Below are positions 1 to 64,000 of a DNA stretch of 64,000 bases, in pieces. The stretch's first letter is position 1, and every line of letters starts with the position of its first letter. The stretch comes from Rubrivivax sp. (lineage in GTDB: Bacteria; Pseudomonadota; Gammaproteobacteria; Burkholderiales; Burkholderiaceae_C), in NCBI GenBank assembly GCA_016789955.1, contig JAEUPB010000064.1, positions 1-64,000 on the forward strand. Reading direction: 5' to 3'. The notes under the pieces are model-generated. The model ran no database searches. It was not told where the DNA came from and saw only the letters and a program-made list of their open reading frames with translations. The position numbers and the translations under genes were made by a program.

Positions 1-1229
<1,229 letters not shown>

Positions 1230-1316
1230 GGACAGGCTCCAACGGGCATCGTTGATGGGCCTGCGCGGGCGGCGACGGGAGGGCGGGATCCGCTCACCGA
1301 CGAGACCACTCGTGCA

Positions 1317-1385
1317 GGTGAGCGCGGTTGCAGGGGGATGCTCCGAGCCTGGCCTTCATGGCGAAGGTTGCAACGCTCCTCGGCA
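1317..1385 (-). promoter_or_regulatory. SAH riboswitch in the ahcY leader
   Basis: Read on the minus strand, the leader contains CCGAGGAGCGTTGC, then CCAGGCTCGG, then GCAACCGCGCTC, the conserved blocks of the S-adenosylhomocysteine riboswitch. The expected pairings are present: P1 CCGAG with CTCGG, an internal hairpin CCTTC/GAAGG, and the long-range pseudoknot GAGCG plus TTGCA with TGCAA plus CGCTC. This class is an ON switch known upstream of ahcY in beta- and gammaproteobacteria, which fits the gene 88 bases downstream. A TACACT hexamer at 1395-1400 (minus strand) could be the -10 box; I see no convincing -35. A CCCGCG-AA-CGCGGG palindrome lies just upstream at 1407-1420. Confidence 0.92.
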
Positions 1386-1514
1386 GCGGCGCGCAGTGTA
1401 GAACATCCCGCGAACGCGGGGGCGTGCGGGTTTCACGGCGGCGACATCCGACACTCGGGTCCTCGTCGCCACGTCGCCCTCCGGATGCCCGCGTCACGCT
1501 CCATCTCCGCCGCC

Positions 1515-3301
1515 ATGACGTCCGTCCTCACCCTGAACGCCGCCCCGGTCTGCACATCCGCCGACGCGCAAGGCCGGACGACCGTCACCTCCGCCGAGCA
1601 ACTGCCGCGGCGCACGATGACGCTCGAGCGGCTGCCGAGCGAATACCTGGCCGCCTCTCGCGAACAGCTGGAGCCGCTGGCCGACGAGCTGGAAGGCCGG
1701 CTGCGCGGCGACCTCGAGCGCTACGACATCCAGGACGCCGCGACGCTGCGGACCTGCCAGTCCACGCTGCTCGCGCTGGCGCAGTTCCGCGGCGACTGGG
1801 CCGCCGTGCCAGCGCTGGTCGAGCGGCTGCGCGCCCTGCAGGACAAGCCCGGCCCGCGGGCCGCCAGCGGCCTGCTCGCGCAGATCGTCGCCGAGCAGCA
1901 GGAGCACGGTCGCGCCGCGGAGGGGCTGCGCGCCGAGGTCGAGCGGCGATACGGCGCGCTGGACTGGGCCGACGCGGGCGACACGATCAAGGCGGCCAAG
2001 GGGCAGCTCGAGCTGCTGAATCCTGCTGTCGTGCTCGGCACGTTCCAGCAGCAGGCCGACGTGATGGCCCGCAACCTGAACCTCGTCGTGCCCGAGAGCG
2101 TCGTCGGGTCGATCGTCTCGGCGCGCGTGCAGCTCGACCTGGTCGCGCCGGTGCGCGACGAGGTCGTCGCGGGCCTGCAGGCGGTGGTCGACCGGCATGC
2201 CGCGGCGGCGGCCGCCAAGCCCGACGTGTGGACGCCACGCCTGTTCGCGATCCCGGCCGGCGCGCGCGCCACGGAAGTCGGCGTGGGCATCTGGGATTCC
2301 GGCGTCGACCTCGCGCTGTTCCGCACCACGCCCGGCCGCGGCATCGCATTCGATCGCGAAGCGCGCCCGTCCCAGCACCTGCTGCGCCCGCTGGGCCGCA
2401 GGCGCGCTGGCCGCAGATCCGGCAGTACCTCCAGGGTGCCATGGACCTGCGCGCGGCGCTGGACACCGAGGATGCGCGGCGGCTCAGGCAGGCCGTGTCG
2501 GCGCTGCGGCCCGAGCAGGTGCAGGCCTACCAGGAGGACCTGAGCCTGGCGAGCGTCTACACGCACGGCACCCACGTGGCCGGCGTCGCAGTGGACGGCA
2601 ACCCGTACGCCAGCATCTACACGGCCACGATGCTCTGGGAGCACCGCATCGAACCGGTGAAGCCCGACGAAACTCTGTCGCACCGCCTCGCGGAGGCCTA
2701 CCGGAACGTGGTGCGGGCGTTCCGCGCGGAGCGGCTGCGCGTGGTCAACATGAGCTGGCGCTACGGGGCCGGCGGCTACGAGGAGGCCCTGGCGTGGCAC
2801 AACGTCGGCGCCACGCCGGACGAGCGCAAGGCCCTTGCGCGGCACCTGTTCGGGATCGAGCGCGACGCGCTGCGCGAGGCGATCGCCTCGGCGCCGGAGA
2901 TCCTGTTCGTCGCCGGTGCGGGCAACGAGGACAACAGCGCCGACTTCGAGGAGTACATCCCCGCCGGCCTGGAACTGCCCAACCTGATCACGGTCGGTGC
3001 CGTCGATCGCGCCGGCGACGAGACCAGCTTCTCGACCTTCGGCCGGACGGTGGTGGTGCATGCCAACGGATTCGAGGTCGAGAGCCTGCTGCCCGGGGGC
3101 GACCGCCAGAAGTTCAGCGGCACCAGCATGGCCAGCCCCCAGGTGGCGAACCTGGCGGCCAAGCTGTACGCGCTGAAGCCGGCGTTGACCGTCGCCGAGG
3201 TGCGCGAGGCGATCCTGCAGTGCGCGGACCAGCGTGGGCGGGTCCGCCTCATCCATCCGCGGCGCACCGCCGAACGGCTGGGCGTGCTGCCCGGAGGTTG
3301 A
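1515..3301 (+). pseudogene. S8 subtilase-like serine protease, interrupted by a frameshift
   Basis: The complete set of subtilisin active-site motifs is present but split over two reading frames. The first frame (ATG 1515, alternative ATG 1485) encodes about 250 residues of helical, unassigned N-terminal region and the Asp motif GVGIWDSGVD (Asp near 2295). The second frame holds the His motif HGTHVAG (2564), the oxyanion Asn motif GAGNEDN and the Ser motif GTSMASPQ (Ser at 3125), ending at 3301. The switch falls near 2385-2402, between the Asp and His motifs, and equals loss of one base (or gain of two). No slippery heptamer is visible, so a recent mutation or an assembly error is more likely than programmed frameshifting. 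All motifs after the break are intact, so decay is at most recent. Signal peptide evidence is weak. Confidence 0.8.
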
Positions 3302-3338
3302 CCGGCCTCGGGGGCGGCCGGCCTTCTAGACTCGCCGC

Positions 3339-4196
3339 GTGGACCTCTGCCCTGCTCGCGCCCCCCCACCGCACACGCTTACGTCCCGGCCGCAGCGCCT
3401 CGCCCAGTGCGACGACGAACGCTGGGCAACGCTGGTCGGGGTCCTGACCGACATCGACGACACGCTCACGCGCGAGGGAACCCTCGATGCCCCGGCCGCC
3501 GCGGCGCTGGCGGCGCTGCAAGCGGCGCGGGTGCCGGTGGTGGCGGTCACCGGTCGCTCGCTGCGCTGGTGCCGCGAGGTCGCCGCAACATGGCCCCAAG
3601 CCGATGCCTTCGCCGCATTGGTGGCCGAGAACGGCGCCACGGCGCTGCGGCCAGTGGGCACCGGGTGGCAGACCCTGTACGCGCAGCCGCATGCGGTGCG
3701 CCGCGACCACGCGCGTCGCCTGCGCGCCTGCGCAGCGGCGGTGTGCCGCGAGGTCCCCGGTGCGGTGCTGTCGCGCGACAGCATCGGCCGCGAGACCGAC
3801 ATCGCGATCGACCACTCCGAGCATGCCCACCTCGACGAGGCCGGCATCGCCCGCGTGCTGGCGGTGATGCGGGCGCACGGCCTGCACGCCACGGTCAGCT
3901 CGATCCACGTCAACGGCTGGATCGGCACGCACGACAAGCTGAGCGGCGCGCGCTGGATGGTGCGATGCCTGTGGGGCCGCGACCTGGACACCGAGATCGA
4001 CCGCTGGGTCTACGTCGGTGACTCGACCAACGACCAGGTGATGTTCGCCGCCTTCCCGATGTCGGTGGGCGTGGCCAACCTTCGGCGCTTCGCCGATCGG
4101 CTGCAGACCTGGCCGGCGTACATCGCCGAGGGCGAGCGCGGCGCCGGGTTCGCCGAAGTGGCACGGCGGCTGCTGGCCGCGCGCGGCGCGGCGTGA
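3339..4196 (+). CDS. HAD-IIB (Cof-like) phosphatase
   Basis: A 285-residue soluble haloacid-dehalogenase-superfamily phosphatase of the sugar-phosphatase type (mannosylglycerate/sucrose/trehalose phosphatase-like). All four HAD motifs are seen: I, TDIDDTLT with the nucleophile Asp near residue 38; II, VAVTGRS; III, the Lys of HDKLSG near residue 200; IV, GDSTNDQVMF near 227-236. The cap region between motifs II and III is of the C2B length. The GTG at 3339 is preceded by TAGACT at 3327-3332, which may be a -10 box producing a nearly leaderless message. The stop codon overlaps the GTG start of the following transporter (GTGA), so the two are translationally coupled. The substrate cannot be told from the sequence. 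Confidence 0.85.
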   Translation: MDLCPARAPPPHTLTSRPQRLAQCDDERWATLVGVLTDIDDTLTREGTLDAPAAAALAALQAARVPVVAVTGRSLRWCREVAATWPQADAFAALVAENGATALRPVGTGWQTLYAQPHAVRRDHARRLRACAAAVCREVPGAVLSRDSIGRETDIAIDHSEHAHLDEAGIARVLAVMRAHGLHATVSSIHVNGWIGTHDKLSGARWMVRCLWGRDLDTEIDRWVYVGDSTNDQVMFAAFPMSVGVANLRRFADRLQTWPAYIAEGERGAGFAEVARRLLAARGAA

Positions 4197-5374
4197 ACGG
4201 CACCGTGCCGACACGGCGGCGGGTGCTGCTCGCGGCGCTGGGGCTGGCGCTGGCCGCGGCCGTCTCGCTGGGCCTGGCCCGCTTCGCCTATGCGCTGCTG
4301 CTGCCGCCGATGCGCAACGAACTGGGATGGAGCTGGTTCACGGCCGGCGCGATGAACACCGCCAACGCCGCCGGGTATCTCCTGGGCGCGCTGGCGATGC
4401 CGGCGCTGCTGCGCCGCATCGATGCGCGCTGGCTGATGCTCGGCGGCGGCGCCGGATCCGCGCTGTTGCTGGCACTGCACGCCACGGCCAGCGCTGATCT
4501 GCTGATCGGTGCGCTGCGGCTGGCCACTGGCATTGCCTCGGCGGCCAGCTTCGTCGCCGGAGGGCTGCTGGCGGCGCGCCTGGCCGGCCACGCGGCCGCG
4601 CTGCAGCCGCAGCCGATCGGCAGTGGCCTCGTGCTCGGCCTGTACTACGGCGGTACGGGGCTCGGCATCATCGTGTCGACGCTGGTCGCCGCGCCGCTGC
4701 CATGGCGCGCAGGCTGGTCGGCCCTGGGTGCCGCGTGCGCCGTCGCCACGGTCGCCACCGCCGTCACGCAGCGCGGCTGGGCAGCACCGGCCGCCGCGGC
4801 CGCCCAGCCGCAGCAGGCCACGGCGCGGCCCTTCGCCTGGGCGCTGGCCGGGTACGCGATGTTCGGGCTGGGCTACATCGGCTACATGACCTTCGTGATC
4901 GGGTTGCTGCGGGAGCAGGGGCTCGCGGCAGGCGCCATCCACGCGTTCTACGTGCTGCTGGGCGCGGGCGTGGTGGCGTCGTCGTGGCTGTGGTCGGGGC
5001 TGCTGCAGCGCTGGCGCGGCGGGCAGACGCTGGCGCTGCTGAATGCGCTGCTCGCGCTGGCCACGCTGATGCCGGTGCTGAGCGCGCATCCGGCCGTGGT
5101 GGCGGCCTCGGGGTTGCTGTTCGGCAGCGTGTTCCTCTCGGTGGTGGCGTCGACCACGGCGCTGGTGCGGCACAACCTGCCGGAGGCGGCCTGGGCCTCG
5201 GGCATCACGCGCTTCACGATCGTGTTCGCGGGCGGCCAGATCGTCGGCCCGAGCCTCGTGGGTCTCGTGGCCGACGGCAGCGGCGGGCTGCTGCGCGGCT
5301 TCGCGTTGTCGGCGGCGCTGCTGGCGCTGGGGGCGGTGTTCGCGTGGCGCCAGCGACCGCTCACCGCGTCTTGA
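4193..5374 (+). CDS. MFS transporter, YbfB/YjiJ family
   Basis: A 393-residue inner-membrane protein with about twelve hydrophobic segments. The opening region GLARFAYALLLPPMRNELGW and the following NTANAAGYLLGAL are typical of the YbfB/YjiJ group of major facilitator transporters, whose substrates are largely unknown. The start is the GTG at 4193, overlapping the stop of the phosphatase upstream, so both proteins are probably made from one message; a link to export or uptake of a sugar-like compound is only inference. The 3' end overlaps the convergent glycosylase gene by 14 bases. Confidence 0.85.
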   Translation: MNGTVPTRRRVLLAALGLALAAAVSLGLARFAYALLLPPMRNELGWSWFTAGAMNTANAAGYLLGALAMPALLRRIDARWLMLGGGAGSALLLALHATASADLLIGALRLATGIASAASFVAGGLLAARLAGHAAALQPQPIGSGLVLGLYYGGTGLGIIVSTLVAAPLPWRAGWSALGAACAVATVATAVTQRGWAAPAAAAAQPQQATARPFAWALAGYAMFGLGYIGYMTFVIGLLREQGLAAGAIHAFYVLLGAGVVASSWLWSGLLQRWRGGQTLALLNALLALATLMPVLSAHPAVVAASGLLFGSVFLSVVASTTALVRHNLPEAAWASGITRFTIVFAGGQIVGPSLVGLVADGSGGLLRGFALSAALLALGAVFAWRQRPLTAS

Positions 5375-6464
5375 CGGGCTCCGCCGACACCCCCAGGAAC
5401 GCCTCCATGCGGCCGAGCTCGTCGTCGAGCGCCGCGCGATACGCCGCCTCGCGCGGCGCGCGGCCCGACACGTAGCCCACCTCGGGCTGCAGCCTGCCCT
5501 CCCCCACCGACACGTTGCCCCAGCCGATGACGCGGTCGCGCCACAGCAGCGGCAGCGCGTAGTAGCCGAGCTGGCGCTTGGGCGCCGGGGTGTAGGCCTC
5601 GAAGCGATAGGCCCAGCCCCAGAACAGCTCGAAGCGGCGGCGGTCCCATACGACGGGGTCGAAGGGCGCGAGCAACCGGACGGCGTCGCCGACCTCGCGA
5701 CGCACGAGCCGCTCGCCGGGCAGGCCGTACCAGACGACACCATCCACCGTCATCGAGGTGAGCCGGCGCTTGGCCCGGTTCAGCGCGGCCGCGCGGTCGC
5801 CACGCCACTGCGGTGCCCCACCGCACAAGCCGCTCAGCAGCCAGCCGAGCGTGGGCGCGGGCAGCGGCGCGTACTTGTGCACCGCGGCGTCGACCAGCGC
5901 ATCGAAGGTCGCCGCCGGATCGGCCGGCGGCGGGTTCGGCTCGCGCGCCGCATACAGGCGTATGCCGCCCTCACGCCGCGCCACGCGCAGCAGGCCGCGG
6001 TAGTGCATGCCGTCCAGCAGCTGCGTACTGGCGTTGCTCGACCCGCCGAACCAGTTGCGCACCTTGCCATGGTTGAAGGCCGCGTCGACGTCGCGCGGAT
6101 GCACGACGCCACGGTCGCGCACGAAGGCCAGCACCTCGTGGGCCTGCCGCCAGCGCGACCTGGACCACACCGCGCGCGGCGTCCGCGGGTGCATCAGGTG
6201 GTGCAGCGCGCGCGGCACGAAGCCGTAGTTGACGAAGAAGTCCTCCTCGATCGGCAGGCGTGCGTAGCGCCGTTCCAGGTCACCGGCGCGATAGCCGGCA
6301 ACGCGGTGGCGCAGCGTCAGGTCCTGCGCGCGGGCCGGCGCGCGGATGGGGTCGGCCTGCACGAAGCCGAGGCGCTCGATGGCGCGCGGCAGCGTGGTCG
6401 GCGTGAACAGCGAGCGGCCGATCGCATGGCGGCGCAGGTCGTCGATCGTGAGCGGGGCGGGCAT
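5361..6464 (-). CDS. YcaQ/AlkX-type winged-helix DNA glycosylase
   Basis: A 367-residue protein of the winged-helix HTH_42 family (YcaQ/AlkZ), which includes glycosylases that unhook DNA interstrand crosslinks. The N-terminal part carries ERLGFVQADPIRAPARAQD; the Q-A-D triplet matches the QxD catalytic motif of the YcaQ (AlkX) branch rather than the QxQ of the AlkZ branch. Other family landmarks are LERRYARLPIEEDFFVNYG and, near the C-terminus, LLAPFDPVVWDRRR and FEAYTPAPKRQLGYYALP. The ATG at 6464 gives MPAPLTIDDLRR; the gene overlaps the convergent transporter at its 3' end. Probably monocistronic. Activity on crosslinked DNA is inferred from family membership. Confidence 0.85.
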   Translation of the reverse strand: MPAPLTIDDLRRHAIGRSLFTPTTLPRAIERLGFVQADPIRAPARAQDLTLRHRVAGYRAGDLERRYARLPIEEDFFVNYGFVPRALHHLMHPRTPRAVWSRSRWRQAHEVLAFVRDRGVVHPRDVDAAFNHGKVRNWFGGSSNASTQLLDGMHYRGLLRVARREGGIRLYAAREPNPPPADPAATFDALVDAAVHKYAPLPAPTLGWLLSGLCGGAPQWRGDRAAALNRAKRRLTSMTVDGVVWYGLPGERLVRREVGDAVRLLAPFDPVVWDRRRFELFWGWAYRFEAYTPAPKRQLGYYALPLLWRDRVIGWGNVSVGEGRLQPEVGYVSGRAPREAAYRAALDDELGRMEAFLGVSAEPVKTR

Positions 6465-6503
6465 GCGGCCATGATGCCAGCGGCGCCGCCGCGACAATGG
6501 CGC

Positions 6504-7457
6504 GTGACCTCGACGCCTTCCCCCGCAGCGCGGCTGCCCGACGACCTCACCGTGCTCGAGCGCGGCTGGCTGTCGTCGAACAACGTGATCCTCCACGCCT
6601 CCGCCAGCGAGGCCGGCGCGACGCTCGTCGACACGAGCCACGTCAACCACGCGCAGCAGACCGTGGCCCTGGTGCGGCACGCGCTGTCGCGCCGCGGCGA
6701 GCGGCTCGTGCGTGTCGTCAACACGCACCTGCATTCGGATCATTGCGGCGGCAATGCTGCCGTGCAGGCGGCGTTCGACGTGCCGGTGTGGATCCCGCCG
6801 GGCCAGGCCGACGCGGTGCGCGCGTGGGATCGGGCCTCGCTCAGCCACGAGCAGACCGGCCAGCGCTGCGACCGCTTCACGATCGACGGCGTGCTCGAAC
6901 CCGGCAGCGTGCTCGCGGCCGGCGGGCGAGCCTGGCAGGTGCTGGCCGCCCCCGGCCACGATCCGCACGCGGTGATGCTGTTCGATCCACGCGACGGCGT
7001 GCTGATCTCCGGCGACGCGCTCTGGCGCGACGGCTTCGGCGTGGTGTTCCCCGAGACGGTGGGCGAACCCGGCTTCGACGACGTGGGCGCGGTGCTCGAC
7101 CTGATCGACACGCTGCCGGTGCGCGTCGTGATCCCCGGCCACGGCGCGCCGTTCGCCGACGTGGCCGAAGCGCTCGCGCGCGCACGCTCGCGGCTGGCCG
7201 CGTGGCGCGGCGATCCGGCCCGGCACGCGCGCCACGCCGCCAAGGTGTTCATCAAGTACCGGCTGATGGAAGAGCGCGAGCAGCCGCTGGCCGCGCTGTG
7301 CGACTGGGCCTCGGCCACGCCGATGATGCGCGGCCTGTGGGAGCGCCACGCACCACCGGGCGCGGAGTCGCCGCAGGCCTGGGCCGCGCAGCTCGTGGCC
7401 GACCTCGCGCGCTCCGGCGCGGTGACCGTCGACGGCCAGACGGTCCGCGACGCCTGA
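6504..7457 (+). CDS. MBL-fold metallo-hydrolase
   Basis: About 317 residues with a metallo-beta-lactamase fold. The zinc motif NTHLHSDHCGG lies near residue 74; the later metal ligands are in APGHDPHAVM, ISGDALWRDG and PGHGAPF. The C-terminal helical extension after the core resembles that of glyoxalase II-like hydrolases with an added winged-helix-like tail. The likely start is the GTG at 6504, preceded by GACAAT at 6493-6498, a possible -10 box for a leaderless message; an in-frame ATG at 6471/6474 is possible. It is divergent from the YcaQ-like gene, with only 39 bases between the start codons. The substrate (thioester, lactone or glutathione thiolester) cannot be assigned. Confidence 0.82.
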   Translation: MTSTPSPAARLPDDLTVLERGWLSSNNVILHASASEAGATLVDTSHVNHAQQTVALVRHALSRRGERLVRVVNTHLHSDHCGGNAAVQAAFDVPVWIPPGQADAVRAWDRASLSHEQTGQRCDRFTIDGVLEPGSVLAAGGRAWQVLAAPGHDPHAVMLFDPRDGVLISGDALWRDGFGVVFPETVGEPGFDDVGAVLDLIDTLPVRVVIPGHGAPFADVAEALARARSRLAAWRGDPARHARHAAKVFIKYRLMEEREQPLAALCDWASATPMMRGLWERHAPPGAESPQAWAAQLVADLARSGAVTVDGQTVRDA

Positions 7458-7462
7458 CGGCG

Positions 7463-10400
7463 TCAGCCCTTCGACGCCGCCTCGAGGTACTCCGCCAGCA
7501 CGTCGGCGACGTGGCGGGCGCGGCGCGCGCCCTGCAGCCCGTCGGCGATCTGGTGGCGGCAGCTGGTGCCGTCGGCCACGACGATGGCGTCGGCGGGCGC
7601 CGCGCGCAAGGCTGGCAGCAGCGACAGCTCGGCCATCTGCATCGACACGTCGACGTGCTCGACCTCGTAGCCGAAGCTGCCGGCCATGCCGCAGCAGCTG
7701 CTCTCGATCAGCGTCGGCTGCACACCCGGCAGCAGTGCGAGCACATCGAGCACCGGCTGCATCTCGCCGAAGGCCTTCTGGTGGCAGTGGCCGTGCACGA
7801 CCACCGGCTTGCCGGGCGCGCGCAGCGGAGGCGCGAAGCGGCCCGCCTTGGCCTCGGCAGCCGCCCACGCCTCGAACATCACCGCCTGCCGCGCCACGCC
7901 CTGCGCGCCGGCACCCAGGTCCATCGCCAGCACCTCGTCGCGCAGCGAGTACAGGCAGCTCGGCTCCAGGCCGACGATGGGCACCGGGCGCTCGCCCTGC
8001 GTGAACGGCAGCAGGGCCTTGAGCAGTTCGCTGGCGCGCTTCTTGGCTTCCTCCACCTGCCCGGTGGCGAGGTAGGTGCGGCCGCAGCACAGCGGCGTGC
8101 GCTCGGGCGTGGTCGGCACGTGCACGGCGTAGCCGGCCGCCTGCATCACGCGCAACGCCGCCACCGCGTTCTCGCTCTCGAACAGGCCGTTGAAACTGTC
8201 GACGAACAGCACCACGCCCTTCTCGGACGCGAGCACCTGCTCGCGCGAGGCGAGCTTCAGCGACGCGGCACGACGCCACAGCGTGTCGCGGCGCAGCCGC
8301 GGCAGCGAACGGCGCGTCGAAATGCCGTAGCGCTGCTCGCCCCAGGCACGGCCGCGCTCGCTCTGCGCGAGGCGGTTCAGCACCGCAGGCACCAGCGGCC
8401 AGCGCGACGCGCGCCAGGCCCGCTCGGGCAGCTCGGCGATCACGCGGTCGCGCTCGGAGAGGCCACGCTTGCGCCGGTCGGCATGCAGCACCTCGATCTT
8501 CACGCGCGCCATGTCGACGCCAGTGGGGCAGTCGCGCTTGCAGCCCTTGCAGCTGACGCAGAGGTCCAGCGCCTCGCGCACCGCGTCGTGGTTCAGGCCT
8601 TCGGGCCCGAATTGGCCGGCGAGCGCCAGCCGCAACGTGTTGGCGCGGCCGCGCGTGACGTGCCGCTCGTCGCGCGTGATGCGATAGCTCGGGCACATCG
8701 TGCCGGCGTCGAACTTGCGACAGTGGCCGTTGTTGTTGCACATCTCGGCGTGCTTGGCCAGGCCGCCGGTGTTGTCGCCGCCGCTGCCGGGCACGGTGAG
8801 GCGCTCGGTGCGTGCGTCGTTCTGCACATTCCATGGCGACCAGTCCAGCGCCGGCTTCAGCGCGATCGTCTTGTAGCCGGGCGGGTAGCGGAACAGCGAC
8901 GCATCGTCCATCTTCGGCGGGTCGATGATGCGCTTCGGGCAGAAGAGGTTGTGCGGGTCGAGCTCGCGCTTCAGGGCCCGGAAGGCGTCGTCGAGGGCCG
9001 GGCCGAACTGCCAGCGGATCCACTCGCCGCGGCACAGGCCGTCGCCATGCTCGCCGCTGTAGGCGCCCTTGAACTTGCGCACCAGCGCCGACGCCTCCTC
9101 GGCGATCGCGCGCATCTTCTTCGCGCCGTCGCGCCGCATGTCCAGGATGGGCCGCACGTGCAGCGTGCCCACCGACGCGTGCGCGTACCAGGTGCCGCGC
9201 GTGCCGTGGCGGGCGAAGACCTCGGTGAGCGCGGCGGTGTAGGCCGACAGGTGCTTCAGCGGCACCGCGCAGTCCTCGATGAACGAGACCGGCTTGCCGT
9301 CGCCGCGCAGGCTCATCATGATGTTCAGGCCTGCCTTGCGCACCTCCCACAGCGCCTTCTGCGCCGCCGCATCGGGCATCTTCACGAGCGATCCCGCGCC
9401 GTTCAGGTGGGCCACCAGGCCGTCGAGGTCGGCGAGCTTGCCCAGCAACGGCGCACGTTCCTCGCCGGAGAACTCCACCAGCAGGATCGCCTCCGGCAGC
9501 TTGCCCTGGGACATCACGAGCGCCGACTCGATCACCGGGCGGAACGCGGGGTTGGAGCGCGCCAGCTCGATCATGGTGCGGTCGACCAGTTCCACCGCGG
9601 TGGGGCCGAGCACCACGATGTGCTGCGCCGCGTCCATCGCGGTCTGGAAGCTGCGGAAGTTGGCCACGCCCAGCACGCGGTGCGTGGGCAGCGGCGCGAG
9701 CTTGAGCGTGAGCGCCTTCGTGAAGCCCAGCGTGCCTTCGGCGCCGACGAACAGGTGGGCGAGGTTGACGCTGCCGTCGGTCGAGTAAGGCCGTTCGTTG
9801 CGGCAACGGAAGACGTCGATGTTGTAGCCGCCGACGCGCCGCTGCACGCGGGGCCAGTGCTCGTCGATCTGGTCGCGGTTCGCGACGACGAGTTCACGGA
9901 CGAACTGCCCGATCTCCAACGGGCGACCCTGCGCCCCGCGGTACAGGCCGAAGGCGTGGGACGTGCCGTCGGCCAGCGCGATCTCGGCGCCCAGCACGTT
10001 GTGCACCATGTTGCCGTAGGCGATCGAGCGGGAGCCGCACGAGTTGTTGCCGGCCATGCCGCCGAGCGTGGCCTGCGCGCTGGTCGACACATCCACCGGA
10101 AACCACAGGCCATGCGGCTTCAGCCGGGCGTTCAGCTCGTCGAGCACCAGGCCGCCCTGCACCACGGCAACGCCCCGCTCGGCGTCGATCGACACCACCT
10201 CGCGCAGGTGCTTGCTGGTGTCGATGACGAGACCTTCGCCGACGGTCTGGCCGCACTGGCTGGAACCGGCGCCGCGCGGTACCACCGAGACGCCGGCCTC
10301 CCGGGCCAGCGCCAGCGCCACGTCGACGTCGGCGTCGGTGCGCGGCACGAACACGCCCAGCGGCATCTGCTGGTAGATCGAGGCGTCGGTGGCGTAGCGG

Positions 10401-10468
10401 CCGCGCGAGGCGGCGTCGAACATCACCTCGCCCTGGGTCTCGCTGCGCAGTCGTTCTTCGAGGTTCAT
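7463..10468 (-). CDS. FAD/FeS dehydrogenase, YdiJ-like (D-2-hydroxyglutarate dehydrogenase family)
   Basis: A 1001-residue fusion of a GlcD-type FAD oxidase and a GlpC-type FeS module, the size and order of E. coli YdiJ (1018 residues), a D-2-hydroxyglutarate dehydrogenase. The FAD domain shows VVPRGAGSSQCGQTVGEG and TLGGMAGNNSCGSRS in the first 200 residues. A first cysteine set (MCNNNGHC and MCPSYR near 583-600) and CVSCKGCKRDCPTG near 635-648 should bind [4Fe-4S] clusters, followed by two CCG-domain motifs (LCCGRTYLATG near 794 and SSCCGMAGSFGYE near 925). ATG at 10468. Electrons probably pass to the quinone pool. The gene stands alone. The 2-hydroxyacid substrate is inferred from the family. 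Confidence 0.88.
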   Translation of the reverse strand: MNLEERLRSETQGEVMFDAASRGRYATDASIYQQMPLGVFVPRTDADVDVALALAREAGVSVVPRGAGSSQCGQTVGEGLVIDTSKHLREVVSIDAERGVAVVQGGLVLDELNARLKPHGLWFPVDVSTSAQATLGGMAGNNSCGSRSIAYGNMVHNVLGAEIALADGTSHAFGLYRGAQGRPLEIGQFVRELVVANRDQIDEHWPRVQRRVGGYNIDVFRCRNERPYSTDGSVNLAHLFVGAEGTLGFTKALTLKLAPLPTHRVLGVANFRSFQTAMDAAQHIVVLGPTAVELVDRTMIELARSNPAFRPVIESALVMSQGKLPEAILLVEFSGEERAPLLGKLADLDGLVAHLNGAGSLVKMPDAAAQKALWEVRKAGLNIMMSLRGDGKPVSFIEDCAVPLKHLSAYTAALTEVFARHGTRGTWYAHASVGTLHVRPILDMRRDGAKKMRAIAEEASALVRKFKGAYSGEHGDGLCRGEWIRWQFGPALDDAFRALKRELDPHNLFCPKRIIDPPKMDDASLFRYPPGYKTIALKPALDWSPWNVQNDARTERLTVPGSGGDNTGGLAKHAEMCNNNGHCRKFDAGTMCPSYRITRDERHVTRGRANTLRLALAGQFGPEGLNHDAVREALDLCVSCKGCKRDCPTGVDMARVKIEVLHADRRKRGLSERDRVIAELPERAWRASRWPLVPAVLNRLAQSERGRAWGEQRYGISTRRSLPRLRRDTLWRRAASLKLASREQVLASEKGVVLFVDSFNGLFESENAVAALRVMQAAGYAVHVPTTPERTPLCCGRTYLATGQVEEAKKRASELLKALLPFTQGERPVPIVGLEPSCLYSLRDEVLAMDLGAGAQGVARQAVMFEAWAAAEAKAGRFAPPLRAPGKPVVVHGHCHQKAFGEMQPVLDVLALLPGVQPTLIESSCCGMAGSFGYEVEHVDVSMQMAELSLLPALRAAPADAIVVADGTSCRHQIADGLQGARRARHVADVLAEYLEAASKG

Positions 10469-10536
10469 GCGGGATCGATCGGGGTGGACGGGAGCCGTTT
10501 TACAGGCAAGATCGGCCGGCTTCCAGGAGATCTTTC

Positions 10537-11763
10537 GTGATCGCGCTCGACCAGCACCCCAGCGGCCGCCATTTCCTGCAGATTCCCGGACCCAGCCCCG
10601 TGCCCGACCGGATCCTGCGGGCGATGAGCCTGCCGACCATCGACCACCGCGGGCCGGAGTTCGGCGCGCTGGGGCGCCAGGTGCTGCAGGGCATCGCGCA
10701 GGTGTTCCAGACGGTGCATCCGGTCGTCATCTATCCGTCGTCGGGCACCGGCGCGTGGGAGGCGGCGCTGGTCAACACGCTGTCCGGGGGCGACGCGGTG
10801 CTGATGGTCGAGACCGGCCACTTCGCCTCGCTGTGGCACAAGCTGGCCACGCGCCTGGGCGTCCAGGTGGAGCTGATCTCGCTGCCGGGCATGGATGCCG
10901 CCACCGGACTGCCCGTGTCGTGGCGGAACGGCGTGCCGGCCGACCGCATCGCCGAGCGGCTGGCGGCCGACCGCGAGCACCGGATCCGCGCGGTGTGCGT
11001 GGTGCACAACGAAACCTCCACCGGCGTCACGTCCGACATCGCCGCCGTGCGCCGGGCGATCGACGGCGCCGGTCATCCGGCGCTGCTGTTGGTCGACACG
11101 ATCTCGGGCCTGGCCAGCGCCGACTACCGCCACGACGAGTGGGGCATCGACGTGTCGGTCAGCGGTTCGCAGAAGGGGCTGATGCTGCCGCCGGGGATCT
11201 CGTTCAACGCGCTGTCGCCCAAGGCGCTCGAGGTGAGCCAGCGGGCCAGGCTGCCGAAGAGCTACTGGGCCTGGGACGAGATGGTCGCGATGGGCCGCGA
11301 CGGCTACTTCCCCTACACGCCGAACACCAACCTGCTCTACGGCCTGTCGGAATCGCTGGACATGCTGCTCGAGCAAGGCCTGCCGCGCGTGTTCGAGCGC
11401 CACCAGCGTTGGGCCGCCGGCGTGCGCGCCGCGGTGGCGGCCTGGGGCCTGCCGATCCAGTGTGCCGACCCGGCGCGTCACTCACCGGTGCTGACCGGCG
11501 TGGTCACGCCGCCGGGCGTGGACGCCGATGCGTTGCGGCGGCTGATCCACGAGCGCTACGACCTGTCGCTCGGCACGGGCCTGGGCAAGGTCAAGGGCCG
11601 CATGTTCCGCATCGGCCACCTCGGCGACAGCAACGACCTGACGCTGCTGGCCGCCGTGGCCGGCGTCGAGATGGGCCTCGTGCAGGCCGGCGTGAAGATC
11701 GCCGGCAGCGGCGTGCAGGCCGCGATGGACCACTACCGAACGAACCCTGGAGACACCCGATGA
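10537..11763 (+). CDS. Class V aminotransferase (serine/alanine-glyoxylate type)
   Basis: A 408-residue PLP enzyme of the class V aminotransferase family, closest in pattern to serine- or alanine-glyoxylate aminotransferases: IPGPSPVPDRILRAMSLPTIDHRGPEF at the N-terminus is interrupted only by short variations of the family consensus, VDTISGLAS holds the PLP-binding Asp, and SGSQKGLMLPPG carries the Schiff-base Lys (near residue 213). The start is the GTG at 10537 with an AGGAGA ribosome site 7-8 bases upstream. The stop overlaps the ATG of the Bug receptor that follows (ATGA), suggesting that the imported ligand and the aminotransferase belong to one pathway, perhaps glyoxylate or C2/C3 amino-acid use (inference). 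Confidence 0.88.
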   Translation: MIALDQHPSGRHFLQIPGPSPVPDRILRAMSLPTIDHRGPEFGALGRQVLQGIAQVFQTVHPVVIYPSSGTGAWEAALVNTLSGGDAVLMVETGHFASLWHKLATRLGVQVELISLPGMDAATGLPVSWRNGVPADRIAERLAADREHRIRAVCVVHNETSTGVTSDIAAVRRAIDGAGHPALLLVDTISGLASADYRHDEWGIDVSVSGSQKGLMLPPGISFNALSPKALEVSQRARLPKSYWAWDEMVAMGRDGYFPYTPNTNLLYGLSESLDMLLEQGLPRVFERHQRWAAGVRAAVAAWGLPIQCADPARHSPVLTGVVTPPGVDADALRRLIHERYDLSLGTGLGKVKGRMFRIGHLGDSNDLTLLAAVAGVEMGLVQAGVKIAGSGVQAAMDHYRTNPGDTR

Positions 11764-12734
11764 AGCGCCGACACCTGCTCCTGGCCACCTCGGCCGCCAG
11801 CCTGGGCCTGCCCGGCACCACCCGCGCGCAGGCCTGGCCCGCCGGGCCGGTGAAGATCGTCGTCGGCTTCCCGCCCGGCGGCGGCACCGACATCCTGGCC
11901 CGCGCCATCGCCGCCAAGCTCACGCCGATGTGGGGCCAGCAGGTGATCGTCGAGACGCGCGCCGGCGCCGCCGGTGTGCTGGCCGCGGAGTACACCGCGC
12001 AGCAACCGGGGGACGGCAGCGTGCTGTTGATGGCGCACATCAACAGCCACGGCCTCGCACCCGGGCTGCAGCCCAAGCTGCGCTACAGCGTCGAGCGCGA
12101 CTTCACGCCGATCGTGCTGGTCGGCGTCACGCCCAACCTGCTGGTGGCCGGCACCGCGCAGGCCGCGAAGACCGTGCCGGACATCGTCGCGCTGTGCAAG
12201 GCGCAGCCCGGCAAGGTGACCTTCGGCTCGGCCGGCCTCGGCTCGGCGCAGCACATGGCGCTGGAACTCTTCAAGCTGCAGGCGAAGGTCGATGCGCTGC
12301 ACGTGCCCTACAAGGGCAGCGCGCCGCTGCTGGTGGACCTGATCGGCGGGCAGATCCAGTACAGCTTCGAGACGATGACGGCCGCGACGCCGCACGTGAG
12401 CAACGGCAAGGTGCTGGCCATCGCCCAGACCCGCGCCACGCGGGCCAAGGGCCACCCGACCGTGCCGACGATGCACGAGCTGGGGTTCCCCGGATTCGAC
12501 GCGAGCACGTGGTACGGCCTGGCGGGGCCGGCGAAGCTGCCGCCGGCGGTGGTGCGGCGCATCAACGAGGACGTCAACAAGGTGCTCGCCATGCCCGACG
12601 TGCAGGAGCGGCTCGATGCCTCGGGCGCCGAGGACGGCGGCGGCAGCCCGGAGAAGTTCACCCAGTTCATCGGCAGCGAGATCGCCAAGTGGACGCGCGT
12701 CGTGAAGGACGCGGGCGTCAAGCTCGACTCCTGA
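11760..12734 (+). CDS. Bug-family (TctC) periplasmic substrate-binding protein
   Basis: A 324-residue periplasmic receptor of the Bug/TctC family, which in Burkholderiales is greatly expanded and binds carboxylates, amino acids or aromatic acids for tripartite tricarboxylate transporters. The N-terminus MKRRHLLLATSAASLG...TTRAQA is a twin-arginine-like or Sec signal with cleavage after the Ala-rich end. Family motifs are IVVGFPPGGGTDILAR, VVETRAGAAG-like NRPG region, HVPYKGSAPLLVDLIGG and the C-terminal Lys-rich helix. No membrane subunits are nearby, as is usual for orphan Bug genes. It is translationally coupled to the aminotransferase upstream. Confidence 0.9.
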   Translation: MKRRHLLLATSAASLGLPGTTRAQAWPAGPVKIVVGFPPGGGTDILARAIAAKLTPMWGQQVIVETRAGAAGVLAAEYTAQQPGDGSVLLMAHINSHGLAPGLQPKLRYSVERDFTPIVLVGVTPNLLVAGTAQAAKTVPDIVALCKAQPGKVTFGSAGLGSAQHMALELFKLQAKVDALHVPYKGSAPLLVDLIGGQIQYSFETMTAATPHVSNGKVLAIAQTRATRAKGHPTVPTMHELGFPGFDASTWYGLAGPAKLPPAVVRRINEDVNKVLAMPDVQERLDASGAEDGGGSPEKFTQFIGSEIAKWTRVVKDAGVKLDS

Positions 12735-12735
12735 A

Positions 12736-12760
12736 CGGCCCCAGGGCCGGGCTGCGCCCG
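12736..12760. terminator. GC-rich hairpins between convergent genes (possible bidirectional terminator)
   Basis: The short gap between the Bug gene and the convergent subtilase gene contains CGGCCC-CA-GGGCCG (12736-12749) and immediately CGGGC-TGC-GCCCG (12748-12760). Both could fold on either strand. There is no clear U-tract, so intrinsic termination is uncertain. Confidence 0.3.
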
Positions 12761-12768
12761 ACCCACCC

Positions 12769-14091
12769 TCAGCAGTCGCCGCCGGCGTCCTGCCGCAGCG
12801 CGCGCACGGCGCCGCAGATGTCCAGCCGCGGCGCGCCCGTGGCGGGGGTCAGCAGCCGCGCGGCGTCGGCGGGCTTCAGGCGCCGGTCCAGCGACTTCAA
12901 CAGGGCCACCGCGCCGCTCACATGGGCGGCCGCCATCGAGCTGCCCGAGCTGTAGCCGTAGCCGCCTCCGGGCTGCAGGCTCAGCACGTCGCGACCGGGC
13001 GCCGCCAGCAGCCCCGGCACCGACGACGTGCGGGCAGCCAGGTCTTCGGCCATCGCCGCCACCAGCACGCTCTGCACCGCCGCGGGGAAGCCCTCGATGC
13101 GGCCGCTCGCCGGCAGCGCCGCCACCGTCACCGCGCCGCGCGTGGTGGCGTACTGCACGAGCTGTTCGAGCAGCGGATCGCGCGGGCCACCGAGGCTCAG
13201 GTTGATCACGTCGGCGCCCGCCGAGATGGCCGCCACCAGCGCCTGGGCCAGCGTGAAGGTGTTGCAGCGCGCCGCGCCCGGCGACGCTGAGGGCCAGCAC
13301 GCCCGCAACGCGAGCAGCTTGGTGCGCGGCGCCACGCCCACGATGCCCTGCCCGTTGTTCGCGGTGGCCGCGATGATGCCGGCCACCGCGGTGCCATGCG
13401 GGTCGATGCCAGCGGACTCGGGCTGCGATGCGCCGACGTAGTCCGCCTGCGTGCGCACCCGCTCGGCGAGGTCGGGATGGCGGCGATCGACGGCCCCGTC
13501 GATCACGGCGACGGTGACCGGTTCGCCCATCGTCACCCGCTGGGCCAAAAGCGCACCGGTGTCCAGCAGGCCGTGCTGCAGTCCGAGGTAGGGGTCGTTG
13601 TACGGCAGCGCGGCGCCCGCGGACGGCACGGCCAGCGTGTCGAAGCGGTTCGACGCCTGCGCGATCCGCACGCGCGGGTCGCGCTGCAGCGCCGCGAGAA
13701 CGGCGCCACGGTCGGCGCCGGGCGGCAGCCGATACAGCATGCAGCGCAATTCGAGCGGCAGGATGGTCCACGCCGCCACCTCGACGAGCCCGTGCGCCGC
13801 CGCAACGTGGCGCGCCTCGGCCCGTGCTTCCTCCGAGCCGGCGTAGGTGCTGCGCTTGTAGTCGGCGCGCGCGCTGGCGCCGACACCGGCGTGCACGACG
13901 TGATGCTCGGCCACGGCCACGACGATCAGGTCGTCGCCCTCGGCCTGCGCGCCGGCCGCCGCCGGCAGCGGCGGTGGGATCGACCCACAACCGGCCAGGC
14001 CCAGCACGGCCACGGCGAGCACGCCGGCGCCCCAGCGCCGCATCAGGCGCGCGAGCCGCGGCCATGCGGTGCTGACCCGCGGACCCGTCAT
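12769..14091 (-). CDS. Lipoprotein subtilase (S8 serine protease), third gene of the sigma operon
   Basis: A 440-residue S8 protease with a lipoprotein signal ending LAVLGLAGC, so it should be lipid-anchored on the outside of the inner membrane or moved to the outer membrane. A ~130-residue N-terminal region includes a prodomain-like unit (MLYRLPPGADRGAV, then LAALQRDPRVRIAQ). The catalytic triad is seen in VAVIDGAVDRRHPDL (Asp), DPHGTAVAGI (His) and SGSSMAAAHVSG (Ser). The ATG at 14091 overlaps the stop of the anti-sigma gene (ATGA), giving a sigma / anti-sigma / protease operon. The protease may process envelope proteins or act on the anti-sigma factor; the latter is inference from gene order and the shared prodomain-like domain. 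Confidence 0.85.
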   Translation of the reverse strand: MTGPRVSTAWPRLARLMRRWGAGVLAVAVLGLAGCGSIPPPLPAAAGAQAEGDDLIVVAVAEHHVVHAGVGASARADYKRSTYAGSEEARAEARHVAAAHGLVEVAAWTILPLELRCMLYRLPPGADRGAVLAALQRDPRVRIAQASNRFDTLAVPSAGAALPYNDPYLGLQHGLLDTGALLAQRVTMGEPVTVAVIDGAVDRRHPDLAERVRTQADYVGASQPESAGIDPHGTAVAGIIAATANNGQGIVGVAPRTKLLALRACWPSASPGAARCNTFTLAQALVAAISAGADVINLSLGGPRDPLLEQLVQYATTRGAVTVAALPASGRIEGFPAAVQSVLVAAMAEDLAARTSSVPGLLAAPGRDVLSLQPGGGYGYSSGSSMAAAHVSGAVALLKSLDRRLKPADAARLLTPATGAPRLDICGAVRALRQDAGGDC

Positions 14092-14741
14092 CGGCTGGCC
14101 CCGGTGCGCTCGGCGAACAGCACGCGGGGATGCGCGCGCAGGCGCTGCAGCACGGCCGCATCGGCAGCCTCGCGGCCTGGCTCGGACTCCAGCGCGATCA
14201 CGCGCGAACCGCCCCTCAGGCCGGACACGCGCAACCCGTTGTCGGCCAGCAGCGCCTGCAGCTCGACCATCGGCGTCTCGGGCTGCACGACGAGCTGGCC
14301 CCACGGCGCCGCAGGCCTCGCCTCGGCCTGCGACAGCGTCGCGTAGCCGGCCTCGTCGGCGCGCTGCCACCACAGCGAGGCCAGCACACCCAGAGCCACG
14401 GCCTGCAGCACCGAGGCCACGGCCAGCACGCGCACCCAGGAGGCCTGCGCCCGCCGCCCGTCGGCCGCGGCTGCCGGTCGCGGCTGCTGTTCGAGCGGAT
14501 CGGCTTCGATGCGGGCCAGCAGCCGCGCGAGGCCGGCCTCGGCGTCGATCTCCGGGGCGCCCTGCAGCTGCAGGCCGTCGCGGATGCGCTCCTGCTGCGC
14601 CCACTCCTCGCGGCAGGCCGGGCAGCCCTGCAGGTGCTGCCGCACGCGGGCCTGTTCGAGGTCGCCGGCGGTACCGGCCACGCACCACGGGATCGCCGCC
14701 CACGCTTCGGCGTGGTCGACACGGGGCTGCATCGTCGTCAT
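14088..14741 (-). CDS. Membrane anti-sigma factor with zinc-finger N-domain and prodomain-like ectodomain
   Basis: A 217-residue single-pass membrane protein. The cytosolic N-terminus has the zinc-associated anti-sigma motif H-x3-C-x2-C in RQHLQGCPACREEW (near residue 35-48). One membrane segment follows (VLAVASVLQAVALGVLASLWW, near 120-140). The outer ~75 residues have the pattern LVVQPETPMVELQALL..NGLRV....SRVIALE....LQRLRAHPRVLFAE, strikingly like the inhibitory prodomain of subtilases (fervidolysin/I9-like). Start ATG 14741 overlaps the sigma stop by one base and its own stop overlaps the protease start. It should hold the sigma factor at the membrane until a signal outside the cytosol breaks or moves it. 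The prodomain reading rests on pattern alone. Confidence 0.82.
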   Translation of the reverse strand: MTTMQPRVDHAEAWAAIPWCVAGTAGDLEQARVRQHLQGCPACREEWAQQERIRDGLQLQGAPEIDAEAGLARLLARIEADPLEQQPRPAAAADGRRAQASWVRVLAVASVLQAVALGVLASLWWQRADEAGYATLSQAEARPAAPWGQLVVQPETPMVELQALLADNGLRVSGLRGGSRVIALESEPGREAADAAVLQRLRAHPRVLFAERTGASR

Positions 14742-15400
14742 CACGAGTCTCCAGACGGGGGGCGCCGACGCGAAGTGCCGGCCTGCACCGGCGGCAGCTG
14801 CGAGCCGGGCTCGGCCAGCGCAGGCAGCAGGTTGCGCAAGCGCATGCGGGCGTGGAACAGGCGAGCCTTCACGGTGCCCACGGCGCAATCCATGATCGCG
14901 GCGATCGCCTCGCACGACTCGCCCATGTAGTACAGCAATTCGAGCGTCACGCGCTGGTCGCGCGGCAGCCGCTTGAGGCCTTCGGCCAGCCAGTCGCGCA
15001 ACTCGAGGTCGGCGGCTTCGGACACCAGCGCGCGGGCCGCATCGGAGGCGCCTTCGCCACTGCCTTCGGCCAGCTCGAGCGCGGCGGCGTCGACGTTGCC
15101 TTCGCCGCTGTCGCCGGCCTCGCGCAGGGCCTTGAGCATGCAGCGGTAGGCGATGCCCGTGATCCAGGTGCTGACCTTGGAGTCGCCGCGAAAGCCCTCG
15201 GCCTTGCGCCAGACGATCCACATCGTGTCATTGATGGTGTCGTCGATGAGATCGCGCCGGCGCGTCATGCGCCACAGGAAGCGGGCGAGGCGACCGTGGT
15301 GGCGCCGATACAGGCTGGCGAACGCGGCACGGTCGCCCTGCGCGGTCGCGCGCAACCACAGCAGGTCCTGCTCGTCCGGCGGCATCGATGCGGTCACCAT
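14741..15400 (-). CDS. ECF-family RNA polymerase sigma factor
   Basis: A 219-residue sigma-70 protein with only regions 2 and 4. Region 2 includes FASLYRRHHGRLARFLWR and ETINDT-like DLIDDTINDTMWIVW and FRGDSKVSTWITGIAYR; region 4 includes LPRDQRVTLELLYYMGES and the helix-turn-helix CEAIAAIMDCAVGTVKARL. The ATG at 15400 gives MVTASMPPDEQDL; an internal ATG at 15385 is an alternative. The C-terminal 25 residues are Pro/Arg-rich and extra to the family. First gene of an operon with its anti-sigma factor and a subtilase; divergent from a porin-like gene, a likely target. The promoter recognised cannot be read with confidence. Confidence 0.9.
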   Translation of the reverse strand: MVTASMPPDEQDLLWLRATAQGDRAAFASLYRRHHGRLARFLWRMTRRRDLIDDTINDTMWIVWRKAEGFRGDSKVSTWITGIAYRCMLKALREAGDSGEGNVDAAALELAEGSGEGASDAARALVSEAADLELRDWLAEGLKRLPRDQRVTLELLYYMGESCEAIAAIMDCAVGTVKARLFHARMRLRNLLPALAEPGSQLPPVQAGTSRRRPPSGDS

Positions 15401-15407
15401 GCTCTGA

Positions 15408-16163
15408 GTGCCAGAATGGCCGCCGATGGTTGTAACCCAGGTCACACGCGGCCGATGCCTGCGAAGGTGGTGCCGTGCGGTGCCTGCCGGGGCATTGGCC
15501 ACGCTCGCGCTGTCCTCGACGGCGTCGCGAGCCGAGGGGTTGGATCTGGCCGTCGGCCTGCTCAGCGACAAGGTGACGCGGGGCTTCAGCAAGTCGCAGG
15601 GGCGCGCCACCTGGGAAGTCGATGGCCAGTACCACGGCGACAGCGGCTGGTTCGTCGGCCTCGGTGTCACCGACCGGCGCCCGGGCTCCGCCAGCGGCCG
15701 GTTCGAGTGGGTCGCCTCGGGCGGCGTCGGCCTTCCATTGGACGCCGACTGGACGCTGCAGCTCGGCGCTGCTCGCTACCAGAACGCCGGCGGTCGGCGC
15801 ACCATTGACGCCGACTACACCGACCTGACGGTGAGCGCCGACTGGCGCGGCCGCGGCAGCCTGCTGATGACGGCGTCGCCGGACACCCGCACCGGCAGCC
15901 GCCGAGGCTGGACGGTGCTGGCCGAGGCCGCCTGGCGGCAACCCTTCGCCGACCGCTGGTCGCTGAACGTGGGCATCGGCGCGATCGATCGCAGCGGCAT
16001 AGGCTCGCCGAGCTACGGCTACGGCAGCGCCGGCCTGTCGGCCAGCTTCGGGCCGGTGCGGGTGTTCGGGACCCGCATCGTCAGCCGGGCGGTGGAAAGC
16101 GGCGCCCTGCCGGGGTCGGCGCGGGCGTCGCGCTGGGTGCTGGCGGTGGTGGTGGTGGACTGA
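15408..16163 (+). CDS. TorF-family putative porin / outer-membrane beta-barrel protein
   Basis: About 251 residues from the first ATG (15408), or 245 from the ATG at 15426. A signal peptide is present (LRRWCRAVPAGALATLALSSTASRA-E, cleavage near AEG). The mature part starts with LAVGLLSDKVTRGFSKSQG and is made of alternating amphipathic strands (for example WTLQLGAARYQ and WSLNVGIGAID), the pattern of TorF/Gcw_chp-type barrels. It faces the ECF sigma operon with only 7 bases between the first possible start codons, so promoters must overlap coding sequence or the true start is the downstream ATG. Function as a porin is inferred. Confidence 0.72.
   Translation: MPEWPPMVVTQVTRGRCLRRWCRAVPAGALATLALSSTASRAEGLDLAVGLLSDKVTRGFSKSQGRATWEVDGQYHGDSGWFVGLGVTDRRPGSASGRFEWVASGGVGLPLDADWTLQLGAARYQNAGGRRTIDADYTDLTVSADWRGRGSLLMTASPDTRTGSRRGWTVLAEAAWRQPFADRWSLNVGIGAIDRSGIGSPSYGYGSAGLSASFGPVRVFGTRIVSRAVESGALPGSARASRWVLAVVVVD
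15432..15445. promoter_or_regulatory. Dyad GTAACC-CA-GGTCAC in the sigma/porin divergent region
   Basis: A near-perfect inverted repeat (GTAACC / GTGACC on the two strands, 2-base gap) lies 32-45 bases upstream of the sigma factor start and just inside the first possible porin reading frame. GTAACC-like hexamers are used as -35 elements by some ECF sigma factors, so the dyad could be back-to-back -35 boxes or an operator. I could not match a -10 at the right distance. Confidence 0.3.
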
Positions 16164-16170
16164 AGGCTGG

Positions 16171-16188
16171 GCCGCCGCGCTCGGCGGC
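16171..16188. terminator. Hairpin between convergent porin gene and metK
   Basis: GCCGCCG-CGCT-CGGCGGC: seven perfect base pairs around a four-base loop, filling the 25-base gap between the two convergent genes. It ends directly before the metK stop codon. There is no U-tract, so it may be a bidirectional terminator of limited strength or an mRNA 3' end stabiliser. Confidence 0.45.
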
Positions 16189-17370
16189 TTACAGGCCCGC
16201 AGCGGCCCGCAGTGCCGCGGCCTTGTCGGTCCGCTCCCAGGCAAACTCCGGCTCCTCGCGGCCGAAATGCCCGTAAGCCGCCGTCTTCGTGTAGATCGGG
16301 CGCAGCAGGTCGAGCATCTGGATGATGCCCTTGGGACGCAGGTCGAAGTGCTCGTTGACGAGCTGGGCGAGCTGCTCGTCCGAGAGCTTGCCCGTGCCTT
16401 CGGTGTAGACCGTCACGTTCATCGGCCGGGCCACGCCGATCGCGTAGGCGACCTGGATCTGGCATTGCCGGGCCAGCCCGGCAGCGACGATGTTCTTGGC
16501 CACGTAGCGCGCGGCATAGGCAGCCGAGCGGTCGACCTTGCTCGGGTCCTTGCCGCTGAAGGCGCCGCCGCCGTGCGGGCAGGCGCCGCCGTAGGTGTCG
16601 ACGATGATCTTGCGGCCGGTCAGGCCGCAGTCGCCCTGCGGGCCGCCGATGACGAAGCGGCCGGTCGGGTTGATCAGGTACTTCGTGTCCTTGGTCAGCC
16701 ACTCCTTGGGCAGCACCGGCTTGATGATCTCCTCGCGCACCGCCTCGTAGAAGGAGTCGGTCATCTTCGTGCCCAGCGACATCTCCGGCGCGTGCTGCGT
16801 CGACAGCACGACGGTGTCGATCGAATGCGGCTTGCCGTCGACGTAGCGCATCGTCACCTGGCTCTTGGCGTCGGGGCGCAGGAACGGCAGCCGGCCGTCC
16901 TTGCGCAGCTGCGCCTGGCGTTCGACGAGGCGATGCGCGTAGTAGATGGGCGCCGGCATCAACACCGGAGTCTCGTCGCAGGCGTAGCCGAACATCAGGC
17001 CCTGGTCGCCGGCGCCGGTGTTCAGGTAGTCGTCGCTCGCGTGGTCGACACCCTGCGCGATGTCGTTGGACTGCTTGTCGTAGGCCACGAGCACCGCGCA
17101 GCCCTTGTAGTCGATGCCGTACTCGGTGTTGTCGTAGCCGATGCGCTTGATGGTGTCGCGCGCGACCTGGATGTAGTCGACGTGCGCGTTGGTCGTGATC
17201 TCGCCGGCCAGCACCACGAGGCCGGTGTTGCACAGCGTCTCGGCCGCGACGCGGCTCTTGGGGTCCTGCGTGAAGATCGCGTCGAGGATCGCGTCCGAGA
17301 CCTGGTCGGCCACCTTGTCGGGATGGCCCTCGGAAACGGATTCGGAGGTGAAGAGGAAGTCGCTGGCCAC
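16189..17370 (-). CDS. metK: S-adenosylmethionine synthetase
   Basis: Cytosolic methionine adenosyltransferase making SAM from methionine and ATP, 393 residues, the normal length. Diagnostic sequences are [17 protein letters not shown] at the N-terminus, [16 protein letters not shown] (the GAGDQG signature), [19 protein letters not shown] (the second signature) and [16 protein letters not shown] at the C-terminus. The start is the GTG at 17370 with GGAG about 9 bases upstream. It is divergent from the lipid A acyltransferase pair. I saw no SAM riboswitch in the 194-base divergent region. Confidence 0.97.
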
Positions 17371-17398
17371 GTGCAGTTGCTCCGGTAATTACATCGAT

Positions 17399-17410
17399 CG
17401 GCGATCGCCG
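17399..17410. repeat. 12-bp palindrome CGGCGATCGCCG upstream of metK
   Basis: A perfect palindrome, 29 bases upstream of the metK start codon in the divergent region with the acyltransferase genes. It could be an operator, but GATCG-rich palindromes are common by chance at this GC content, so its role is uncertain. Confidence 0.25.
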
Positions 17411-17564
17411 GTCGATGGATCTGGACACGCGGCGAACGCTTTAGCGGCATTTCCAGGCCGGGCCTTGCGGGCTCGGTCGGGTTCGGTGGCCGGTATCCTC
17501 CGGCACCCCGTCGCCCCGCAAGTAGTTCCATAACTCGGCGACGGTTCGAAAAATTATACGGAGC

Positions 17565-18419
17565 ATGCTGTTCCTGCTGCGCTGCCTCGCGGGCTGCCCG
17601 CTGTGGTTTTTGCACGCCCTGGGCACCGCGCTCGGCTGGGCCACGTGGTGGCTGTCGCCGACGTGGCGCCGACGCTCGATCGAGAACGCCGCCGCCGCCG
17701 GCGTGTCGCGCGCCGATCTGCACGAGTCGGTGCGCCAGAGCGGCCGCCTGGTGGCCGAACTGCCCTGGGTGTGGCTGCGGCCGGCCGGCGCCTCCCTCGA
17801 CGGCACCGCCGCGTGGGTGGACACGGCCGCCGTCGATCGGCTGGTCGACGAGGCACGCGGGCTGGTGCTGCTGACGCCGCACATGGGGTGCTTCGAGATC
17901 GCCGCGCAGTCGTATGCGCAGCGCTGGGGCGCACGCCAGCCGTTGACGGTGCTGTACCGCCCGGCCCGCAAGGCCTGGGTGCGTGAGCTGGAGGAGACGG
18001 CCCGCGCCCGGGCCCATCTGGCCACCGCCCCGGCCACGCTGGCCGGCGTGCGGCAGATGCTGCGGGCCCTGAAGCGTGGCGAGACCGTGGGCCTGCTTCC
18101 CGACCAGGTGCCGCCCGACGGCATGGGCGTGTGGGCGCCGTTCTTCGGCCGCGCGGCCTACACGATGACGCTGGCCGCCCGCCTCGTGCGCCAGACCGGC
18201 GCGGCCGTGGTCATGCTGTGGGCCGAACGCTTGCCGCACGGCCGCGGATACCGGGTGCACGCACGCGCGCTGCCGGCACTGCCCACGTCGCCTGCGGGCG
18301 TGGACGACGTGGCCGATGCCACGGCGATCAACCGCTGGATGGAGGAGACGATCCGCGAGTGCCCGGGCCAGTACCTGTGGAGCTACCACCGGTACAAGCA
18401 GCCGAGGTCCGCCCCGTGA
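17565..18419 (+). CDS. Lipid A biosynthesis acyltransferase, LpxL/HtrB family (first copy)
   Basis: A 284-residue inner-membrane acyltransferase that adds a secondary acyl chain to lipid A. A hydrophobic N-terminal anchor (LLRCLAGCPLWFLHALGTALGWATWW) precedes the catalytic H-x4-E motif in TPHMGCFE (His near 106), the arginine-containing VLYRPARK and the LLPDQVPPDGMGVW block. ATG at 17565, preceded by ATTATACGGAGC, where TTATAC could be a -10 box and GGAG is very close to the start. Its stop overlaps the GTG of the second copy (GTGA), forming an operon that leads into dapF. The acyl donor preference cannot be told. Confidence 0.9.
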   Translation: MLFLLRCLAGCPLWFLHALGTALGWATWWLSPTWRRRSIENAAAAGVSRADLHESVRQSGRLVAELPWVWLRPAGASLDGTAAWVDTAAVDRLVDEARGLVLLTPHMGCFEIAAQSYAQRWGARQPLTVLYRPARKAWVRELEETARARAHLATAPATLAGVRQMLRALKRGETVGLLPDQVPPDGMGVWAPFFGRAAYTMTLAARLVRQTGAAVVMLWAERLPHGRGYRVHARALPALPTSPAGVDDVADATAINRWMEETIRECPGQYLWSYHRYKQPRSAP

Positions 18420-19345
18420 AGAAGCTCGGCGGTCGGCTGCTGGTGGCGCTGCTGTGGCTGCTGCACTGGCTGCCGCTGGGCCTGCTGGCGGAGCTGGGCT
18501 ACCTGCTCGGCTCGGTGCTGTGGCGCCATGCCCGCGGCCGCCGCGAGGTGGCGCTGCGCAACCTGGAGCTTTGCCTGCCGGATTTGCAGCCCGCGGTCCG
18601 CGAGTCGCTGGCGCGGGACCACTTCCGCTGGCTCGGGCGCAGCCTGCTCGAACGCGCACTGCTGTGGTACGCCAGCCCGACGCGGCTGAAGCGGCTGATC
18701 CACGTCGACGGCGACGTGCACTACGCCGAGCGCACGGAGCGGCCGGTGATGTGGCTGGTGCCGCACTTCGTGGCTCTGGACGTGGCCGGCGTGGCCACGC
18801 AGGTCCACCAGCAGCGGCGGGTCGGCTCGATCTACCAGGCGCAGAGCAACCCGGTGCTCGACGCCGCGATGCGCAGCGGCCGGCTGCGATTCAAGGGCGG
18901 CGAAATCTTCTCGCGGCACGACGGCGCGCTGCCGCTGGTGCGCGCGATCAAGCGCGGCTACGTGTTCTTCAACCTGCCCGACATGGACTTCGGCCCTCGC
19001 GACGCCGCCTTCGTGCCGTTCTTCGGCGTGCCGGCGGCCACGCTGCTGGCGCCGTCGCGCATGGCACGCTCGCTGAACATGGTGGTGCAACCCATCGTGG
19101 CCGAGGCGCTGCCCGGCGGCCGCGGCTGGCGCGTGCGCTTCCTCGAGCCGTGGAGCGACTGGCCCACCGACGATCCGCTGGCTGACGCACACCGCATGAA
19201 CACGTGGATCGAAGGCGAGATCCGGCGCAACCCGGCGCAGTACCTGTGGGTGCACAAGCGCTTCAAGACCCGCCCGCCGGGCGAGCGCAGCGTCTACGGC
19301 CCGCAGGTCCCCGACGACATCGACGAGACCGACGACGCCGGATAA
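18416..19345 (+). CDS. Lipid A biosynthesis acyltransferase, LpxL/HtrB family (second copy)
   Basis: A 309-residue paralogue of the preceding gene: membrane anchor [20 protein letters not shown], helix [17 protein letters not shown] typical of LpxL, catalytic H-x4-D in VPHFVALD (His near 117), then [12 protein letters not shown] and [19 protein letters not shown]. Tandem lpxL genes before dapF are a usual Burkholderiales arrangement; the two enzymes probably add the two secondary acyl chains in turn. GTG start at 18416 overlaps the previous stop. Ends TAA 11 bases before dapF. Confidence 0.9.
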
Positions 19346-19355
19346 TCCGCGCGTC

Positions 19356-20210
19356 ATGCGGTTGAAGTTCACCAAGATGCAGGGCGCGGGCAACGACTTC
19401 GTCGTGCTCGACGGCACCCGTGACCCGGTCTCGCTCACCGGGGCGCAGCTGCGCCGGCTCGGCGACCGGCGCTTCGGGGTCGGTGCCGACCAGATCCTGC
19501 TGGTCGAACGCACGCGCACCCCGGGTGTGGACTTCCGCTACCGCATCTTCAACAACAGCGGCGAGGAAGTCGAGCACTGCGGCAACGGCGCGCGCTGCTT
19601 CCTGCGCTACGTGCACGAACAGGGCTTCACCAGGAAGCGCCGAGTCACCGTCGAGACCGTCAACAACGTGCTCGAACTCGCCTTGCAGGACGACGGCCGC
19701 GTGACCGTCGACATGAACCGCCCTGTGTTCGAGCTGCCGCTCGTGCCGTTCGATGCCGCCGGCCTGGAGCCGCAGCGCGAAGGCGGGTTCGAGCGCTGGC
19801 CGCTCGCGCTGCCCGATGGGCAGACCGTGCTCGTGTCGGTGCTGTCGATGGGCAACCCGCATGCGGTGCAGCGCGTCGACGACGTCGACGCGGCACCGGT
19901 GCTGCAGCAGGGCCCCCAGGTCGAGACCCATCCGCGCTTTCCACGCAAGGTCAACGCGGGCTACCTGCAGGTGGTCTCGCGTGGCGAGGCGAAGCTGCGC
20001 GTGTTCGAGCGCGGCGCCGGCGAGACGCTGGCCTGCGGCACCGGCGCCTGCGCCGCGGTGGTGGCGGGAATCCGCCATGGCTGGCTCGACGCGGCCGTGG
20101 AGGTGCACACGCGCGGTGGCGACCTGCGCATCGAATGGGTCGGCGGCGATGCCACCGTGCTGATGACCGGGCCTGCGACCACCGTGTTCGAAGGCGAGAT
20201 CGAGATTTGA
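19356..20210 (+). CDS. dapF: Diaminopimelate epimerase
   Basis: Converts LL- to meso-diaminopimelate for lysine and peptidoglycan synthesis in the cytosol. 284 residues, normal for the family. The two catalytic cysteines are present: EHCGNGARC (Cys near 75) and ACGTGACAA (Cys near 227). N-terminal [16 protein letters not shown] is the family signature. The start ATG at 19356 follows GATAAT at 19341-19346 (overlapping the stop of the upstream gene), a good -10 candidate 9 bases before the start, so dapF may have its own near-leaderless promoter as well as read-through from the lpxL pair. Confidence 0.97.
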
Positions 20211-20253
20211 GTGCCGCGCCGCCATGGCGAGGCCCAGCGACTCAGGAACCCAC

Positions 20254-20931
20254 ATGACAGCGACCATCCAGGGCGGCATCACAGAGAACGACATCGCCCA
20301 CTACCTGGCCAACAACCCCGGGTTCTTCGAGCGCCATGCCGAGCTGCTCGCGAGCGTCCAGCTGACCAGCCCGCATGGGCACCGCGCCGTCTCGCTGCAG
20401 GAGCGGCAGATGGAAATGCTGCGCGACCGCATCAAGGGCCTGGAGCTGAAGATCGTCGAGATGATCCGGCACGGCCAGGAGAACATGGCCATCGCCGATC
20501 GCCTGCACCGCGTGATCCGCGCGCTGCTGCTCACGCCGCAGGCGGCAGCGCTGCCCGAGCGACTGGTGCAGGCGCTGCAGCACGAGTTCATGATCCCGCA
20601 GGTGGGCGTGCGGCTGTGGGGCATCGACGCCGCCTACGACGGCCTGCCGTTCGCCAGCGGCGTCAGCGACGACGCGCGCAGCTTCGCCTCCAGCCTCACG
20701 CTGCCGTACTGCGGCGTGAACAACGGCTTCGAGGCTTCCCGCTGGCTGCCCGACCCCGCCACCGTGATGTCGCTGGCGCTGATCCCGCTGCGCGCGCAGG
20801 AGGTGTTCGGGCTGCTCGTGCTCGGTTCGCCCGACCCCACGCGCTACGCGGCCGACATGGGCACCGAGTTCCTGATGCGCATCGGCGAGGTCTCGGCGGC
20901 GGCGCTGTCGCGCCTGCTGGCCGCCGGCTGA
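20254..20931 (+). CDS. DUF484 family protein
   Basis: A 225-residue cytosolic protein with the DUF484 layout: an N-terminal segment ITENDIAHYLANNPGFFERH, a coiled coil (LQERQMEMLRDRIKGLELKI), then a GAF-like C-terminal half. It sits between dapF and xerC, the conserved position of this family in proteobacteria. Its biochemical role is not established. The ATG at 20254 is chosen over the one at 20224 because the reading MTATIQGGITEND matches the family start. Confidence 0.88.
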   Translation: MTATIQGGITENDIAHYLANNPGFFERHAELLASVQLTSPHGHRAVSLQERQMEMLRDRIKGLELKIVEMIRHGQENMAIADRLHRVIRALLLTPQAAALPERLVQALQHEFMIPQVGVRLWGIDAAYDGLPFASGVSDDARSFASSLTLPYCGVNNGFEASRWLPDPATVMSLALIPLRAQEVFGLLVLGSPDPTRYAADMGTEFLMRIGEVSAAALSRLLAAG

Positions 20932-20942
20932 GTCGCGCGGCC

Positions 20943-21902
20943 ATGGGTGCCGGCGGCCCCGCCGTCCCGGAGCCTGCGGCACCAGGCCCCGAGGTGGTCG
21001 CGTTCCTCGAGCACCTGACCATCGAGCGGCGCCTGGCCGCACGCACGGTGGCGATGTACCGCGAGGCACTGCTGCGTCTCGAAGCCAGCGCGGTGGCAGA
21101 GGGGGTCCCGTTGCGGGCTGCGCAGCCACACCACCTGCGCGGCTGGATGATGCAGCTGCGCCACCGCGGCCTCGCGCCGCGCAGCATCGCCATCGCGCTG
21201 GCCGCGTGGCGCGGCCTGTACCGCTGGTGGGGCCGCCGCGCGCTGGTCACGGCCAATCCGGTCGACGGCTTGCGCCCGCCGAAGGCCGCGCGGCTGCTAC
21301 CCAAGGCGCTGCCGATCGAGCAGGCGGTGGCCCTGGCCGCGCACGAGCACGACGAACCCTCGCCCGCATTGGCCGCACGTGACCACGCGATCGCCGAGCT
21401 GCTCTACGGCTGCGGGCTGCGCAGCGGCGAACTGCTGGCGCTGGACGTCGCCCCGGGTGCCCACGCGCGCGGTTGGGCCGACCTGGCCGACGCCACCGTG
21501 CACGTGATCGGCAAGGGCAGCAAGCGCCGCAGCGTGCCGGTGGGCGGCCCCGCACTGGCCGCGCTGCGCGCGTGGCTGGCGCGGCGCGAGACCCTGGCCC
21601 ACCCAGGCGAGCCGGCGCTGTTCGTCAGCCGCCTGGGCACGCGGCTCACCCCGAACCAGCTGCGCTCGCGGCTGAAGCGCCAGGCCTTGCGCCTGGGGCT
21701 GCCCACCACCGTGCACCCGCACATGCTGCGCCACAGCTACGCGAGCCACCTGCTGCAGAGCAGCGGCGACCTGCGCGCGGTGCAGGAACTGCTGGGCCAC
21801 GCCAGCATCGCCACCACGCAGGTCTACACCGCGCTGGACCACCAGCATCTGGCCAGGGCCTACGACCAGGCGCACCCGCGCGCACGCCGCAAGCCCGGGT
21901 GA
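20943..21902 (+). CDS. xerC: Tyrosine recombinase XerC
   Basis: Chromosome-dimer resolution recombinase acting at dif with XerD, 319 residues. The N-terminal SAM-like core-binding domain runs to about residue 110. Catalytic residues are all found: Arg in CGLRSGELLAL (near 160), Lys in GKGSKRRSVPV (near 191), HMLRHSYASHL (His/Arg near 260-263), LGHASIATTQVY (His near 286, Tyr near 295). It starts 11 bases after DUF484. The dapF-DUF484-xerC order is classical for the housekeeping enzyme, so this is not a phage integrase. Confidence 0.95.
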   Translation: MGAGGPAVPEPAAPGPEVVAFLEHLTIERRLAARTVAMYREALLRLEASAVAEGVPLRAAQPHHLRGWMMQLRHRGLAPRSIAIALAAWRGLYRWWGRRALVTANPVDGLRPPKAARLLPKALPIEQAVALAAHEHDEPSPALAARDHAIAELLYGCGLRSGELLALDVAPGAHARGWADLADATVHVIGKGSKRRSVPVGGPALAALRAWLARRETLAHPGEPALFVSRLGTRLTPNQLRSRLKRQALRLGLPTTVHPHMLRHSYASHLLQSSGDLRAVQELLGHASIATTQVYTALDHQHLARAYDQAHPRARRKPG

Positions 21903-21951
21903 TGGGTCGCCGGTCAGCCGGCCCGGGCTCGGCCGCTCCGACAATCGACGC

Positions 21952-23133
21952 ATGAAATCCATCCGCCTGAACGAAGGCAAGGAGCGCTCGCTGCTGCGCC
22001 GCCACCCCTGGGTGTACGCCGGCAGCATCGCAAGGGGCAAGGCCGACGCCGGCGAGACCGTGCGCGTCGAGGCCCACGACGGCCGCTTCCTGGCTTGGGG
22101 CGCCTACAGCCCGACCTCGATGATCCGCGTGCGTGCCTGGAGCTTCGACGAGGCCGAACGCGTCGACGCGGAGCTGTTCGAACGCCGCATCCACGCCGCC
22201 GTGGCGCTGCGCGGCCGGATGCAGATCGCCAGCACGGGCGTGCGCCTGGTCCACGGCGAGGCCGACGGCCTGCCCGGGCTGATCGTAGACCGCTATGGCG
22301 ACACGCTGAGCGCGCAGTTCCTGGCCGCCGGCACCGAGCGCTGGAAGGCGACGATCGCCGACGCGCTGCTGGGCGCCTCCGGCGCAACGCGCCTGTACGA
22401 GCGTTCCGACTCCGGCGTGCGCGGCCTCGAAGGCCTGCCGGCCGCGAGCGGCTGGCTGCGCGGCGACGGCGACACCGAGGTGACCATCGACGAGCATGGC
22501 TGGAAGCTGACGCTGGACGTGGCGCAAGGCCACAAGACCGGCTACTACCTCGACCAGCGAGAGAACCGCGCGCACTTCGCGCAGTGGGTGCGGCAGTTCG
22601 GCTGCCGCCGCGTGCTGAACTGCTACGCCTACACCGGCGGCTTCAGCGTCGCGGCGTTGGCCGGCGGCGCCGACGACGTGACCAGCGTCGACTCCTCGGC
22701 GCCGGCGCTGGAGCGGGCCGAGCGCCACGTGGCGCTGAACGGCCACGACCCGGCCCGCCACCGCGCGGTGGACGCCGACGTCAACCGGTTCCTGCGCGAC
22801 GCCCTGAAGGACGGTCGCCGCTACGACGCGATCGTGCTCGACCCGCCGAAGTTCGCCCCCAGCGCCGCGCACGCCGACCGTGCCGCCCGCGCCTACAAGG
22901 ACATCAACCGCCTCGCGCTCAAGCTGCTGGAGCCCGGCGGGCTGCTGCTGACGTTCTCGTGCTCGGGCGGCATCGGTGCCGACCTGTTCCACAAGATCGT
23001 CGCCGGGGCGGCGATCGATGCGGCTGCCGATGGCGCGCTGCTGCAACGACTGGAAGGCGCGCCGGACCACCCGACCACGCTCACGTTTCCCGAAGGCGAG
23101 TACCTGAAGGGGCTGGCGATCCTGAAGGCCTGA
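21952..23133 (+). CDS. rlmI: 23S rRNA (cytosine-C5) methyltransferase, RlmI type
   Basis: A 393-residue SAM-dependent rRNA methyltransferase of the COG1092 family; E. coli RlmI modifies C1962 of 23S rRNA. An N-terminal PUA domain (EGKERSLLRRHPWVYAGSI) is followed by the EEHLR-like middle domain and a Rossmann MTase: NCYAYTGGFSVAALAGG (SAM loop), VDSSAPALERAERH, LDPPKFAPS (motif IV) and LLTFSCSGGI. The start ATG at 21952 lies 6 bases after GACAAT (21940-21945), another possible leaderless promoter. It stands alone, convergent with the Lrp-type regulator. Confidence 0.92.
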   Translation: MKSIRLNEGKERSLLRRHPWVYAGSIARGKADAGETVRVEAHDGRFLAWGAYSPTSMIRVRAWSFDEAERVDAELFERRIHAAVALRGRMQIASTGVRLVHGEADGLPGLIVDRYGDTLSAQFLAAGTERWKATIADALLGASGATRLYERSDSGVRGLEGLPAASGWLRGDGDTEVTIDEHGWKLTLDVAQGHKTGYYLDQRENRAHFAQWVRQFGCRRVLNCYAYTGGFSVAALAGGADDVTSVDSSAPALERAERHVALNGHDPARHRAVDADVNRFLRDALKDGRRYDAIVLDPPKFAPSAAHADRAARAYKDINRLALKLLEPGGLLLTFSCSGGIGADLFHKIVAGAAIDAAADGALLQRLEGAPDHPTTLTFPEGEYLKGLAILKA

Positions 23134-23140
23134 TCCCTCC

Positions 23141-23614
23141 TCACACCGCGATGGCCGGCTCGAACTTGCCTCGCTTGATCGAGAAGTAGGCCTTCACATT
23201 TCGCACATTGGCGTCTTCCGTGAAGAGGCGCTGGACGAGCGCCTGGTAGCCGGCCATGTCGGGCACCCACAGCACCAGCACGAAGTCCGGGCCGGGCGAG
23301 ACGCGGTAGCACTGCTGCACGCCGGCCTCGGCCACCGCCCGGGCCTCGAACGCGACCAAGTGCTCGTCGCCCTGCCGATCGAGCGTGACCTCGGCGAGCA
23401 CGGTGAGCCCTGCGCCGATACGCTCCGGATCCAGTACCGCCACCCGGCGCTCGATCACGCCCTCGTCGACGAGCCGCTTGACGCGCCGCAGCCCGGTGGC
23501 CGGGGACACATGGGCGGCCGCGGCGAGTTCGAGGTTCGAACGCGAGCAGTCTACCTGCAGCAGCCGCAGCAAGCGGCGATCGACATCGTCAAGCGCCACG
23601 ATCGAATTGCTCAT
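23141..23614 (-). CDS. Lrp/AsnC-family transcriptional regulator
   Basis: A 157-residue regulator. The N-terminal winged helix is [45 protein letters not shown]-like, and the C-terminal RAM (ligand-binding) domain contains [21 protein letters not shown] and the [19 protein letters not shown] end. The ATG at 23614 ([10 protein letters not shown]) is preferred; an upstream extension to 23692 is open but has no family match. It is divergent from glmS, and the shared 137-base region carries long AT-rich inverted repeats, so it probably represses itself and may control glmS. The effector is unknown, most likely an amino acid. Confidence 0.9.
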
Positions 23615-23622
23615 GTGAACTA

Positions 23623-23687
23623 GATTTTCGAGCAATTTCATCGAGACACGTGCGATTCGACGAAATTGATCGACCGGCGGCGAAATC
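23623..23687. promoter_or_regulatory. Nested dyads between the Lrp-type gene and glmS (candidate operator)
   Basis: CAATTTCATCGA (23633-23644) is repeated in inverted form as TCGACGAAATTG (23657-23668), 11 of 12 bases matching with a 12-base gap. An outer pair, GATTTTCG (23623-23630) and CGAAATC (23681-23687), is also inverted around the same centre. The stretch is far more AT-rich than its surroundings. Long spaced dyads with AT-rich arms fit an Lrp-octamer operator. It sits 10-70 bases upstream of the regulator start and 65-130 bases upstream of glmS; a TAGCAT hexamer at 23715-23720 could be the glmS -10 box. Confidence 0.6.
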
Positions 23688-23751
23688 TGCACGAACAGTG
23701 CGTCGCAGTCTTCCTAGCATCGTCGCCTTCACTCTCCCGGAGCAAGCACCC

Positions 23752-25650
<1,899 letters not shown>

Positions 25651-25666
25651 CGGGCATCGGCCCGAA

Positions 25667-25683
25667 GCTTGCTTAGCGCAAGC
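25667..25683 (+). terminator. GCTTGC-TTAGC-GCAAGC hairpin after glmS
   Basis: A six-base-pair perfect stem with a five-base loop starts 17 bases after the glmS stop and ends 30 bases before the zwf start. No run of T follows, so it may only weakly terminate or may separate the two transcripts. Confidence 0.35.
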
Positions 25684-25713
25684 GCATCACCCCACGCATC
25701 CAGGAGGCTGCCC

Positions 25714-27177
25714 ATGGCCAAGATCCCGCCCGGCGTCGGACCGCGCTTCCCTCAGGTGGTGCTGCTGTTCGGTGCCACCGGCGACCTGGCCCGGCGCAAG
25801 CTGCTGCCCGGGCTGTACCACCTGGTCAGCGCCGGCTTCATCCCGGGCTGCCGCATCATCGGCGTGTCGCTCGACGAGATCACCGCCGACGCCTTCCGCA
25901 CGCTGACGCGCGGCGCGCTGGACGAGTTCTTCCAGCGCAAGGTCACCGACCGCGACTGGGCCGCCTTCGCGCAGAGCCTGGACTACGTGCCGCTGGCCGC
26001 CGGCCCGGCGGCACTGAGGGCCGCAGCCGAGCGGGCCGAGGCCACGTTCAGCGGCGAGAGCCGCCGGCTGCACTACCTGAGCGTGCCGCCGTCGTCGGCG
26101 CTGGCGGCGGTGCGCATGCTGGGCGAGGCGCAGCTCGTCGAGCGCAGCCGCATCGTGATGGAGAAGCCCTTCGGCACCGACCTGGCCAGCTCGGTGGCGC
26201 TGAACAGCAAGCTGCACGAGGTCTTCGCCGAGGAACAGATCTTCCGCATCGACCACTTCCTGGGCAAGGAGCCGGCGCAGAACATCCTCGCGTTCCGCTT
26301 CGCCAACGGCCTCTTCGAGCCGATCTGGAACCGGATGTTCATCGACCACGTGCAGATCGACGTGCCCGAGACGCTGGGCCTGGGCAAGCGCAGCGCCTTC
26401 TACGAGCAGACCGGGGCCTACCGCGACATGGTGGTCACGCACCTGTTCCAGATCCTCGGCTTCATGGCGATGGAGCCGCCCACGTCGCTGGAGCCGCAGC
26501 CCATCAGCGAGGAGAAGAACAAGGTCTTCCGCAGCATGCTGGCGATCCAGCCCAGCGACGTGGTGCGCGGCCAGTACAACGGCTATCGCGACGAGCCCGG
26601 GGTCGACCCGCAGAGCGAGACCGAGACCTTCATCGCGCTGAAGTGCTACATCGACAACTGGCGCTGGGCGGGCGTGCCCTTCTTCCTGCGCACCGGCAAG
26701 CGCCTGGCCGAGGGCCAGCGCATCATCAGCATCGCGTTCCGCGAGCCGCCCAAGAGCATGTTCCCGCCCGGCAGCGGCGTCGGCGCGCAGGGGCCGGACC
26801 ACCTCACGTTCGACCTCGCCGACGCGTCGAAGATGAGCCTGTCGTTCTACGGCAAGCGCCCCGGCCCAGGCATGCGGCTGGACAAGCTGAGCCTGCAGTT
26901 CGCGATGAACGACACCGGGCTGCTGGGCGAGGTGCTCGAAGCCTACGAGCGGCTGATCCTCGACGCCATGCGCGGCGACCACACGCTGTTCACCACCGCC
27001 GAGGGCATCGAGCGGCTGTGGCAGGTGTCGATGCCGCTGCTGGAGTCGCCGCCGCCGGTGCGGCTCTATGAGCCGGGCTCGTGGGGCCCGAAGTCCATCC
27101 ACCAGCTGATCGCGCCGCACGCCTGGCGGCTGCCGTTCGAGCGCGCCTGGCGCAACCCGAACAAGACCGGCTCCTGA
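25714..27177 (+). CDS. zwf: Glucose-6-phosphate 1-dehydrogenase
   Basis: First enzyme of the oxidative pentose-phosphate / Entner-Doudoroff route, 487 residues. The NADP Rossmann loop is [18 protein letters not shown]; the active-site signature RIDHFLGKE lies near residue 178; [13 protein letters not shown] and the FFLRTGKRL block are also typical. The start ATG at 25714 has a strong AGGAGG ribosome site, clearly better than an in-frame upstream codon at 25669. It follows glmS by 63 bases, with a small hairpin between. Confidence 0.97.
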
Positions 27178-27184
27178 ACGCCGC

Positions 27185-28576
27185 TCAGCGCAGGACCGCG
27201 ATGAGGCTCCGCGCCAGCGCCTGCAGCTCGCCTTCGAGGCCCAGTCCCGCGCTCGCGAGGACCGGTGCGGCGATGTCGGACCGCGCCAGCTCCTCCTCGT
27301 GGCCCTTCAGCCGCGCCGACAGCGCGGTCGCGCCGATCAACGAGCAGGCGCCGCGTGCCGAATGGCAGGCCACCATCGCCTTCTCGCGTTCCGCCGCCGT
27401 GGCCACGCCGCGCAGCGCCGGCAGGCCGGCCGTGTAGATGTCGGCATAGCGGCGCAGCATGCGCTGGTACAGCGAGGCCGCACCCGCGGCGTTGGCCAGG
27501 CCTTCCCCGGTATCGAGACCGTCGATGCACTGCGCGCGTGCCAGCCACTCCGATGCCGGGTCGGCCGCAGCTGGATCGCGCCGCGGCAACCAGCGCAGCA
27601 GTGCGTCGAACAGCGCATCGGGCGTGACTGGCTTGGCCAGGTGATCATCCATGCCCGCATCCAGGCAGGCCTGCCGCTCGTCGTCGTAGATGTTGGCGGT
27701 CATCGCGATGATCGGCACCCCGGGGCCGAGCCGCCGGCGCAGCTCGCGGGTCGCCTGCAGGCCGTCCATCACCGGCATCTGGATGTCCATCAGCACCACG
27801 TCATGGCGATGGGTCATCGCCAGTTCCACGGCATGGGCGCCATGGTCGGCCACATCGATCTCCAGCCCGGTGCCCTCCAGCAGCGCCACGGCCACCTCCT
27901 GGTTCACCGGGTTGTCCTCGGCCAGCAGGATGCGCTGCCCCTGGTGGTGCAGCCGCAGCAGCGCCTCCTTCTCGTCGGACGGCTGCCGCGCGAGTCCGGC
28001 AGCGTCGGACCCTGGTTCTTCCGCAGCGGGTGGCTCGAAGCGCTGCGGGTGGTCGGCAACTCGCTCCCGTCCTGGAGCGACGTGCGGCAGGTGGGGGGCT
28101 GCAGCCTCGATCTCTTCGAGGCGCGCGCGCATGCGCTCGAGCTCCTGGTTGGCCTCACCAAGCCGCTGTTCCGCATCCTTCAACCGCGTCGTCTCGAAAA
28201 CCAGCACATAGACACCGCGCGTGCGATTGCCAGACCGATCCGCGATGAAGTGGACTTCGTGGACCAGCGGCCGGCCGCCGGGCCCGGTCGTACGACGTTC
28301 GACGATCTGCGGCCGACCGGCCTCGGCCGCGTCGATCCCTGCCCGCACGGACTCCTCGGCGACCGGGCCCAGGATCTCCGCCACCGTGCTGCCGACGGCC
28401 TGCTCGACGGTCAGGCCGAACCAGTCGAGATAGGCCTGGTTGGCGTAGCGGCAGCGCAGATCCAGGCCCCAGTAGGACATCATGCACGGCAGTGCCTCTG
28501 GCAAGCCGGCCAGCAGCCTCCCGGGGTCGACCGAATCAGGCCCTGCCGGTGGCGGGCCGTGGCGGAACGGACTCAT
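27185..28576 (-). CDS. PAS - receiver - HPt signalling protein lacking a kinase domain
   Basis: A 463-residue soluble protein. An N-terminal PAS domain (CRYANQAYLDWFGLTVEQAVGS, near 40-150) is joined by a coiled coil (LKDAEQRLGEANQELERMRARL) and a low-complexity linker to a receiver domain (RILLAEDNPVNQEVA, phospho-Asp in VLMDIQMPVMDG near 262, Lys in HLAKPV) and a C-terminal HPt-like domain with a single candidate His in ACHSARGACSLIGA (near 404). The usual HisKA/HATPase parts of a hybrid kinase are absent. ATG 28576 has GGAGG 9 bases upstream; GTG 28582 is an alternative. Its partner kinase must be encoded elsewhere. Confidence 0.85.
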   Translation of the reverse strand: MSPFRHGPPPAGPDSVDPGRLLAGLPEALPCMMSYWGLDLRCRYANQAYLDWFGLTVEQAVGSTVAEILGPVAEESVRAGIDAAEAGRPQIVERRTTGPGGRPLVHEVHFIADRSGNRTRGVYVLVFETTRLKDAEQRLGEANQELERMRARLEEIEAAAPHLPHVAPGRERVADHPQRFEPPAAEEPGSDAAGLARQPSDEKEALLRLHHQGQRILLAEDNPVNQEVAVALLEGTGLEIDVADHGAHAVELAMTHRHDVVLMDIQMPVMDGLQATRELRRRLGPGVPIIAMTANIYDDERQACLDAGMDDHLAKPVTPDALFDALLRWLPRRDPAAADPASEWLARAQCIDGLDTGEGLANAAGAASLYQRMLRRYADIYTAGLPALRGVATAAEREKAMVACHSARGACSLIGATALSARLKGHEEELARSDIAAPVLASAGLGLEGELQALARSLIAVLR

Positions 28577-28694
28577 CCGCACCTACCTCCCTGTTGGCCC
28601 ATTGTCCACGGGAAGCGCGCCGGAGCGTGGACCGAAACACCCGGCCGTCCCTGAGACGGGGGCAGCGACCGATCGGGAGCTTGGGGGCTCCACT

Positions 28695-29324
28695 TCAGCG
28701 TCGGCCGACGAGGCCGATCAGCGCAGAACGACCGTGGTGTCCGCTGCCCTCGTGGACCTCGGCCTCGTACTCGGTCAGCTCCAGCAGCGTCAGCTCGCGG
28801 AACGCATCGCGCAGCAGCTCGGCGGTGTAGAGGTGTTCGACATGCGGCGGGCCGCCGGTGCGGTACTCGAGCTGCCTGGGCGTGTAGCCCTGCAGCACCA
28901 GCACGCCGCCGGGGCGCAGGCTGCGGACCATGTGGGCGAACATGCGCTCTCGCAGCGCGGGCGGCGCGAACTGCACGAAGATGGCCGCCACGCCGTCGTA
29001 GGCGGCCTCGGGCCAGGCGTAGTCGTCGCACGACGCGACCTGGTACGCCACGTCCACGCCGGCCTGCGCCGCCAGCGCGCGGGCCTTGCCCACGGCCACC
29101 TCGGCGATGTCGAAGGACTCCACCGCGTGCCCCTGTTGCGCGAGCCACACGCTGTTGCGGCCTTCGCCGTCGGCCACGCAGAGGATGCGCCCGCGCGCCG
29201 GGAACCGGTGCGCCTGCTGCTGCAACCACCCATTGGGTTCGGTGCCGAACAGGTAGCCTTCAGCCGCGTAGCGGCGGTTCCAGACGACGGCGGCGTCATC
29301 GAAGCCGGCAGGCGGCGTGCTCAT
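28695..29324 (-). CDS. Class I SAM-dependent methyltransferase (TehB-like)
   Basis: A 209-residue cytosolic methyltransferase: WNRRYAAEGYLFGTEPN at the N-terminus, the SAM-binding motif ILCVADGEGRNSVWLA, the acidic residue at the end of the second strand in VESFDIAEVAV, and LRPGGVLVLQGYTP. This pattern is shared by TehB-type and thiopurine-type small-molecule methyltransferases. Start ATG 29324. Substrate unknown; a role in chalcogen or thiol detoxification would suit the family but is unsupported here. Confidence 0.82.
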   Translation of the reverse strand: MSTPPAGFDDAAVVWNRRYAAEGYLFGTEPNGWLQQQAHRFPARGRILCVADGEGRNSVWLAQQGHAVESFDIAEVAVGKARALAAQAGVDVAYQVASCDDYAWPEAAYDGVAAIFVQFAPPALRERMFAHMVRSLRPGGVLVLQGYTPRQLEYRTGGPPHVEHLYTAELLRDAFRELTLLELTEYEAEVHEGSGHHGRSALIGLVGRR

Positions 29325-29366
29325 GGTGATGCTGCGCGGAAGCGCGAGGTGGTTGCGCCCGCGACT

Positions 29367-29576
29367 CTACGAGCCCGCACGCACGCCGAGCTTGCGCAGG
29401 ATCGTCTCCATCAGGCACCAGCGGGTCAGCGCGCTCTGCAGCAGGTTCGCGCCCACGAAGGCCGTGAAGGCCAGCCACCAGGGGCTCACGAACAGCGGGC
29501 TGCCCGGCACGCCGAGCGCCAGCGACACGAGGATGAAGGTGCCTGCGAACAGGCGGACGAGTTGCCAAGAGGTCAT
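29367..29576 (-). CDS. DUF2892 small membrane protein
   Basis: A 69-residue protein with two membrane segments (LVRLFAGTFILVSLALGV and WWLAFTAFVGANLLQSALT) ending WCLMETILRKLGVRAG, the DUF2892/YgaP-tail pattern. Its ATG overlaps the stop of the RND pump gene (ATGA), so it is the last gene of the efflux operon. In YgaP the same membrane unit is fused to a rhodanese domain; here it stands alone. Function unknown. Confidence 0.8.
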   Translation of the reverse strand: MTSWQLVRLFAGTFILVSLALGVPGSPLFVSPWWLAFTAFVGANLLQSALTRWCLMETILRKLGVRAGS

Positions 29577-32500
29577 GCGGATGCTCCTGCAGGGGGGGAA
29601 GGGGCGGCCACCGGCGCTGCCTTGCGCCGGGTGGCCACGTAGTAGAGAAGCGGGATCACCACCAGCGTGAGCAGCGTGCTCACGAAGATGCCGAAGATCA
29701 GCGAGATCGCCAGCCCGTTGAAGATCGGGTCGTCGAGGATGAAGAACGCGCCCAGCATCGCGGCCAGGCCGGTCAGCACGATGGGCTGCGCGCGCGTGGC
29801 GGCCGAGTGCATCACGGCCTGCTCCAGCGGCATGCCGCGCCCCACCTCCAGCCGGATGAAGTCCACCAGCAGGATCGAGTTGCGCACGATGATGCCGGCC
29901 AGCGCGATCATCCCGATCATGCTGGTGGCCGTGAACTGCGCACCGAGCAGTGCGTGACCCGGCATCACGCCGATGATCGTCAGCGGGATCGGCGCCATGA
30001 TGATCAGCGGCGTCAGGTACGAGCCGAACTGCGCCACCACCAGCAGGTAGATCAGCACCAGCCCCACGGCGTAGGCGGCCCCCATGTCGCGGAAGGTCTC
30101 GTAGGTGATCTGCCACTCGCCGTCCCACTTGATCGCGTAGTCGCGCCAGGGGTCGGCGGGCTGGCGGATGAAGGTCTCGCCGAGCGTGCCGCCGCCCGGC
30201 GTGGCCAGCGCCTGCAGCGTCGGGCGCATCGTGAACATGCCGTACAGCGGGCTGTCGACGGCACCGGCCATGTCGCCCACCACGTACTGCACCGGCAGGC
30301 CGTCCTTGTGGTGGATGGGCTGCTCGCGCAGCGTGTCGCTCTGCTGCACCAGCTCGCGGATCGGCACCAGCCGCCCGGCGGCCGAGCGCACGGTGAGTTG
30401 CAGCAGCGCCTCCAGGTCGCCATGGCGCTCGGCCGGCAGCTGCAGCATCGCCGCGGCCGGGAACTTGCTGCCGTCGTGCAGGTAGACGGCCGCCTCGCCG
30501 GCCAGGCCCGCACGCAGGGTCGAGACGATCGCCGACGCCGGGATGCCGAGCTGTGCCGCCTTGCGCCGGTCGACCAGCAGCACCGTGCGCCGGGCCGGTG
30601 CGATCCCGCTGTCGTCGACGTCCACCACCCCGGGTGTGCCCTCGAACACGCGCCGCACCGCCTGCGCCACGGCACGGCGACCCTCCGCTTCGGGCCCGTA
30701 CACCTCAGCCACGATCGGCGAGAGCACCGGCGGCCCCGGCGGCACCTCGACCACCTTCACGTTGGCGCCGTGGCGCTGCCCGATGCGCTGCAGCTCCGGC
30801 CGCAACCGCGTGGCGATGGCGTGGCTCTGCTCGTGGCGCAGGTGCTTGTCGACGAGGTTCACCTGCAGGTCGCCCACTTCGCCGCCGGCGCGCCCGTCGT
30901 ACTGGCGCACGAGCCCGTTGAAGTTGATCGGCGCTGCGGTGCCCGCGTAGGCCTGGTAGTCGACGACCTCGGGCTGCCGCGCGAGGTGGGCGCCGAGTTC
31001 GCGCAGCACGGCCGCGGTGCGCTCCACCGGCGTGCCCGCCGGCATGTCGACGATCACCTGGAACTCCGACTTGTTGTCGAAGGGCAGCATCTTCAGCACG
31101 ACCAGGCCCACCGCCGGCAGCACCAGCGACACACCGATCAGCAGCGCGATGCCCACGCCCAGCAGCGTGCGGTTGCGGCCGCCGCGGTGCGCATCCAGCA
31201 GCGGGCGGAAGAGGCGCTCGAACAGCGGGCCCAGCCGCGCCGCGAGGCCATGCGGCGCGCCTCCGTGCGCCGCGCCGCCGTCGTGCTTGAGCCACAGCCG
31301 CGCGAGCCATGGCGTCACGACGAAGGCGATCGCCAGCGACAGCAGCATGCCCATGCTCGCGTTGATCGGGATCGGGCTCATGTACGGGCCCATCAGCCCG
31401 CTGACGAAGGCCATCGGCAGCAGCGCGGCGATGACCGTGAGCGTGGCCAGGATGGTCGGGCCGCCGACCTCATCCACGGCCCCAGGGATCAACCGGGCCA
31501 GCGACCGGTCGGCGTGCAGCGCCATGTGGCGATGGATGTTTTCCACGACAACGATCGCGTCGTCCACGAGGATGCCGATCGAGAAGATCAGCGCGAACAG
31601 CGACACCCGGTTCAGCGTGAAGCCCCAGGCCCACGAGGCGAACAGCGTGACGGTGAGAGTCAGGATCACCGCGCTGCCGACGATCGCGGCCTCGCGCCGG
31701 CCGAGGGCGATGAACACCAGCGCCACCACCGAGGCGGTGGCGAACAGCAGCTTCTGGATCAGCTTGATCGCCTTGTCGTTGGCCGACGCGCCGTAGTTGC
31801 GCGTCTCGGCCACGACCACGTCCTCGGGGATCAGCGTGTTGCGCACCGCCTGCACGCGCCGCAGCACGGCGTCGGCGACATCGATCGCGTTCTCGCCGGG
31901 CTTCTTGGTCACGGCGATCGTCACCGCGGGCCATTCGGCCGCGTCCTTGCCGGCCGTGCCGTGCCAGACGTACTGCTGCGGCGGCAGCGGACCGTCGACG
32001 ACGTCGGCCACGTCCTGCAGGAACACGGGGCGGCTGTTGCGAACGCCCACCACCAGCTCGGCGACATCGCGTGCGTCGCGCAGCCACGGGCCGGCCTCGA
32101 GGTCGATGGCGCGGTCGCCGGCCAGCAGCTGGCCCACCGGCGCGTTGCCGTGCGCCGACTGCAGTGCCTGGCGGAGGTCGGCCACAGTGACGCCGGCCCC
32201 GGCCAGGCGGGCCGGGTCGATCTCGACGCGCACCGCGCGGCCGGGGCCCCCGATCGTCGTGACCGTGCGCGTGCCGGGCACCCGCTTCAACTCGGCTTCC
32301 AGCGTGTGCGCCACGCGCTCGAGGTCGGAGGCGCCGCGCTGCGCATCGCGTGCGTGCAGCGTCAGCGTCACGATCGGCACGTCGTCGATGCCCTTGGGCT
32401 TGACCAGCGACGGCCCGGCGCCGAGACCGGCGGGCAGCCAGTCGGCGTTGGCATGCACCGTGTCGTACAGGCGCACCAGCGCCTCGGTGCGCGGCACGCC

Positions 32501-32836
32501 GACCTTGAACTGCACCGTCACCACCGCCAGACCGGGCCGCGAGACGCTCGTCACGTGCTCGACGCCGGCGATCTGCGACAGCACCTGCTCGGCCGGCGTG
32601 GCCACCATCTGCTCCACGTCGCGCGCCGACGCCCCCGGGAAAGGGATCAGCACGTTGGCCATCGTCACGTTGATCTGCGGCTCCTCCTCGCGGGGCGTCA
32701 CCGCCACGGCGTACAGCCCGAGCAGCAGCGCCACCAGCGCCAGCAACGGTGTGATCTGCGCCGACTGGAAGTAGCGCGCGATGCGGCCGGAGACGCCCAG
32801 GGGTGCGGCGCCCGCTCGATCGGGTGCCGGACTCAT
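29573..32836 (-). CDS. RND-family efflux pump permease
   Basis: A 1087-residue inner-membrane proton-driven pump of the AcrB/hydrophobe type. The first membrane helix is at ITPLLALVALLLGLYAVAV; the proton-relay Asp pair is in IGILVDDAIVVVENIHRH; the porter-domain TLTLHARD and GGPGRAVRVEIDPARLAG repeats and a second set of six helices follow, ending ILTGLAAMLGAFFILDDPIFNGLA. The size and DD motif fit multidrug or organic-acid pumps; metal-pump (HME) signatures were not seen. ATG overlaps the stop of the adaptor gene (ATGA), and its own stop overlaps the DUF2892 start. No outer-membrane channel gene is in the operon. Confidence 0.92.
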   Translation of the reverse strand: MSPAPDRAGAAPLGVSGRIARYFQSAQITPLLALVALLLGLYAVAVTPREEEPQINVTMANVLIPFPGASARDVEQMVATPAEQVLSQIAGVEHVTSVSRPGLAVVTVQFKVGVPRTEALVRLYDTVHANADWLPAGLGAGPSLVKPKGIDDVPIVTLTLHARDAQRGASDLERVAHTLEAELKRVPGTRTVTTIGGPGRAVRVEIDPARLAGAGVTVADLRQALQSAHGNAPVGQLLAGDRAIDLEAGPWLRDARDVAELVVGVRNSRPVFLQDVADVVDGPLPPQQYVWHGTAGKDAAEWPAVTIAVTKKPGENAIDVADAVLRRVQAVRNTLIPEDVVVAETRNYGASANDKAIKLIQKLLFATASVVALVFIALGRREAAIVGSAVILTLTVTLFASWAWGFTLNRVSLFALIFSIGILVDDAIVVVENIHRHMALHADRSLARLIPGAVDEVGGPTILATLTVIAALLPMAFVSGLMGPYMSPIPINASMGMLLSLAIAFVVTPWLARLWLKHDGGAAHGGAPHGLAARLGPLFERLFRPLLDAHRGGRNRTLLGVGIALLIGVSLVLPAVGLVVLKMLPFDNKSEFQVIVDMPAGTPVERTAAVLRELGAHLARQPEVVDYQAYAGTAAPINFNGLVRQYDGRAGGEVGDLQVNLVDKHLRHEQSHAIATRLRPELQRIGQRHGANVKVVEVPPGPPVLSPIVAEVYGPEAEGRRAVAQAVRRVFEGTPGVVDVDDSGIAPARRTVLLVDRRKAAQLGIPASAIVSTLRAGLAGEAAVYLHDGSKFPAAAMLQLPAERHGDLEALLQLTVRSAAGRLVPIRELVQQSDTLREQPIHHKDGLPVQYVVGDMAGAVDSPLYGMFTMRPTLQALATPGGGTLGETFIRQPADPWRDYAIKWDGEWQITYETFRDMGAAYAVGLVLIYLLVVAQFGSYLTPLIIMAPIPLTIIGVMPGHALLGAQFTATSMIGMIALAGIIVRNSILLVDFIRLEVGRGMPLEQAVMHSAATRAQPIVLTGLAAMLGAFFILDDPIFNGLAISLIFGIFVSTLLTLVVIPLLYYVATRRKAAPVAAPSPPAGASA

Positions 32837-33924
32837 CGCACCCTCGCTGCGGCCTGCGGATCCAGCGCGACGCGCTCACCCGCGGCCACGCCGGCCAGGA
32901 TCTCGACCTGGTCTCCCCGCGCCGGGCCCACGCGCACCTGGCGCAGCAGCGGCCGGCCATCGGCGCCGACCACGTAGACAGCCTTCAGTTCCCCGCGCAG
33001 CACCAGCGAGCGCGCCGGCACCCAGGCCCGGGCCGGCTCGCCCGTGGCGGCACCGGCCGGCAGCCATACGCGTGCGAACGCACCCGGCGCGGCCGCCGTG
33101 CCCACCGGCAGGTCCAGCCGCACGGTGACGGTGTGGGTGGCCGGATCGACGGCCGGGAGCACGTCGACGCGGGTTGGCGCGAGTCGCGCCGCGACGCCCG
33201 GCAGCTCGACCGCGGGCCGCTCCGCCGGCGACGCGCGCAGGCGCTGCGCCGCCGTCTCGGGCACCGTGGCGGCCACGCGCAGGGCCGCCGGGTCGTACAG
33301 CGTCAGCAGCGCGCGACCCGGCATCGCCAGGTCGCCCTGCACCACCGGCACGTCGGCGACGATGCCGTCGTACGGCGCCCGCACCACGTACCAGCCGCTC
33401 TCGGTGCGCGCCGCCTGGGCCGCGGCGAGCTGGGCCTGGGATTGCGCGGCCGCCGTCTTGTGCTGCGCCTCGGCGCGCTCCAGCGCCGCCAGGCTGATGT
33501 AGTTCTGCTGATGGAGCTGGCGCTGCCGCTGCAGCTCGCTGGTGGCGACCTCCTGGGCTGCACGCGCGGCCAGCACCTGCGCTGCGGCGGCGCCGGCCTG
33601 CTGTTCGGCGGCCCGGGCATCCAGCCGCACCATCAGCTGCCCGGCCTTCACGCGGTCGCCGGCGCGCACGTGCAGCGCCACCACGGCGCCGGCGACCTGC
33701 GCCGCCAGCACGGTCTGCCGCAGGGCCTCGACGGTGCCGTCGTAGCCCGCGGCCGCCGCTGCGGGGCCGGCCGACACGAGCTGCGTGGCTAGCGCCGGGG
33801 CCAGGGCCGGGGCGGACGCCTGCGCCCGTGCCGGCGAGCCGGCCACGAGCGCCGCGGCGACCACGGCCGCGAGCGCCAGCGGCCAGGCCCGGGTAGGGTA
33901 CGCAAGGTGGGACACGGTGCTCAT
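32833..33924 (-). CDS. RND periplasmic adaptor (membrane fusion protein)
   Basis: A ~363-residue HlyD/AcrA-type adaptor linking the RND pump to an outer-membrane channel. A signal peptide (WPLALAAVVAAALVAGSPARAQA) is followed by the lipoyl-like halves (AQVAGAVVALHVRAGDRVKAGQLMVRLD and VRAPYDGIVADVPVVQGD) around a coiled-coil hairpin (VATSELQRQRQLHQQNYISLAALERAEAQ). Three starts are possible: ATG 33945, ATG 33924 and GTG 33915; GGAG abuts 33924 and is 9 bases from 33915, so the precise start is unsettled. First gene of the efflux operon, driven by a clear promoter at 33961-33989 and divergent from an ArsR-type regulator. Confidence 0.88.
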   Translation of the reverse strand: MSTVSHLAYPTRAWPLALAAVVAAALVAGSPARAQASAPALAPALATQLVSAGPAAAAAGYDGTVEALRQTVLAAQVAGAVVALHVRAGDRVKAGQLMVRLDARAAEQQAGAAAAQVLAARAAQEVATSELQRQRQLHQQNYISLAALERAEAQHKTAAAQSQAQLAAAQAARTESGWYVVRAPYDGIVADVPVVQGDLAMPGRALLTLYDPAALRVAATVPETAAQRLRASPAERPAVELPGVAARLAPTRVDVLPAVDPATHTVTVRLDLPVGTAAAPGAFARVWLPAGAATGEPARAWVPARSLVLRGELKAVYVVGADGRPLLRQVRVGPARGDQVEILAGVAAGERVALDPQAAARVR

Positions 33925-33960
33925 CTCCAGCGGGGGTTCCATCATCGATGTCGTTGAGCT

Positions 33961-33989
33961 ATTATTTAGGCAATCAGTTAAACAGTCAA
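33961..33989 (-). promoter_or_regulatory. Promoter of the efflux operon with an overlapping operator-like dyad
   Basis: On the minus strand TTGACT (33989-33984), a 17-base spacer and AATAAT (33966-33961) form an almost ideal sigma-70 promoter, one of the best in the window. The spacer and -35 contain CAGTTAAACAG (33975-33985), an odd-length dyad of the form CxGTT-A-AACxG, suitable for an ArsR-family dimer that would block RNA polymerase. The regulator gene is directly divergent. Confidence 0.62.
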
Positions 33990-34069
33990 GTGCGTACATG
34001 AGCATGTCCCTGGATGGTCAAGAACTCAGGCATGATCGGCGCCTCCCTGCACGACGCGCGTGTCCGACG

Positions 34070-34441
34070 ATGGATGGCCTGCCCCCAGAAGCACTCGACG
34101 AGGTTGCGTCCTACTTCCAGGCGCTGTCGGAACCGACGCGGCTGCAGATCCTCAACCTGCTGCGGCAGGGCGAGCACAACGTCGGCGAGCTGGCGCAGGC
34201 CTGCGGATACACGTCGGCCAACGTGTCGCGCCACCTGTCGCTGCTGATGCAGCACGGCCTCGTCGAGCGCGAGGCGCGCGGCACGTCGGTGTACTACCGC
34301 ATCGCCGACGACTCGGTCTACGCGCTGTGCGATCTGGTGTGCGGCAACATCGCGCGCCAGCTCGAACGCCGCGCCGAGGGTCGCAAGGCCTTCCTGCGCA
34401 GCGCCGGCAAGGCGCCAGCGAACCGCCCGAAGCGGGCCTGA
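34070..34441 (+). CDS. ArsR/SmtB-family transcriptional regulator
   Basis: A 123-residue winged-helix repressor. The core is FQALSEPTRLQILNLLRQGE, the recognition helix region TSANVSRHLSLLMQHGLVE, and the wing REARGTSVYYRIAD. Cysteines are at QACGYT and in ALCDLVCGNI, which could sense metal, sulfide or oxidants, but a classical ELCVCDL metal site is absent. An in-frame upstream ATG at 33998 would give 147 residues; 34070 fits the family start better. Divergent from the MFP-RND-DUF2892 operon and likely its repressor. The inducer is unknown. Confidence 0.85.
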   Translation: MDGLPPEALDEVASYFQALSEPTRLQILNLLRQGEHNVGELAQACGYTSANVSRHLSLLMQHGLVEREARGTSVYYRIADDSVYALCDLVCGNIARQLERRAEGRKAFLRSAGKAPANRPKRA

Positions 34442-34469
34442 GGAAACAGGGGCGGCGGCGCGGTGGCGC

Positions 34470-35774
34470 TCAGCCGCGGACCACGCGCGCGCCGGGTGCC
34501 AGGGTCGGCGGCGCGGCGTTCAGCGTCTCGATCGCGAACCCCGCGGCCTGCTTGTAGCCGGCCATGAACGCGTCGCGCTCGGCGGCGGGGATCACGTCGT
34601 CGATGTGGTCGAACACCCCGCCGCAGCGCTCGTCGACGAGGCCGAGGATGCCGAACGGCCCGGCGCCGCGGTTGCGCAGCACCAGCGCCGAGACCGGCCC
34701 GCAGAGCTTGCGGTCGTAGACGGCCAGCGCCGCCGGCCCGACACCATGCTCGACCATCGCCGCGCCCAGCATGCGGGCATCGACGATGGCCTGGCTGGCG
34801 CCGTTGCTGCCCACCGGATACATCACGTGCGCGGCATCGCCCAGCAGCGCCACGCGCCCGTCGACCCACGTCGGCACCGGGTCGCGGTCGATCATCGGGT
34901 ACTCGAAGATCTCGCTGGCGCCGCGCAGCATCGCCGGCACGTCGAGCCAGCCGTAGTTCCAGCCGTCGAAGTGGTGGCTGAACTCCGACAGCGCCACGCG
35001 GCGGTTCCAGTCGCCCTGCCGCCAGCCCTGGGAGTTGTCGACGGTGATCTCGGCGATCCAGTTGATCGTCGACAGGCCGGTGGCCGGGTCGGGCCGCGAG
35101 ATCGGGTACAGCACGACGCGGTGGCGCAGGCTGCCCACCCCGACGAAGCTGGCGCCGCTGCGGATCGGCACGCCCGGCGTGGTACCGCGCCACATGATGG
35201 CGCCGCCCCACTGGATCGGCGGCTGCGTGGGGTGCATCTGCGCGCGCACCGCCGAGTGCAGCCCGTCGCAGGCCACCACCAGCGCGCCCCGCGCCTCGGT
35301 GCGGGCGCCGTCACGTGTCTCGATGAGCGCGGTGGCGCCGTGTTCGTCGTTGCGGTAGCCCACCACGCGATGGCCCAGCCGCACGGCCTGCGGCCCGAGC
35401 CGGTCCTGCACCGCGCGCAGCATCAGCATCTGCAGCTGGCCCCGGTGCACGGAGTACTGCGGCCAGCGGTAGCCGGCGAGCAGCCCGCGCGGCTCGGCGT
35501 ACACGTCGTTGCCGTTGCGGCCCACCAGCGCCCACTCGCGCGCCTGGATGCCGATCGTGTCCAGCACGTCGTTCGTGAACCCGAGGTCGTGCAGCTCGCG
35601 CACGGCGTTGGGCTGAAGGTTGATGCCCACGCCGAGCGGCTGCAGGTCGGCCACCGCCTCGTGGACGATGCAGGGCACGCCGATCTGGTGCAGCGTCAAC
35701 GCCAGCGCCATGCCGGCGATGCCGCCGCCGGCGATCAGCACCGGCAGCTCCTGAGGAGTGGGAGTCGGATTCAT
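34470..35774 (-). CDS. FAD-dependent monooxygenase (PhzS / aromatic-ring hydroxylase type)
   Basis: A 434-residue group A flavin monooxygenase. The dinucleotide loop is LIAGGGIAGMALALTL near residue 12; the DG motif is CDGLHSAVRAQM near 165; the GD motif is RVALLGDAAHVMYPVGSNGASQAI near 300. The pattern is that of the flavin-dependent oxidoreductase group containing PhzS and 3-hydroxybenzoate 6-hydroxylase-like enzymes. The ATG at 35774 follows GACAAT (minus strand 35789-35784) by 9 bases. No pathway genes adjoin it, so the aromatic substrate is unknown. Confidence 0.83.
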   Translation of the reverse strand: MNPTPTPQELPVLIAGGGIAGMALALTLHQIGVPCIVHEAVADLQPLGVGINLQPNAVRELHDLGFTNDVLDTIGIQAREWALVGRNGNDVYAEPRGLLAGYRWPQYSVHRGQLQMLMLRAVQDRLGPQAVRLGHRVVGYRNDEHGATALIETRDGARTEARGALVVACDGLHSAVRAQMHPTQPPIQWGGAIMWRGTTPGVPIRSGASFVGVGSLRHRVVLYPISRPDPATGLSTINWIAEITVDNSQGWRQGDWNRRVALSEFSHHFDGWNYGWLDVPAMLRGASEIFEYPMIDRDPVPTWVDGRVALLGDAAHVMYPVGSNGASQAIVDARMLGAAMVEHGVGPAALAVYDRKLCGPVSALVLRNRGAGPFGILGLVDERCGGVFDHIDDVIPAAERDAFMAGYKQAAGFAIETLNAAPPTLAPGARVVRG

Positions 35775-35880
35775 CGGGCGGCGATTGTCGGTGAACGGTG
35801 ACACGCTACCGCACTGGCACGCGGCCCCGGCGTCGTGGCAAGCTCCGGACGCGCCACGGTGCGCAAGGAGAAGAGCCGAC

Positions 35881-36261
35881 ATGCACACCCCACCCGATCA
35901 CCCGTTCCACCGGCTGGCTGCCCGTGCAGCGCTTGCCGCGCTGCTGGCGCTGGCCGCCGGACAGGCGCTGGCCTCCGGCGCGTCCCTCCCGCCGCCGCGC
36001 GACCTCGCCATCGTGCACGCGCTGTCGGCGCTGGTGGCCGGCGGGCTGGCCTTCCTCACCGCGCGGCAATGGCCGGCCGCCGGCATCGTGGTGGCCGCGA
36101 GCATGGCCTATGCAGCGCGCTACATGACCGGCTCCACGTTCGGCCAGCAGGCGCTGCAGCAGGGCGGCGACTACCTCGCGCAGGCCCAGGCGCTGGCGTT
36201 GCTGGTGCCGCTGGGCGCGCTGTTGGGCATCGCGGCCCACGTGGCCCGCGTCCGCCGGTGA
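35881..36261 (+). CDS. Small hypothetical membrane protein
   Basis: A 126-residue protein I do not recognise. It has an N-terminal signal or anchor (LAARAALAALLALAAGQALASGA), then hydrophobic segments at LAIVHALSALVAGGLAFLTA, WPAAGIVVAASMAYAARYM and ALALLVPLGALLGIAAHVA. AAGGAG lies 8 bases upstream of the ATG at 35881. Its stop overlaps the GTG of the thioesterase gene (GTGA), so the two are coupled. Confidence 0.7.
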   Translation: MHTPPDHPFHRLAARAALAALLALAAGQALASGASLPPPRDLAIVHALSALVAGGLAFLTARQWPAAGIVVAASMAYAARYMTGSTFGQQALQQGGDYLAQAQALALLVPLGALLGIAAHVARVRR

Positions 36262-36701
36262 CGGCTCGGCCCGCGCCGCACCGGCGCGAGGACTACCGGC
36301 ACGAGCGGCTGATCACCACGCGCTGGATGGACAACGACGCCTATGCGCACGTCAACAACGTCGTCTACTACAGCTGGTTCGACACGGTGGTCAACGCCTG
36401 GCTGATCGAGCGCGGGCTGCTGGACATCGAGCGCAGCCCGTCGTTCGGCCTGGTGGTGGAAACCGGCTGCCAGTACTTCTCGCCGATCGCCTTCCCCGAC
36501 CCCGTGGGTGGTGCGCTGCGCGTGCGCAGCCTCGGGCGCACCAGCGTGCGCTACGAGGTGGCGCTGTTCCGCGGCGACGACACGCTGGCCTCGGCGCAGG
36601 GGCATTTCGTGCACGTGCACGTCGACCGGACCACACGGCGCCCCGTCGAGCTGCCGCCGCCGCTGCGGCAGGCGCTGCAAGAGATCCTCGCGCCGGCGTG
36701 A
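36258..36701 (+). CDS. Acyl-CoA thioesterase, hotdog fold (YbgC/4HBT type)
   Basis: A 147-residue hotdog-fold thioesterase. RWMDNDAYAHVNNVVYYSWFD contains the catalytic Asp and the helix typical of 4-hydroxybenzoyl-CoA thioesterase-like enzymes; GQYFSPIAFPDPV-like and VHVHVDRTTRRPVELP complete the family pattern. GTG start at 36258 overlaps the previous stop. Likely hydrolyses an acyl- or aryl-CoA in the cytosol; the substrate is not deducible. Confidence 0.85.
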   Translation: MTARPAPHRREDYRHERLITTRWMDNDAYAHVNNVVYYSWFDTVVNAWLIERGLLDIERSPSFGLVVETGCQYFSPIAFPDPVGGALRVRSLGRTSVRYEVALFRGDDTLASAQGHFVHVHVDRTTRRPVELPPPLRQALQEILAPA

Positions 36702-36749
36702 CAACGCGTCTGGTCGTTCCACCATGCGGTTGCTCATCGAAACGCGTTG
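36702..36749. repeat. Inverted repeat CAACGCGT ... ACGCGTTG after the thioesterase gene
   Basis: Eight-base perfect inverted arms (36702-36709 and 36742-36749) separated by 32 bases, immediately after the thioesterase stop and before the response regulator. A second, smaller GGGGG/CCCCC hairpin lies at 36819-36834. Either could help terminate the upstream transcript or serve as an operator; neither has a T-tract. Confidence 0.3.
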
Positions 36750-36892
36750 CGGGCCGCCGACAGACGAGGGCCCGGAGCATCGCCCCACGCTGGGTGCGGT
36801 GCATCATCGCGTCTGGGAGGGGGCGAGTACCCCCGCCCGACAGCCGCAGGCGGGTCGTTTCCGCGATCGGCGATGAGCAGGGAGGAGCCTGG

Positions 36893-37534
36893 ATGAGCCG
36901 CATCTACCTCGTCGACGACCATCCGGTCGTGCGCGAGGGCCTGCGAGCGCTGGTCGAAGCGGCTGGCCATCTCGTGATCGGCGAGTCCGCCGAGCCCACC
37001 GGGGCGATCGGCGAGATCGTGCGCCTGCGCCCGGACGTGGTGCTGGTCGACCTGGGGCTCGACACCCGCTCGGGGTTCGAACTGCTGCGCGACCTGCGCC
37101 GCCGCGAACTGCCGGTGCGTGCGATCGTCGTCACGGCGTCGGCGCAGCCGCGCCACGTGGCCGAGGCGCTGCGCGAAGGGGCCTCGGGCTACGTGTTGAA
37201 GGGCTCGGCGCGTACCGAGCTGGTGCGGGCGGTGTCCGAGGTCTCCCAGGGCCGCCGCTACCTGGCCGCCGAGGTGGCCGACCTGGCCGTCCAAGGCCTG
37301 GCCGCGCCGGACGAGGAAGACCCGCTGGCGCAGCTCTCGCCCCGCGAGCGGCAGATCATCGCGCTGGTGGTCAAGGGCCACACCAGCCCGGCCATCGCGC
37401 AGCAGCTGCACCTGTCCCCGAAGACGGTGGACACCTATCGCAGCCGCCTGATGGCCAAGCTGGGCGTCACCGACATCACCGGGCTGGTGCGCCTGGCCGT
37501 GCGCACGGGGTTGATCGACCCCTGCGACGGCTGA
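36893..37534 (+). CDS. LuxR/NarL-family response regulator
   Basis: A 213-residue two-component regulator: receiver domain with IYLVDDHPVVREGLRALVE, phospho-Asp in VVLVDLGLD (near 52), Lys in YVLKGSA, and a C-terminal LuxR helix-turn-helix LSPRERQIIALVVKGHTSPAIAQQL then LSPKTVDTYRSRLMAKL. ATG at 36893 has GGAGGA 6-8 bases upstream. No kinase is adjacent; the nearest is the CHASE3 kinase 7 kb away. The 191-base gap before it carries two inverted repeats (36702-36749 and 36819-36834). Confidence 0.92.
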   Translation: MSRIYLVDDHPVVREGLRALVEAAGHLVIGESAEPTGAIGEIVRLRPDVVLVDLGLDTRSGFELLRDLRRRELPVRAIVVTASAQPRHVAEALREGASGYVLKGSARTELVRAVSEVSQGRRYLAAEVADLAVQGLAAPDEEDPLAQLSPRERQIIALVVKGHTSPAIAQQLHLSPKTVDTYRSRLMAKLGVTDITGLVRLAVRTGLIDPCDG

Positions 37535-37543
37535 AGACAAGAA

Positions 37544-37602
37544 TCCCCTACACGCGCCGTCAGGAGGCTCCGACAGCGCGCACGGCCCCTGCTGCCTAGA
37601 GT
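37544..37602 (+). promoter_or_regulatory. Activator-type promoter upstream of the AraC-family gene
   Basis: CCTACA at 37547-37552 lies exactly 50 bases upstream of the -10-like TAGAGT at 37597-37602. The same hexamer-to-minus-10 spacing recurs at five promoters between 42.6 and 46.4 kb. A further CCGACA is at 37570-37575. There is no recognisable -35, as expected of an activator-dependent promoter. The predicted start of transcription coincides with the ATG of a 38-codon reading frame at 37609. Confidence 0.5.
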
Positions 37603-37608
37603 GGCTGC

Positions 37609-37725
37609 ATGAACTGCAGCACCGTACGCTCCTCCGGGGCCCCCGGCGGCCTGGCGGATGCGCAGGCTGCGCAAAGCCGTCCCTGCGCGCCGGCCCCGAC
37701 GAAGCACGGGGCTCCGCGCCGATGA
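37609..37725 (+). CDS. Possible 38-residue leader peptide overlapping the AraC-family gene
   Basis: An ATG 6 bases after the TAGAGT -10 box opens a 38-codon frame (begins MNCSTVRSSG) that ends in TGA overlapping the ATG of the regulator gene (ATGA). The arrangement suggests leaderless translation coupled to the downstream gene. The peptide resembles nothing I know and the frame may be fortuitous. Confidence 0.35.
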   Translation: MNCSTVRSSGAPGGLADAQAAQSRPCAPAPTKHGAPRR

Positions 37726-38627
37726 TCCACGTCGGCTTGCTGCGCGGGCTGTGCGAACAGCTCGAGTCGCAGGGCATCGACGTCTCGGCGGCACTGGAGT
37801 GGGCGGATTGCGACTGGCACACGCTGTGTGCCGACCGCGACTGGATCTGCGAGCTGCCGCTGCACTGGATCGTGCTGGGTCTGCAGCGCCACGGCCTGAC
37901 CCCGGCCGCGCTGCGCCGAGCCTGGGCCGACCTGCCGATGCAGCATTTCGGCACGCTGGCCAGCTCGCTGGCCGCCGCGCCCCGCGGCCGCGACGCCCTG
38001 GCGACGTTGCACCAGCACGTCGGCGAGCGCTGGCCCACCGTCGACAGCCGCCTGGAGGTCGCCGAAGGCGGCCTGGTCTGGTCGCTGCACATGCAGGCGC
38101 CTGCGGGCGAGTTGCGGCGCTTCCTGCTCGAAGGCCTCACCGGCTGCTGCACCCGGCTTCTCGCGCATGCGCTGGGCACGGTGCCCGAACCGCGAGACAT
38201 CGGCCCGGGCAGCGTGGCCTGGCACATCGACGACGACCGACTCGATCGGGTACGCCCCAACGGCCCGGCCGCCGCCTTCGACGCCGCCTGGCCCGAGGAC
38301 GACCTGCCGCACGCCGCCGCGAGTCTGGCGGCACGCGTCGAGGAGCTGCTCGGCGAGACCGATCATGGCGGCGACATCGAGCGCATCGCGCACGCCCTGG
38401 GCATCGCGCCGCGCACGCTGTCGCGCCGGCTGGCCCGAGCCGGGCTGAGCTTCCAGACCTTGCTGGAGAACTGGCGCAAGCGCCACGGCAAGGAACTGCT
38501 CGATCGCGGCGACGTGCCGATGGCCGAAGTGGCCCGCCGCCTGGGCTATCGCAGCGTGTCCAACTTCAGCCGCAGCGCACGCCGCTGGGCGGGTCGCGGC
38601 ACAGGCAGGCCCGACACCGACGCCTGA
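37722..38627 (+). CDS. AraC-family transcriptional regulator
   Basis: A 301-residue regulator. The N-terminal two thirds correspond to the OruR/Arabinose_bd-type effector region (VGLLRGLCEQLESQGIDV at the start), and the C-terminal part has two helix-turn-helix units: IERIAHALGIAPRTLSRRLARAG and MAEVARRLGYRSVSNFSRSAR. It precedes, in the same direction, the PEP-mutase-family / Bug / TAXI-like / Bug cluster and is the obvious candidate to control it. The ATG at 37722 overlaps the stop of a short upstream frame. Confidence 0.85.
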   Translation: MIHVGLLRGLCEQLESQGIDVSAALEWADCDWHTLCADRDWICELPLHWIVLGLQRHGLTPAALRRAWADLPMQHFGTLASSLAAAPRGRDALATLHQHVGERWPTVDSRLEVAEGGLVWSLHMQAPAGELRRFLLEGLTGCCTRLLAHALGTVPEPRDIGPGSVAWHIDDDRLDRVRPNGPAAAFDAAWPEDDLPHAAASLAARVEELLGETDHGGDIERIAHALGIAPRTLSRRLARAGLSFQTLLENWRKRHGKELLDRGDVPMAEVARRLGYRSVSNFSRSARRWAGRGTGRPDTDA

Positions 38628-38705
38628 CACCGAGCCCACCCCCGGGCCGGTGGCACACTGGCCCCGCGACGCGGCGCCTCGACTCCGCCGCTGGTGGAGA
38701 CCCGC

Positions 38706-39608
38706 ATGCAGGATCAGACCCCGCAGCCGCTGCGAGCGCGGCTGCAGCAGCCCGGCCTCGTGGTGGCGCCGGGCGTGCACGACATGGTGTCGCTGCGCAT
38801 GGCCGATGCGCTGGGCTTCGAGGCGCTGTACATGACCGGCTTCGGCACGGTCGCTTCGCACCTGGGCCTGCCCGACGCGGGCCTGGCCACCTACACCGAC
38901 ATGGTCGGCCGCGTGCGCCAGATGGCCTCGATGGCACGCACGCCGCTGATCGCCGATGGCGATACCGGGTACGGCGGGCTGCTGAACATCGCCCACACGG
39001 TGCAGGGCTACGAGGCAGCCGGTGCCGCCGCCATCCAGCTCGAAGACCAGCAGATGCCCAAGAAGTGCGGCCACACGCCGGGCCGTCGCGTGGTGCCCGT
39101 GGCCGACATGGTGCGGCGCATCGAGGTGGCAGTGGCCTCGCGCCGGTCGCGCGACTTCCTCGTCATCGCCCGCACCGACGCGCGCACCACGCTCGGCCTC
39201 GACGAGGCGTTGCGCCGCGGCGAGGCCTGCGCCCGCGCCGGCGCCGACGTGCTGTTCATCGAGTCGCCCGAGAGCGTGGAGGAGATGCGCCGCATCGGCG
39301 AGGCCTTCGACCTGCCGCTGGTGGCCAACATGGTCGAAGGCGGCCGCACGCCGGTGGTGGACCGCGCCACGCTCGAACGGCTGGGCTACCGCATCGCCAT
39401 CCATCCGGTGACGGCGCTGCTGGCCGCCACGCACGCGATGCAGCGCGCCTACCGCACGTTGCGCACGCACGGCTCTTCGGTCGGGCTGGACGCCGAGCTG
39501 ATGCCCTTCGACGATCTCACCGCGCTGATGGGATTCCCCGACGTGCATGCCTTCGAACGACGCTGGGCCGAACCGGCGCCCGATCAACCAAGAGGAGACG
39601 AACGATGA
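38706..39608 (+). CDS. Isocitrate lyase/PEP mutase superfamily C-C lyase
   Basis: A 300-residue member of the ICL/PEPM superfamily (2-methylisocitrate lyase, dimethylmalate lyase, oxaloacetate decarboxylase group). The metal-binding strand is PLIADGDTGYGG, followed by QLEDQQMPKKCGH, whose KKCGH catalytic-loop motif is characteristic, and IARTDARTT. The ATG at 38706 has GGAG 7 bases upstream and is preferred to the GTG at 38694. Its stop overlaps the ATG of the next Bug receptor. Likely cleaves a branched hydroxydicarboxylate taken up by the neighbouring receptors (inference). Confidence 0.88.
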   Translation: MQDQTPQPLRARLQQPGLVVAPGVHDMVSLRMADALGFEALYMTGFGTVASHLGLPDAGLATYTDMVGRVRQMASMARTPLIADGDTGYGGLLNIAHTVQGYEAAGAAAIQLEDQQMPKKCGHTPGRRVVPVADMVRRIEVAVASRRSRDFLVIARTDARTTLGLDEALRRGEACARAGADVLFIESPESVEEMRRIGEAFDLPLVANMVEGGRTPVVDRATLERLGYRIAIHPVTALLAATHAMQRAYRTLRTHGSSVGLDAELMPFDDLTALMGFPDVHAFERRWAEPAPDQPRGDER

Positions 39609-40600
39609 CCCACCCCTCCCCACGCGGCCCCCGTCGCGCCGTGCTGGCGCTGCTGGCCGCCCTGCTGCTGCCGGCAGCCACACCCACCACCGCACAGGAC
39701 GCCTATCCGAGCCGCTCGGTCCGCCTGGTCGTGCCGTTCGTGCCCGGCGGCGTGACCGACACCAGCGCGCGCGTCGTCGCCGAGTACCTGGGCCGGCGGC
39801 TCGCGCAGCAGGTGATCGTGGACAACCGGCCGGGGGCCTCGGGCAACATCGGCACCGCGCAGGTGGCCGGCGCGGCGCCCGACGGCTACACGCTGCTGCT
39901 GGCCTTCGACGGCACGATGGTCATCAACCCTCACGTGTTCGCCAAGGTGCCGTTCGACACCATGCGCGATTTCGCGTCGGTGGGCCGCATCGGCACCGCC
40001 ACGCTCGTGCTGGCCGCCAACCCCGAGCTGCCCGCGCGCACGCTGGGCGAGGTGCTGGCGCTGTCGAAGAGCCGCCCCGGCGGCCTGTCCTACGGCACCT
40101 CTGGCATCGGGGGCACGCCGCACATCGCCGGCGAGCAGCTCGCCCAGCGCAGCGGGGCCAAGCTCGAGCACGTGCCGTACAAGGGCGGCGGGCAGGCCAT
40201 CGCCGACACCATCGGCGGCAGCATCCCGCTGGTCTACACCGCAGTGGCCGGCGCGCAGGGGCACGTGAAGTCGGGCAAGCTCCGCGCCATCGCGGTCTCC
40301 AGCGCCCGTCGCAACGGCGCGCTGCCCGACGTGCCCACCTTCATCGAGAGCGGCTTCCCCGACTTCGTGGCCGAGTCGTGGGTCGGCATCCTGGCACCGG
40401 CGAAGACGCCGCCGGCGATCACGGCGCGGCTCAACGCCGAGCTGAATACGGTGCTGAGCGATCCCGCGCTGCGCGAGCGGCTCGCCACGCTGGGCATCGA
40501 GGCCACGCCCGGCACGCCGGAGCAGTTCCGCGAGCAGATGCGCACCGACCTGGCCAACTACGGCCCGATCGTGAAGGCCGCCGGCATCAAGCTCGAATAG
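39605..40600 (+). CDS. Bug-family (TctC) periplasmic substrate-binding protein
   Basis: A 331-residue periplasmic receptor with signal peptide (AVLALLAALLLPAATPTTAQD). Family motifs are VRLVVPFVPGGVTDTSAR, VDNRPGASGNIGT, HVPYKGGGQAIADTIGG and FREQMRTDLANYGPIVKAAGIKLE-like C-terminus. It is coupled (ATGA) to the lyase upstream and has AGAGGAG as ribosome site. With the lyase it forms a uptake-plus-catabolism pair; the ligand is probably a carboxylate. Confidence 0.92.
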   Translation: MTHPSPRGPRRAVLALLAALLLPAATPTTAQDAYPSRSVRLVVPFVPGGVTDTSARVVAEYLGRRLAQQVIVDNRPGASGNIGTAQVAGAAPDGYTLLLAFDGTMVINPHVFAKVPFDTMRDFASVGRIGTATLVLAANPELPARTLGEVLALSKSRPGGLSYGTSGIGGTPHIAGEQLAQRSGAKLEHVPYKGGGQAIADTIGGSIPLVYTAVAGAQGHVKSGKLRAIAVSSARRNGALPDVPTFIESGFPDFVAESWVGILAPAKTPPAITARLNAELNTVLSDPALRERLATLGIEATPGTPEQFREQMRTDLANYGPIVKAAGIKLE

Positions 40601-40613
40601 GAAGGACCGCCCC

Positions 40614-41585
40614 ATGGCCCCCACCCCCGTGCTGCCCCGCGTGAACCTGACGATGGTCGGGGACTGGGGCACGGCGAACTTCCACACCGTGCTCGGCTGG
40701 ATCGCCGCGCACCTGCGCTGGCGCAGCGCACCGCGATCGCGCTTCGTGGTGCGCACCGGCAGCGCGTACCGGGAGAGCATCGAGCTGGTGTCGTGCGGCG
40801 AGGCCGACCTGGCGATCACAACGCCCTCGCACATCGGCGTGCGCTGGGCCGCCGAGGGGCGGCACTTCTACGCCGGGCTGCCGCGGCCGCAACTGCGCAC
40901 GCTGGGCCGGCTGCCGCAGGACGACCGGCTGGCCTTCGCCGTGCCGGCGTCGCTGGGCATCCGCTCGTTCGCCGAGCTGCGCGAGCGGCGCCCGGCGCTG
41001 CGCATCGCCACGCCGCTGCGCGACGAGAACAACCTGTGCAGCTGGGTCATCGACCGCGTGCTCGAAGCGCACGGCGTCGCCCCCGGCGACATCGAGCGCT
41101 GGGGCGGTACCTGGGTGGACCACGACAGCCCGCGCGTCTGCCTGCAGGCGGCCCTCGACGGCCGCGTCGACGCGGTGTTCAACGAGGCGATCATGCTCAC
41201 GCTGTGGCAGGACTGGGCGCGCAGCCGGCCGCTGGTGTTCCTGCCGATCGAGGCCGACGCCATGCGCGTGCTCGAAGGCGACTACGGCCTGAAGCCCGCG
41301 GTGGTGGAAGCCGGCCGCGTGCTGAACGCCGAGGCGGTGCCATGCCTGGACTGGTCGCACTGGGCGACGATCGTGCGCGACGACATGCCCGACGAGCTGG
41401 CCTACGCGATCACCGCGATCATGGTCGAGGAGCGCGCCGAACTCGAAGGGCGCTTCCGCCACATCCCGGCCCAGCACAGCCCGCTGAGCTATCCCATCGT
41501 GCCGCAGGCGATGTGCCGCGACATCGGGCTGCCCCTGCACCCCGGTGCGGCGCGCTACTACCGCGAACACGGCCACCTGGAGTGA
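40614..41585 (+). CDS. TAXI-like solute-binding protein without signal peptide
   Basis: A 323-residue periplasmic-binding-protein fold resembling TAXI/NMT1-type TRAP receptors: ISCGEADLAITTPSH-like ELVSCGEADLAITTPSH, a mid-domain hinge, and the C-terminal LPLHPGAARYYREHG, which is the TAXI family ending. Unlike its relatives it starts MAPTPVLPRVNLTMVGDWG with no hydrophobic signal segment, so as read it stays in the cytosol. No better upstream start is visible because the gene follows the Bug gene by 13 bases. It may be a ligand sensor or an enzyme that has kept the binding fold. Confidence 0.75.
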   Translation: MAPTPVLPRVNLTMVGDWGTANFHTVLGWIAAHLRWRSAPRSRFVVRTGSAYRESIELVSCGEADLAITTPSHIGVRWAAEGRHFYAGLPRPQLRTLGRLPQDDRLAFAVPASLGIRSFAELRERRPALRIATPLRDENNLCSWVIDRVLEAHGVAPGDIERWGGTWVDHDSPRVCLQAALDGRVDAVFNEAIMLTLWQDWARSRPLVFLPIEADAMRVLEGDYGLKPAVVEAGRVLNAEAVPCLDWSHWATIVRDDMPDELAYAITAIMVEERAELEGRFRHIPAQHSPLSYPIVPQAMCRDIGLPLHPGAARYYREHGHLE

Positions 41586-41590
41586 CCCTC

Positions 41591-42580
41591 ATGAGCGAGA
41601 ACCATCCGCCCGGTCCAGCCCGCCGCGCCGTGATCGGCGCCGGCCTGCTGGCCGCCGTCGGCCTGCCCGGCGCTGCGCACGCGCAGGCCTACCCGTCGAA
41701 GACGGTGTCCATCATCGTCCCCTTCGGCGGTGGCAACGCCTACGACCTGATGGTCCGTTATCTCGCCGAGCGGCTGCAGGAGGCGACCGGCCAGCCGTTC
41801 ATCGTCGAGGCGAAGCAGGGAGCGCTGGGCGGCATCGCGGCCTCGTTCGTGGCGCGCGCACCGGCTGACGGCCACACCATCCTCTTCGGCGCCAACTCGA
41901 CGCATGCCGCCAACGTGCACCTGTTCCGCAAGCTGGCCTACGACCCGGTGGCCGACTTCGCGCCGGTCACCACGCTGGCCACCATCCCGCAGGTGCTGGT
42001 GGTGTCGCCCACGCTGAAGGTGCGCGACCTGCGCGAGTTCATCGCGCTGGCGCGCAGCCGGCCGGGGCAGTTCAACTACGGCAGTTCCAGCGCCACGGGC
42101 CGCGTGGCCAGCGAGGCGTTCCGGCAGGCTGCCGGCATCGACGCCGTGCACGTGCCGTACAAGACCTCGGCGCAGGCTGTGACGGACCTCATCAGCGGAC
42201 AGCTGCACTTCCTCGTCACCGACGCCGCGCTGGGCATCGCGCAGTCGCAGGGCGGCCGCGTGCAGGCGCTGGGCATCACCTCGGCGCGGCGCGTGGCCAG
42301 CGCGCCCGATCTGCCGACCATCGCCGAGGCGGGGCTGCCCGGCTACGAGTTCAACGCGTGGCTGGCGTTGTTCCTCCCGACGCGCACGCCGCCGGAAGTC
42401 GTGCGGCGGCTGGCCGAGCTGACCAACGCCGTGGTGCGCAGCCCCGGCATGCTCGAGCACCTCGCACGGCTGCACGCCGATCCGTTCCCGGGCGACCCCG
42501 AGTCGCTGCGCCGGCTGGTCGAGCGCGACACCGGGCGCTGGGGGCAGCTCATCAAGGCGGCGGGCATCGAGCCGGAGTAG
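41591..42580 (+). CDS. Bug-family (TctC) periplasmic substrate-binding protein
   Basis: A 329-residue Bug receptor, the third in the window. Signal peptide RRAVIGAGLLAAVGLPGAAHAQA; family motifs VSIIVPFGGGNAYDLMVR, GALGGIAASFVARA, HVPYKTSAQAVTDLISGQ and IKAAGIEPE at the end. A GTG at 41582 that overlaps the previous stop (GTGA) is an alternative start. The NAYDLM segment replaces the usual GGGxD acidic contact, suggesting a different ligand from the first receptor of the cluster. Last gene of the cluster. Confidence 0.9.
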   Translation: MSENHPPGPARRAVIGAGLLAAVGLPGAAHAQAYPSKTVSIIVPFGGGNAYDLMVRYLAERLQEATGQPFIVEAKQGALGGIAASFVARAPADGHTILFGANSTHAANVHLFRKLAYDPVADFAPVTTLATIPQVLVVSPTLKVRDLREFIALARSRPGQFNYGSSSATGRVASEAFRQAAGIDAVHVPYKTSAQAVTDLISGQLHFLVTDAALGIAQSQGGRVQALGITSARRVASAPDLPTIAEAGLPGYEFNAWLALFLPTRTPPEVVRRLAELTNAVVRSPGMLEHLARLHADPFPGDPESLRRLVERDTGRWGQLIKAAGIEPE

Positions 42581-42595
42581 CGGCCTGCGGGCGGC

Positions 42596-42663
42596 TGACG
42601 GACACGTCCGACACGACGACCGGCTCGTGGCCGACCGACAGCGGCCGGGGTACGGCCTACGCT
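42596..42663 (+). promoter_or_regulatory. Activator box and promoter of the small secreted protein
   Basis: TGACGG-N6-CCGACA (42596-42613) is a nearly perfect 18-base dyad with an inner CGGAC-AC-GTCCG palindrome. Its CCGACA begins 50 bases before the -10-like TACGCT at 42658-42663, the same geometry as at the neighbouring BON and two-component genes. No -35 is apparent. Confidence 0.5.
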
Positions 42664-42699
42664 GAAGCCTCCACAGACTCCCCTCTGATCGGAGATGCC

Positions 42700-43137
42700 A
42701 TGAAGCGACTGCACCCCCTGACCCCGCTGGCCCCGCTGACTGCCGCCGTGGCGCTCTGCGCCGCGCTGGCCACCGCCGCCCACGCGCAGGACGACGAGCC
42801 GCTGCTGCCGCAGCAGTTCGGCGCGGCCACCGTCGTGAACGGCGGCGCCGGCCTCGACGAGGCGGCCGCCATCAAGCGCATGGCCGGCCACTACCCGCTG
42901 CGCATCGTCTTCAGCCAGCGCAATGGTGACTACGAGGTGGCCGACAGCCTGCAGGTGATGCGCGGCGGCGAACGCGTGGCCGAAGTCCCCGACGCCGGCC
43001 CCTGGCTGCTCGTGGACCTGCCGCCCGGCCGCTACACGCTGCGCGGCGACTTCGGCGGCCGCATGGAGCAGCGCGAGGTGACGATCGGCCGCGGCGGCCA
43101 GACCGTGCACTGGGTGCGCGGCGGCGCGCAGGGCTGA
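42700..43137 (+). CDS. Small secreted hypothetical protein
   Basis: A 145-residue protein with a Sec signal peptide (LTAAVALCAALATAAHAQ-D). The mature part ends in a beta-rich unit (WLLVDLPPGRYTLRGDF ... REVTIGRGG) like the carboxypeptidase-regulatory/transthyretin-like modules found in periplasmic proteins. GGAG lies 5-8 bases before the ATG. Its promoter carries the CCGACA box shared with the BON and two-component genes, so an envelope-stress role is plausible but unproven. Confidence 0.7.
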   Translation: MKRLHPLTPLAPLTAAVALCAALATAAHAQDDEPLLPQQFGAATVVNGGAGLDEAAAIKRMAGHYPLRIVFSQRNGDYEVADSLQVMRGGERVAEVPDAGPWLLVDLPPGRYTLRGDFGGRMEQREVTIGRGGQTVHWVRGGAQG

Positions 43138-43185
43138 CCGTTCCCCGCAACGGGCGGCGCGCGCCTCACGCGGCCCGCGCCGCCG

Positions 43186-43815
43186 CTACTGCATCAGCCC
43201 GTTCTTCAACGCGTAGTACGTGAGGTCGCTGTTGCTCGACAGCCTGAGCTTCTCCAGCACCCGCGTCCGATACGTGCTCACGGTCTTCACGCTGAGGAAC
43301 ATGCTCTGCGCGATGGCGCCGACCGTCTCGCCCTTGGCCAGGCGCAGGAACACCTGCAGTTCGCGCTCGGACAGCCTCTCGTGCGGCGCCTGCTGGCCGC
43401 CGTCGAGCGAATCGGCCAGCAGTTCGGCCACCGCCGCGCTGACGTAGCGCCGCCCGCGCGCCACCGTGCGGATGGCGGTGGCGATCTCGCTCGGGTCGCA
43501 CTCCTTGTTCAGGTAGCCGCTGGCGCCCTGCTTGAGCAGCGTCAGCGCGTAGTGCTCCTCCGGGAATCCGCTGAGGATGATGATGGGCAGCTCGGCGTAG
43601 CGCGCCTTGATCGCCTGCAGCGCATCGACACCGCCGTCGCCCGGCATCGACAGGTCCATCAGCAGCACGTCGACCTCGCCGCCCCGCGCCAGCTCCAGCG
43701 CCTCGCGGCCGTTGGCCGCCTCGCCGGTGACGCGCAGGTCCACCTCGTCGGAGATGAGCTGGCGCAGGCCGTTGCGCACGATGGCGTGGTCGTCGACGAT
43801 GCCGACTCGGATCAT
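43186..43815 (-). CDS. GacA/UvrY-like LuxR-family response regulator
   Basis: A 209-residue regulator of the NarL/FixJ class. Receiver: VGIVDDHAIVRNGLRQL, phospho-Asp in VLLMDLSMPGDGG (near 54), Lys-bearing GYLNKECDP in place of the usual GYLxK. DNA-binding region LSERELQVFLRLAKGETVGAIAQ then MFLSVKTVSTYRTRVLEKL, close in pattern to GacA/UvrY. CAGGAG lies 7 bases before the ATG at 43815. A TGTCGG-N6-CCTACA box, of the form bound by GacA, lies 74-91 bases upstream, 51 bases before a CACACT -10 candidate, suggesting autoregulation and shared control with the divergent BON gene. Confidence 0.92.
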   Translation of the reverse strand: MIRVGIVDDHAIVRNGLRQLISDEVDLRVTGEAANGREALELARGGEVDVLLMDLSMPGDGGVDALQAIKARYAELPIIILSGFPEEHYALTLLKQGASGYLNKECDPSEIATAIRTVARGRRYVSAAVAELLADSLDGGQQAPHERLSERELQVFLRLAKGETVGAIAQSMFLSVKTVSTYRTRVLEKLRLSSNSDLTYYALKNGLMQ

Positions 43816-43837
43816 GGTGTGCTCCTGGTGTGCACCG

Positions 43838-43993
43838 AGTGTGGCGCAACGCCGCGCCCGCCGTCTGACGGTGCCGGCGCCGCCTCGATGTCGGCGCCGT
43901 CCTACAGGGAGCAGGTCTGCCGCGTTCCTGCGCGCCGTCCTACAGCGGCATGCGGGCCAGGCCGACGCAGATCCGCCAACGCGCTGCCTAGAG
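43838..43993. promoter_or_regulatory. Divergent promoter region with GacA-box-like sites (regulator / BON gene)
   Basis: TGTCGG-N6-CCTACA lies at 43889-43906 and a second CCTACA at 43939-43944; both sit in an identical 14-mer, GCGCCGTCCTACAG. To the right, the second CCTACA is 49 bases upstream of TAGAGT (43988-43993), the -10 candidate of the BON gene. To the left, the minus-strand CCGACA (43894-43889) is 51 bases upstream of CACACT (43843-43838), the -10 candidate of the regulator gene. Neither side has a recognisable -35. Confidence 0.55.
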
Positions 43994-44078
43994 TGACCCG
44001 CAGGCCGGCACCCGCCGAGCCTGCCTGGTCCCGAACGATCGCCCGCCCGCCGGGCGTCCCAGCAGCAAGGAGTTCCTC

Positions 44079-44459
44079 ATGAACCGCACGTTGAGCCTTC
44101 CCATCGCCGCGGCCGCGCTGGCCGCGCTGGCCGCCGTCACCGGCTGCGACCGCCGTGACGAGCGCACCGCCGGGCAGAAGATCGACGCCGGCATCGCCCA
44201 GGTCGAACGTTCCGCCGAGCGCGCCGGCGCGGAGGTGAAGGGCACGGTCGCCGACGCGGCGATCACCGCGTCGGTGAACGCCCAGCTCGCGCGCGACAGC
44301 GAACTGAGCGCGCTGAAGATCGATGTCGACACCAGCGACGGGCGCGTCGCGCTCCGCGGCTCGGCGCCCAACCGCGATGCCCGCGACCGCGCCGCGCGGC
44401 TCGCGTCGGGTGTCGACGGCGTGAAGAGCGTGGACAACCAGCTCATCGTGAAGGGCTGA
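44079..44459 (+). CDS. BON-domain lipoprotein
   Basis: A 126-residue lipoprotein (lipobox LAAVTGC) with a short helical linker and one BON domain (DAAITASVNAQLARD, LSALKIDVDTSDGRVALRG, ending VDNQLIVKG), related to OsmY. BON domains bind phospholipid membranes and occur in envelope-stress proteins. It is a clear paralogue of the gene at 46824. AAGGAG lies 7-8 bases before the ATG. The upstream promoter carries two CCTACA boxes. Confidence 0.88.
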   Translation: MNRTLSLPIAAAALAALAAVTGCDRRDERTAGQKIDAGIAQVERSAERAGAEVKGTVADAAITASVNAQLARDSELSALKIDVDTSDGRVALRGSAPNRDARDRAARLASGVDGVKSVDNQLIVKG

Positions 44460-44480
44460 CGCCCAACACCGCCACCGCCG

Positions 44481-45833
44481 TCACGCCGCGGACAGCGGCA
44501 GCCGCGCCTCGATGCGCGTACCCTGGCCCGGCGCGGACGACACGCTCAGCACGCCGCCCACGGCCTCGACGCGGTAACGCATGCCCAGCAGGCCGTGGGT
44601 GCTGCCGCGCGTGCGCACCGGATCGAACCCACAGCCGTCGTCGACCACCGCCAGCCGCGCCACAGGGCCGTCGGCCACCATCGTCAGCTGCACCGTGCGT
44701 GCACGGGCGTACTTGGCGATGTTGGTGAACGCCTCCTGCACCAGCCGGTAGGCGGTGATCCGGCCGTCCTCGGGCAGCAGCAGCTCGGCCACCTCGGCCT
44801 GCAGCTCGATCTCGGCGCGGGCCGCGAACTCGCGCGCCAGGATCTGCAGCGCCGCCGCCAGCCCGAGGTTGGCCAGCGACGACGGGTGCAGGTCCTCGAT
44901 GATGCGGCGCTTCAGCGCGATGCCCTCGTCGATGGTGGCCACGAGGTGATCGAGCCGTGAGCGCAGCTCGGTGGAGGTACCGACGGTGCGGCGCATGCGT
45001 GCGGTGTCGAGCTTGGCCGCCGTGAGCAGCGCGCCCAGCTCGTCGTGCAGCTCGCGCGCCAGGCGCGCGCGCTCATCCTCGCGTGCGGTCTGCAGGTGCT
45101 GCGCCAGCTCGGTCAGCTCGGCGGTGCGGCGGATCACTTCGCCTTCGAGCTGGTCGCGCTCCTCGCGCGTGGCACGCGCCCGCTCGGCGCGCTCGTGCAT
45201 CAGCCGCGCGGTCTGGCGCACGAACAGCACGATCGCCAGCAGGCTCAGCGCCGCCATCGCGCCGACGCCCACGCGCCCCACCTGCAAGGTGTCGAACACG
45301 AGCTGCCGTTCCTGCGCGACGAGGCGGCTCTCGATGTCCAGCAGCCGCTCGCCCTCGTGGCGCGCGGCGTCCATCTTCTCGCGGCCGATGTCGGTGAGGA
45401 TCAGCTCGCGCGACGCCTCCAGCCGGCCTTCGCCGAAGAGCTTCAGCGTGGTCGCCAGCTCGCTGAGCTTCTCCTCGGACAGCGCAGCGATGCGGCGCAC
45501 GATCGGCCCGGCCTCGGGGTCATCGCCGTAGCGCGCCCGCAGGGTGCCGATCACGCTGCCGACCTCCTCCACGGCGCGGTCGTACGGGCGCAGGTACTCG
45601 GCCCGGCCGGTGAGCAGGTAACCGCGCTGCCCGGTCTCGGCGTCGGAGAGACCGCGCAGCAGCGTGTTGAGCTGCGCGCGGGCGACGGCGCGTTCGCCCA
45701 GGCTGTGCAGCGATTGCGTCGAACGGCGGTAGGCCAGCTCGCTGATCGCCACCAGCAGCACCGCCGCCACCAGCGCCGCGGACACCGCCCAGGCGCCGCG
45801 CCCGGCCAGACCGGAAGCCGACAGCCTGATCAC
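44481..45833 (-). CDS. CHASE3-domain sensor histidine kinase (HisKA_3)
   Basis: A 450-residue inner-membrane kinase. First membrane segment AWAVSAALVAAVLLVAISEL; periplasmic CHASE3 domain with DAETGQRGYLLTGRAEYL; second segment VGAMAALSLLAIVLFV; coiled coil; HisKA_3 dimerisation region with phospho-His in RELHDELGALLTAAKLD (near 259); HATPase with VQEAFTNIAKYARA, DDGCGFD and HGLLGMRYRVEAVGG. HisKA_3 kinases phosphorylate LuxR-type regulators, so the GacA-like regulator next door is the likely partner. GTG start at 45833 overlaps the stop of the receiver gene (GTGA). Confidence 0.92.
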   Translation of the reverse strand: MIRLSASGLAGRGAWAVSAALVAAVLLVAISELAYRRSTQSLHSLGERAVARAQLNTLLRGLSDAETGQRGYLLTGRAEYLRPYDRAVEEVGSVIGTLRARYGDDPEAGPIVRRIAALSEEKLSELATTLKLFGEGRLEASRELILTDIGREKMDAARHEGERLLDIESRLVAQERQLVFDTLQVGRVGVGAMAALSLLAIVLFVRQTARLMHERAERARATREERDQLEGEVIRRTAELTELAQHLQTAREDERARLARELHDELGALLTAAKLDTARMRRTVGTSTELRSRLDHLVATIDEGIALKRRIIEDLHPSSLANLGLAAALQILAREFAARAEIELQAEVAELLLPEDGRITAYRLVQEAFTNIAKYARARTVQLTMVADGPVARLAVVDDGCGFDPVRTRGSTHGLLGMRYRVEAVGGVLSVSSAPGQGTRIEARLPLSAA

Positions 45834-46240
45834 GACGGCACGGGACCGGAGTCGGAGCCGGCGTCGGCTTCGGCCATCCGTGCGCAGTAGGCGATCAGGT
45901 CGTCGAGCTCGGTGGACTTGTCGAACACGCGGTCGGCGCCGAGTGCCGCGCACTGGCGCCGCATCTCCGACGTGGCGTAGTTGGTCAGCACCACGCGCCG
46001 CGACCGATGCCCGGACTGCGCCAGGGCGCGCAGCACGCCCAGGCCGCTTCCGCTCTTCAGGAACACGTCGATGATGACCAGGTCACAGGGCTGCTCGCCG
46101 GCCCGCAGCCAGCCCAGCGCCGACGACTCGTCGGCCGCGTGCCCGACCACCTCCACGGGCGCCATCTCCTCGAGCGCCGAGATCAGGTTGTCGCGAATGA
46201 TGGGGCTGTCTTCGACGATGAAGGTGTTGACGACCGACAT
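45830..46240 (-). CDS. Receiver-only response regulator
   Basis: A 136-residue single receiver domain: FIVEDSPIIRDNLISAL, phospho-Asp in LVIIDVFLKSGSG (near 55), VVLTNYATSE with the Thr position, and the conserved Lys in VFDKSTELDD. No output domain. It is the first gene of the operon with the CHASE3 kinase and probably modulates or diverts its phosphate flow. ATG 46240. Its promoter seems to be GATACT at 46279-46284 (minus strand), exactly 50 bases after the CCTACA half of the palindrome at 46329-46346. Confidence 0.9.
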   Translation of the reverse strand: MSVVNTFIVEDSPIIRDNLISALEEMAPVEVVGHAADESSALGWLRAGEQPCDLVIIDVFLKSGSGLGVLRALAQSGHRSRRVVLTNYATSEMRRQCAALGADRVFDKSTELDDLIAYCARMAEADAGSDSGPVPS

Positions 46241-46278
46241 GGCAGGCGTTCGGGCGGATGGGGCTGCGTGCACCCCGC

Positions 46279-46430
46279 AGTATCGGCATCCAGCCCCGCG
46301 AGTGTCACCGCTCGGGGGCTCGATCGCCTGTAGGACTCTTCCTACAGGGGCGGCAGCGGGCCGATCGGACAGCTCCTACACCGCCATGCGGCTGCGGACG
46401 ATGGGGCAGGCAGCAGTCGATGCCTATCGT
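46279..46430. promoter_or_regulatory. Divergent promoter region with a perfect TGTAGG-N6-CCTACA palindrome
   Basis: CTGTAGGA-CTCT-TCCTACAG (46328-46347) is a perfect palindrome matching the GacA-box layout (TGTAAG-N6-CTTACA with two changes). Leftward, its minus-strand CCTACA begins 50 bases before GATACT, the -10 candidate of the receiver-kinase operon. Rightward, another CCTACA (46375-46380) begins 50 bases before TATCGT (46425-46430), the -10 candidate of the BON gene at 46477; the first copy is 84 bases from it. The block TCCTACA-2nt-GSCATGCGG is shared with the promoter at 43.94 kb. Confidence 0.6.
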
Positions 46431-46476
46431 GGTTTCCATGTTCAACGCCCTCCGGGGCCCTCACAGGAGACCCACG

Positions 46477-46812
46477 ATGAACCACCTTCACATCGCCTTG
46501 CGCCCGATGCGCGTGCTCGCCATCGTCGCCGCGGCGGCCGCCGCCGTCAGCGGCATCACCGGCTGCGCGGTGGCCCGCGACCAGCAGACCGTCGGCTCGT
46601 ACATCGACGACGCCACGCTCACCACCCGCGTGAAGGCCAAGTTCGCCGAGGACCCGGTGGTCAGCGCGATGGCCATCAACGTGGAGACGCTGAAGGGCAC
46701 GGTGCAGCTCTCGGGCTTCGCGAAGTCGGGCGACGAGCGCTACACCGCGGAGCGGCTGGCCCGCAACACGTCGGGCGTGGTCGCCGTGCGCAACGACATC
46801 ATCGTGCGCTGA
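46477..46812 (+). CDS. BON-domain lipoprotein
   Basis: A 111-residue lipoprotein with lipobox SGITGC and a single BON domain (YIDDATLTTRVKAKFAEDP, MAINVETLKGTVQLSGF, ending VAVRNDIIVR). This subtype is widespread in Burkholderiales. AGGAGA is 7 bases before the ATG at 46477; an in-frame ATG at 46438, just after the -10 box, would add 13 residues in a leaderless message. It is followed after 11 bases by another BON gene. Confidence 0.88.
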   Translation: MNHLHIALRPMRVLAIVAAAAAAVSGITGCAVARDQQTVGSYIDDATLTTRVKAKFAEDPVVSAMAINVETLKGTVQLSGFAKSGDERYTAERLARNTSGVVAVRNDIIVR

Positions 46813-46823
46813 CGGAGCCGGCC

Positions 46824-47333
46824 ATGAACGACGACACCGTTCCGTCGGGCGTGAGGCCGCTGCACCCGCCGACGCCGCTGGGCAGCGATCTCCGCGCGCG
46901 CGACTTTCGCCCGCCGCGGCGACGCTGGCCGGGCTTCGTGGCCGCCGGCCTGCTCGGCGCAGGCCTGGCCGCGGCCGCGGTCTCGAGCTGGTACGACGCG
47001 CGGCCCATCGGCGAGCGCATCGACGCCGGGCTGGCCTCGGCCCGCGATGCCGCTCAATCAGCCGCCAGCAACACGGCGAACGCCGCCGGCGACGCCGCCG
47101 CATCGGCCGCCGCCGCGATGGGCGACGCGGCCATCACGGCCGCGGTGAAGACGGCACTGGCCACCGACCCGGCGTTGTCGGCGGTGAAGATCGACGTCAC
47201 CACCACCGACGGCGTCGTCCGGCTCGACGGCCCGGCCCCCGACAGCCGCTCGCGCGAGCGCGCCGAGATGCTGGCCAGCGCGCCGCAGGGCGTGATCCGC
47301 GTCGACAACCGGCTGGTCGTCCCGTCGAGCTGA
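46824..47333 (+). CDS. BON-domain membrane-anchored protein
   Basis: A 169-residue protein with a cytosolic Pro-rich N-terminus, one membrane anchor (WPGFVAAGLLGAGLAAAAVSSW), an Ala-rich helical linker and a C-terminal BON domain (GDAAITAAVKTALATDPALS, IDVTTTDGVVRLDG, ending VDNRLVVPSS). It is paralogous to the lipoprotein at 44079 but anchored by a transmembrane helix instead of lipid. GGAG lies 6-7 bases before the ATG. Co-transcribed with the BON gene upstream. Confidence 0.85.
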   Translation: MNDDTVPSGVRPLHPPTPLGSDLRARDFRPPRRRWPGFVAAGLLGAGLAAAAVSSWYDARPIGERIDAGLASARDAAQSAASNTANAAGDAAASAAAAMGDAAITAAVKTALATDPALSAVKIDVTTTDGVVRLDGPAPDSRSRERAEMLASAPQGVIRVDNRLVVPSS

Positions 47334-47382
47334 CGCGCCCCGGCGCGCCGCGGGGGCAAGCGCGCACGCCGATACTGGCGCG

Positions 47383-48924
47383 ATGCGCGACTTCGTCCTT
47401 GTGCTGGGCGACCAGCTCAACCGCGACAGCGCGGCGTTCGACGGCCACGATGCCACGCGCGACGGCGTCTGGATGGCCGAGGTGGCGGAGGAGTCGACCG
47501 TCGTGTGGTCGAGCCAGCCCCGCACGGCCCTGTTCCTCTCGGCGATGCGGCACCACGCGCAGGCGCTGCGCGACGAAGGCCTGGCGCTCGATTACACGCG
47601 GCTCGAGGACGGCGTATCGACGCTGGCCGATGCGCTGGCGGCCGCGCTGCGCCGCCACCGGCCCGAACGGCTGGTGCTGGCCGCCCCGGGCGACTGGCGC
47701 GTGCTGCAGGCCCTGCGCGCGGTGGCCGCGGCGCACGACGTACCGCTGGACCTGCGCGACGACCGCCACTTCTACGACACCGTACGCGGGTTCGCCGAGC
47801 ACGCGCGCGTCCGTCGGCAGCTGCGCCTGGAGACCTACTACCGCGAGATGCGGGTGCGGCACGGCGTGCTGATGGACGACGGCGCCCCGGCCGGGGGTCG
47901 CTGGAACTTCGACGCCGACAACCGCCAGGGCTTCCCCCGCGAGGGCCCGCCGCCGGTGCCACTGCCGGCCCGCTACGAGCCCGACGCCATCACGCGCGAG
48001 GTCATCGCGCTCGTGCGGCAACGCTACGCGGGCCATCCCGGCTCGCTCGACGACTTCGCCTGGCCGGTGACGCCGGCGCAGGCCCGCGACGCGCTCGACC
48101 GTTTCGTCGCCGAGCGACTGCCCGACTTCGGCCACTGGCAGGACGCGATGTGGCCCGGGCAGCCGTGGCTGTGGCACGCCCACCTCTCGGCGGCGCTGAA
48201 CCTCAAGCTGCTCGACCCGCGCGATGCGGTGCAGGCGGCCGAGGCGGCGTATCGCGCCGGGCGCGCGCCGCTGGCAGCGGTGGAGGGCTTCATCCGCCAG
48301 ATCCTCGGCTGGCGCGAATACGTGCGCGGCATCTACTGGACGCAGATGCCGGGCTACACCAGCCGCAACGAACTGGGCGCCACCGCGGCGCTGCCGGCGT
48401 GGTACTGGACCGGCGAGACCGACATGGCCTGCCTGCACGACGCCATCGGGCAGACGCTGCGGCTGGGCTACGCCCACCACATCCAGCGGCTGATGGTGAC
48501 AGGCCTGTTCCCGCTGCTGCTGGGCGTGGACCCCGATGCCGTGCACCGGTGGTACGGCGCGGTGTACGTCGACGCGGTCGACTGGGTGGAGCGGCCGAAC
48601 ACGCTGGGCATGAGCCAGCACGCCGACGGCGGGCTGATGGGCAGCAAGCCCTACATCGCCAGCGGCCAGTACATCGACCGCATGAGCGGCTACTGCCGCG
48701 GCTGCCGCTACCGGCCCGACCGACGTACCGGCGACGACGCCTGCCCGTACACCACGCTGTACTGGGACTTCCTGATGCGCCACGAGGCCCGCTACAAGGC
48801 CCACCCGAGGTTGGCGCAGCAGGTGCGCAACCTCGGCCGCATCGCACCGGCCGAGCGCGAGGCCATCGCCGCACAGGCGCAGCGCATCCGCATCGCCTGC
48901 GCGTCGGACGGCGCGCAGGCGTAG
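47383..48924 (+). CDS. FeS-containing bacterial (6-4) photolyase / cryptochrome (PhrB type)
   Basis: A 513-residue protein of the FeS-BCP branch of the photolyase family, whose member PhrB of Agrobacterium repairs (6-4) photoproducts. N-terminal domain FVLVLGDQLNRDS; C-terminal FAD domain with WREYVRGIYW, WVERPNTLGMSQHADGG and SKPYIASGQYI. The four cysteines expected for the [4Fe-4S] cluster are present at residues 350 (ACLHD), 438 and 441 (YCRGC) and 454 (ACPY), the same numbering I recall for PhrB. The ATG at 47383 follows GATACT (47371-47376) by 6 bases. Confidence 0.93.
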   Translation: MRDFVLVLGDQLNRDSAAFDGHDATRDGVWMAEVAEESTVVWSSQPRTALFLSAMRHHAQALRDEGLALDYTRLEDGVSTLADALAAALRRHRPERLVLAAPGDWRVLQALRAVAAAHDVPLDLRDDRHFYDTVRGFAEHARVRRQLRLETYYREMRVRHGVLMDDGAPAGGRWNFDADNRQGFPREGPPPVPLPARYEPDAITREVIALVRQRYAGHPGSLDDFAWPVTPAQARDALDRFVAERLPDFGHWQDAMWPGQPWLWHAHLSAALNLKLLDPRDAVQAAEAAYRAGRAPLAAVEGFIRQILGWREYVRGIYWTQMPGYTSRNELGATAALPAWYWTGETDMACLHDAIGQTLRLGYAHHIQRLMVTGLFPLLLGVDPDAVHRWYGAVYVDAVDWVERPNTLGMSQHADGGLMGSKPYIASGQYIDRMSGYCRGCRYRPDRRTGDDACPYTTLYWDFLMRHEARYKAHPRLAQQVRNLGRIAPAEREAIAAQAQRIRIACASDGAQA

Positions 48925-48984
48925 GGCTCGGGCCGGTCAAGGGTCGTCCATCGCCCGCCCGAGGCAGCTTTATCATCGGGGTCC

Positions 48985-49539
48985 ATGGTTTCCGAAGGGC
49001 CGGCACCGGCCGAGATCGCGCAACGTCGCTACGACAACGCGATGCTCCTGTTCGACGAGTTCGTCCACGCCACCGTGCGGCACCCCGATGCCGCCGCCCT
49101 GCGCGGGCTCGAGCGGCGCTTTGCCGAGCAGTTGCTGATCCAGCCCAGCTACTGGAGCCAGATCAAGGCGCGCACGCGGCAGATCGGCGAACGGCTGGCG
49201 CGGCAGTTCGAGCAGCGCTGCCGCAAGCCCGTCGGCTGGATGGACCAGCCGCACGACGGCGCCCCCACCGTGCTCCCCACCGCCGAGGCCTTGCCCGAGC
49301 CGCCGGGGTCGCCGAGCACGCCGCAGGACGACGACGAGCGCTTCATCGTCGGCCTGGTGCTGAGCTACTACCGGCGCCACCCGCAACGCGCGCGGACGCG
49401 CCTGCTGGACCTGCTGTCCGAGGTGCTGGCCCCCGCACCGCCCCCGCCGGCGCCTCCGTCGCCCCCGGGCAGCCCGGAGGCCACGTCGCTGTGGCAGCAG
49501 ATGCAGCGCGGCGTGCAGCCGCTCAAGCGCAAGCGCTGA
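48985..49539 (+). CDS. Hypothetical protein with a helix-turn-helix-like N-terminal half
   Basis: A 184-residue protein I cannot assign. The first 90 residues are helical (RRYDNAMLLFDEFVHATV, LERRFAEQLLIQ) and continue with SYWSQIKARTRQIGERLARQFEQR followed at once by KPVGWMDQ in a pattern like the recognition region of Cro/CI-type repressors. The rest is a Pro-rich linker around a short helical segment. No signal peptide. ATG 48985 follows TATCAT (48971-48976) by 8 bases. Could be a regulator; stands alone after the photolyase gene. Confidence 0.6.
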   Translation: MVSEGPAPAEIAQRRYDNAMLLFDEFVHATVRHPDAAALRGLERRFAEQLLIQPSYWSQIKARTRQIGERLARQFEQRCRKPVGWMDQPHDGAPTVLPTAEALPEPPGSPSTPQDDDERFIVGLVLSYYRRHPQRARTRLLDLLSEVLAPAPPPPAPPSPPGSPEATSLWQQMQRGVQPLKRKR

Positions 49540-49626
49540 TCCGGGCCCACCAGGGCTCTGGTCCCAGGCCGCGCCGCCGCGCCGACGCCGGATGCCGTGG
49601 CGTGCCTGCACGACGAACCGCCATCA

Positions 49627-49670
49627 TGTGATGTGCATCACTTGCGCAAGATAAAAGTTTCATTATCATT
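49627..49670 (+). promoter_or_regulatory. Stacked CRP-like, TTGCGCAA and Fur-like elements
   Basis: Within an AT-rich island in GC-rich DNA there are, in order, TGTGATGTGCATCACT (49627-49642; 9 of 10 conserved bases of the TGTGA-N6-TCACA consensus), CTTGCGCAAG (49641-49650; perfect palindrome), and GATAAAAGTTTCATTATC (49650-49667) with Fur-box-like GATAA / TTATC arms. Together they suggest a highly regulated promoter for the small ORFs downstream. Individual factor names are inference from consensus only. Confidence 0.5.
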
Positions 49671-49716
49671 GTTGCCTGTGCTTCCGATGACCCCCGTGTT
49701 CCTGTTGTCCCTCCAA

Positions 49717-49831
49717 GGCGGTGCCACCGCCTGTCGTCCCGAACGGGAGTTCGCCTTGCGCTGATGCGGCTGCATCGGCTCCTCGCGGACCGGCTCGGGA
49801 GGCTTCGGCACCCCGAGCCGTTCTCGTTTCC
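49717..49831 (+). ncRNA. Candidate structured leader RNA
   Basis: Downstream of the regulatory island the 314-base intergenic region (49540-49853) folds repeatedly: GGCGGT-GCC-ACCGCC (49717-49731), TCCCG-AA-CGGGA (49737-49748), and a nine-base-pair stem CGGCTCGGG ... CCCGAGCCG (49791-49799 with 49812-49820, 12-base loop) followed by TTCTCGTTTCC. The last could act as an attenuator just before the ribosome site AAAGGAG of the 56-codon ORF. It matches no RNA family I know. Confidence 0.4.
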
Positions 49832-49853
49832 AGCCCCCCCGAAAGGAGCCCGC

Positions 49854-50024
49854 ATGAAGCCGATCGCCCTGTCCGTCCCGATGCGCAAGCCGCGCAATCC
49901 GCTGGCGCGCGCCGCCGCGCTGCGGCACGCCGGCGCCCATGGCTGCAGCGCCAGCGCACGCCGCCAGCAAGCCCGGCGCGAACTGCGCCGCGAGCTGTCC
50001 GCACTCCCCACGCACAGCCCCTGA
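49854..50024 (+). CDS. Small basic hypothetical protein (56 residues)
   Basis: An arginine/alanine-rich 56-residue reading frame (begins MKPIALSVPMRKPRNPLARA) with a strong ribosome site (AAAGGAG, 6-7 bases before the ATG at 49854). No domain recognised; no signal peptide. It follows the structured, possibly iron- or CRP-regulated leader and precedes another small ORF by 43 bases. The good ribosome site argues that it is translated. Confidence 0.55.
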   Translation: MKPIALSVPMRKPRNPLARAAALRHAGAHGCSASARRQQARRELRRELSALPTHSP

Positions 50025-50067
50025 GACGACCCCACCGCCGCCCGCCTGCCGGGCCGAGGAGACCCCG

Positions 50068-50355
50068 ATGCACACGAGTCCCCGCTACGAGCGCGCCACG
50101 CGCCCCGCCACCGCCACCCGCCGCGGCTCGCGCCGCCTCGCCGCCGAGTTGCTGCGCGCCGCCAGCAGCCTGCTCGACCGCTACGCCGCCGCGCTGGCCG
50201 CCGCCGAGGCGCGCGCCGCGGAGCGCGAAGCCCGCGCCGTGCGCGAAGGCCTGGAAGCGCTGCTGGAGTTCCACGCCGAAGCCGGCGCCCCCGAAGGCGC
50301 GCTGTACGTCGACGGCGTGCTGGTGGCCTACCTGCCGGGCGTGAATCGGCTCTGA
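50068..50355 (+). CDS. Small hypothetical protein (95 residues)
   Basis: A 95-residue protein with a basic N-terminus (TRRGSRRLAAELLRAASS), a long Ala/Glu/Arg helix, and a short beta-like end (GALYVDGVLVAYLPGVNRL). GAGGAG lies 6 bases before the ATG at 50068. Probably co-transcribed with the 56-residue ORF. No family recognised; the gene ends 28 bases before the convergent gdhB stop. Confidence 0.58.
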   Translation: MHTSPRYERATRPATATRRGSRRLAAELLRAASSLLDRYAAALAAAEARAAEREARAVREGLEALLEFHAEAGAPEGALYVDGVLVAYLPGVNRL

Positions 50356-50383
50356 TCCGTGGGCTGCGCGGCCCGGCCGGACG

Positions 50384-53300
50384 TCAGGCCAGGTTGCGCA
50401 GTTCGCGCATCGCCACCGAGAGCATCGCCAGGTCGGCCTGCTTGGTCTCCGACAGGTCGGCCAGCAGCCGCCTCGCCCGCTCGAGCGACACGGCATTGGC
50501 CGCCTCCCACTGCGCGATCAGCGCGGCGGGCTCACCGGTGCCGCCCGCCAGCACCTGCTGCGCCAACGCCCGCTGCAGCCCGCCGAGGTCGTCGCCCAGT
50601 GCGGTCTTGGCGCGGCTCTGCCAGTAGGTGTCGCTGGGCAGCGCATCGACCTGCGAACGCAAGCGCGCCAGCGCCAGCCGCTCGCCGATGCCGGCGTGCA
50701 CCTCGCACACCGCATCGAAGTCGCGCGCCGTGCTCTCGGCGACCTCGGCGATGTCCAGCGCATCGAGCAGGCCCTCGGCGCTGGCGATGCGCGTGGCGAG
50801 TTCCGCCGGCACGCCCTGCGCCATCCACTGCACGGCCCGCGCGGACTTGCTCGCGGCCGGCGCCAGCCGCGCCGCCAGACGCGCCACGGCGGGTGCCAGC
50901 CGCGCAATGGTCGGCGCCATCGGCTCGTTCAGCCGGCGCGAGCGCAGGAACCACGTCGTCGCGCGCGACGTGAGCCAGCCCTCGTCGATCAGCATCTCGG
51001 CCTGCAGCGCATCGGGCACGCGGTTGTCCAGCGTCTCCACCTGCTGCCACAGCTCGACGAGGCCGAACACCTCGCGCGTCAGCAGGTAGGCGCGCACCAC
51101 CTGCGGCGGGCGGGCGCCGGACATCTCGGCGATGCGGTGCGTGAAGGTCGCGCCGACGCGGTTGACCATGCTGTTGAGCACGTGGGTGGCGATGATCTCG
51201 CGCTGCAGCGGGTGGCGCGGGATGTAGGCCGCCATGCGCTCGCGCAGCGTGGCCGGGAAGTAGCGCTGCAGCGCGGTGGCGATCCACGGGTCCTCGGGCA
51301 GCTCGGAGCCGAGGATCTCGTCGAAAAGCCACATCTTGCAGTAAGCCAGCAGCACGGCGCGCTCTGGCGTGGTCAGCGCGCTGCCGGCGCCCTTGCGCTC
51401 GGCGAGCTGGTCGTCGTCGGGCAGGTACTCGATCGCCCGGTTCAGCCGTCCGGCCTTCTCGAGGAAGCGCATGAAGCGGCCTTCCTGGTCGAGCAGCCGG
51501 CGGCCGAGCCGGTTGGTGATCGACAGGCATTGCGTCTGGAAGGTGTTGTCGCGCAGCACCAGCGCCGCCACCTCGTCGGTCATCTGCACCAGCAGCGCGT
51601 TGCGCTGCTTCAGCGTCATCTCGCCGTCGGCGATGGCCATGCCGAGCAGGATCTTGATGTTCACCTCGTGGTCGGAGGTGTCGACGCCGGCGCTGTTGTC
51701 GATCGCGTCGGTGTTGATGCCCACGCCCTGGCCGCCGCGGCCCTGCAGCGCCGCCTCGACGCGGCCGCGCTGCGTGAAGCCGAGGTTGCCGCCCTCGCCC
51801 ACCACGCGGCAGCGCAGATCGCGCCCGTCCACGCGCAGCACGTCGTTGGCGCGGTCGCCGGCGTCGGCATGCTGCTCGGTCGAGGCCTTGACGTAGGTGC
51901 CGATGCCGCCGTTGTAGAGCAGGTCCACCGGCGCCTTCAGGATCGCGCTGATCAGCTCGGTGGGCGTGAGCCGCTCGGCCTCGATGCCCAGCACGGCGCG
52001 CGCCTGCGGCGACACCGGTACGCTCTTCTCCGAGCGGCTCCACACGCCGCCGCCGGGGCTGATCAGGCTCGTTTCGTAGTCGGCCCATGACGAGCGCGGC
52101 AGCTTGAAGAGCCGCTCGCGCTCGGCGAACGATGCGGCCGTGTCGGGATCGGGGTCGAGGAACACATGGCGGTGGTCGAACGCCGCGACCAGCCGGATCT
52201 GCCGGGACAGCAGCATGCCGTTGCCGAACACGTCGCCCGACATGTCGCCGACGCCGGCCACGGTGAACGGCGTGGTCTGTGTGTCCAGCCCGCGTTCGCG
52301 GAACAGGCGCTTCACGCTCTCCCACGCGCCCCGCGCGGTGATGCCCATCACCTTGTGGTCGTAGCCGGCGCTGCCGCCGGATGCGAAGGCGTCGCCGAGC
52401 CAGTGGCCATACTCGGCGCTGACCGCATTCGCGTAGTCGCTGAACGTGGCGGTGCCCTTGTCGGCCGCCACCACGAGGTAAGGGTCGTCGGCGTCATGTC
52501 GCACCACCCTCGGCGGCGCCACCACGCGGCCACCGACCAGGTTGTCCGTGACGTCGAGCAGCCCGCGCAGGTAGTCCTGGTAGCAGGCGACGCCTTCCTT
52601 GAGGTAGGCGTCGCGGTCGGACGCGGGCGGCGCCTTCTTCAGCACGAAGCCCCCCTTGCTGCCCACCGGCACGATGACGGTGTTCTTCACCATCTGCGCC
52701 TTCACGAGGCCGAGCACCTCGGTGCGGAAGTCGTCGGGCCGGTCGCTCCAGCGCAGCCCGCCGCGCGCGACCTTGCCGCCGCGCAGGTGCACGCCCTCGA
52801 AACGCGGCGAGTAGACGAAGATCTCGAACAGCGGCCGCGGCTCGGGCAGCCCGGGCACGGCGGCGCAGTCGAACTTGAAGCTGACGAACGGGCGCCGCGG
52901 CCCGGCATCGCCCGAGTGGCCGGTGCCGGTGCGCCAATAGTTGGTGCGCAGCGTCGCCTGCACGAGGGCGAGCAGTTGCCGCAGCACGCGGTCCTCGGTG
53001 AGGTTGCTCACCTTCTCCAGCGCGAGCTCGATCGCGTGCACCTGACTCTGCGCGCCGGCATCGTCGCGCTCGTCGGGCGAGAGCCTCAGCTTGAACAGGC
53101 GCACCAGCATGTGCGCGATGTGCGGCTGCGCCGCCAGCGTGGCCTCGATCGTCGCCTGCGACAGCGCGAAGCCGATCTGCCGGCAGTAGCGCGCATAGGC
53201 GCGCAGGATCACCACCTCATCGGCCGGCAACCCGGCGCGCAGCACGAGGCGGTTGAAGTCGTCGTTCTCCACCTCGCCGCGGAAGACCCTGGCGAATGCA

Positions 53301-55216
53301 TCCTCGAACAACCGCGCCACCTCCTGCGGCGACTCGTGCTCGGCGATCGGCGCGCGGATGTCGAAGTCGTGCAGCGAGACCACCGCGTCCCCATCGGCGC
53401 CGATGCGGTGGTTGTGCTCGCCCATCACGCGCACGCCCATGCGCTCGAGCATCGGCAGGCTGTCCGACAGCACCACCGCACCCCCGCGGCGATAGACCTT
53501 GAAGCCCCAGGTCGACGCCTCGGCCCCCAGCGGCTTGTACAGCGCCAGCGCCAGCGGCTGCGAGTCGCTGGTCTGCGCGACCTTGTTGACGTCGGCCACC
53601 GCGGCGCGCGCGTCGACGCGCGCGCGGTAGTCACTGGGGAAGGCCTGATGCCAGCGCTTGTAGAGCTCCAGGCCGCGCGCCTCGCCCTCGGCATCGACCA
53701 ACGCATCGCGCAGCTGGTCGCTCCAGCGCCGAGCGGCCAGGGCCAGCCGGGACTCGAGTTCGCGCAGGTCGACATCGCGGCACGCGCCCTGCTCGGCCCG
53801 CACGACCACGTGGATGCGCGCCAGCGCACCTTCGCCCAGCAGCACGTCGAAGTCGGTGGCACTGCCGCCGAAGGCGGCCGCGAGGATCTGCTGGCAGCGC
53901 ACGCGCAGGTCGGTGGAGAAGCTCTCCCGCGGCACGTACAGCAGGCACGAGACGAAGCGCTCGAACGGATCGCGCCGCACGAACAGGCGCAACCGCTGGC
54001 GGTCGCCCAGCGCGAGGATGCCCAGCGCGGCCTCGTACAGGTCGTCGTCGGAGATCTGGAACAGCTCGTCGCGCGGGTAGGTTTCGAGGATGTGCGCCAG
54101 CGCCTTGGCGCGGTGGCCCCCGCGCGGCAGTCCGGCGCGGGCGGCGATCGCCTCGACCCTGCCGCGCAGCAGCGGCGTCTCCGACACGCGCGACGCATAC
54201 GCCGTCGACGTGAACAGGCCCAGGAACCGGTGCTCGCCGATCACCGCGCCCGCGGCGTCGTAGCGCTTGACGCCGATGTAGTCGGTGTACCCGGGCCGGT
54301 GGATGGTCGAGCGCGTGTTGGCCTTGGTCACCACCAGCATCGGCCGCGGCGCCCGGGCCAGCGCGCGGGCGGCCGGCGGCAGGCCGTGCAGGCCCGTCTG
54401 CCCGCCTTCGCCCGGGCGCTCGCGCAGCACGCCCAGGCCGGTGCCCGGCACCAGCCGCAGCGCGTCGCCACCGTCGACCGCGACCAGGTCGTGCTGGCGG
54501 TAGCCCAGCAGCACGAGGTGGTCCTGCGCCAGCCACTGCAGGAAGGCGCGATTCTCGGCCACCTCGGCGGCGGCCACCGCCGTCGCGGGCACCGCGCTGC
54601 ACTCGGCGATGGCCTGCTCGAGCCGTTGCACCATCGACGGCCAGTCCTCCACCGAGGCGCGCACGTCGGCCAGCACCTTCTCGATGCCGCGCACGACCTC
54701 GGCGCGCTGCCCGGGGTCGACCAGGCGATCGACTTCCACGTGCATCCACGACTCCCGCCTCGCGCCCGGGGCAGCGGCTGCCGCTGCGCTCATCGACTGC
54801 AGCACGCCAGCGGCGTCGCGCACCGCGGCGAACACCGGGTGCACCAGCAGCTGGATGGTCAGCCCCAGCCGGTTGATCTCCACCGTCGTCGAGTCCACGA
54901 GGAACGGCATGTCGTCGTTGACGATCTGCACGACGGTGTGCCGCGAGGTCCAGCCGTCCTCGGCCACCGTCGGCGACAGCACCCGCACCTTGGCCGCGCC
55001 CGGCTGGCGCTGGCTGCCGAACTGCCAGTGCGACAGCAGCGCGCCGGCCAGGTCCTCGACGCGCCGCTCGGTCAGGTCCTCCCCATCGAACTGGTCGAAG
55101 CACTCGCGGGCATAGGTGTCGAAGGCACCGTGGCGGTCGGCCGGCAGGCGCGGATGCGCCAGGTCCAGCACCTCCTGGCAGCGTTCGGTCCGCAGGGCGT
55201 CGGTCGAGGCATCCAT
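50384..55216 (-). CDS. gdhB: NAD-specific glutamate dehydrogenase, large (180-kDa) type
   Basis: A 1610-residue catabolic glutamate dehydrogenase (glutamate to 2-oxoglutarate, NAD-linked) of the class described in Pseudomonas and Streptomyces. The long N-terminal half contains ACT-like regulatory segments (VVQIVNDDMPFLVDSTTVEI near 95-115); the catalytic core shows GGLRWSDRPDDFRTEVLGL and VKAQMVKNTVIVPVGSKGGF near 815-860, DKGTATFSDYAN, and GVGDMSGDVFGNGML (NAD loop). ATG 55216 has GGGGAG 5 bases upstream. It stands alone. Allosteric control is known in the family and cannot be judged here. Confidence 0.95.
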   Translation of the reverse strand: MDASTDALRTERCQEVLDLAHPRLPADRHGAFDTYARECFDQFDGEDLTERRVEDLAGALLSHWQFGSQRQPGAAKVRVLSPTVAEDGWTSRHTVVQIVNDDMPFLVDSTTVEINRLGLTIQLLVHPVFAAVRDAAGVLQSMSAAAAAAPGARRESWMHVEVDRLVDPGQRAEVVRGIEKVLADVRASVEDWPSMVQRLEQAIAECSAVPATAVAAAEVAENRAFLQWLAQDHLVLLGYRQHDLVAVDGGDALRLVPGTGLGVLRERPGEGGQTGLHGLPPAARALARAPRPMLVVTKANTRSTIHRPGYTDYIGVKRYDAAGAVIGEHRFLGLFTSTAYASRVSETPLLRGRVEAIAARAGLPRGGHRAKALAHILETYPRDELFQISDDDLYEAALGILALGDRQRLRLFVRRDPFERFVSCLLYVPRESFSTDLRVRCQQILAAAFGGSATDFDVLLGEGALARIHVVVRAEQGACRDVDLRELESRLALAARRWSDQLRDALVDAEGEARGLELYKRWHQAFPSDYRARVDARAAVADVNKVAQTSDSQPLALALYKPLGAEASTWGFKVYRRGGAVVLSDSLPMLERMGVRVMGEHNHRIGADGDAVVSLHDFDIRAPIAEHESPQEVARLFEDAFARVFRGEVENDDFNRLVLRAGLPADEVVILRAYARYCRQIGFALSQATIEATLAAQPHIAHMLVRLFKLRLSPDERDDAGAQSQVHAIELALEKVSNLTEDRVLRQLLALVQATLRTNYWRTGTGHSGDAGPRRPFVSFKFDCAAVPGLPEPRPLFEIFVYSPRFEGVHLRGGKVARGGLRWSDRPDDFRTEVLGLVKAQMVKNTVIVPVGSKGGFVLKKAPPASDRDAYLKEGVACYQDYLRGLLDVTDNLVGGRVVAPPRVVRHDADDPYLVVAADKGTATFSDYANAVSAEYGHWLGDAFASGGSAGYDHKVMGITARGAWESVKRLFRERGLDTQTTPFTVAGVGDMSGDVFGNGMLLSRQIRLVAAFDHRHVFLDPDPDTAASFAERERLFKLPRSSWADYETSLISPGGGVWSRSEKSVPVSPQARAVLGIEAERLTPTELISAILKAPVDLLYNGGIGTYVKASTEQHADAGDRANDVLRVDGRDLRCRVVGEGGNLGFTQRGRVEAALQGRGGQGVGINTDAIDNSAGVDTSDHEVNIKILLGMAIADGEMTLKQRNALLVQMTDEVAALVLRDNTFQTQCLSITNRLGRRLLDQEGRFMRFLEKAGRLNRAIEYLPDDDQLAERKGAGSALTTPERAVLLAYCKMWLFDEILGSELPEDPWIATALQRYFPATLRERMAAYIPRHPLQREIIATHVLNSMVNRVGATFTHRIAEMSGARPPQVVRAYLLTREVFGLVELWQQVETLDNRVPDALQAEMLIDEGWLTSRATTWFLRSRRLNEPMAPTIARLAPAVARLAARLAPAASKSARAVQWMAQGVPAELATRIASAEGLLDALDIAEVAESTARDFDAVCEVHAGIGERLALARLRSQVDALPSDTYWQSRAKTALGDDLGGLQRALAQQVLAGGTGEPAALIAQWEAANAVSLERARRLLADLSETKQADLAMLSVAMRELRNLA

Positions 55217-55401
55217 CACTGCTCCCCGGTTCGGTGACACGGCCGGTGATGTCAGCACAATCCTGGTGCGTGCAGGGGCAGGAAAGCCCGCATGCACGCC
55301 GCCCGCCCGTGAACGGGTCGGCGCGGTAGCCCTACGCCGCGTGGGCCGGAAGCGACTCGGGCTACAAGGCGCTCCTTTGCAACCGCCGCCAGGGAACCGC
55401 C

Positions 55402-55767
55402 ATGAACTCCGACAAGCTCGTCACGCTGTGCAAGATCGACGCCGTCAAGACCGTCGACGACTACGAGGTGCTCGTGGTCGACGGCCAGGAGATCAGCGAG
55501 TTCCACTCCGTGCGCGACGCCTTCCACGCCGGGGAGTACTGCGTGAAGGTGGCTTCCGGTGTCACCCTGCCGGCAAACGCCGTGCGCGGCTGGGTGCCGA
55601 CGCCGCGCACCGAGGCGGTCCGCCTGTACCCGCTGCACCTGTTCCCCGAGGTGCAGGAGGCGATGCAGATGCTGATGCACGACCACGACGGCTTCACGAC
55701 CGAGGACTACCTGGAGATCCGCGAGACGGATTTCGCGTCCCGCGTGGGCGTGAAGCGGGCGGCCTGA
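55402..55767 (+). CDS. Hypothetical protein (121 residues)
   Basis: A soluble, acidic 121-residue protein beginning MNSDKLVTLCKIDAVKTVDD; no signal peptide, no recognised family. Features are VLVVDGQEISEF, a Cys in AGEYCVKV, and a helical C-terminal half with LFPEVQEAMQMLMHDHDGF. A CAGGGA ribosome site is about 9 bases before the ATG. It lies between gdhB (divergent) and tgt (same strand, 84 bases on). Confidence 0.6.
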   Translation: MNSDKLVTLCKIDAVKTVDDYEVLVVDGQEISEFHSVRDAFHAGEYCVKVASGVTLPANAVRGWVPTPRTEAVRLYPLHLFPEVQEAMQMLMHDHDGFTTEDYLEIRETDFASRVGVKRAA

Positions 55768-56979
<1,212 letters not shown>

Positions 56980-57009
56980 CCCCGCGGAGCCACCGGGCGC
57001 GGGCACGCC

Positions 57010-57046
57010 CATAATGCGGGTCAGCATGACGGCAGGCCACCCTTGA
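57010..57046 (+). promoter_or_regulatory. -10 box and six-codon leader ORF overlapping a TTG start
   Basis: CATAAT (57010-57015) lies 10 bases before an ATG at 57026 that opens a six-codon frame, ATG ACG GCA GGC CAC CCT TGA, whose stop overlaps the TTG start of the LysM lipoprotein gene (TTGA, 57043-57046). This looks like translation coupling from a mini-ORF to a poor start codon. Confidence 0.45.
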
Positions 57047-57864
57047 CTCCACGTCACCCCCCCGCGGCGCTGGCGACGCTGATGCTGGCCGTGCTGGCCG
57101 CCTGCCAGACACCGCCCCCCGCCGATCCGCCACCCGCCAAGGCCCCAACGGCGGCCCCGGCGCCCCCGCCCGTGGCGCCGCCCCCGCCGCCGCCGCCGCC
57201 ACCGCCGCCCGAGCCGCCGCCGCCGACCACGTTGAACGTGCCACGGCTGGTGCAGATGGCCATCGAGCTGCTGGAAGCCGGCAACGAGGAGCAGGCCACC
57301 ATCGAACTGCAGCGCGCACTGCAGGTCGACCCCAACCACCGGCTGGCGCAGAACCTGATGCGCCAGATCACGGCCGACCCCATGGCCACGCTCGGCCGCG
57401 AGTCGTTCCCTTACCGCGTGCAGGCCGGGGAATCGCTGTCACGCATCGCCGGCCGCTTCCTCGGCGACGTGTACCAGTTCTACCTGCTGGCACGCTACAA
57501 CGACATCAAGGTGCCCAAGCAACTCGCCGGCGGGCAGCTGATCCGCATACCCGGCAAGGCACCACCACCGTCCGCCGTCACGCCCCCGCCGGCACCGGCC
57601 CCGGCGCCCGCCGCGGCGTCGGCCGCACCGGCGCCGAACCCGGCCGACGCGGCCCGTGTGGAGCGCGAACGCGCCGAACGCGAGCGGCGCGACTCGATCA
57701 ACCGGCTCACGCGCGCCGCGCGCGCCGCCTTCGCGCGGCAGGACCTGAACACCGCCATCCAGCAGTGGGACAGGGTTCTGGAGATCGATCCTGACAACGC
57801 CACCGCCAAGCTCGAACGCCAGAAGGCGGTGGACCTGCGCGACAAGCTCGGCCGCATGCGCTGA
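57043..57864 (+). CDS. LysM/TPR lipoprotein
   Basis: A 273-residue envelope protein. The lipobox LAVLAAC is near residue 15-20, followed by a Pro-rich linker of about 45 residues (CCG-repeat DNA). Then come a TPR-like helix pair (LVQMAIELLEAGNEEQATIELQRAL), a LysM peptidoglycan-binding module (YRVQAGESLSRIAGRFLGD to IRIPG), a second Pro/Ala linker, an Arg/Glu helix and a C-terminal TPR (RQDLNTAIQQWDRVLEIDPDN). The only in-frame start before the lipobox is TTG 57043. Co-transcribed with the DUF599 gene (TGATG overlap). Confidence 0.82.
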   Translation: MTPRHPPAALATLMLAVLAACQTPPPADPPPAKAPTAAPAPPPVAPPPPPPPPPPPEPPPPTTLNVPRLVQMAIELLEAGNEEQATIELQRALQVDPNHRLAQNLMRQITADPMATLGRESFPYRVQAGESLSRIAGRFLGDVYQFYLLARYNDIKVPKQLAGGQLIRIPGKAPPPSAVTPPPAPAPAPAAASAAPAPNPADAARVERERAERERRDSINRLTRAARAAFARQDLNTAIQQWDRVLEIDPDNATAKLERQKAVDLRDKLGRMR

Positions 57865-58487
57865 TGACCCTGGCCTGGGCCTGGGCCGGCGTCGGGATGA
57901 CGCTGGCGCTGCTGTTGGGGTACGAAGTCCGGCTGGCGCTGCAGTCGAGGGACCAGCCCGAGCGCACCGCGCGGGGCACGCATGCGCGGCTGCGCGAGGA
58001 GTGGTTCCTCGCGGTGGGAGCCCACCCGGGCAGCGAGGTGCTGGCGGTGCAGACGCTGCGCAACGCGCTGATGTCGGCCACGATGACGGCCTCCACCGCC
58101 GCGCTCGGCCTGATGGGCAGCGTGGCGCTGGCCGCGCCGTCGCTGCACGCGACGTTGGACGCCCCGACGACCTTCACGCCCCGGCTGCTGCTCGAGCTGC
58201 TGCTGATGCTGCTGCTGTTCGGATCGCTGGTGGCGTCGGCGATGGCGGTGCGCTTCTACAACCACGTCAGCTTCATCGCCGCGATGCCGGTGGGCAGCGA
58301 CGCGCGCACCCGGTGGGCCGCACTGGGCGTGGTGCACGTGCGCCGCGCCGGGCTGCTGTACAGCTGGGGGCTGCGGCAACTGATCCTGCTGGCACCGATC
58401 GTCGCCGCGCTGCTGAACCCGCTCGCCGGGCCGCCGGCGGCGCTGGTGGCGATCCTCGGGCTGTCGTTGTTCGATCGATCGTCCTGA
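57864..58487 (+). CDS. DUF599-family membrane protein
   Basis: A 207-residue inner-membrane protein with about four hydrophobic segments (for example LAWAWAGVGMTLALLLGYEV and LLELLLMLLLFGSLVASAM) and the DUF599-like RFYNHVSFIAAMPVG and RAGLLYSWGLRQLILLAPIV. The ATG overlaps the last base of the LysM gene stop. Function unknown. Confidence 0.8.
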   Translation: MTLAWAWAGVGMTLALLLGYEVRLALQSRDQPERTARGTHARLREEWFLAVGAHPGSEVLAVQTLRNALMSATMTASTAALGLMGSVALAAPSLHATLDAPTTFTPRLLLELLLMLLLFGSLVASAMAVRFYNHVSFIAAMPVGSDARTRWAALGVVHVRRAGLLYSWGLRQLILLAPIVAALLNPLAGPPAALVAILGLSLFDRSS

Positions 58488-58532
58488 TGCCGGAGGCTCG
58501 GAGCGGCCGGCACATCCTTCGCGTGCAGGACG

Positions 58533-59420
58533 TCAGGGCGCCGACCGTGTCCCGCGGGGCGATGGTGCTCGAGCGGCCGGCACCGTCGACGCGCCCGCCG
58601 CTTCCGGCGCGATCTGGGCCAGTGCCTCGCGGGCGCCCTCATGCCGCGGCTCGAGCCGCAACGCCTCACGCAACGCGGCCACGGCCTCGGCGCGCCGCTC
58701 GGGCGGCAATGCGCGGGCGCGCCGCACGTGCAGATCAGCCAGCTGCAGGCGCAGCGCAGGGTCGGCGCGTGGCGCCTGCACCGCCCGGGACAGCAGCTGG
58801 ATCGCGCCGTCGACATCGCCCTGGCCGGCCAGCAGCGCGGCGTGCTCGCCGGCCAACCGCTCGCCGGGCCTGTCTGCCGCCGCCGGCGCGCGCAGCACGT
58901 TGCGCGAGAAGCGCCCGAGCCACTGGCGCTCGTTGCGCTCGCGCTCCATCGCGCGCAACGCGTCGGCCGCGGCCGTCTGCCCGGGGTTGAACAGCAGCGC
59001 CTGCAGCCAGGCCCGCTGGGCGCGGTCGTTGTCGCCGCGCCGCTGGGCTTCTCGAGCCCGGGCCAGCGCGTCCTGCACGCGCGTGTCGATCAGGCCGCGC
59101 AACCGCGCGACATCGGCCTGGGCTGCCGGCCGGTCGTCCGCCGGCACGGCCAGCGCCAGCGCCTCGCGAGCCCACAGCGCATCGGCCAGCCGCCCCTGCT
59201 GCTCGGCCGCTTCGGCTTCGCGCTGCCAGCGCTGCACGAACGGGCCCAGCGGATCGTGCGGAACAGGGGCGGCGGGCACGACGGGCGGAGGCGCCGGCGG
59301 GTCGGCCGCCGGGAGCACGGGCGGCGACGTACCGGCACAGCCGGCCAGCACGGCCAGTGCCGTCACGAGAACTGTCAGGGGCCCAGCCCGCCGGCCCTCG
59401 GCCACAGCGCCTGCGGTCAC
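58533..59420 (-). CDS. TPR-repeat lipoprotein
   Basis: A 295-residue lipoprotein with lipobox TALAVLAGC, a Pro-rich linker, and a chain of TPR-like helix pairs (EAAEQQGRLADALWAREAL, AREAQRRGDNDRAQRAWLQALLFNPGQ, LLAGQGDVDGAIQLLSRAV, RAEAVAALREALRLEPRHEGA). Such proteins act as envelope scaffolds. GTG start at 59420 overlaps the stop of the deacetylase (GTGA), the third gene of the kinase operon. Confidence 0.8.
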   Translation of the reverse strand: MTAGAVAEGRRAGPLTVLVTALAVLAGCAGTSPPVLPAADPPAPPPVVPAAPVPHDPLGPFVQRWQREAEAAEQQGRLADALWAREALALAVPADDRPAAQADVARLRGLIDTRVQDALARAREAQRRGDNDRAQRAWLQALLFNPGQTAAADALRAMERERNERQWLGRFSRNVLRAPAAADRPGERLAGEHAALLAGQGDVDGAIQLLSRAVQAPRADPALRLQLADLHVRRARALPPERRAEAVAALREALRLEPRHEGAREALAQIAPEAAGASTVPAARAPSPRGTRSAP

Positions 59421-60505
59421 GGCGATCCCCAGCTGCGCATGGTCTGCAGCCGGGCGCGGAAAGCGTCGAGGTCCATGTCGCCGAAGATCATCGTCCGGCG
59501 CAGCATCAGCGGCTGCGCGTAGAACGCATTCCCTCCGGGCATCACCGTGGCGCCGAGTTCGAACCCGTTGCGGGCCGCGGCCTCGAGCACCGTGGCGTTG
59601 GCGTCGCCGAAGGGCCAGGCGATGTGCTGCACCGTGGTGCCTTCGATGCGCCGCGCCAGCAGTTCGCGCGGCACACGCATCTCGGCGTCGATGGCCAGCC
59701 GGTAGCGTGCGTCGGTCTCGGCGGCGCCGCGCTCGATCAGGTTTCGGTGCGACTTCGAGTGCGACTGCACGTCCACCAGCCCCGAGCGCTGCATCTCCTG
59801 CAGCTGGCTCCACGAGAGCGCATCGGGCGCGCCGATGAAGTCGGTGTAGACGAACAGCGTCGCCGGGAAACCGTGCTTCTTCAGCAGCGGGAAGGCGTGG
59901 CGGTGCACCGACTCGTAGCCATCGTCCATGGTGATCACCACGGTGCGCGGCGGCAGCGGCTTGCGTGCGTCGAGGAAGCCGCGAAGTTCGGCCAGCGGAA
60001 TCACGCGCCAGCCGTTCTTCGCCAGGTGCTCGAGCTGCTGCGCGAAGGCCTGGGGCGTGATCGTCATCTTCGTGGCGACCGGGCCGAAGCGGTGGTAGCA
60101 CAGGATCGGCACCGTCTGGAACCACTCGGGATGGATGCCGGCGGGGTTGCGCGGCACCAGCGGCACCAGCACCGCCACGCCGGGCGCCGGCGGCGCCATG
60201 TCGGCCACGCGGTTGGCCTCGGCGATCGACCAGTCGAGCCCGGGGTCGCCCAGCAGGCGGCGGGCGATGCCTCGCCAGCTGTCGCCGGCCACCGGCAGGT
60301 ACACGAGCTGCCGCGCGCCGCGGGCCAGGATCTGGCCACCGGCTTCGTCGTAGGGCGCGCGCGCCGGTGTCGGCGGTGGTGCCTCGGCCCGAGGCGGCGA
60401 GGGCGGCGGGGGCGCGGGCACCACCGCGGGAGGCGGCGAGGCGCACCCGGCCAGCACCAGCAGGGCGGCCAGCCAACCGCCGGCGCCGAGGCGGCGCCGG
60501 CACAT
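59417..60505 (-). CDS. NodB-type polysaccharide deacetylase lipoprotein with LysM-like domain
   Basis: A 362-residue lipoprotein (lipobox LLVLAGC; ATG 60505 preferred because it gives an ideal signal; ATG 60556, 7 bases after the kinase stop, adds 17 residues). After a Pro-rich linker comes a LysM-like unit (YLPVAGDSWRGIARRLLGD), then a carbohydrate-esterase 4 domain: ILCYHRFG, VVITMDDGYESVHRHAFPLL (catalytic/metal Asp pair) and VQSHSKSHRNL (metal His pair). It probably deacetylates peptidoglycan or an exopolysaccharide in the periplasm. Second gene of the kinase operon. Confidence 0.87.
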   Translation of the reverse strand: MCRRRLGAGGWLAALLVLAGCASPPPAVVPAPPPPSPPRAEAPPPTPARAPYDEAGGQILARGARQLVYLPVAGDSWRGIARRLLGDPGLDWSIAEANRVADMAPPAPGVAVLVPLVPRNPAGIHPEWFQTVPILCYHRFGPVATKMTITPQAFAQQLEHLAKNGWRVIPLAELRGFLDARKPLPPRTVVITMDDGYESVHRHAFPLLKKHGFPATLFVYTDFIGAPDALSWSQLQEMQRSGLVDVQSHSKSHRNLIERGAAETDARYRLAIDAEMRVPRELLARRIEGTTVQHIAWPFGDANATVLEAAARNGFELGATVMPGGNAFYAQPLMLRRTMIFGDMDLDAFRARLQTMRSWGSP

Positions 60506-60563
60506 CACTGGTGCGGGCAATTCGTGCGCAGCCGTTGCCGGCGCGTCGTGCACCATCGGCCGG

Positions 60564-62645
<2,082 letters not shown>

Positions 62646-62743
62646 GTCATTTGTAGCTTATCCGACTTCGCATGATGCGATGCCCGGCGCCGGCGGTCCA
62701 TCCCTCGATGGTGTGGCCGGCACGGCATCCTGCACGTGCAGGC

Positions 62744-63340
62744 TCAGCCGAAGAGCCCGGGCGCACGCCGGTGGTCGGCGTCGTCGTCGCTGTAAAAGCA
62801 GCTCGGGCACACGGCACGGTAGCGGTCGTTGCCGCCGATCAGCACCTGCTCGCCCTCGGTGACGCGGCGGCCGCCGGCGTCGATGCGCATGTTGATCGAC
62901 GCCTTGCGGCCGCAGGCGCAGATCGACTTCATCTCCTCTAGCTCGTCGGCCAGCGTCAGCAGCGCGGCCGAACCGGGGAAGGCCTCGCCGCGGAAGTCGC
63001 TGCGCAGACCCCAGCACAGCACCGGCACGCCGCCCACGTGCGCAAGCCGGTGCAGCTGCCGCACCTGCTCCGACGTGAGGAACTGCGCCTCGTCGATCAG
63101 CAGGCAGGCCACGCCGGGGTCGATCAGCTCGCGGTCGAAGCGCGTGTCCGGGCCGAAGGTGCGCGCCTGACGCGTCAGGCCCAGCCGCGAGCTGATCACG
63201 CCCTGCCCGCTGCGGTCGTCCAGCGCGGCCGTGAACAGCAGCACGGCCATCCCGCGTTCCTCGTAGTTGTAGGCCGCCTGCAGCAGCACCGTGCTCTTGC
63301 CGGCATTCATCGCCGCGTAGCGGAAGTAGAGCTTGGCCAC
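62744..63340 (-). CDS. tdk: Thymidine kinase
   Basis: Type II thymidine kinase of the salvage pathway, 198 residues. P-loop AAMNAGKST; LLIDEAQFLT is the Walker B/catalytic region with Glu; GLRSDFRGEAFPGS is the family lasso motif; structural zinc cysteines are in ICACGRK and VCPSCFY. GTG start at 63340, 15 bases after the kup stop, so the two may share a transcript. Identity is secure. Confidence 0.95.
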   Translation of the reverse strand: MAKLYFRYAAMNAGKSTVLLQAAYNYEERGMAVLLFTAALDDRSGQGVISSRLGLTRQARTFGPDTRFDRELIDPGVACLLIDEAQFLTSEQVRQLHRLAHVGGVPVLCWGLRSDFRGEAFPGSAALLTLADELEEMKSICACGRKASINMRIDAGGRRVTEGEQVLIGGNDRYRAVCPSCFYSDDDADHRRAPGLFG

Positions 63341-63355
63341 GGATCGCGCGCGACG

Positions 63356-64000
63356 TCAGATCACCACTTTCGAACCGAGCTCCACGATGCGGTTGGCCGG
63401 CAGGTTCAGGAAGTCGGCCGCCCCCGAGGCGTTGCGGTGCAGCCCGGCGAACAACTTCTCGCGCCACAGCGCCATGCCGCCGCCCAGCGACGGCACGACG
63501 ATGTCCCGCGACAGGAAGTAGCTCGTCTCCATCGGGTCGAGCTGGATGCCGCGGCCGCCCAGCAACTCCAGCGCCTCGGGCACGTCGGGATCGTTCTTGA
63601 AACCGAAGTGCAGCACGACCTGCCAGCAGTCGTGGCCCAGCGGCTCCACCTCGCAGCGGCGGTCGAAGCCGATCCAGGGCACCTCGTGGTGACGCACGGT
63701 GACGAACAGGTTCTGCTCGTGCAGCACCTTGTTGTGCTTCAGGTTGTGCAGCAGCGCGAAGGGCGTCGAGTCCTTCTCGTTGTTCATGAACACCGCTGTG
63801 CCGGACACCCGCTGCGGCGGGCTGATGAAGATCGATTCGAGAAACACCTTCAGCTCGATGGACTCCTCGCGCACGCGGGCCGTCATCAGCGCTCGGCCCT
63901 GCTTCCACGTCATCATCAGCAGGAACATCGCCGCGCCGATGAGCAGCGGGAACCAGCCGCCTTCGAGCAGCTTCACGGCGTTGGCCGCGAAGAACACGAA
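63356..64000 (-). CDS. kup: Kup-type potassium uptake protein, 5' part outside window
   Basis: The C-terminal 214 codons of a KUP/HAK potassium-proton symporter. It includes the last membrane helices ([22 protein letters not shown]), then the cytosolic tail with [32 protein letters not shown] and [12 protein letters not shown], all standard for Kup. The start codon and about two thirds of the protein lie beyond base 64000. It ends in TGA at 63356, shortly before tdk. Confidence 0.94.

What the first reader, a model, noticed from the sequence alone, without database searches (positions are those of the whole stretch)
37544..46430. A predicted GacA-type regulon: CCKACA hexamers 49-51 bp upstream of six -10 boxes
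Seen directly: CCTACA or CCGACA begins 50, 50, 49, 50, 50 and 51 bases before -10-like hexamers TAGAGT (37597), TACGCT (42658), TAGAGT (43988), TATCGT (46425), GATACT (46284, minus) and CACACT (43843, minus). Several sites are 18-bp dyads: TGTAGG-N6-CCTACA (46329-46346, perfect), TGTCGG-N6-CCTACA (43889-43906), TGACGG-N6-CCGACA (42596-42613). None of the promoters has a -35. Known: the GacA/UvrY box is TGTAAG-N6-CTTACA, and a GacA/UvrY-like regulator is encoded at 43186-43815. Inference: that regulator activates the BON genes, a secreted protein, the CHASE3 kinase operon, itself and perhaps the AraC-type gene.
Basis: partly seen in the sequence, partly recalled or inferred. Interest (0 to 1): 0.85.

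Follow-up and report, generated by a model that had tools for sequence, protein, structure and literature searches.

The report
GacA-like envelope-stress regulon in Burkholderiales
A bacterial switch protein related to the regulator GacA appears to turn on a set of cell-envelope genes through DNA boxes placed at a fixed distance from each gene's start signal, and the same layout recurs in many related bacteria.

Summary
The exact dyad is not enriched in this genome alone (5 sites, 5 for the reversed control), but it is across 60 same-genus genomes (233 v 93). In 80 Burkholderiales loci, 70 of 268 oriented dyads have a -10-like hexamer at exactly offset 50, mean 5.2 per offset. Matches track the regulator: 27 of 29 genomes with an orthologue, 5 of 31 without. 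Targets are mostly envelope-type genes and the two-component system itself. Best reading: tandem dimers of the 43186-43815 regulator at about -65 and -42 replace the -35. E. coli csrB and csrC and 17 of 17 rsmZ loci also have a second half-site 22-23 bp from the UvrY/GacA box, but far upstream. The protein misses the curated GacA cut-off, and its neighbour kinase is of another type. Binding is untested.

The parts
43186..43815 (-). LuxR/NarL-type response regulator (RR43), GacA/UvrY-like; predicted activator
   Evidence: Pfam Response_reg + GerE; best NCBIfam model UvrY/SirA/GacA, 185.7 bits, cut-off 280; 40% identical to E. coli UvrY
44481..45833 (-). CHASE3-HisKA_3-HATPase sensor kinase, likely partner (GTG start overlaps the stop of 45830-46240)
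   Evidence: homologue in 11 of 15 orthologous loci
45830..46240 (-). receiver-only response regulator, first gene of the kinase operon (operon is inference)
   Evidence: homologue in 13 of 15 orthologous loci
46329..46346 (-). perfect dyad TGTAGG-N6-CCTACA before the receiver-kinase operon
   Evidence: model R1 match 46279-46346, E 9.7e-6 (this site was in the model's training set)
46279..46284 (-). -10-like GATACT, 50 from CCTACA (an alternative GACACT lies at 28)
46306..46311 (-). second half-site position (+23), GCGGTG, poor (2 of 6)
46363..46380 (+). imperfect dyad GATCGG-N6-CCTACA before BON gene 46477-46812
   Evidence: R1 match E 4.7e-5 (not in the training set)
46398..46403 (+). second half-site position (+23), ACGATG (3 of 6)
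46425..46430 (+). -10-like TATCGT, 50 from CCTACA
46477..46812 (+). BON-domain protein, predicted target
   Evidence: Pfam BON
46824..47333 (+). second BON protein, perhaps on the same transcript
   Evidence: Pfam BON; operon is inference
43889..43906 (-). dyad TGTAGG-N6-CCGACA before RR43 (autoregulation)
   Evidence: R1 match E 0.006 (not in the training set)
43866..43871 (-). second half-site CCGTCA (5 of 6) at +23
43838..43843 (-). -10-like CACACT, 51 from CCGACA
43939..43944 (+). CCTACA half-site (left half 2 of 6) before BON gene 44079-44459
   Evidence: R1 match E 0.0012 (not in the training set)
43962..43967 (+). second half-site CCGACG (5 of 6) at +23
43989..43994 (+). -10-like TAGAGT, 50 from CCTACA (reader: 43988)
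44079..44459 (+). BON-domain protein, predicted target
   Evidence: Pfam BON
42596..42613 (+). dyad TGACGG-N6-CCGACA before the secreted-looking protein 42700-43137
   Evidence: best R1 match in the own genome, E 1.2e-6 (in the training set)
42631..42636 (+). second half-site CCGACC (5 of 6) at +23
42658..42663 (+). -10-like TACGCT, 50 from CCGACA
42700..43137 (+). protein of unknown family with a signal-peptide-like start (judged by eye), predicted target
   Evidence: no Pfam family
37547..37552 (+). CCTACA half-site before AraC-type gene 37722-38627 (left half 2 of 6); weak candidate
   Evidence: not among R1 matches at E<=10
37570..37575 (+). second half-site CCGACA (6 of 6) at +23
37597..37602 (+). 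-10-like TAGAGT, 50 from CCTACA

Best explanation
The boxes are operators of one regulon. The LuxR/NarL-type response regulator at 43186-43815, once phosphorylated (probably by the CHASE3 kinase at 44481-45833), binds TGTMGG-N6-CCKACA as a dimer centred about 65 bp before the transcription start. It helps a second dimer onto a weaker site exactly 23 bp downstream, centred about 42 bp before the start, in the -35 zone. That dimer recruits the housekeeping polymerase to a -10 box that has no -35. The regulon covers the regulator, its receiver/kinase operon and envelope-type genes (BON/OsmY-like, glycine-zipper/OmpA, EipA, DUF4398, DUF1328). Shown by comparison: the box, its spacing to the -10, the +23 half-site, and co-occurrence with the regulator. 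Inferred: binding, dimer geometry, which kinase, start sites, activation rather than repression, and the envelope-stress function.
For: Offset-50 peak: 17 of 58, 70 of 268, 8 of 68 in loci picked by dyad alone. +23 half-site: 44 of 77 non-redundant promoters picked on dyad and -10 only, mean 4.7 at the 21 other offsets from 18 to 39; logo of 80 promoters. Co-occurrence: R1 matches at E<=1e-3 in 27 of 29 same-genus genomes with an orthologue of at least 60% identity (one a partial hit), and in 5 of 31 without; on contigs other than the regulator's, 23 of 29 v 5 of 31 (counted by hand from the list, tested). Five of the eight best own-genome matches lie in 42.6-46.4 kb; two of the five were training sequences, three were not. 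Downstream reading frames: 21 of 74 with receiver domains, 15 of 74 BON, then glycine zippers, OmpA, EipA, DUF1328, DUF4398. Precedent for the geometry: BvgA dimers every 22 bp, the last abutting the -35 (PMC7250471, passages).
Against: In this genome alone the exact dyad is no commoner than the reversed control (5 v 5). G020 has strong sites (best E 2.6e-6) without a close orthologue, and G048, G055, G066 and G072 have weaker ones. At order level 7 of 11 other genomes with an orthologue give no match at E<=0.001 under strict filters. R1 was built from loci chosen for the regulator, so the full co-occurrence count is partly circular; the off-contig count reduces this. The left half of the second site is not enriched (3 of 77 at +23). 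Two of six window promoters have a poor second site. Genome tests ignore phylogeny. No binding or start-site data.
Confidence: 0.75

Rival explanations
1. The box is bound by a different regulator, such as another LuxR-type paralogue or the one at 36890-37534, and the 43186-43815 protein is only a neighbour.
For: The 36890-37534 protein and UvrY share the KTV-x-x-YR recognition helix; five genomes have sites without a close orthologue.
Against: Co-occurrence 27 of 29 v 5 of 31; a site in the regulator's own promoter; the 36890-37534 query found only 29-38% matches in the 15 neighbourhoods, mostly the RR43 orthologue itself.
Confidence: 0.15
2. One dimer at the dyad activates from the class I position, and the +23 element is a -35-like or other polymerase element, not a second regulator site.
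For: The element (C-C/T-G-A-T/C) can resemble TTGACA (10 of 77 reach 4 of 6 at position 35); its left half is not enriched; two of six window promoters have a poor copy.
Against: A -35 at position 35 would need a 21-bp spacer; the register is exactly 23 bp with the same half-site preference; E. coli csrB/csrC and 17 of 17 rsmZ loci also have a half-site 22-23 bp from the box.
Confidence: 0.2
3. The dyad is a repressor operator, not an activator site.
For: Comparison cannot show the sign of regulation.
Against: It lies upstream of the core promoter at a fixed distance, and a -35 is rare in these promoters, as expected of activator-dependent promoters.
Confidence: 0.05
4. Chance pattern in GC-rich intergenic DNA.
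For: Exact dyad 5 v 5 in the own genome.
Against: Offset-50 peaks in three sets; +23 peak 44 of 77 v a mean of 4.7.
Confidence: 0.01

Closest known systems
GacA/UvrY/SirA response regulators and the GacA box TGTAAG-N6-CTTACA
   Same: 18-bp dyad with N6 and TGT...ACA ends; UvrY/SirA/GacA is the best NCBIfam model; 40% identity to E. coli UvrY; a second half-site 22-23 bp from the box in csrB, csrC and 17 of 17 rsmZ loci examined.
   Different: Inner bases CC[T/G] instead of CTT; box start about 74 bp before the inferred start instead of 178-192; sites found here precede protein-coding genes, not CsrA-binding RNAs; CHASE3-HisKA_3 kinase; below the curated cut-off.
BvgA-activated promoters of Bordetella (geometry as described in PMC7250471, passages)
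   Same: NarL-type regulator (recalled); strong upstream dyad, then a weaker site one dimer length downstream next to the -35 region.
   Different: Spacing 23 not 22; different half-site; two sites instead of the three or six described there; different regulon.
NarL/UhpA-type two-component systems with HisKA_3 kinases
   Same: Domain make-up of kinase and regulator.
   Different: CHASE3 sensor, and a receiver-only gene just before the kinase; box compared from recall only.

Membership tests
GacA/UvrY/SirA | Passes the curated NCBIfam NF007018 cut-off (280 bits) | tested here: not met
   185.7 bits, best of 92 models
GacA/UvrY/SirA | Binding site TGTAAG-N6-CTTACA | tested here: not met
   Same length and symmetry, but TGTMGG-N6-CCKACA; binding itself untested
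GacA/UvrY/SirA | Activates CsrA-binding small RNAs | tested here: inconclusive
   No RF00166 match in the own genome; of all Rfam families only an SAH riboswitch rings in the window; other sRNA families were not sought genome-wide
GacA/UvrY/SirA | Partner is a hybrid GacS/BarA kinase with Hpt (recalled) | tested here: not met
   Adjacent kinase is CHASE3-HisKA_3-HATPase; the partnership itself is inferred from position
GacA/UvrY/SirA | Box about 180 bp before the start | tested here: not met
   csrB -191, 17 rsmZ loci -178 to -192 (box starts); here about -74 if the start is 7 bp after the -10 (inferred)
NarL/FixJ-type (LuxR-type HTH) response regulators | Receiver plus GerE domain | tested here: met
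BvgA-like tandem-dimer promoters | Second site one dimer length downstream, beside the -35 | tested here: met
   Right half-site at +23 in 44 of 77; sequence evidence only
BvgA-like tandem-dimer promoters | Head-to-head dimers shown at both sites | not testable with these tools
   Needs footprinting; the left half of the second site is not enriched

The most novel reading that the evidence does not exclude
GacA, UvrY and this Burkholderiales regulator share one unrecognised binding rule: a strong 18-bp dyad plus a weaker half-site two helical turns (22-23 bp) away, so they bind as phased tandem dimers like BvgA. In gammaproteobacteria the array sits far upstream of small-RNA genes; in Burkholderiales the same array sits against the core promoter and directly runs an envelope-stress regulon with no small-RNA step.
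Probability: 0.5. Interest if true: 0.75.

Novelty: new variant of a known kind. Interest (0 to 1): 0.62.

Why it matters
It would give a widespread two-component system (relatives in Rubrivivax, Roseateles, Hydrogenophaga, Variovorax, Acidovorax and others; the best 80 of 593 candidates kept), for which my paper searches listed no study, a binding site, a promoter geometry and a regulon that can be tested directly. It also suggests that the GacA box is only part of a longer, phased operator, which can be tested at csrB and rsmZ.

Tried and rejected
Exact-dyad enrichment in the own genome: not seen. RF00166 in the own genome: none. GacA box within 130 bp of the rsmZ 5' end: not there, it lies at about -185. 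A -10 at offset 27 as the main spacing: a minor peak (5 of 58; 22 of 268); it overlaps the T39-A40 end of the second half-site, so it is probably a by-product (inference). Chance, and the 36890-37534 regulator as the binder: rejected as above. A count that needs care: the half-site also scores 44 of 77 at offset 48 and 16 at offset 46, but those positions overlap the -10 by which the promoters were picked. Literature: nine searches (each shows at most 8-20 papers, of up to 1,472 that hold the terms) listed no paper on this regulon or on a +23 half-site rule for GacA. PMC4682653 (one section read) notes, without a spacing rule, a TGTAGGAGA 5 bp downstream of the csrB box and a TGTAAG 16 bp upstream of the csrC box. 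PMC8523701 (passages), PMC2375449 (passages), PMC9045368 (passages) and PMC7911923 (passages) did not bear on the spacing. The library lacks most subscription journals; Humair et al. 2010 is recalled, not seen.
Full report
Observation. All six hexamer pairs are in the sequence. TAGAGT of the BON44 promoter starts at 43989, so its spacing is 50; the six spacings are 50 five times and 51 once. The three dyads are as described. A normal -35 is rare in the related promoters: TTGACA at four or more letters is seen 3, 5 and 1 times at start positions 38, 39 and 40 in 77 promoters.

Is it more than chance? In this genome alone (79.6% complete) the exact dyad TGTMGG-N6-CCKACA is not enriched: 5 sites, and 5 for the reversed pattern. 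Relatives decide the matter. Across 60 same-genus genomes, this one included, there are 233 against 93. In 15 loci around orthologues of the 43186-43815 regulator (13 genomes) plus the window, 17 of 58 oriented dyads (at most one mismatch) have a -10-like hexamer (A2, T6, at least three of six TATAAT letters) at offset 50, mean 0.89 over offsets 15-94. In 80 named loci found through the regulator (the best 80 of 593 candidates; some are the same genomes as the first set) there are 134 dyads in 68 of 80 loci, against 24 in 20 loci for the reversed pattern, and 70 of 268 oriented dyads have the hexamer at offset 50, mean 5.2; the next peaks are 27 (22), 73 (16) and 49 (15). In 33 loci picked by the dyad alone, 4 of them from this genome, 8 of 68, mean 0.85; one of the 8 is the window's own.

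A second site. The logo of 80 promoters (each under 70% identical to any other over 130 bp) is nearly flat outside the dyad and the -10, except for a block at position 27 and positions 34-40 from the dyad start: G27 in 57, C35 in 66, C or T36 in 70, G37 in 58, A38 in 45, T or C39 in 71. This resembles CCKACA again, 23 bp downstream. Among 77 promoters (each under 65% identical to any other) chosen only by dyad and -10, 44 have at least four of six matches at +23, against a mean of 4.7 at the 21 other offsets from 18 to 39. The left half of such a second site is not enriched, 3 of 77. In the window four of six promoters have five or six of six matches there (AraC 6; 42596, 43927 and 43906- 5 each); 46363+ has 3 and 46346- has 2.

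Regulon. A sequence-only model R1 of 52 promoters gives 94 matches at E<=10 in the own genome. The best eight include five from 42.6-46.4 kb of the window; two of these (42596 and 46346-) were training sequences, three were not. The other three precede a DUF4398 lipoprotein (C68), a beta/gamma-crystallin glycine-zipper protein (C84) and an EipA family protein, Envelope integrity protein A (C28). A C95 match (E 0.02) precedes a secreted-looking protein of no known family. The AraC site is not among the 94. In relatives and the own genome I compiled 108 downstream reading frames (PWM score at least 24, start within 200 nt of the -10) and passed 74 of the 108, chosen by hand to avoid near copies, to Pfam: 21 with receiver domains, 15 BON, 5 Rick_17kDa glycine zippers, and OmpA, ferritin-like, DUF1328 and Crp-type 2 each, EipA, DUF3096, DUF4398, MscS-type and others once; 25 of 40 families are shown in the answer. 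Reading frames came from a simple codon score, so some assignments may be wrong.

Who binds? The regulator has Response_reg and GerE domains. Its best NCBIfam model is UvrY/SirA/GacA at 185.7 bits, under the cut-off of 280. It is 40% identical to E. coli UvrY with a similar recognition helix. R1 matches at E<=1e-3 occur in 27 of 29 same-genus genomes with an orthologue of at least 60% identity (G062 is a partial hit; the two misses are G006 and G062) and in 5 of 31 without; four of the 31 have a 48-50% homologue (Fisher 7e-10, phylogeny ignored). Counting only matches on contigs other than the regulator's, by hand from the list, it is 23 of 29 v 5 of 31. The five without a close orthologue are G020 (E 2.6e-6), G048, G055, G066 and G072. 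At order level 4 of 11 other genomes with an orthologue (E<=1e-68) and 5 of 138 without have a match at E<=0.001; in G108, G117 and G089 the match lies within about 1.3 kb of the regulator gene.

Mechanism. If transcription starts 7 bp after the -10 (inferred), the dyad is centred near -65 and the second site near -42, the usual activator positions (recalled). BvgA binds as head-to-head dimers every 22 bp with the last next to the -35 (PMC7250471, passages). I therefore favour tandem dimers with the downstream one replacing the -35. Kinase pairing is inferred from position: CHASE3 kinase homologues lie in 11 of 15 orthologous neighbourhoods and the receiver-only gene in 13 of 15.

Comparison with GacA. 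In E. coli K-12, csrB has the UvrY dyad starting at -191 and TGTAGG at -168 (23 bp), and csrC has TGTAAG at -190 and its dyad at -168 (22 bp); PMC4682653 notes these extra sequences without a spacing rule (section read). In these the GacA box (11 or 12 of 12 letters) starts 178-192 before the RNA match, and a TGTAAG-like half-site follows at +22 (5 loci) or +23 (12 loci), at least five of six letters in 15 of 17 and four in the other two. These loci are related to each other, so they are not 17 independent events, and only offsets 21-24 were scored. I found no statement of this rule in the searches listed under Tried and rejected.

Verdict. The protein is GacA-like but not a GacA by the curated test, its box and box position differ, and the promoter geometry is best described as a BvgA-like tandem array. 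Binding, phosphorylation and starts remain to be measured.

Noticed in passing
L159, L160 and L260-L275, L286: UvrY/GacA boxes of csrB and 17 rsmZ loci are followed, and that of csrC preceded, by a half-site 22-23 bp away.
   Followed up: partly
window 1313-1388 (-): S-adenosylhomocysteine riboswitch (RF01057, 60.5 bits).
   Followed up: no
window 39608-42580: Genes that look like tripartite tricarboxylate (Bug/TctC-type) binding proteins, next to an isocitrate-lyase/PEP-mutase-like gene at 38694-39608 (judged from sequence, no call).
   Followed up: no
window 47383-48924 (+): Photolyase/cryptochrome-like protein directly after the BON genes (judged from sequence, no call).
   Followed up: no
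genome handle G020 (L237, L238, L247): Three strong promoter matches although no orthologue of the regulator at E<=1e-60 was found; the MAG has 7% contamination.
   Followed up: no
loci L052 (G055), L053 (G006) and G015:C335: The dyad TGTAGGGCTGGCCCTACA recurs in three genomes. In G015 it lies 17 bp, and in G006 about 1.1 kb, from a different LuxR-type regulator (45-49% identical), and in L052 and L053 it also has a -10-like hexamer at 50: possibly a sister regulon.
   Followed up: no
L045 1048-2367 and 4227-5549: Two different CHASE3 kinase genes in one orthologous locus.
   Followed up: no
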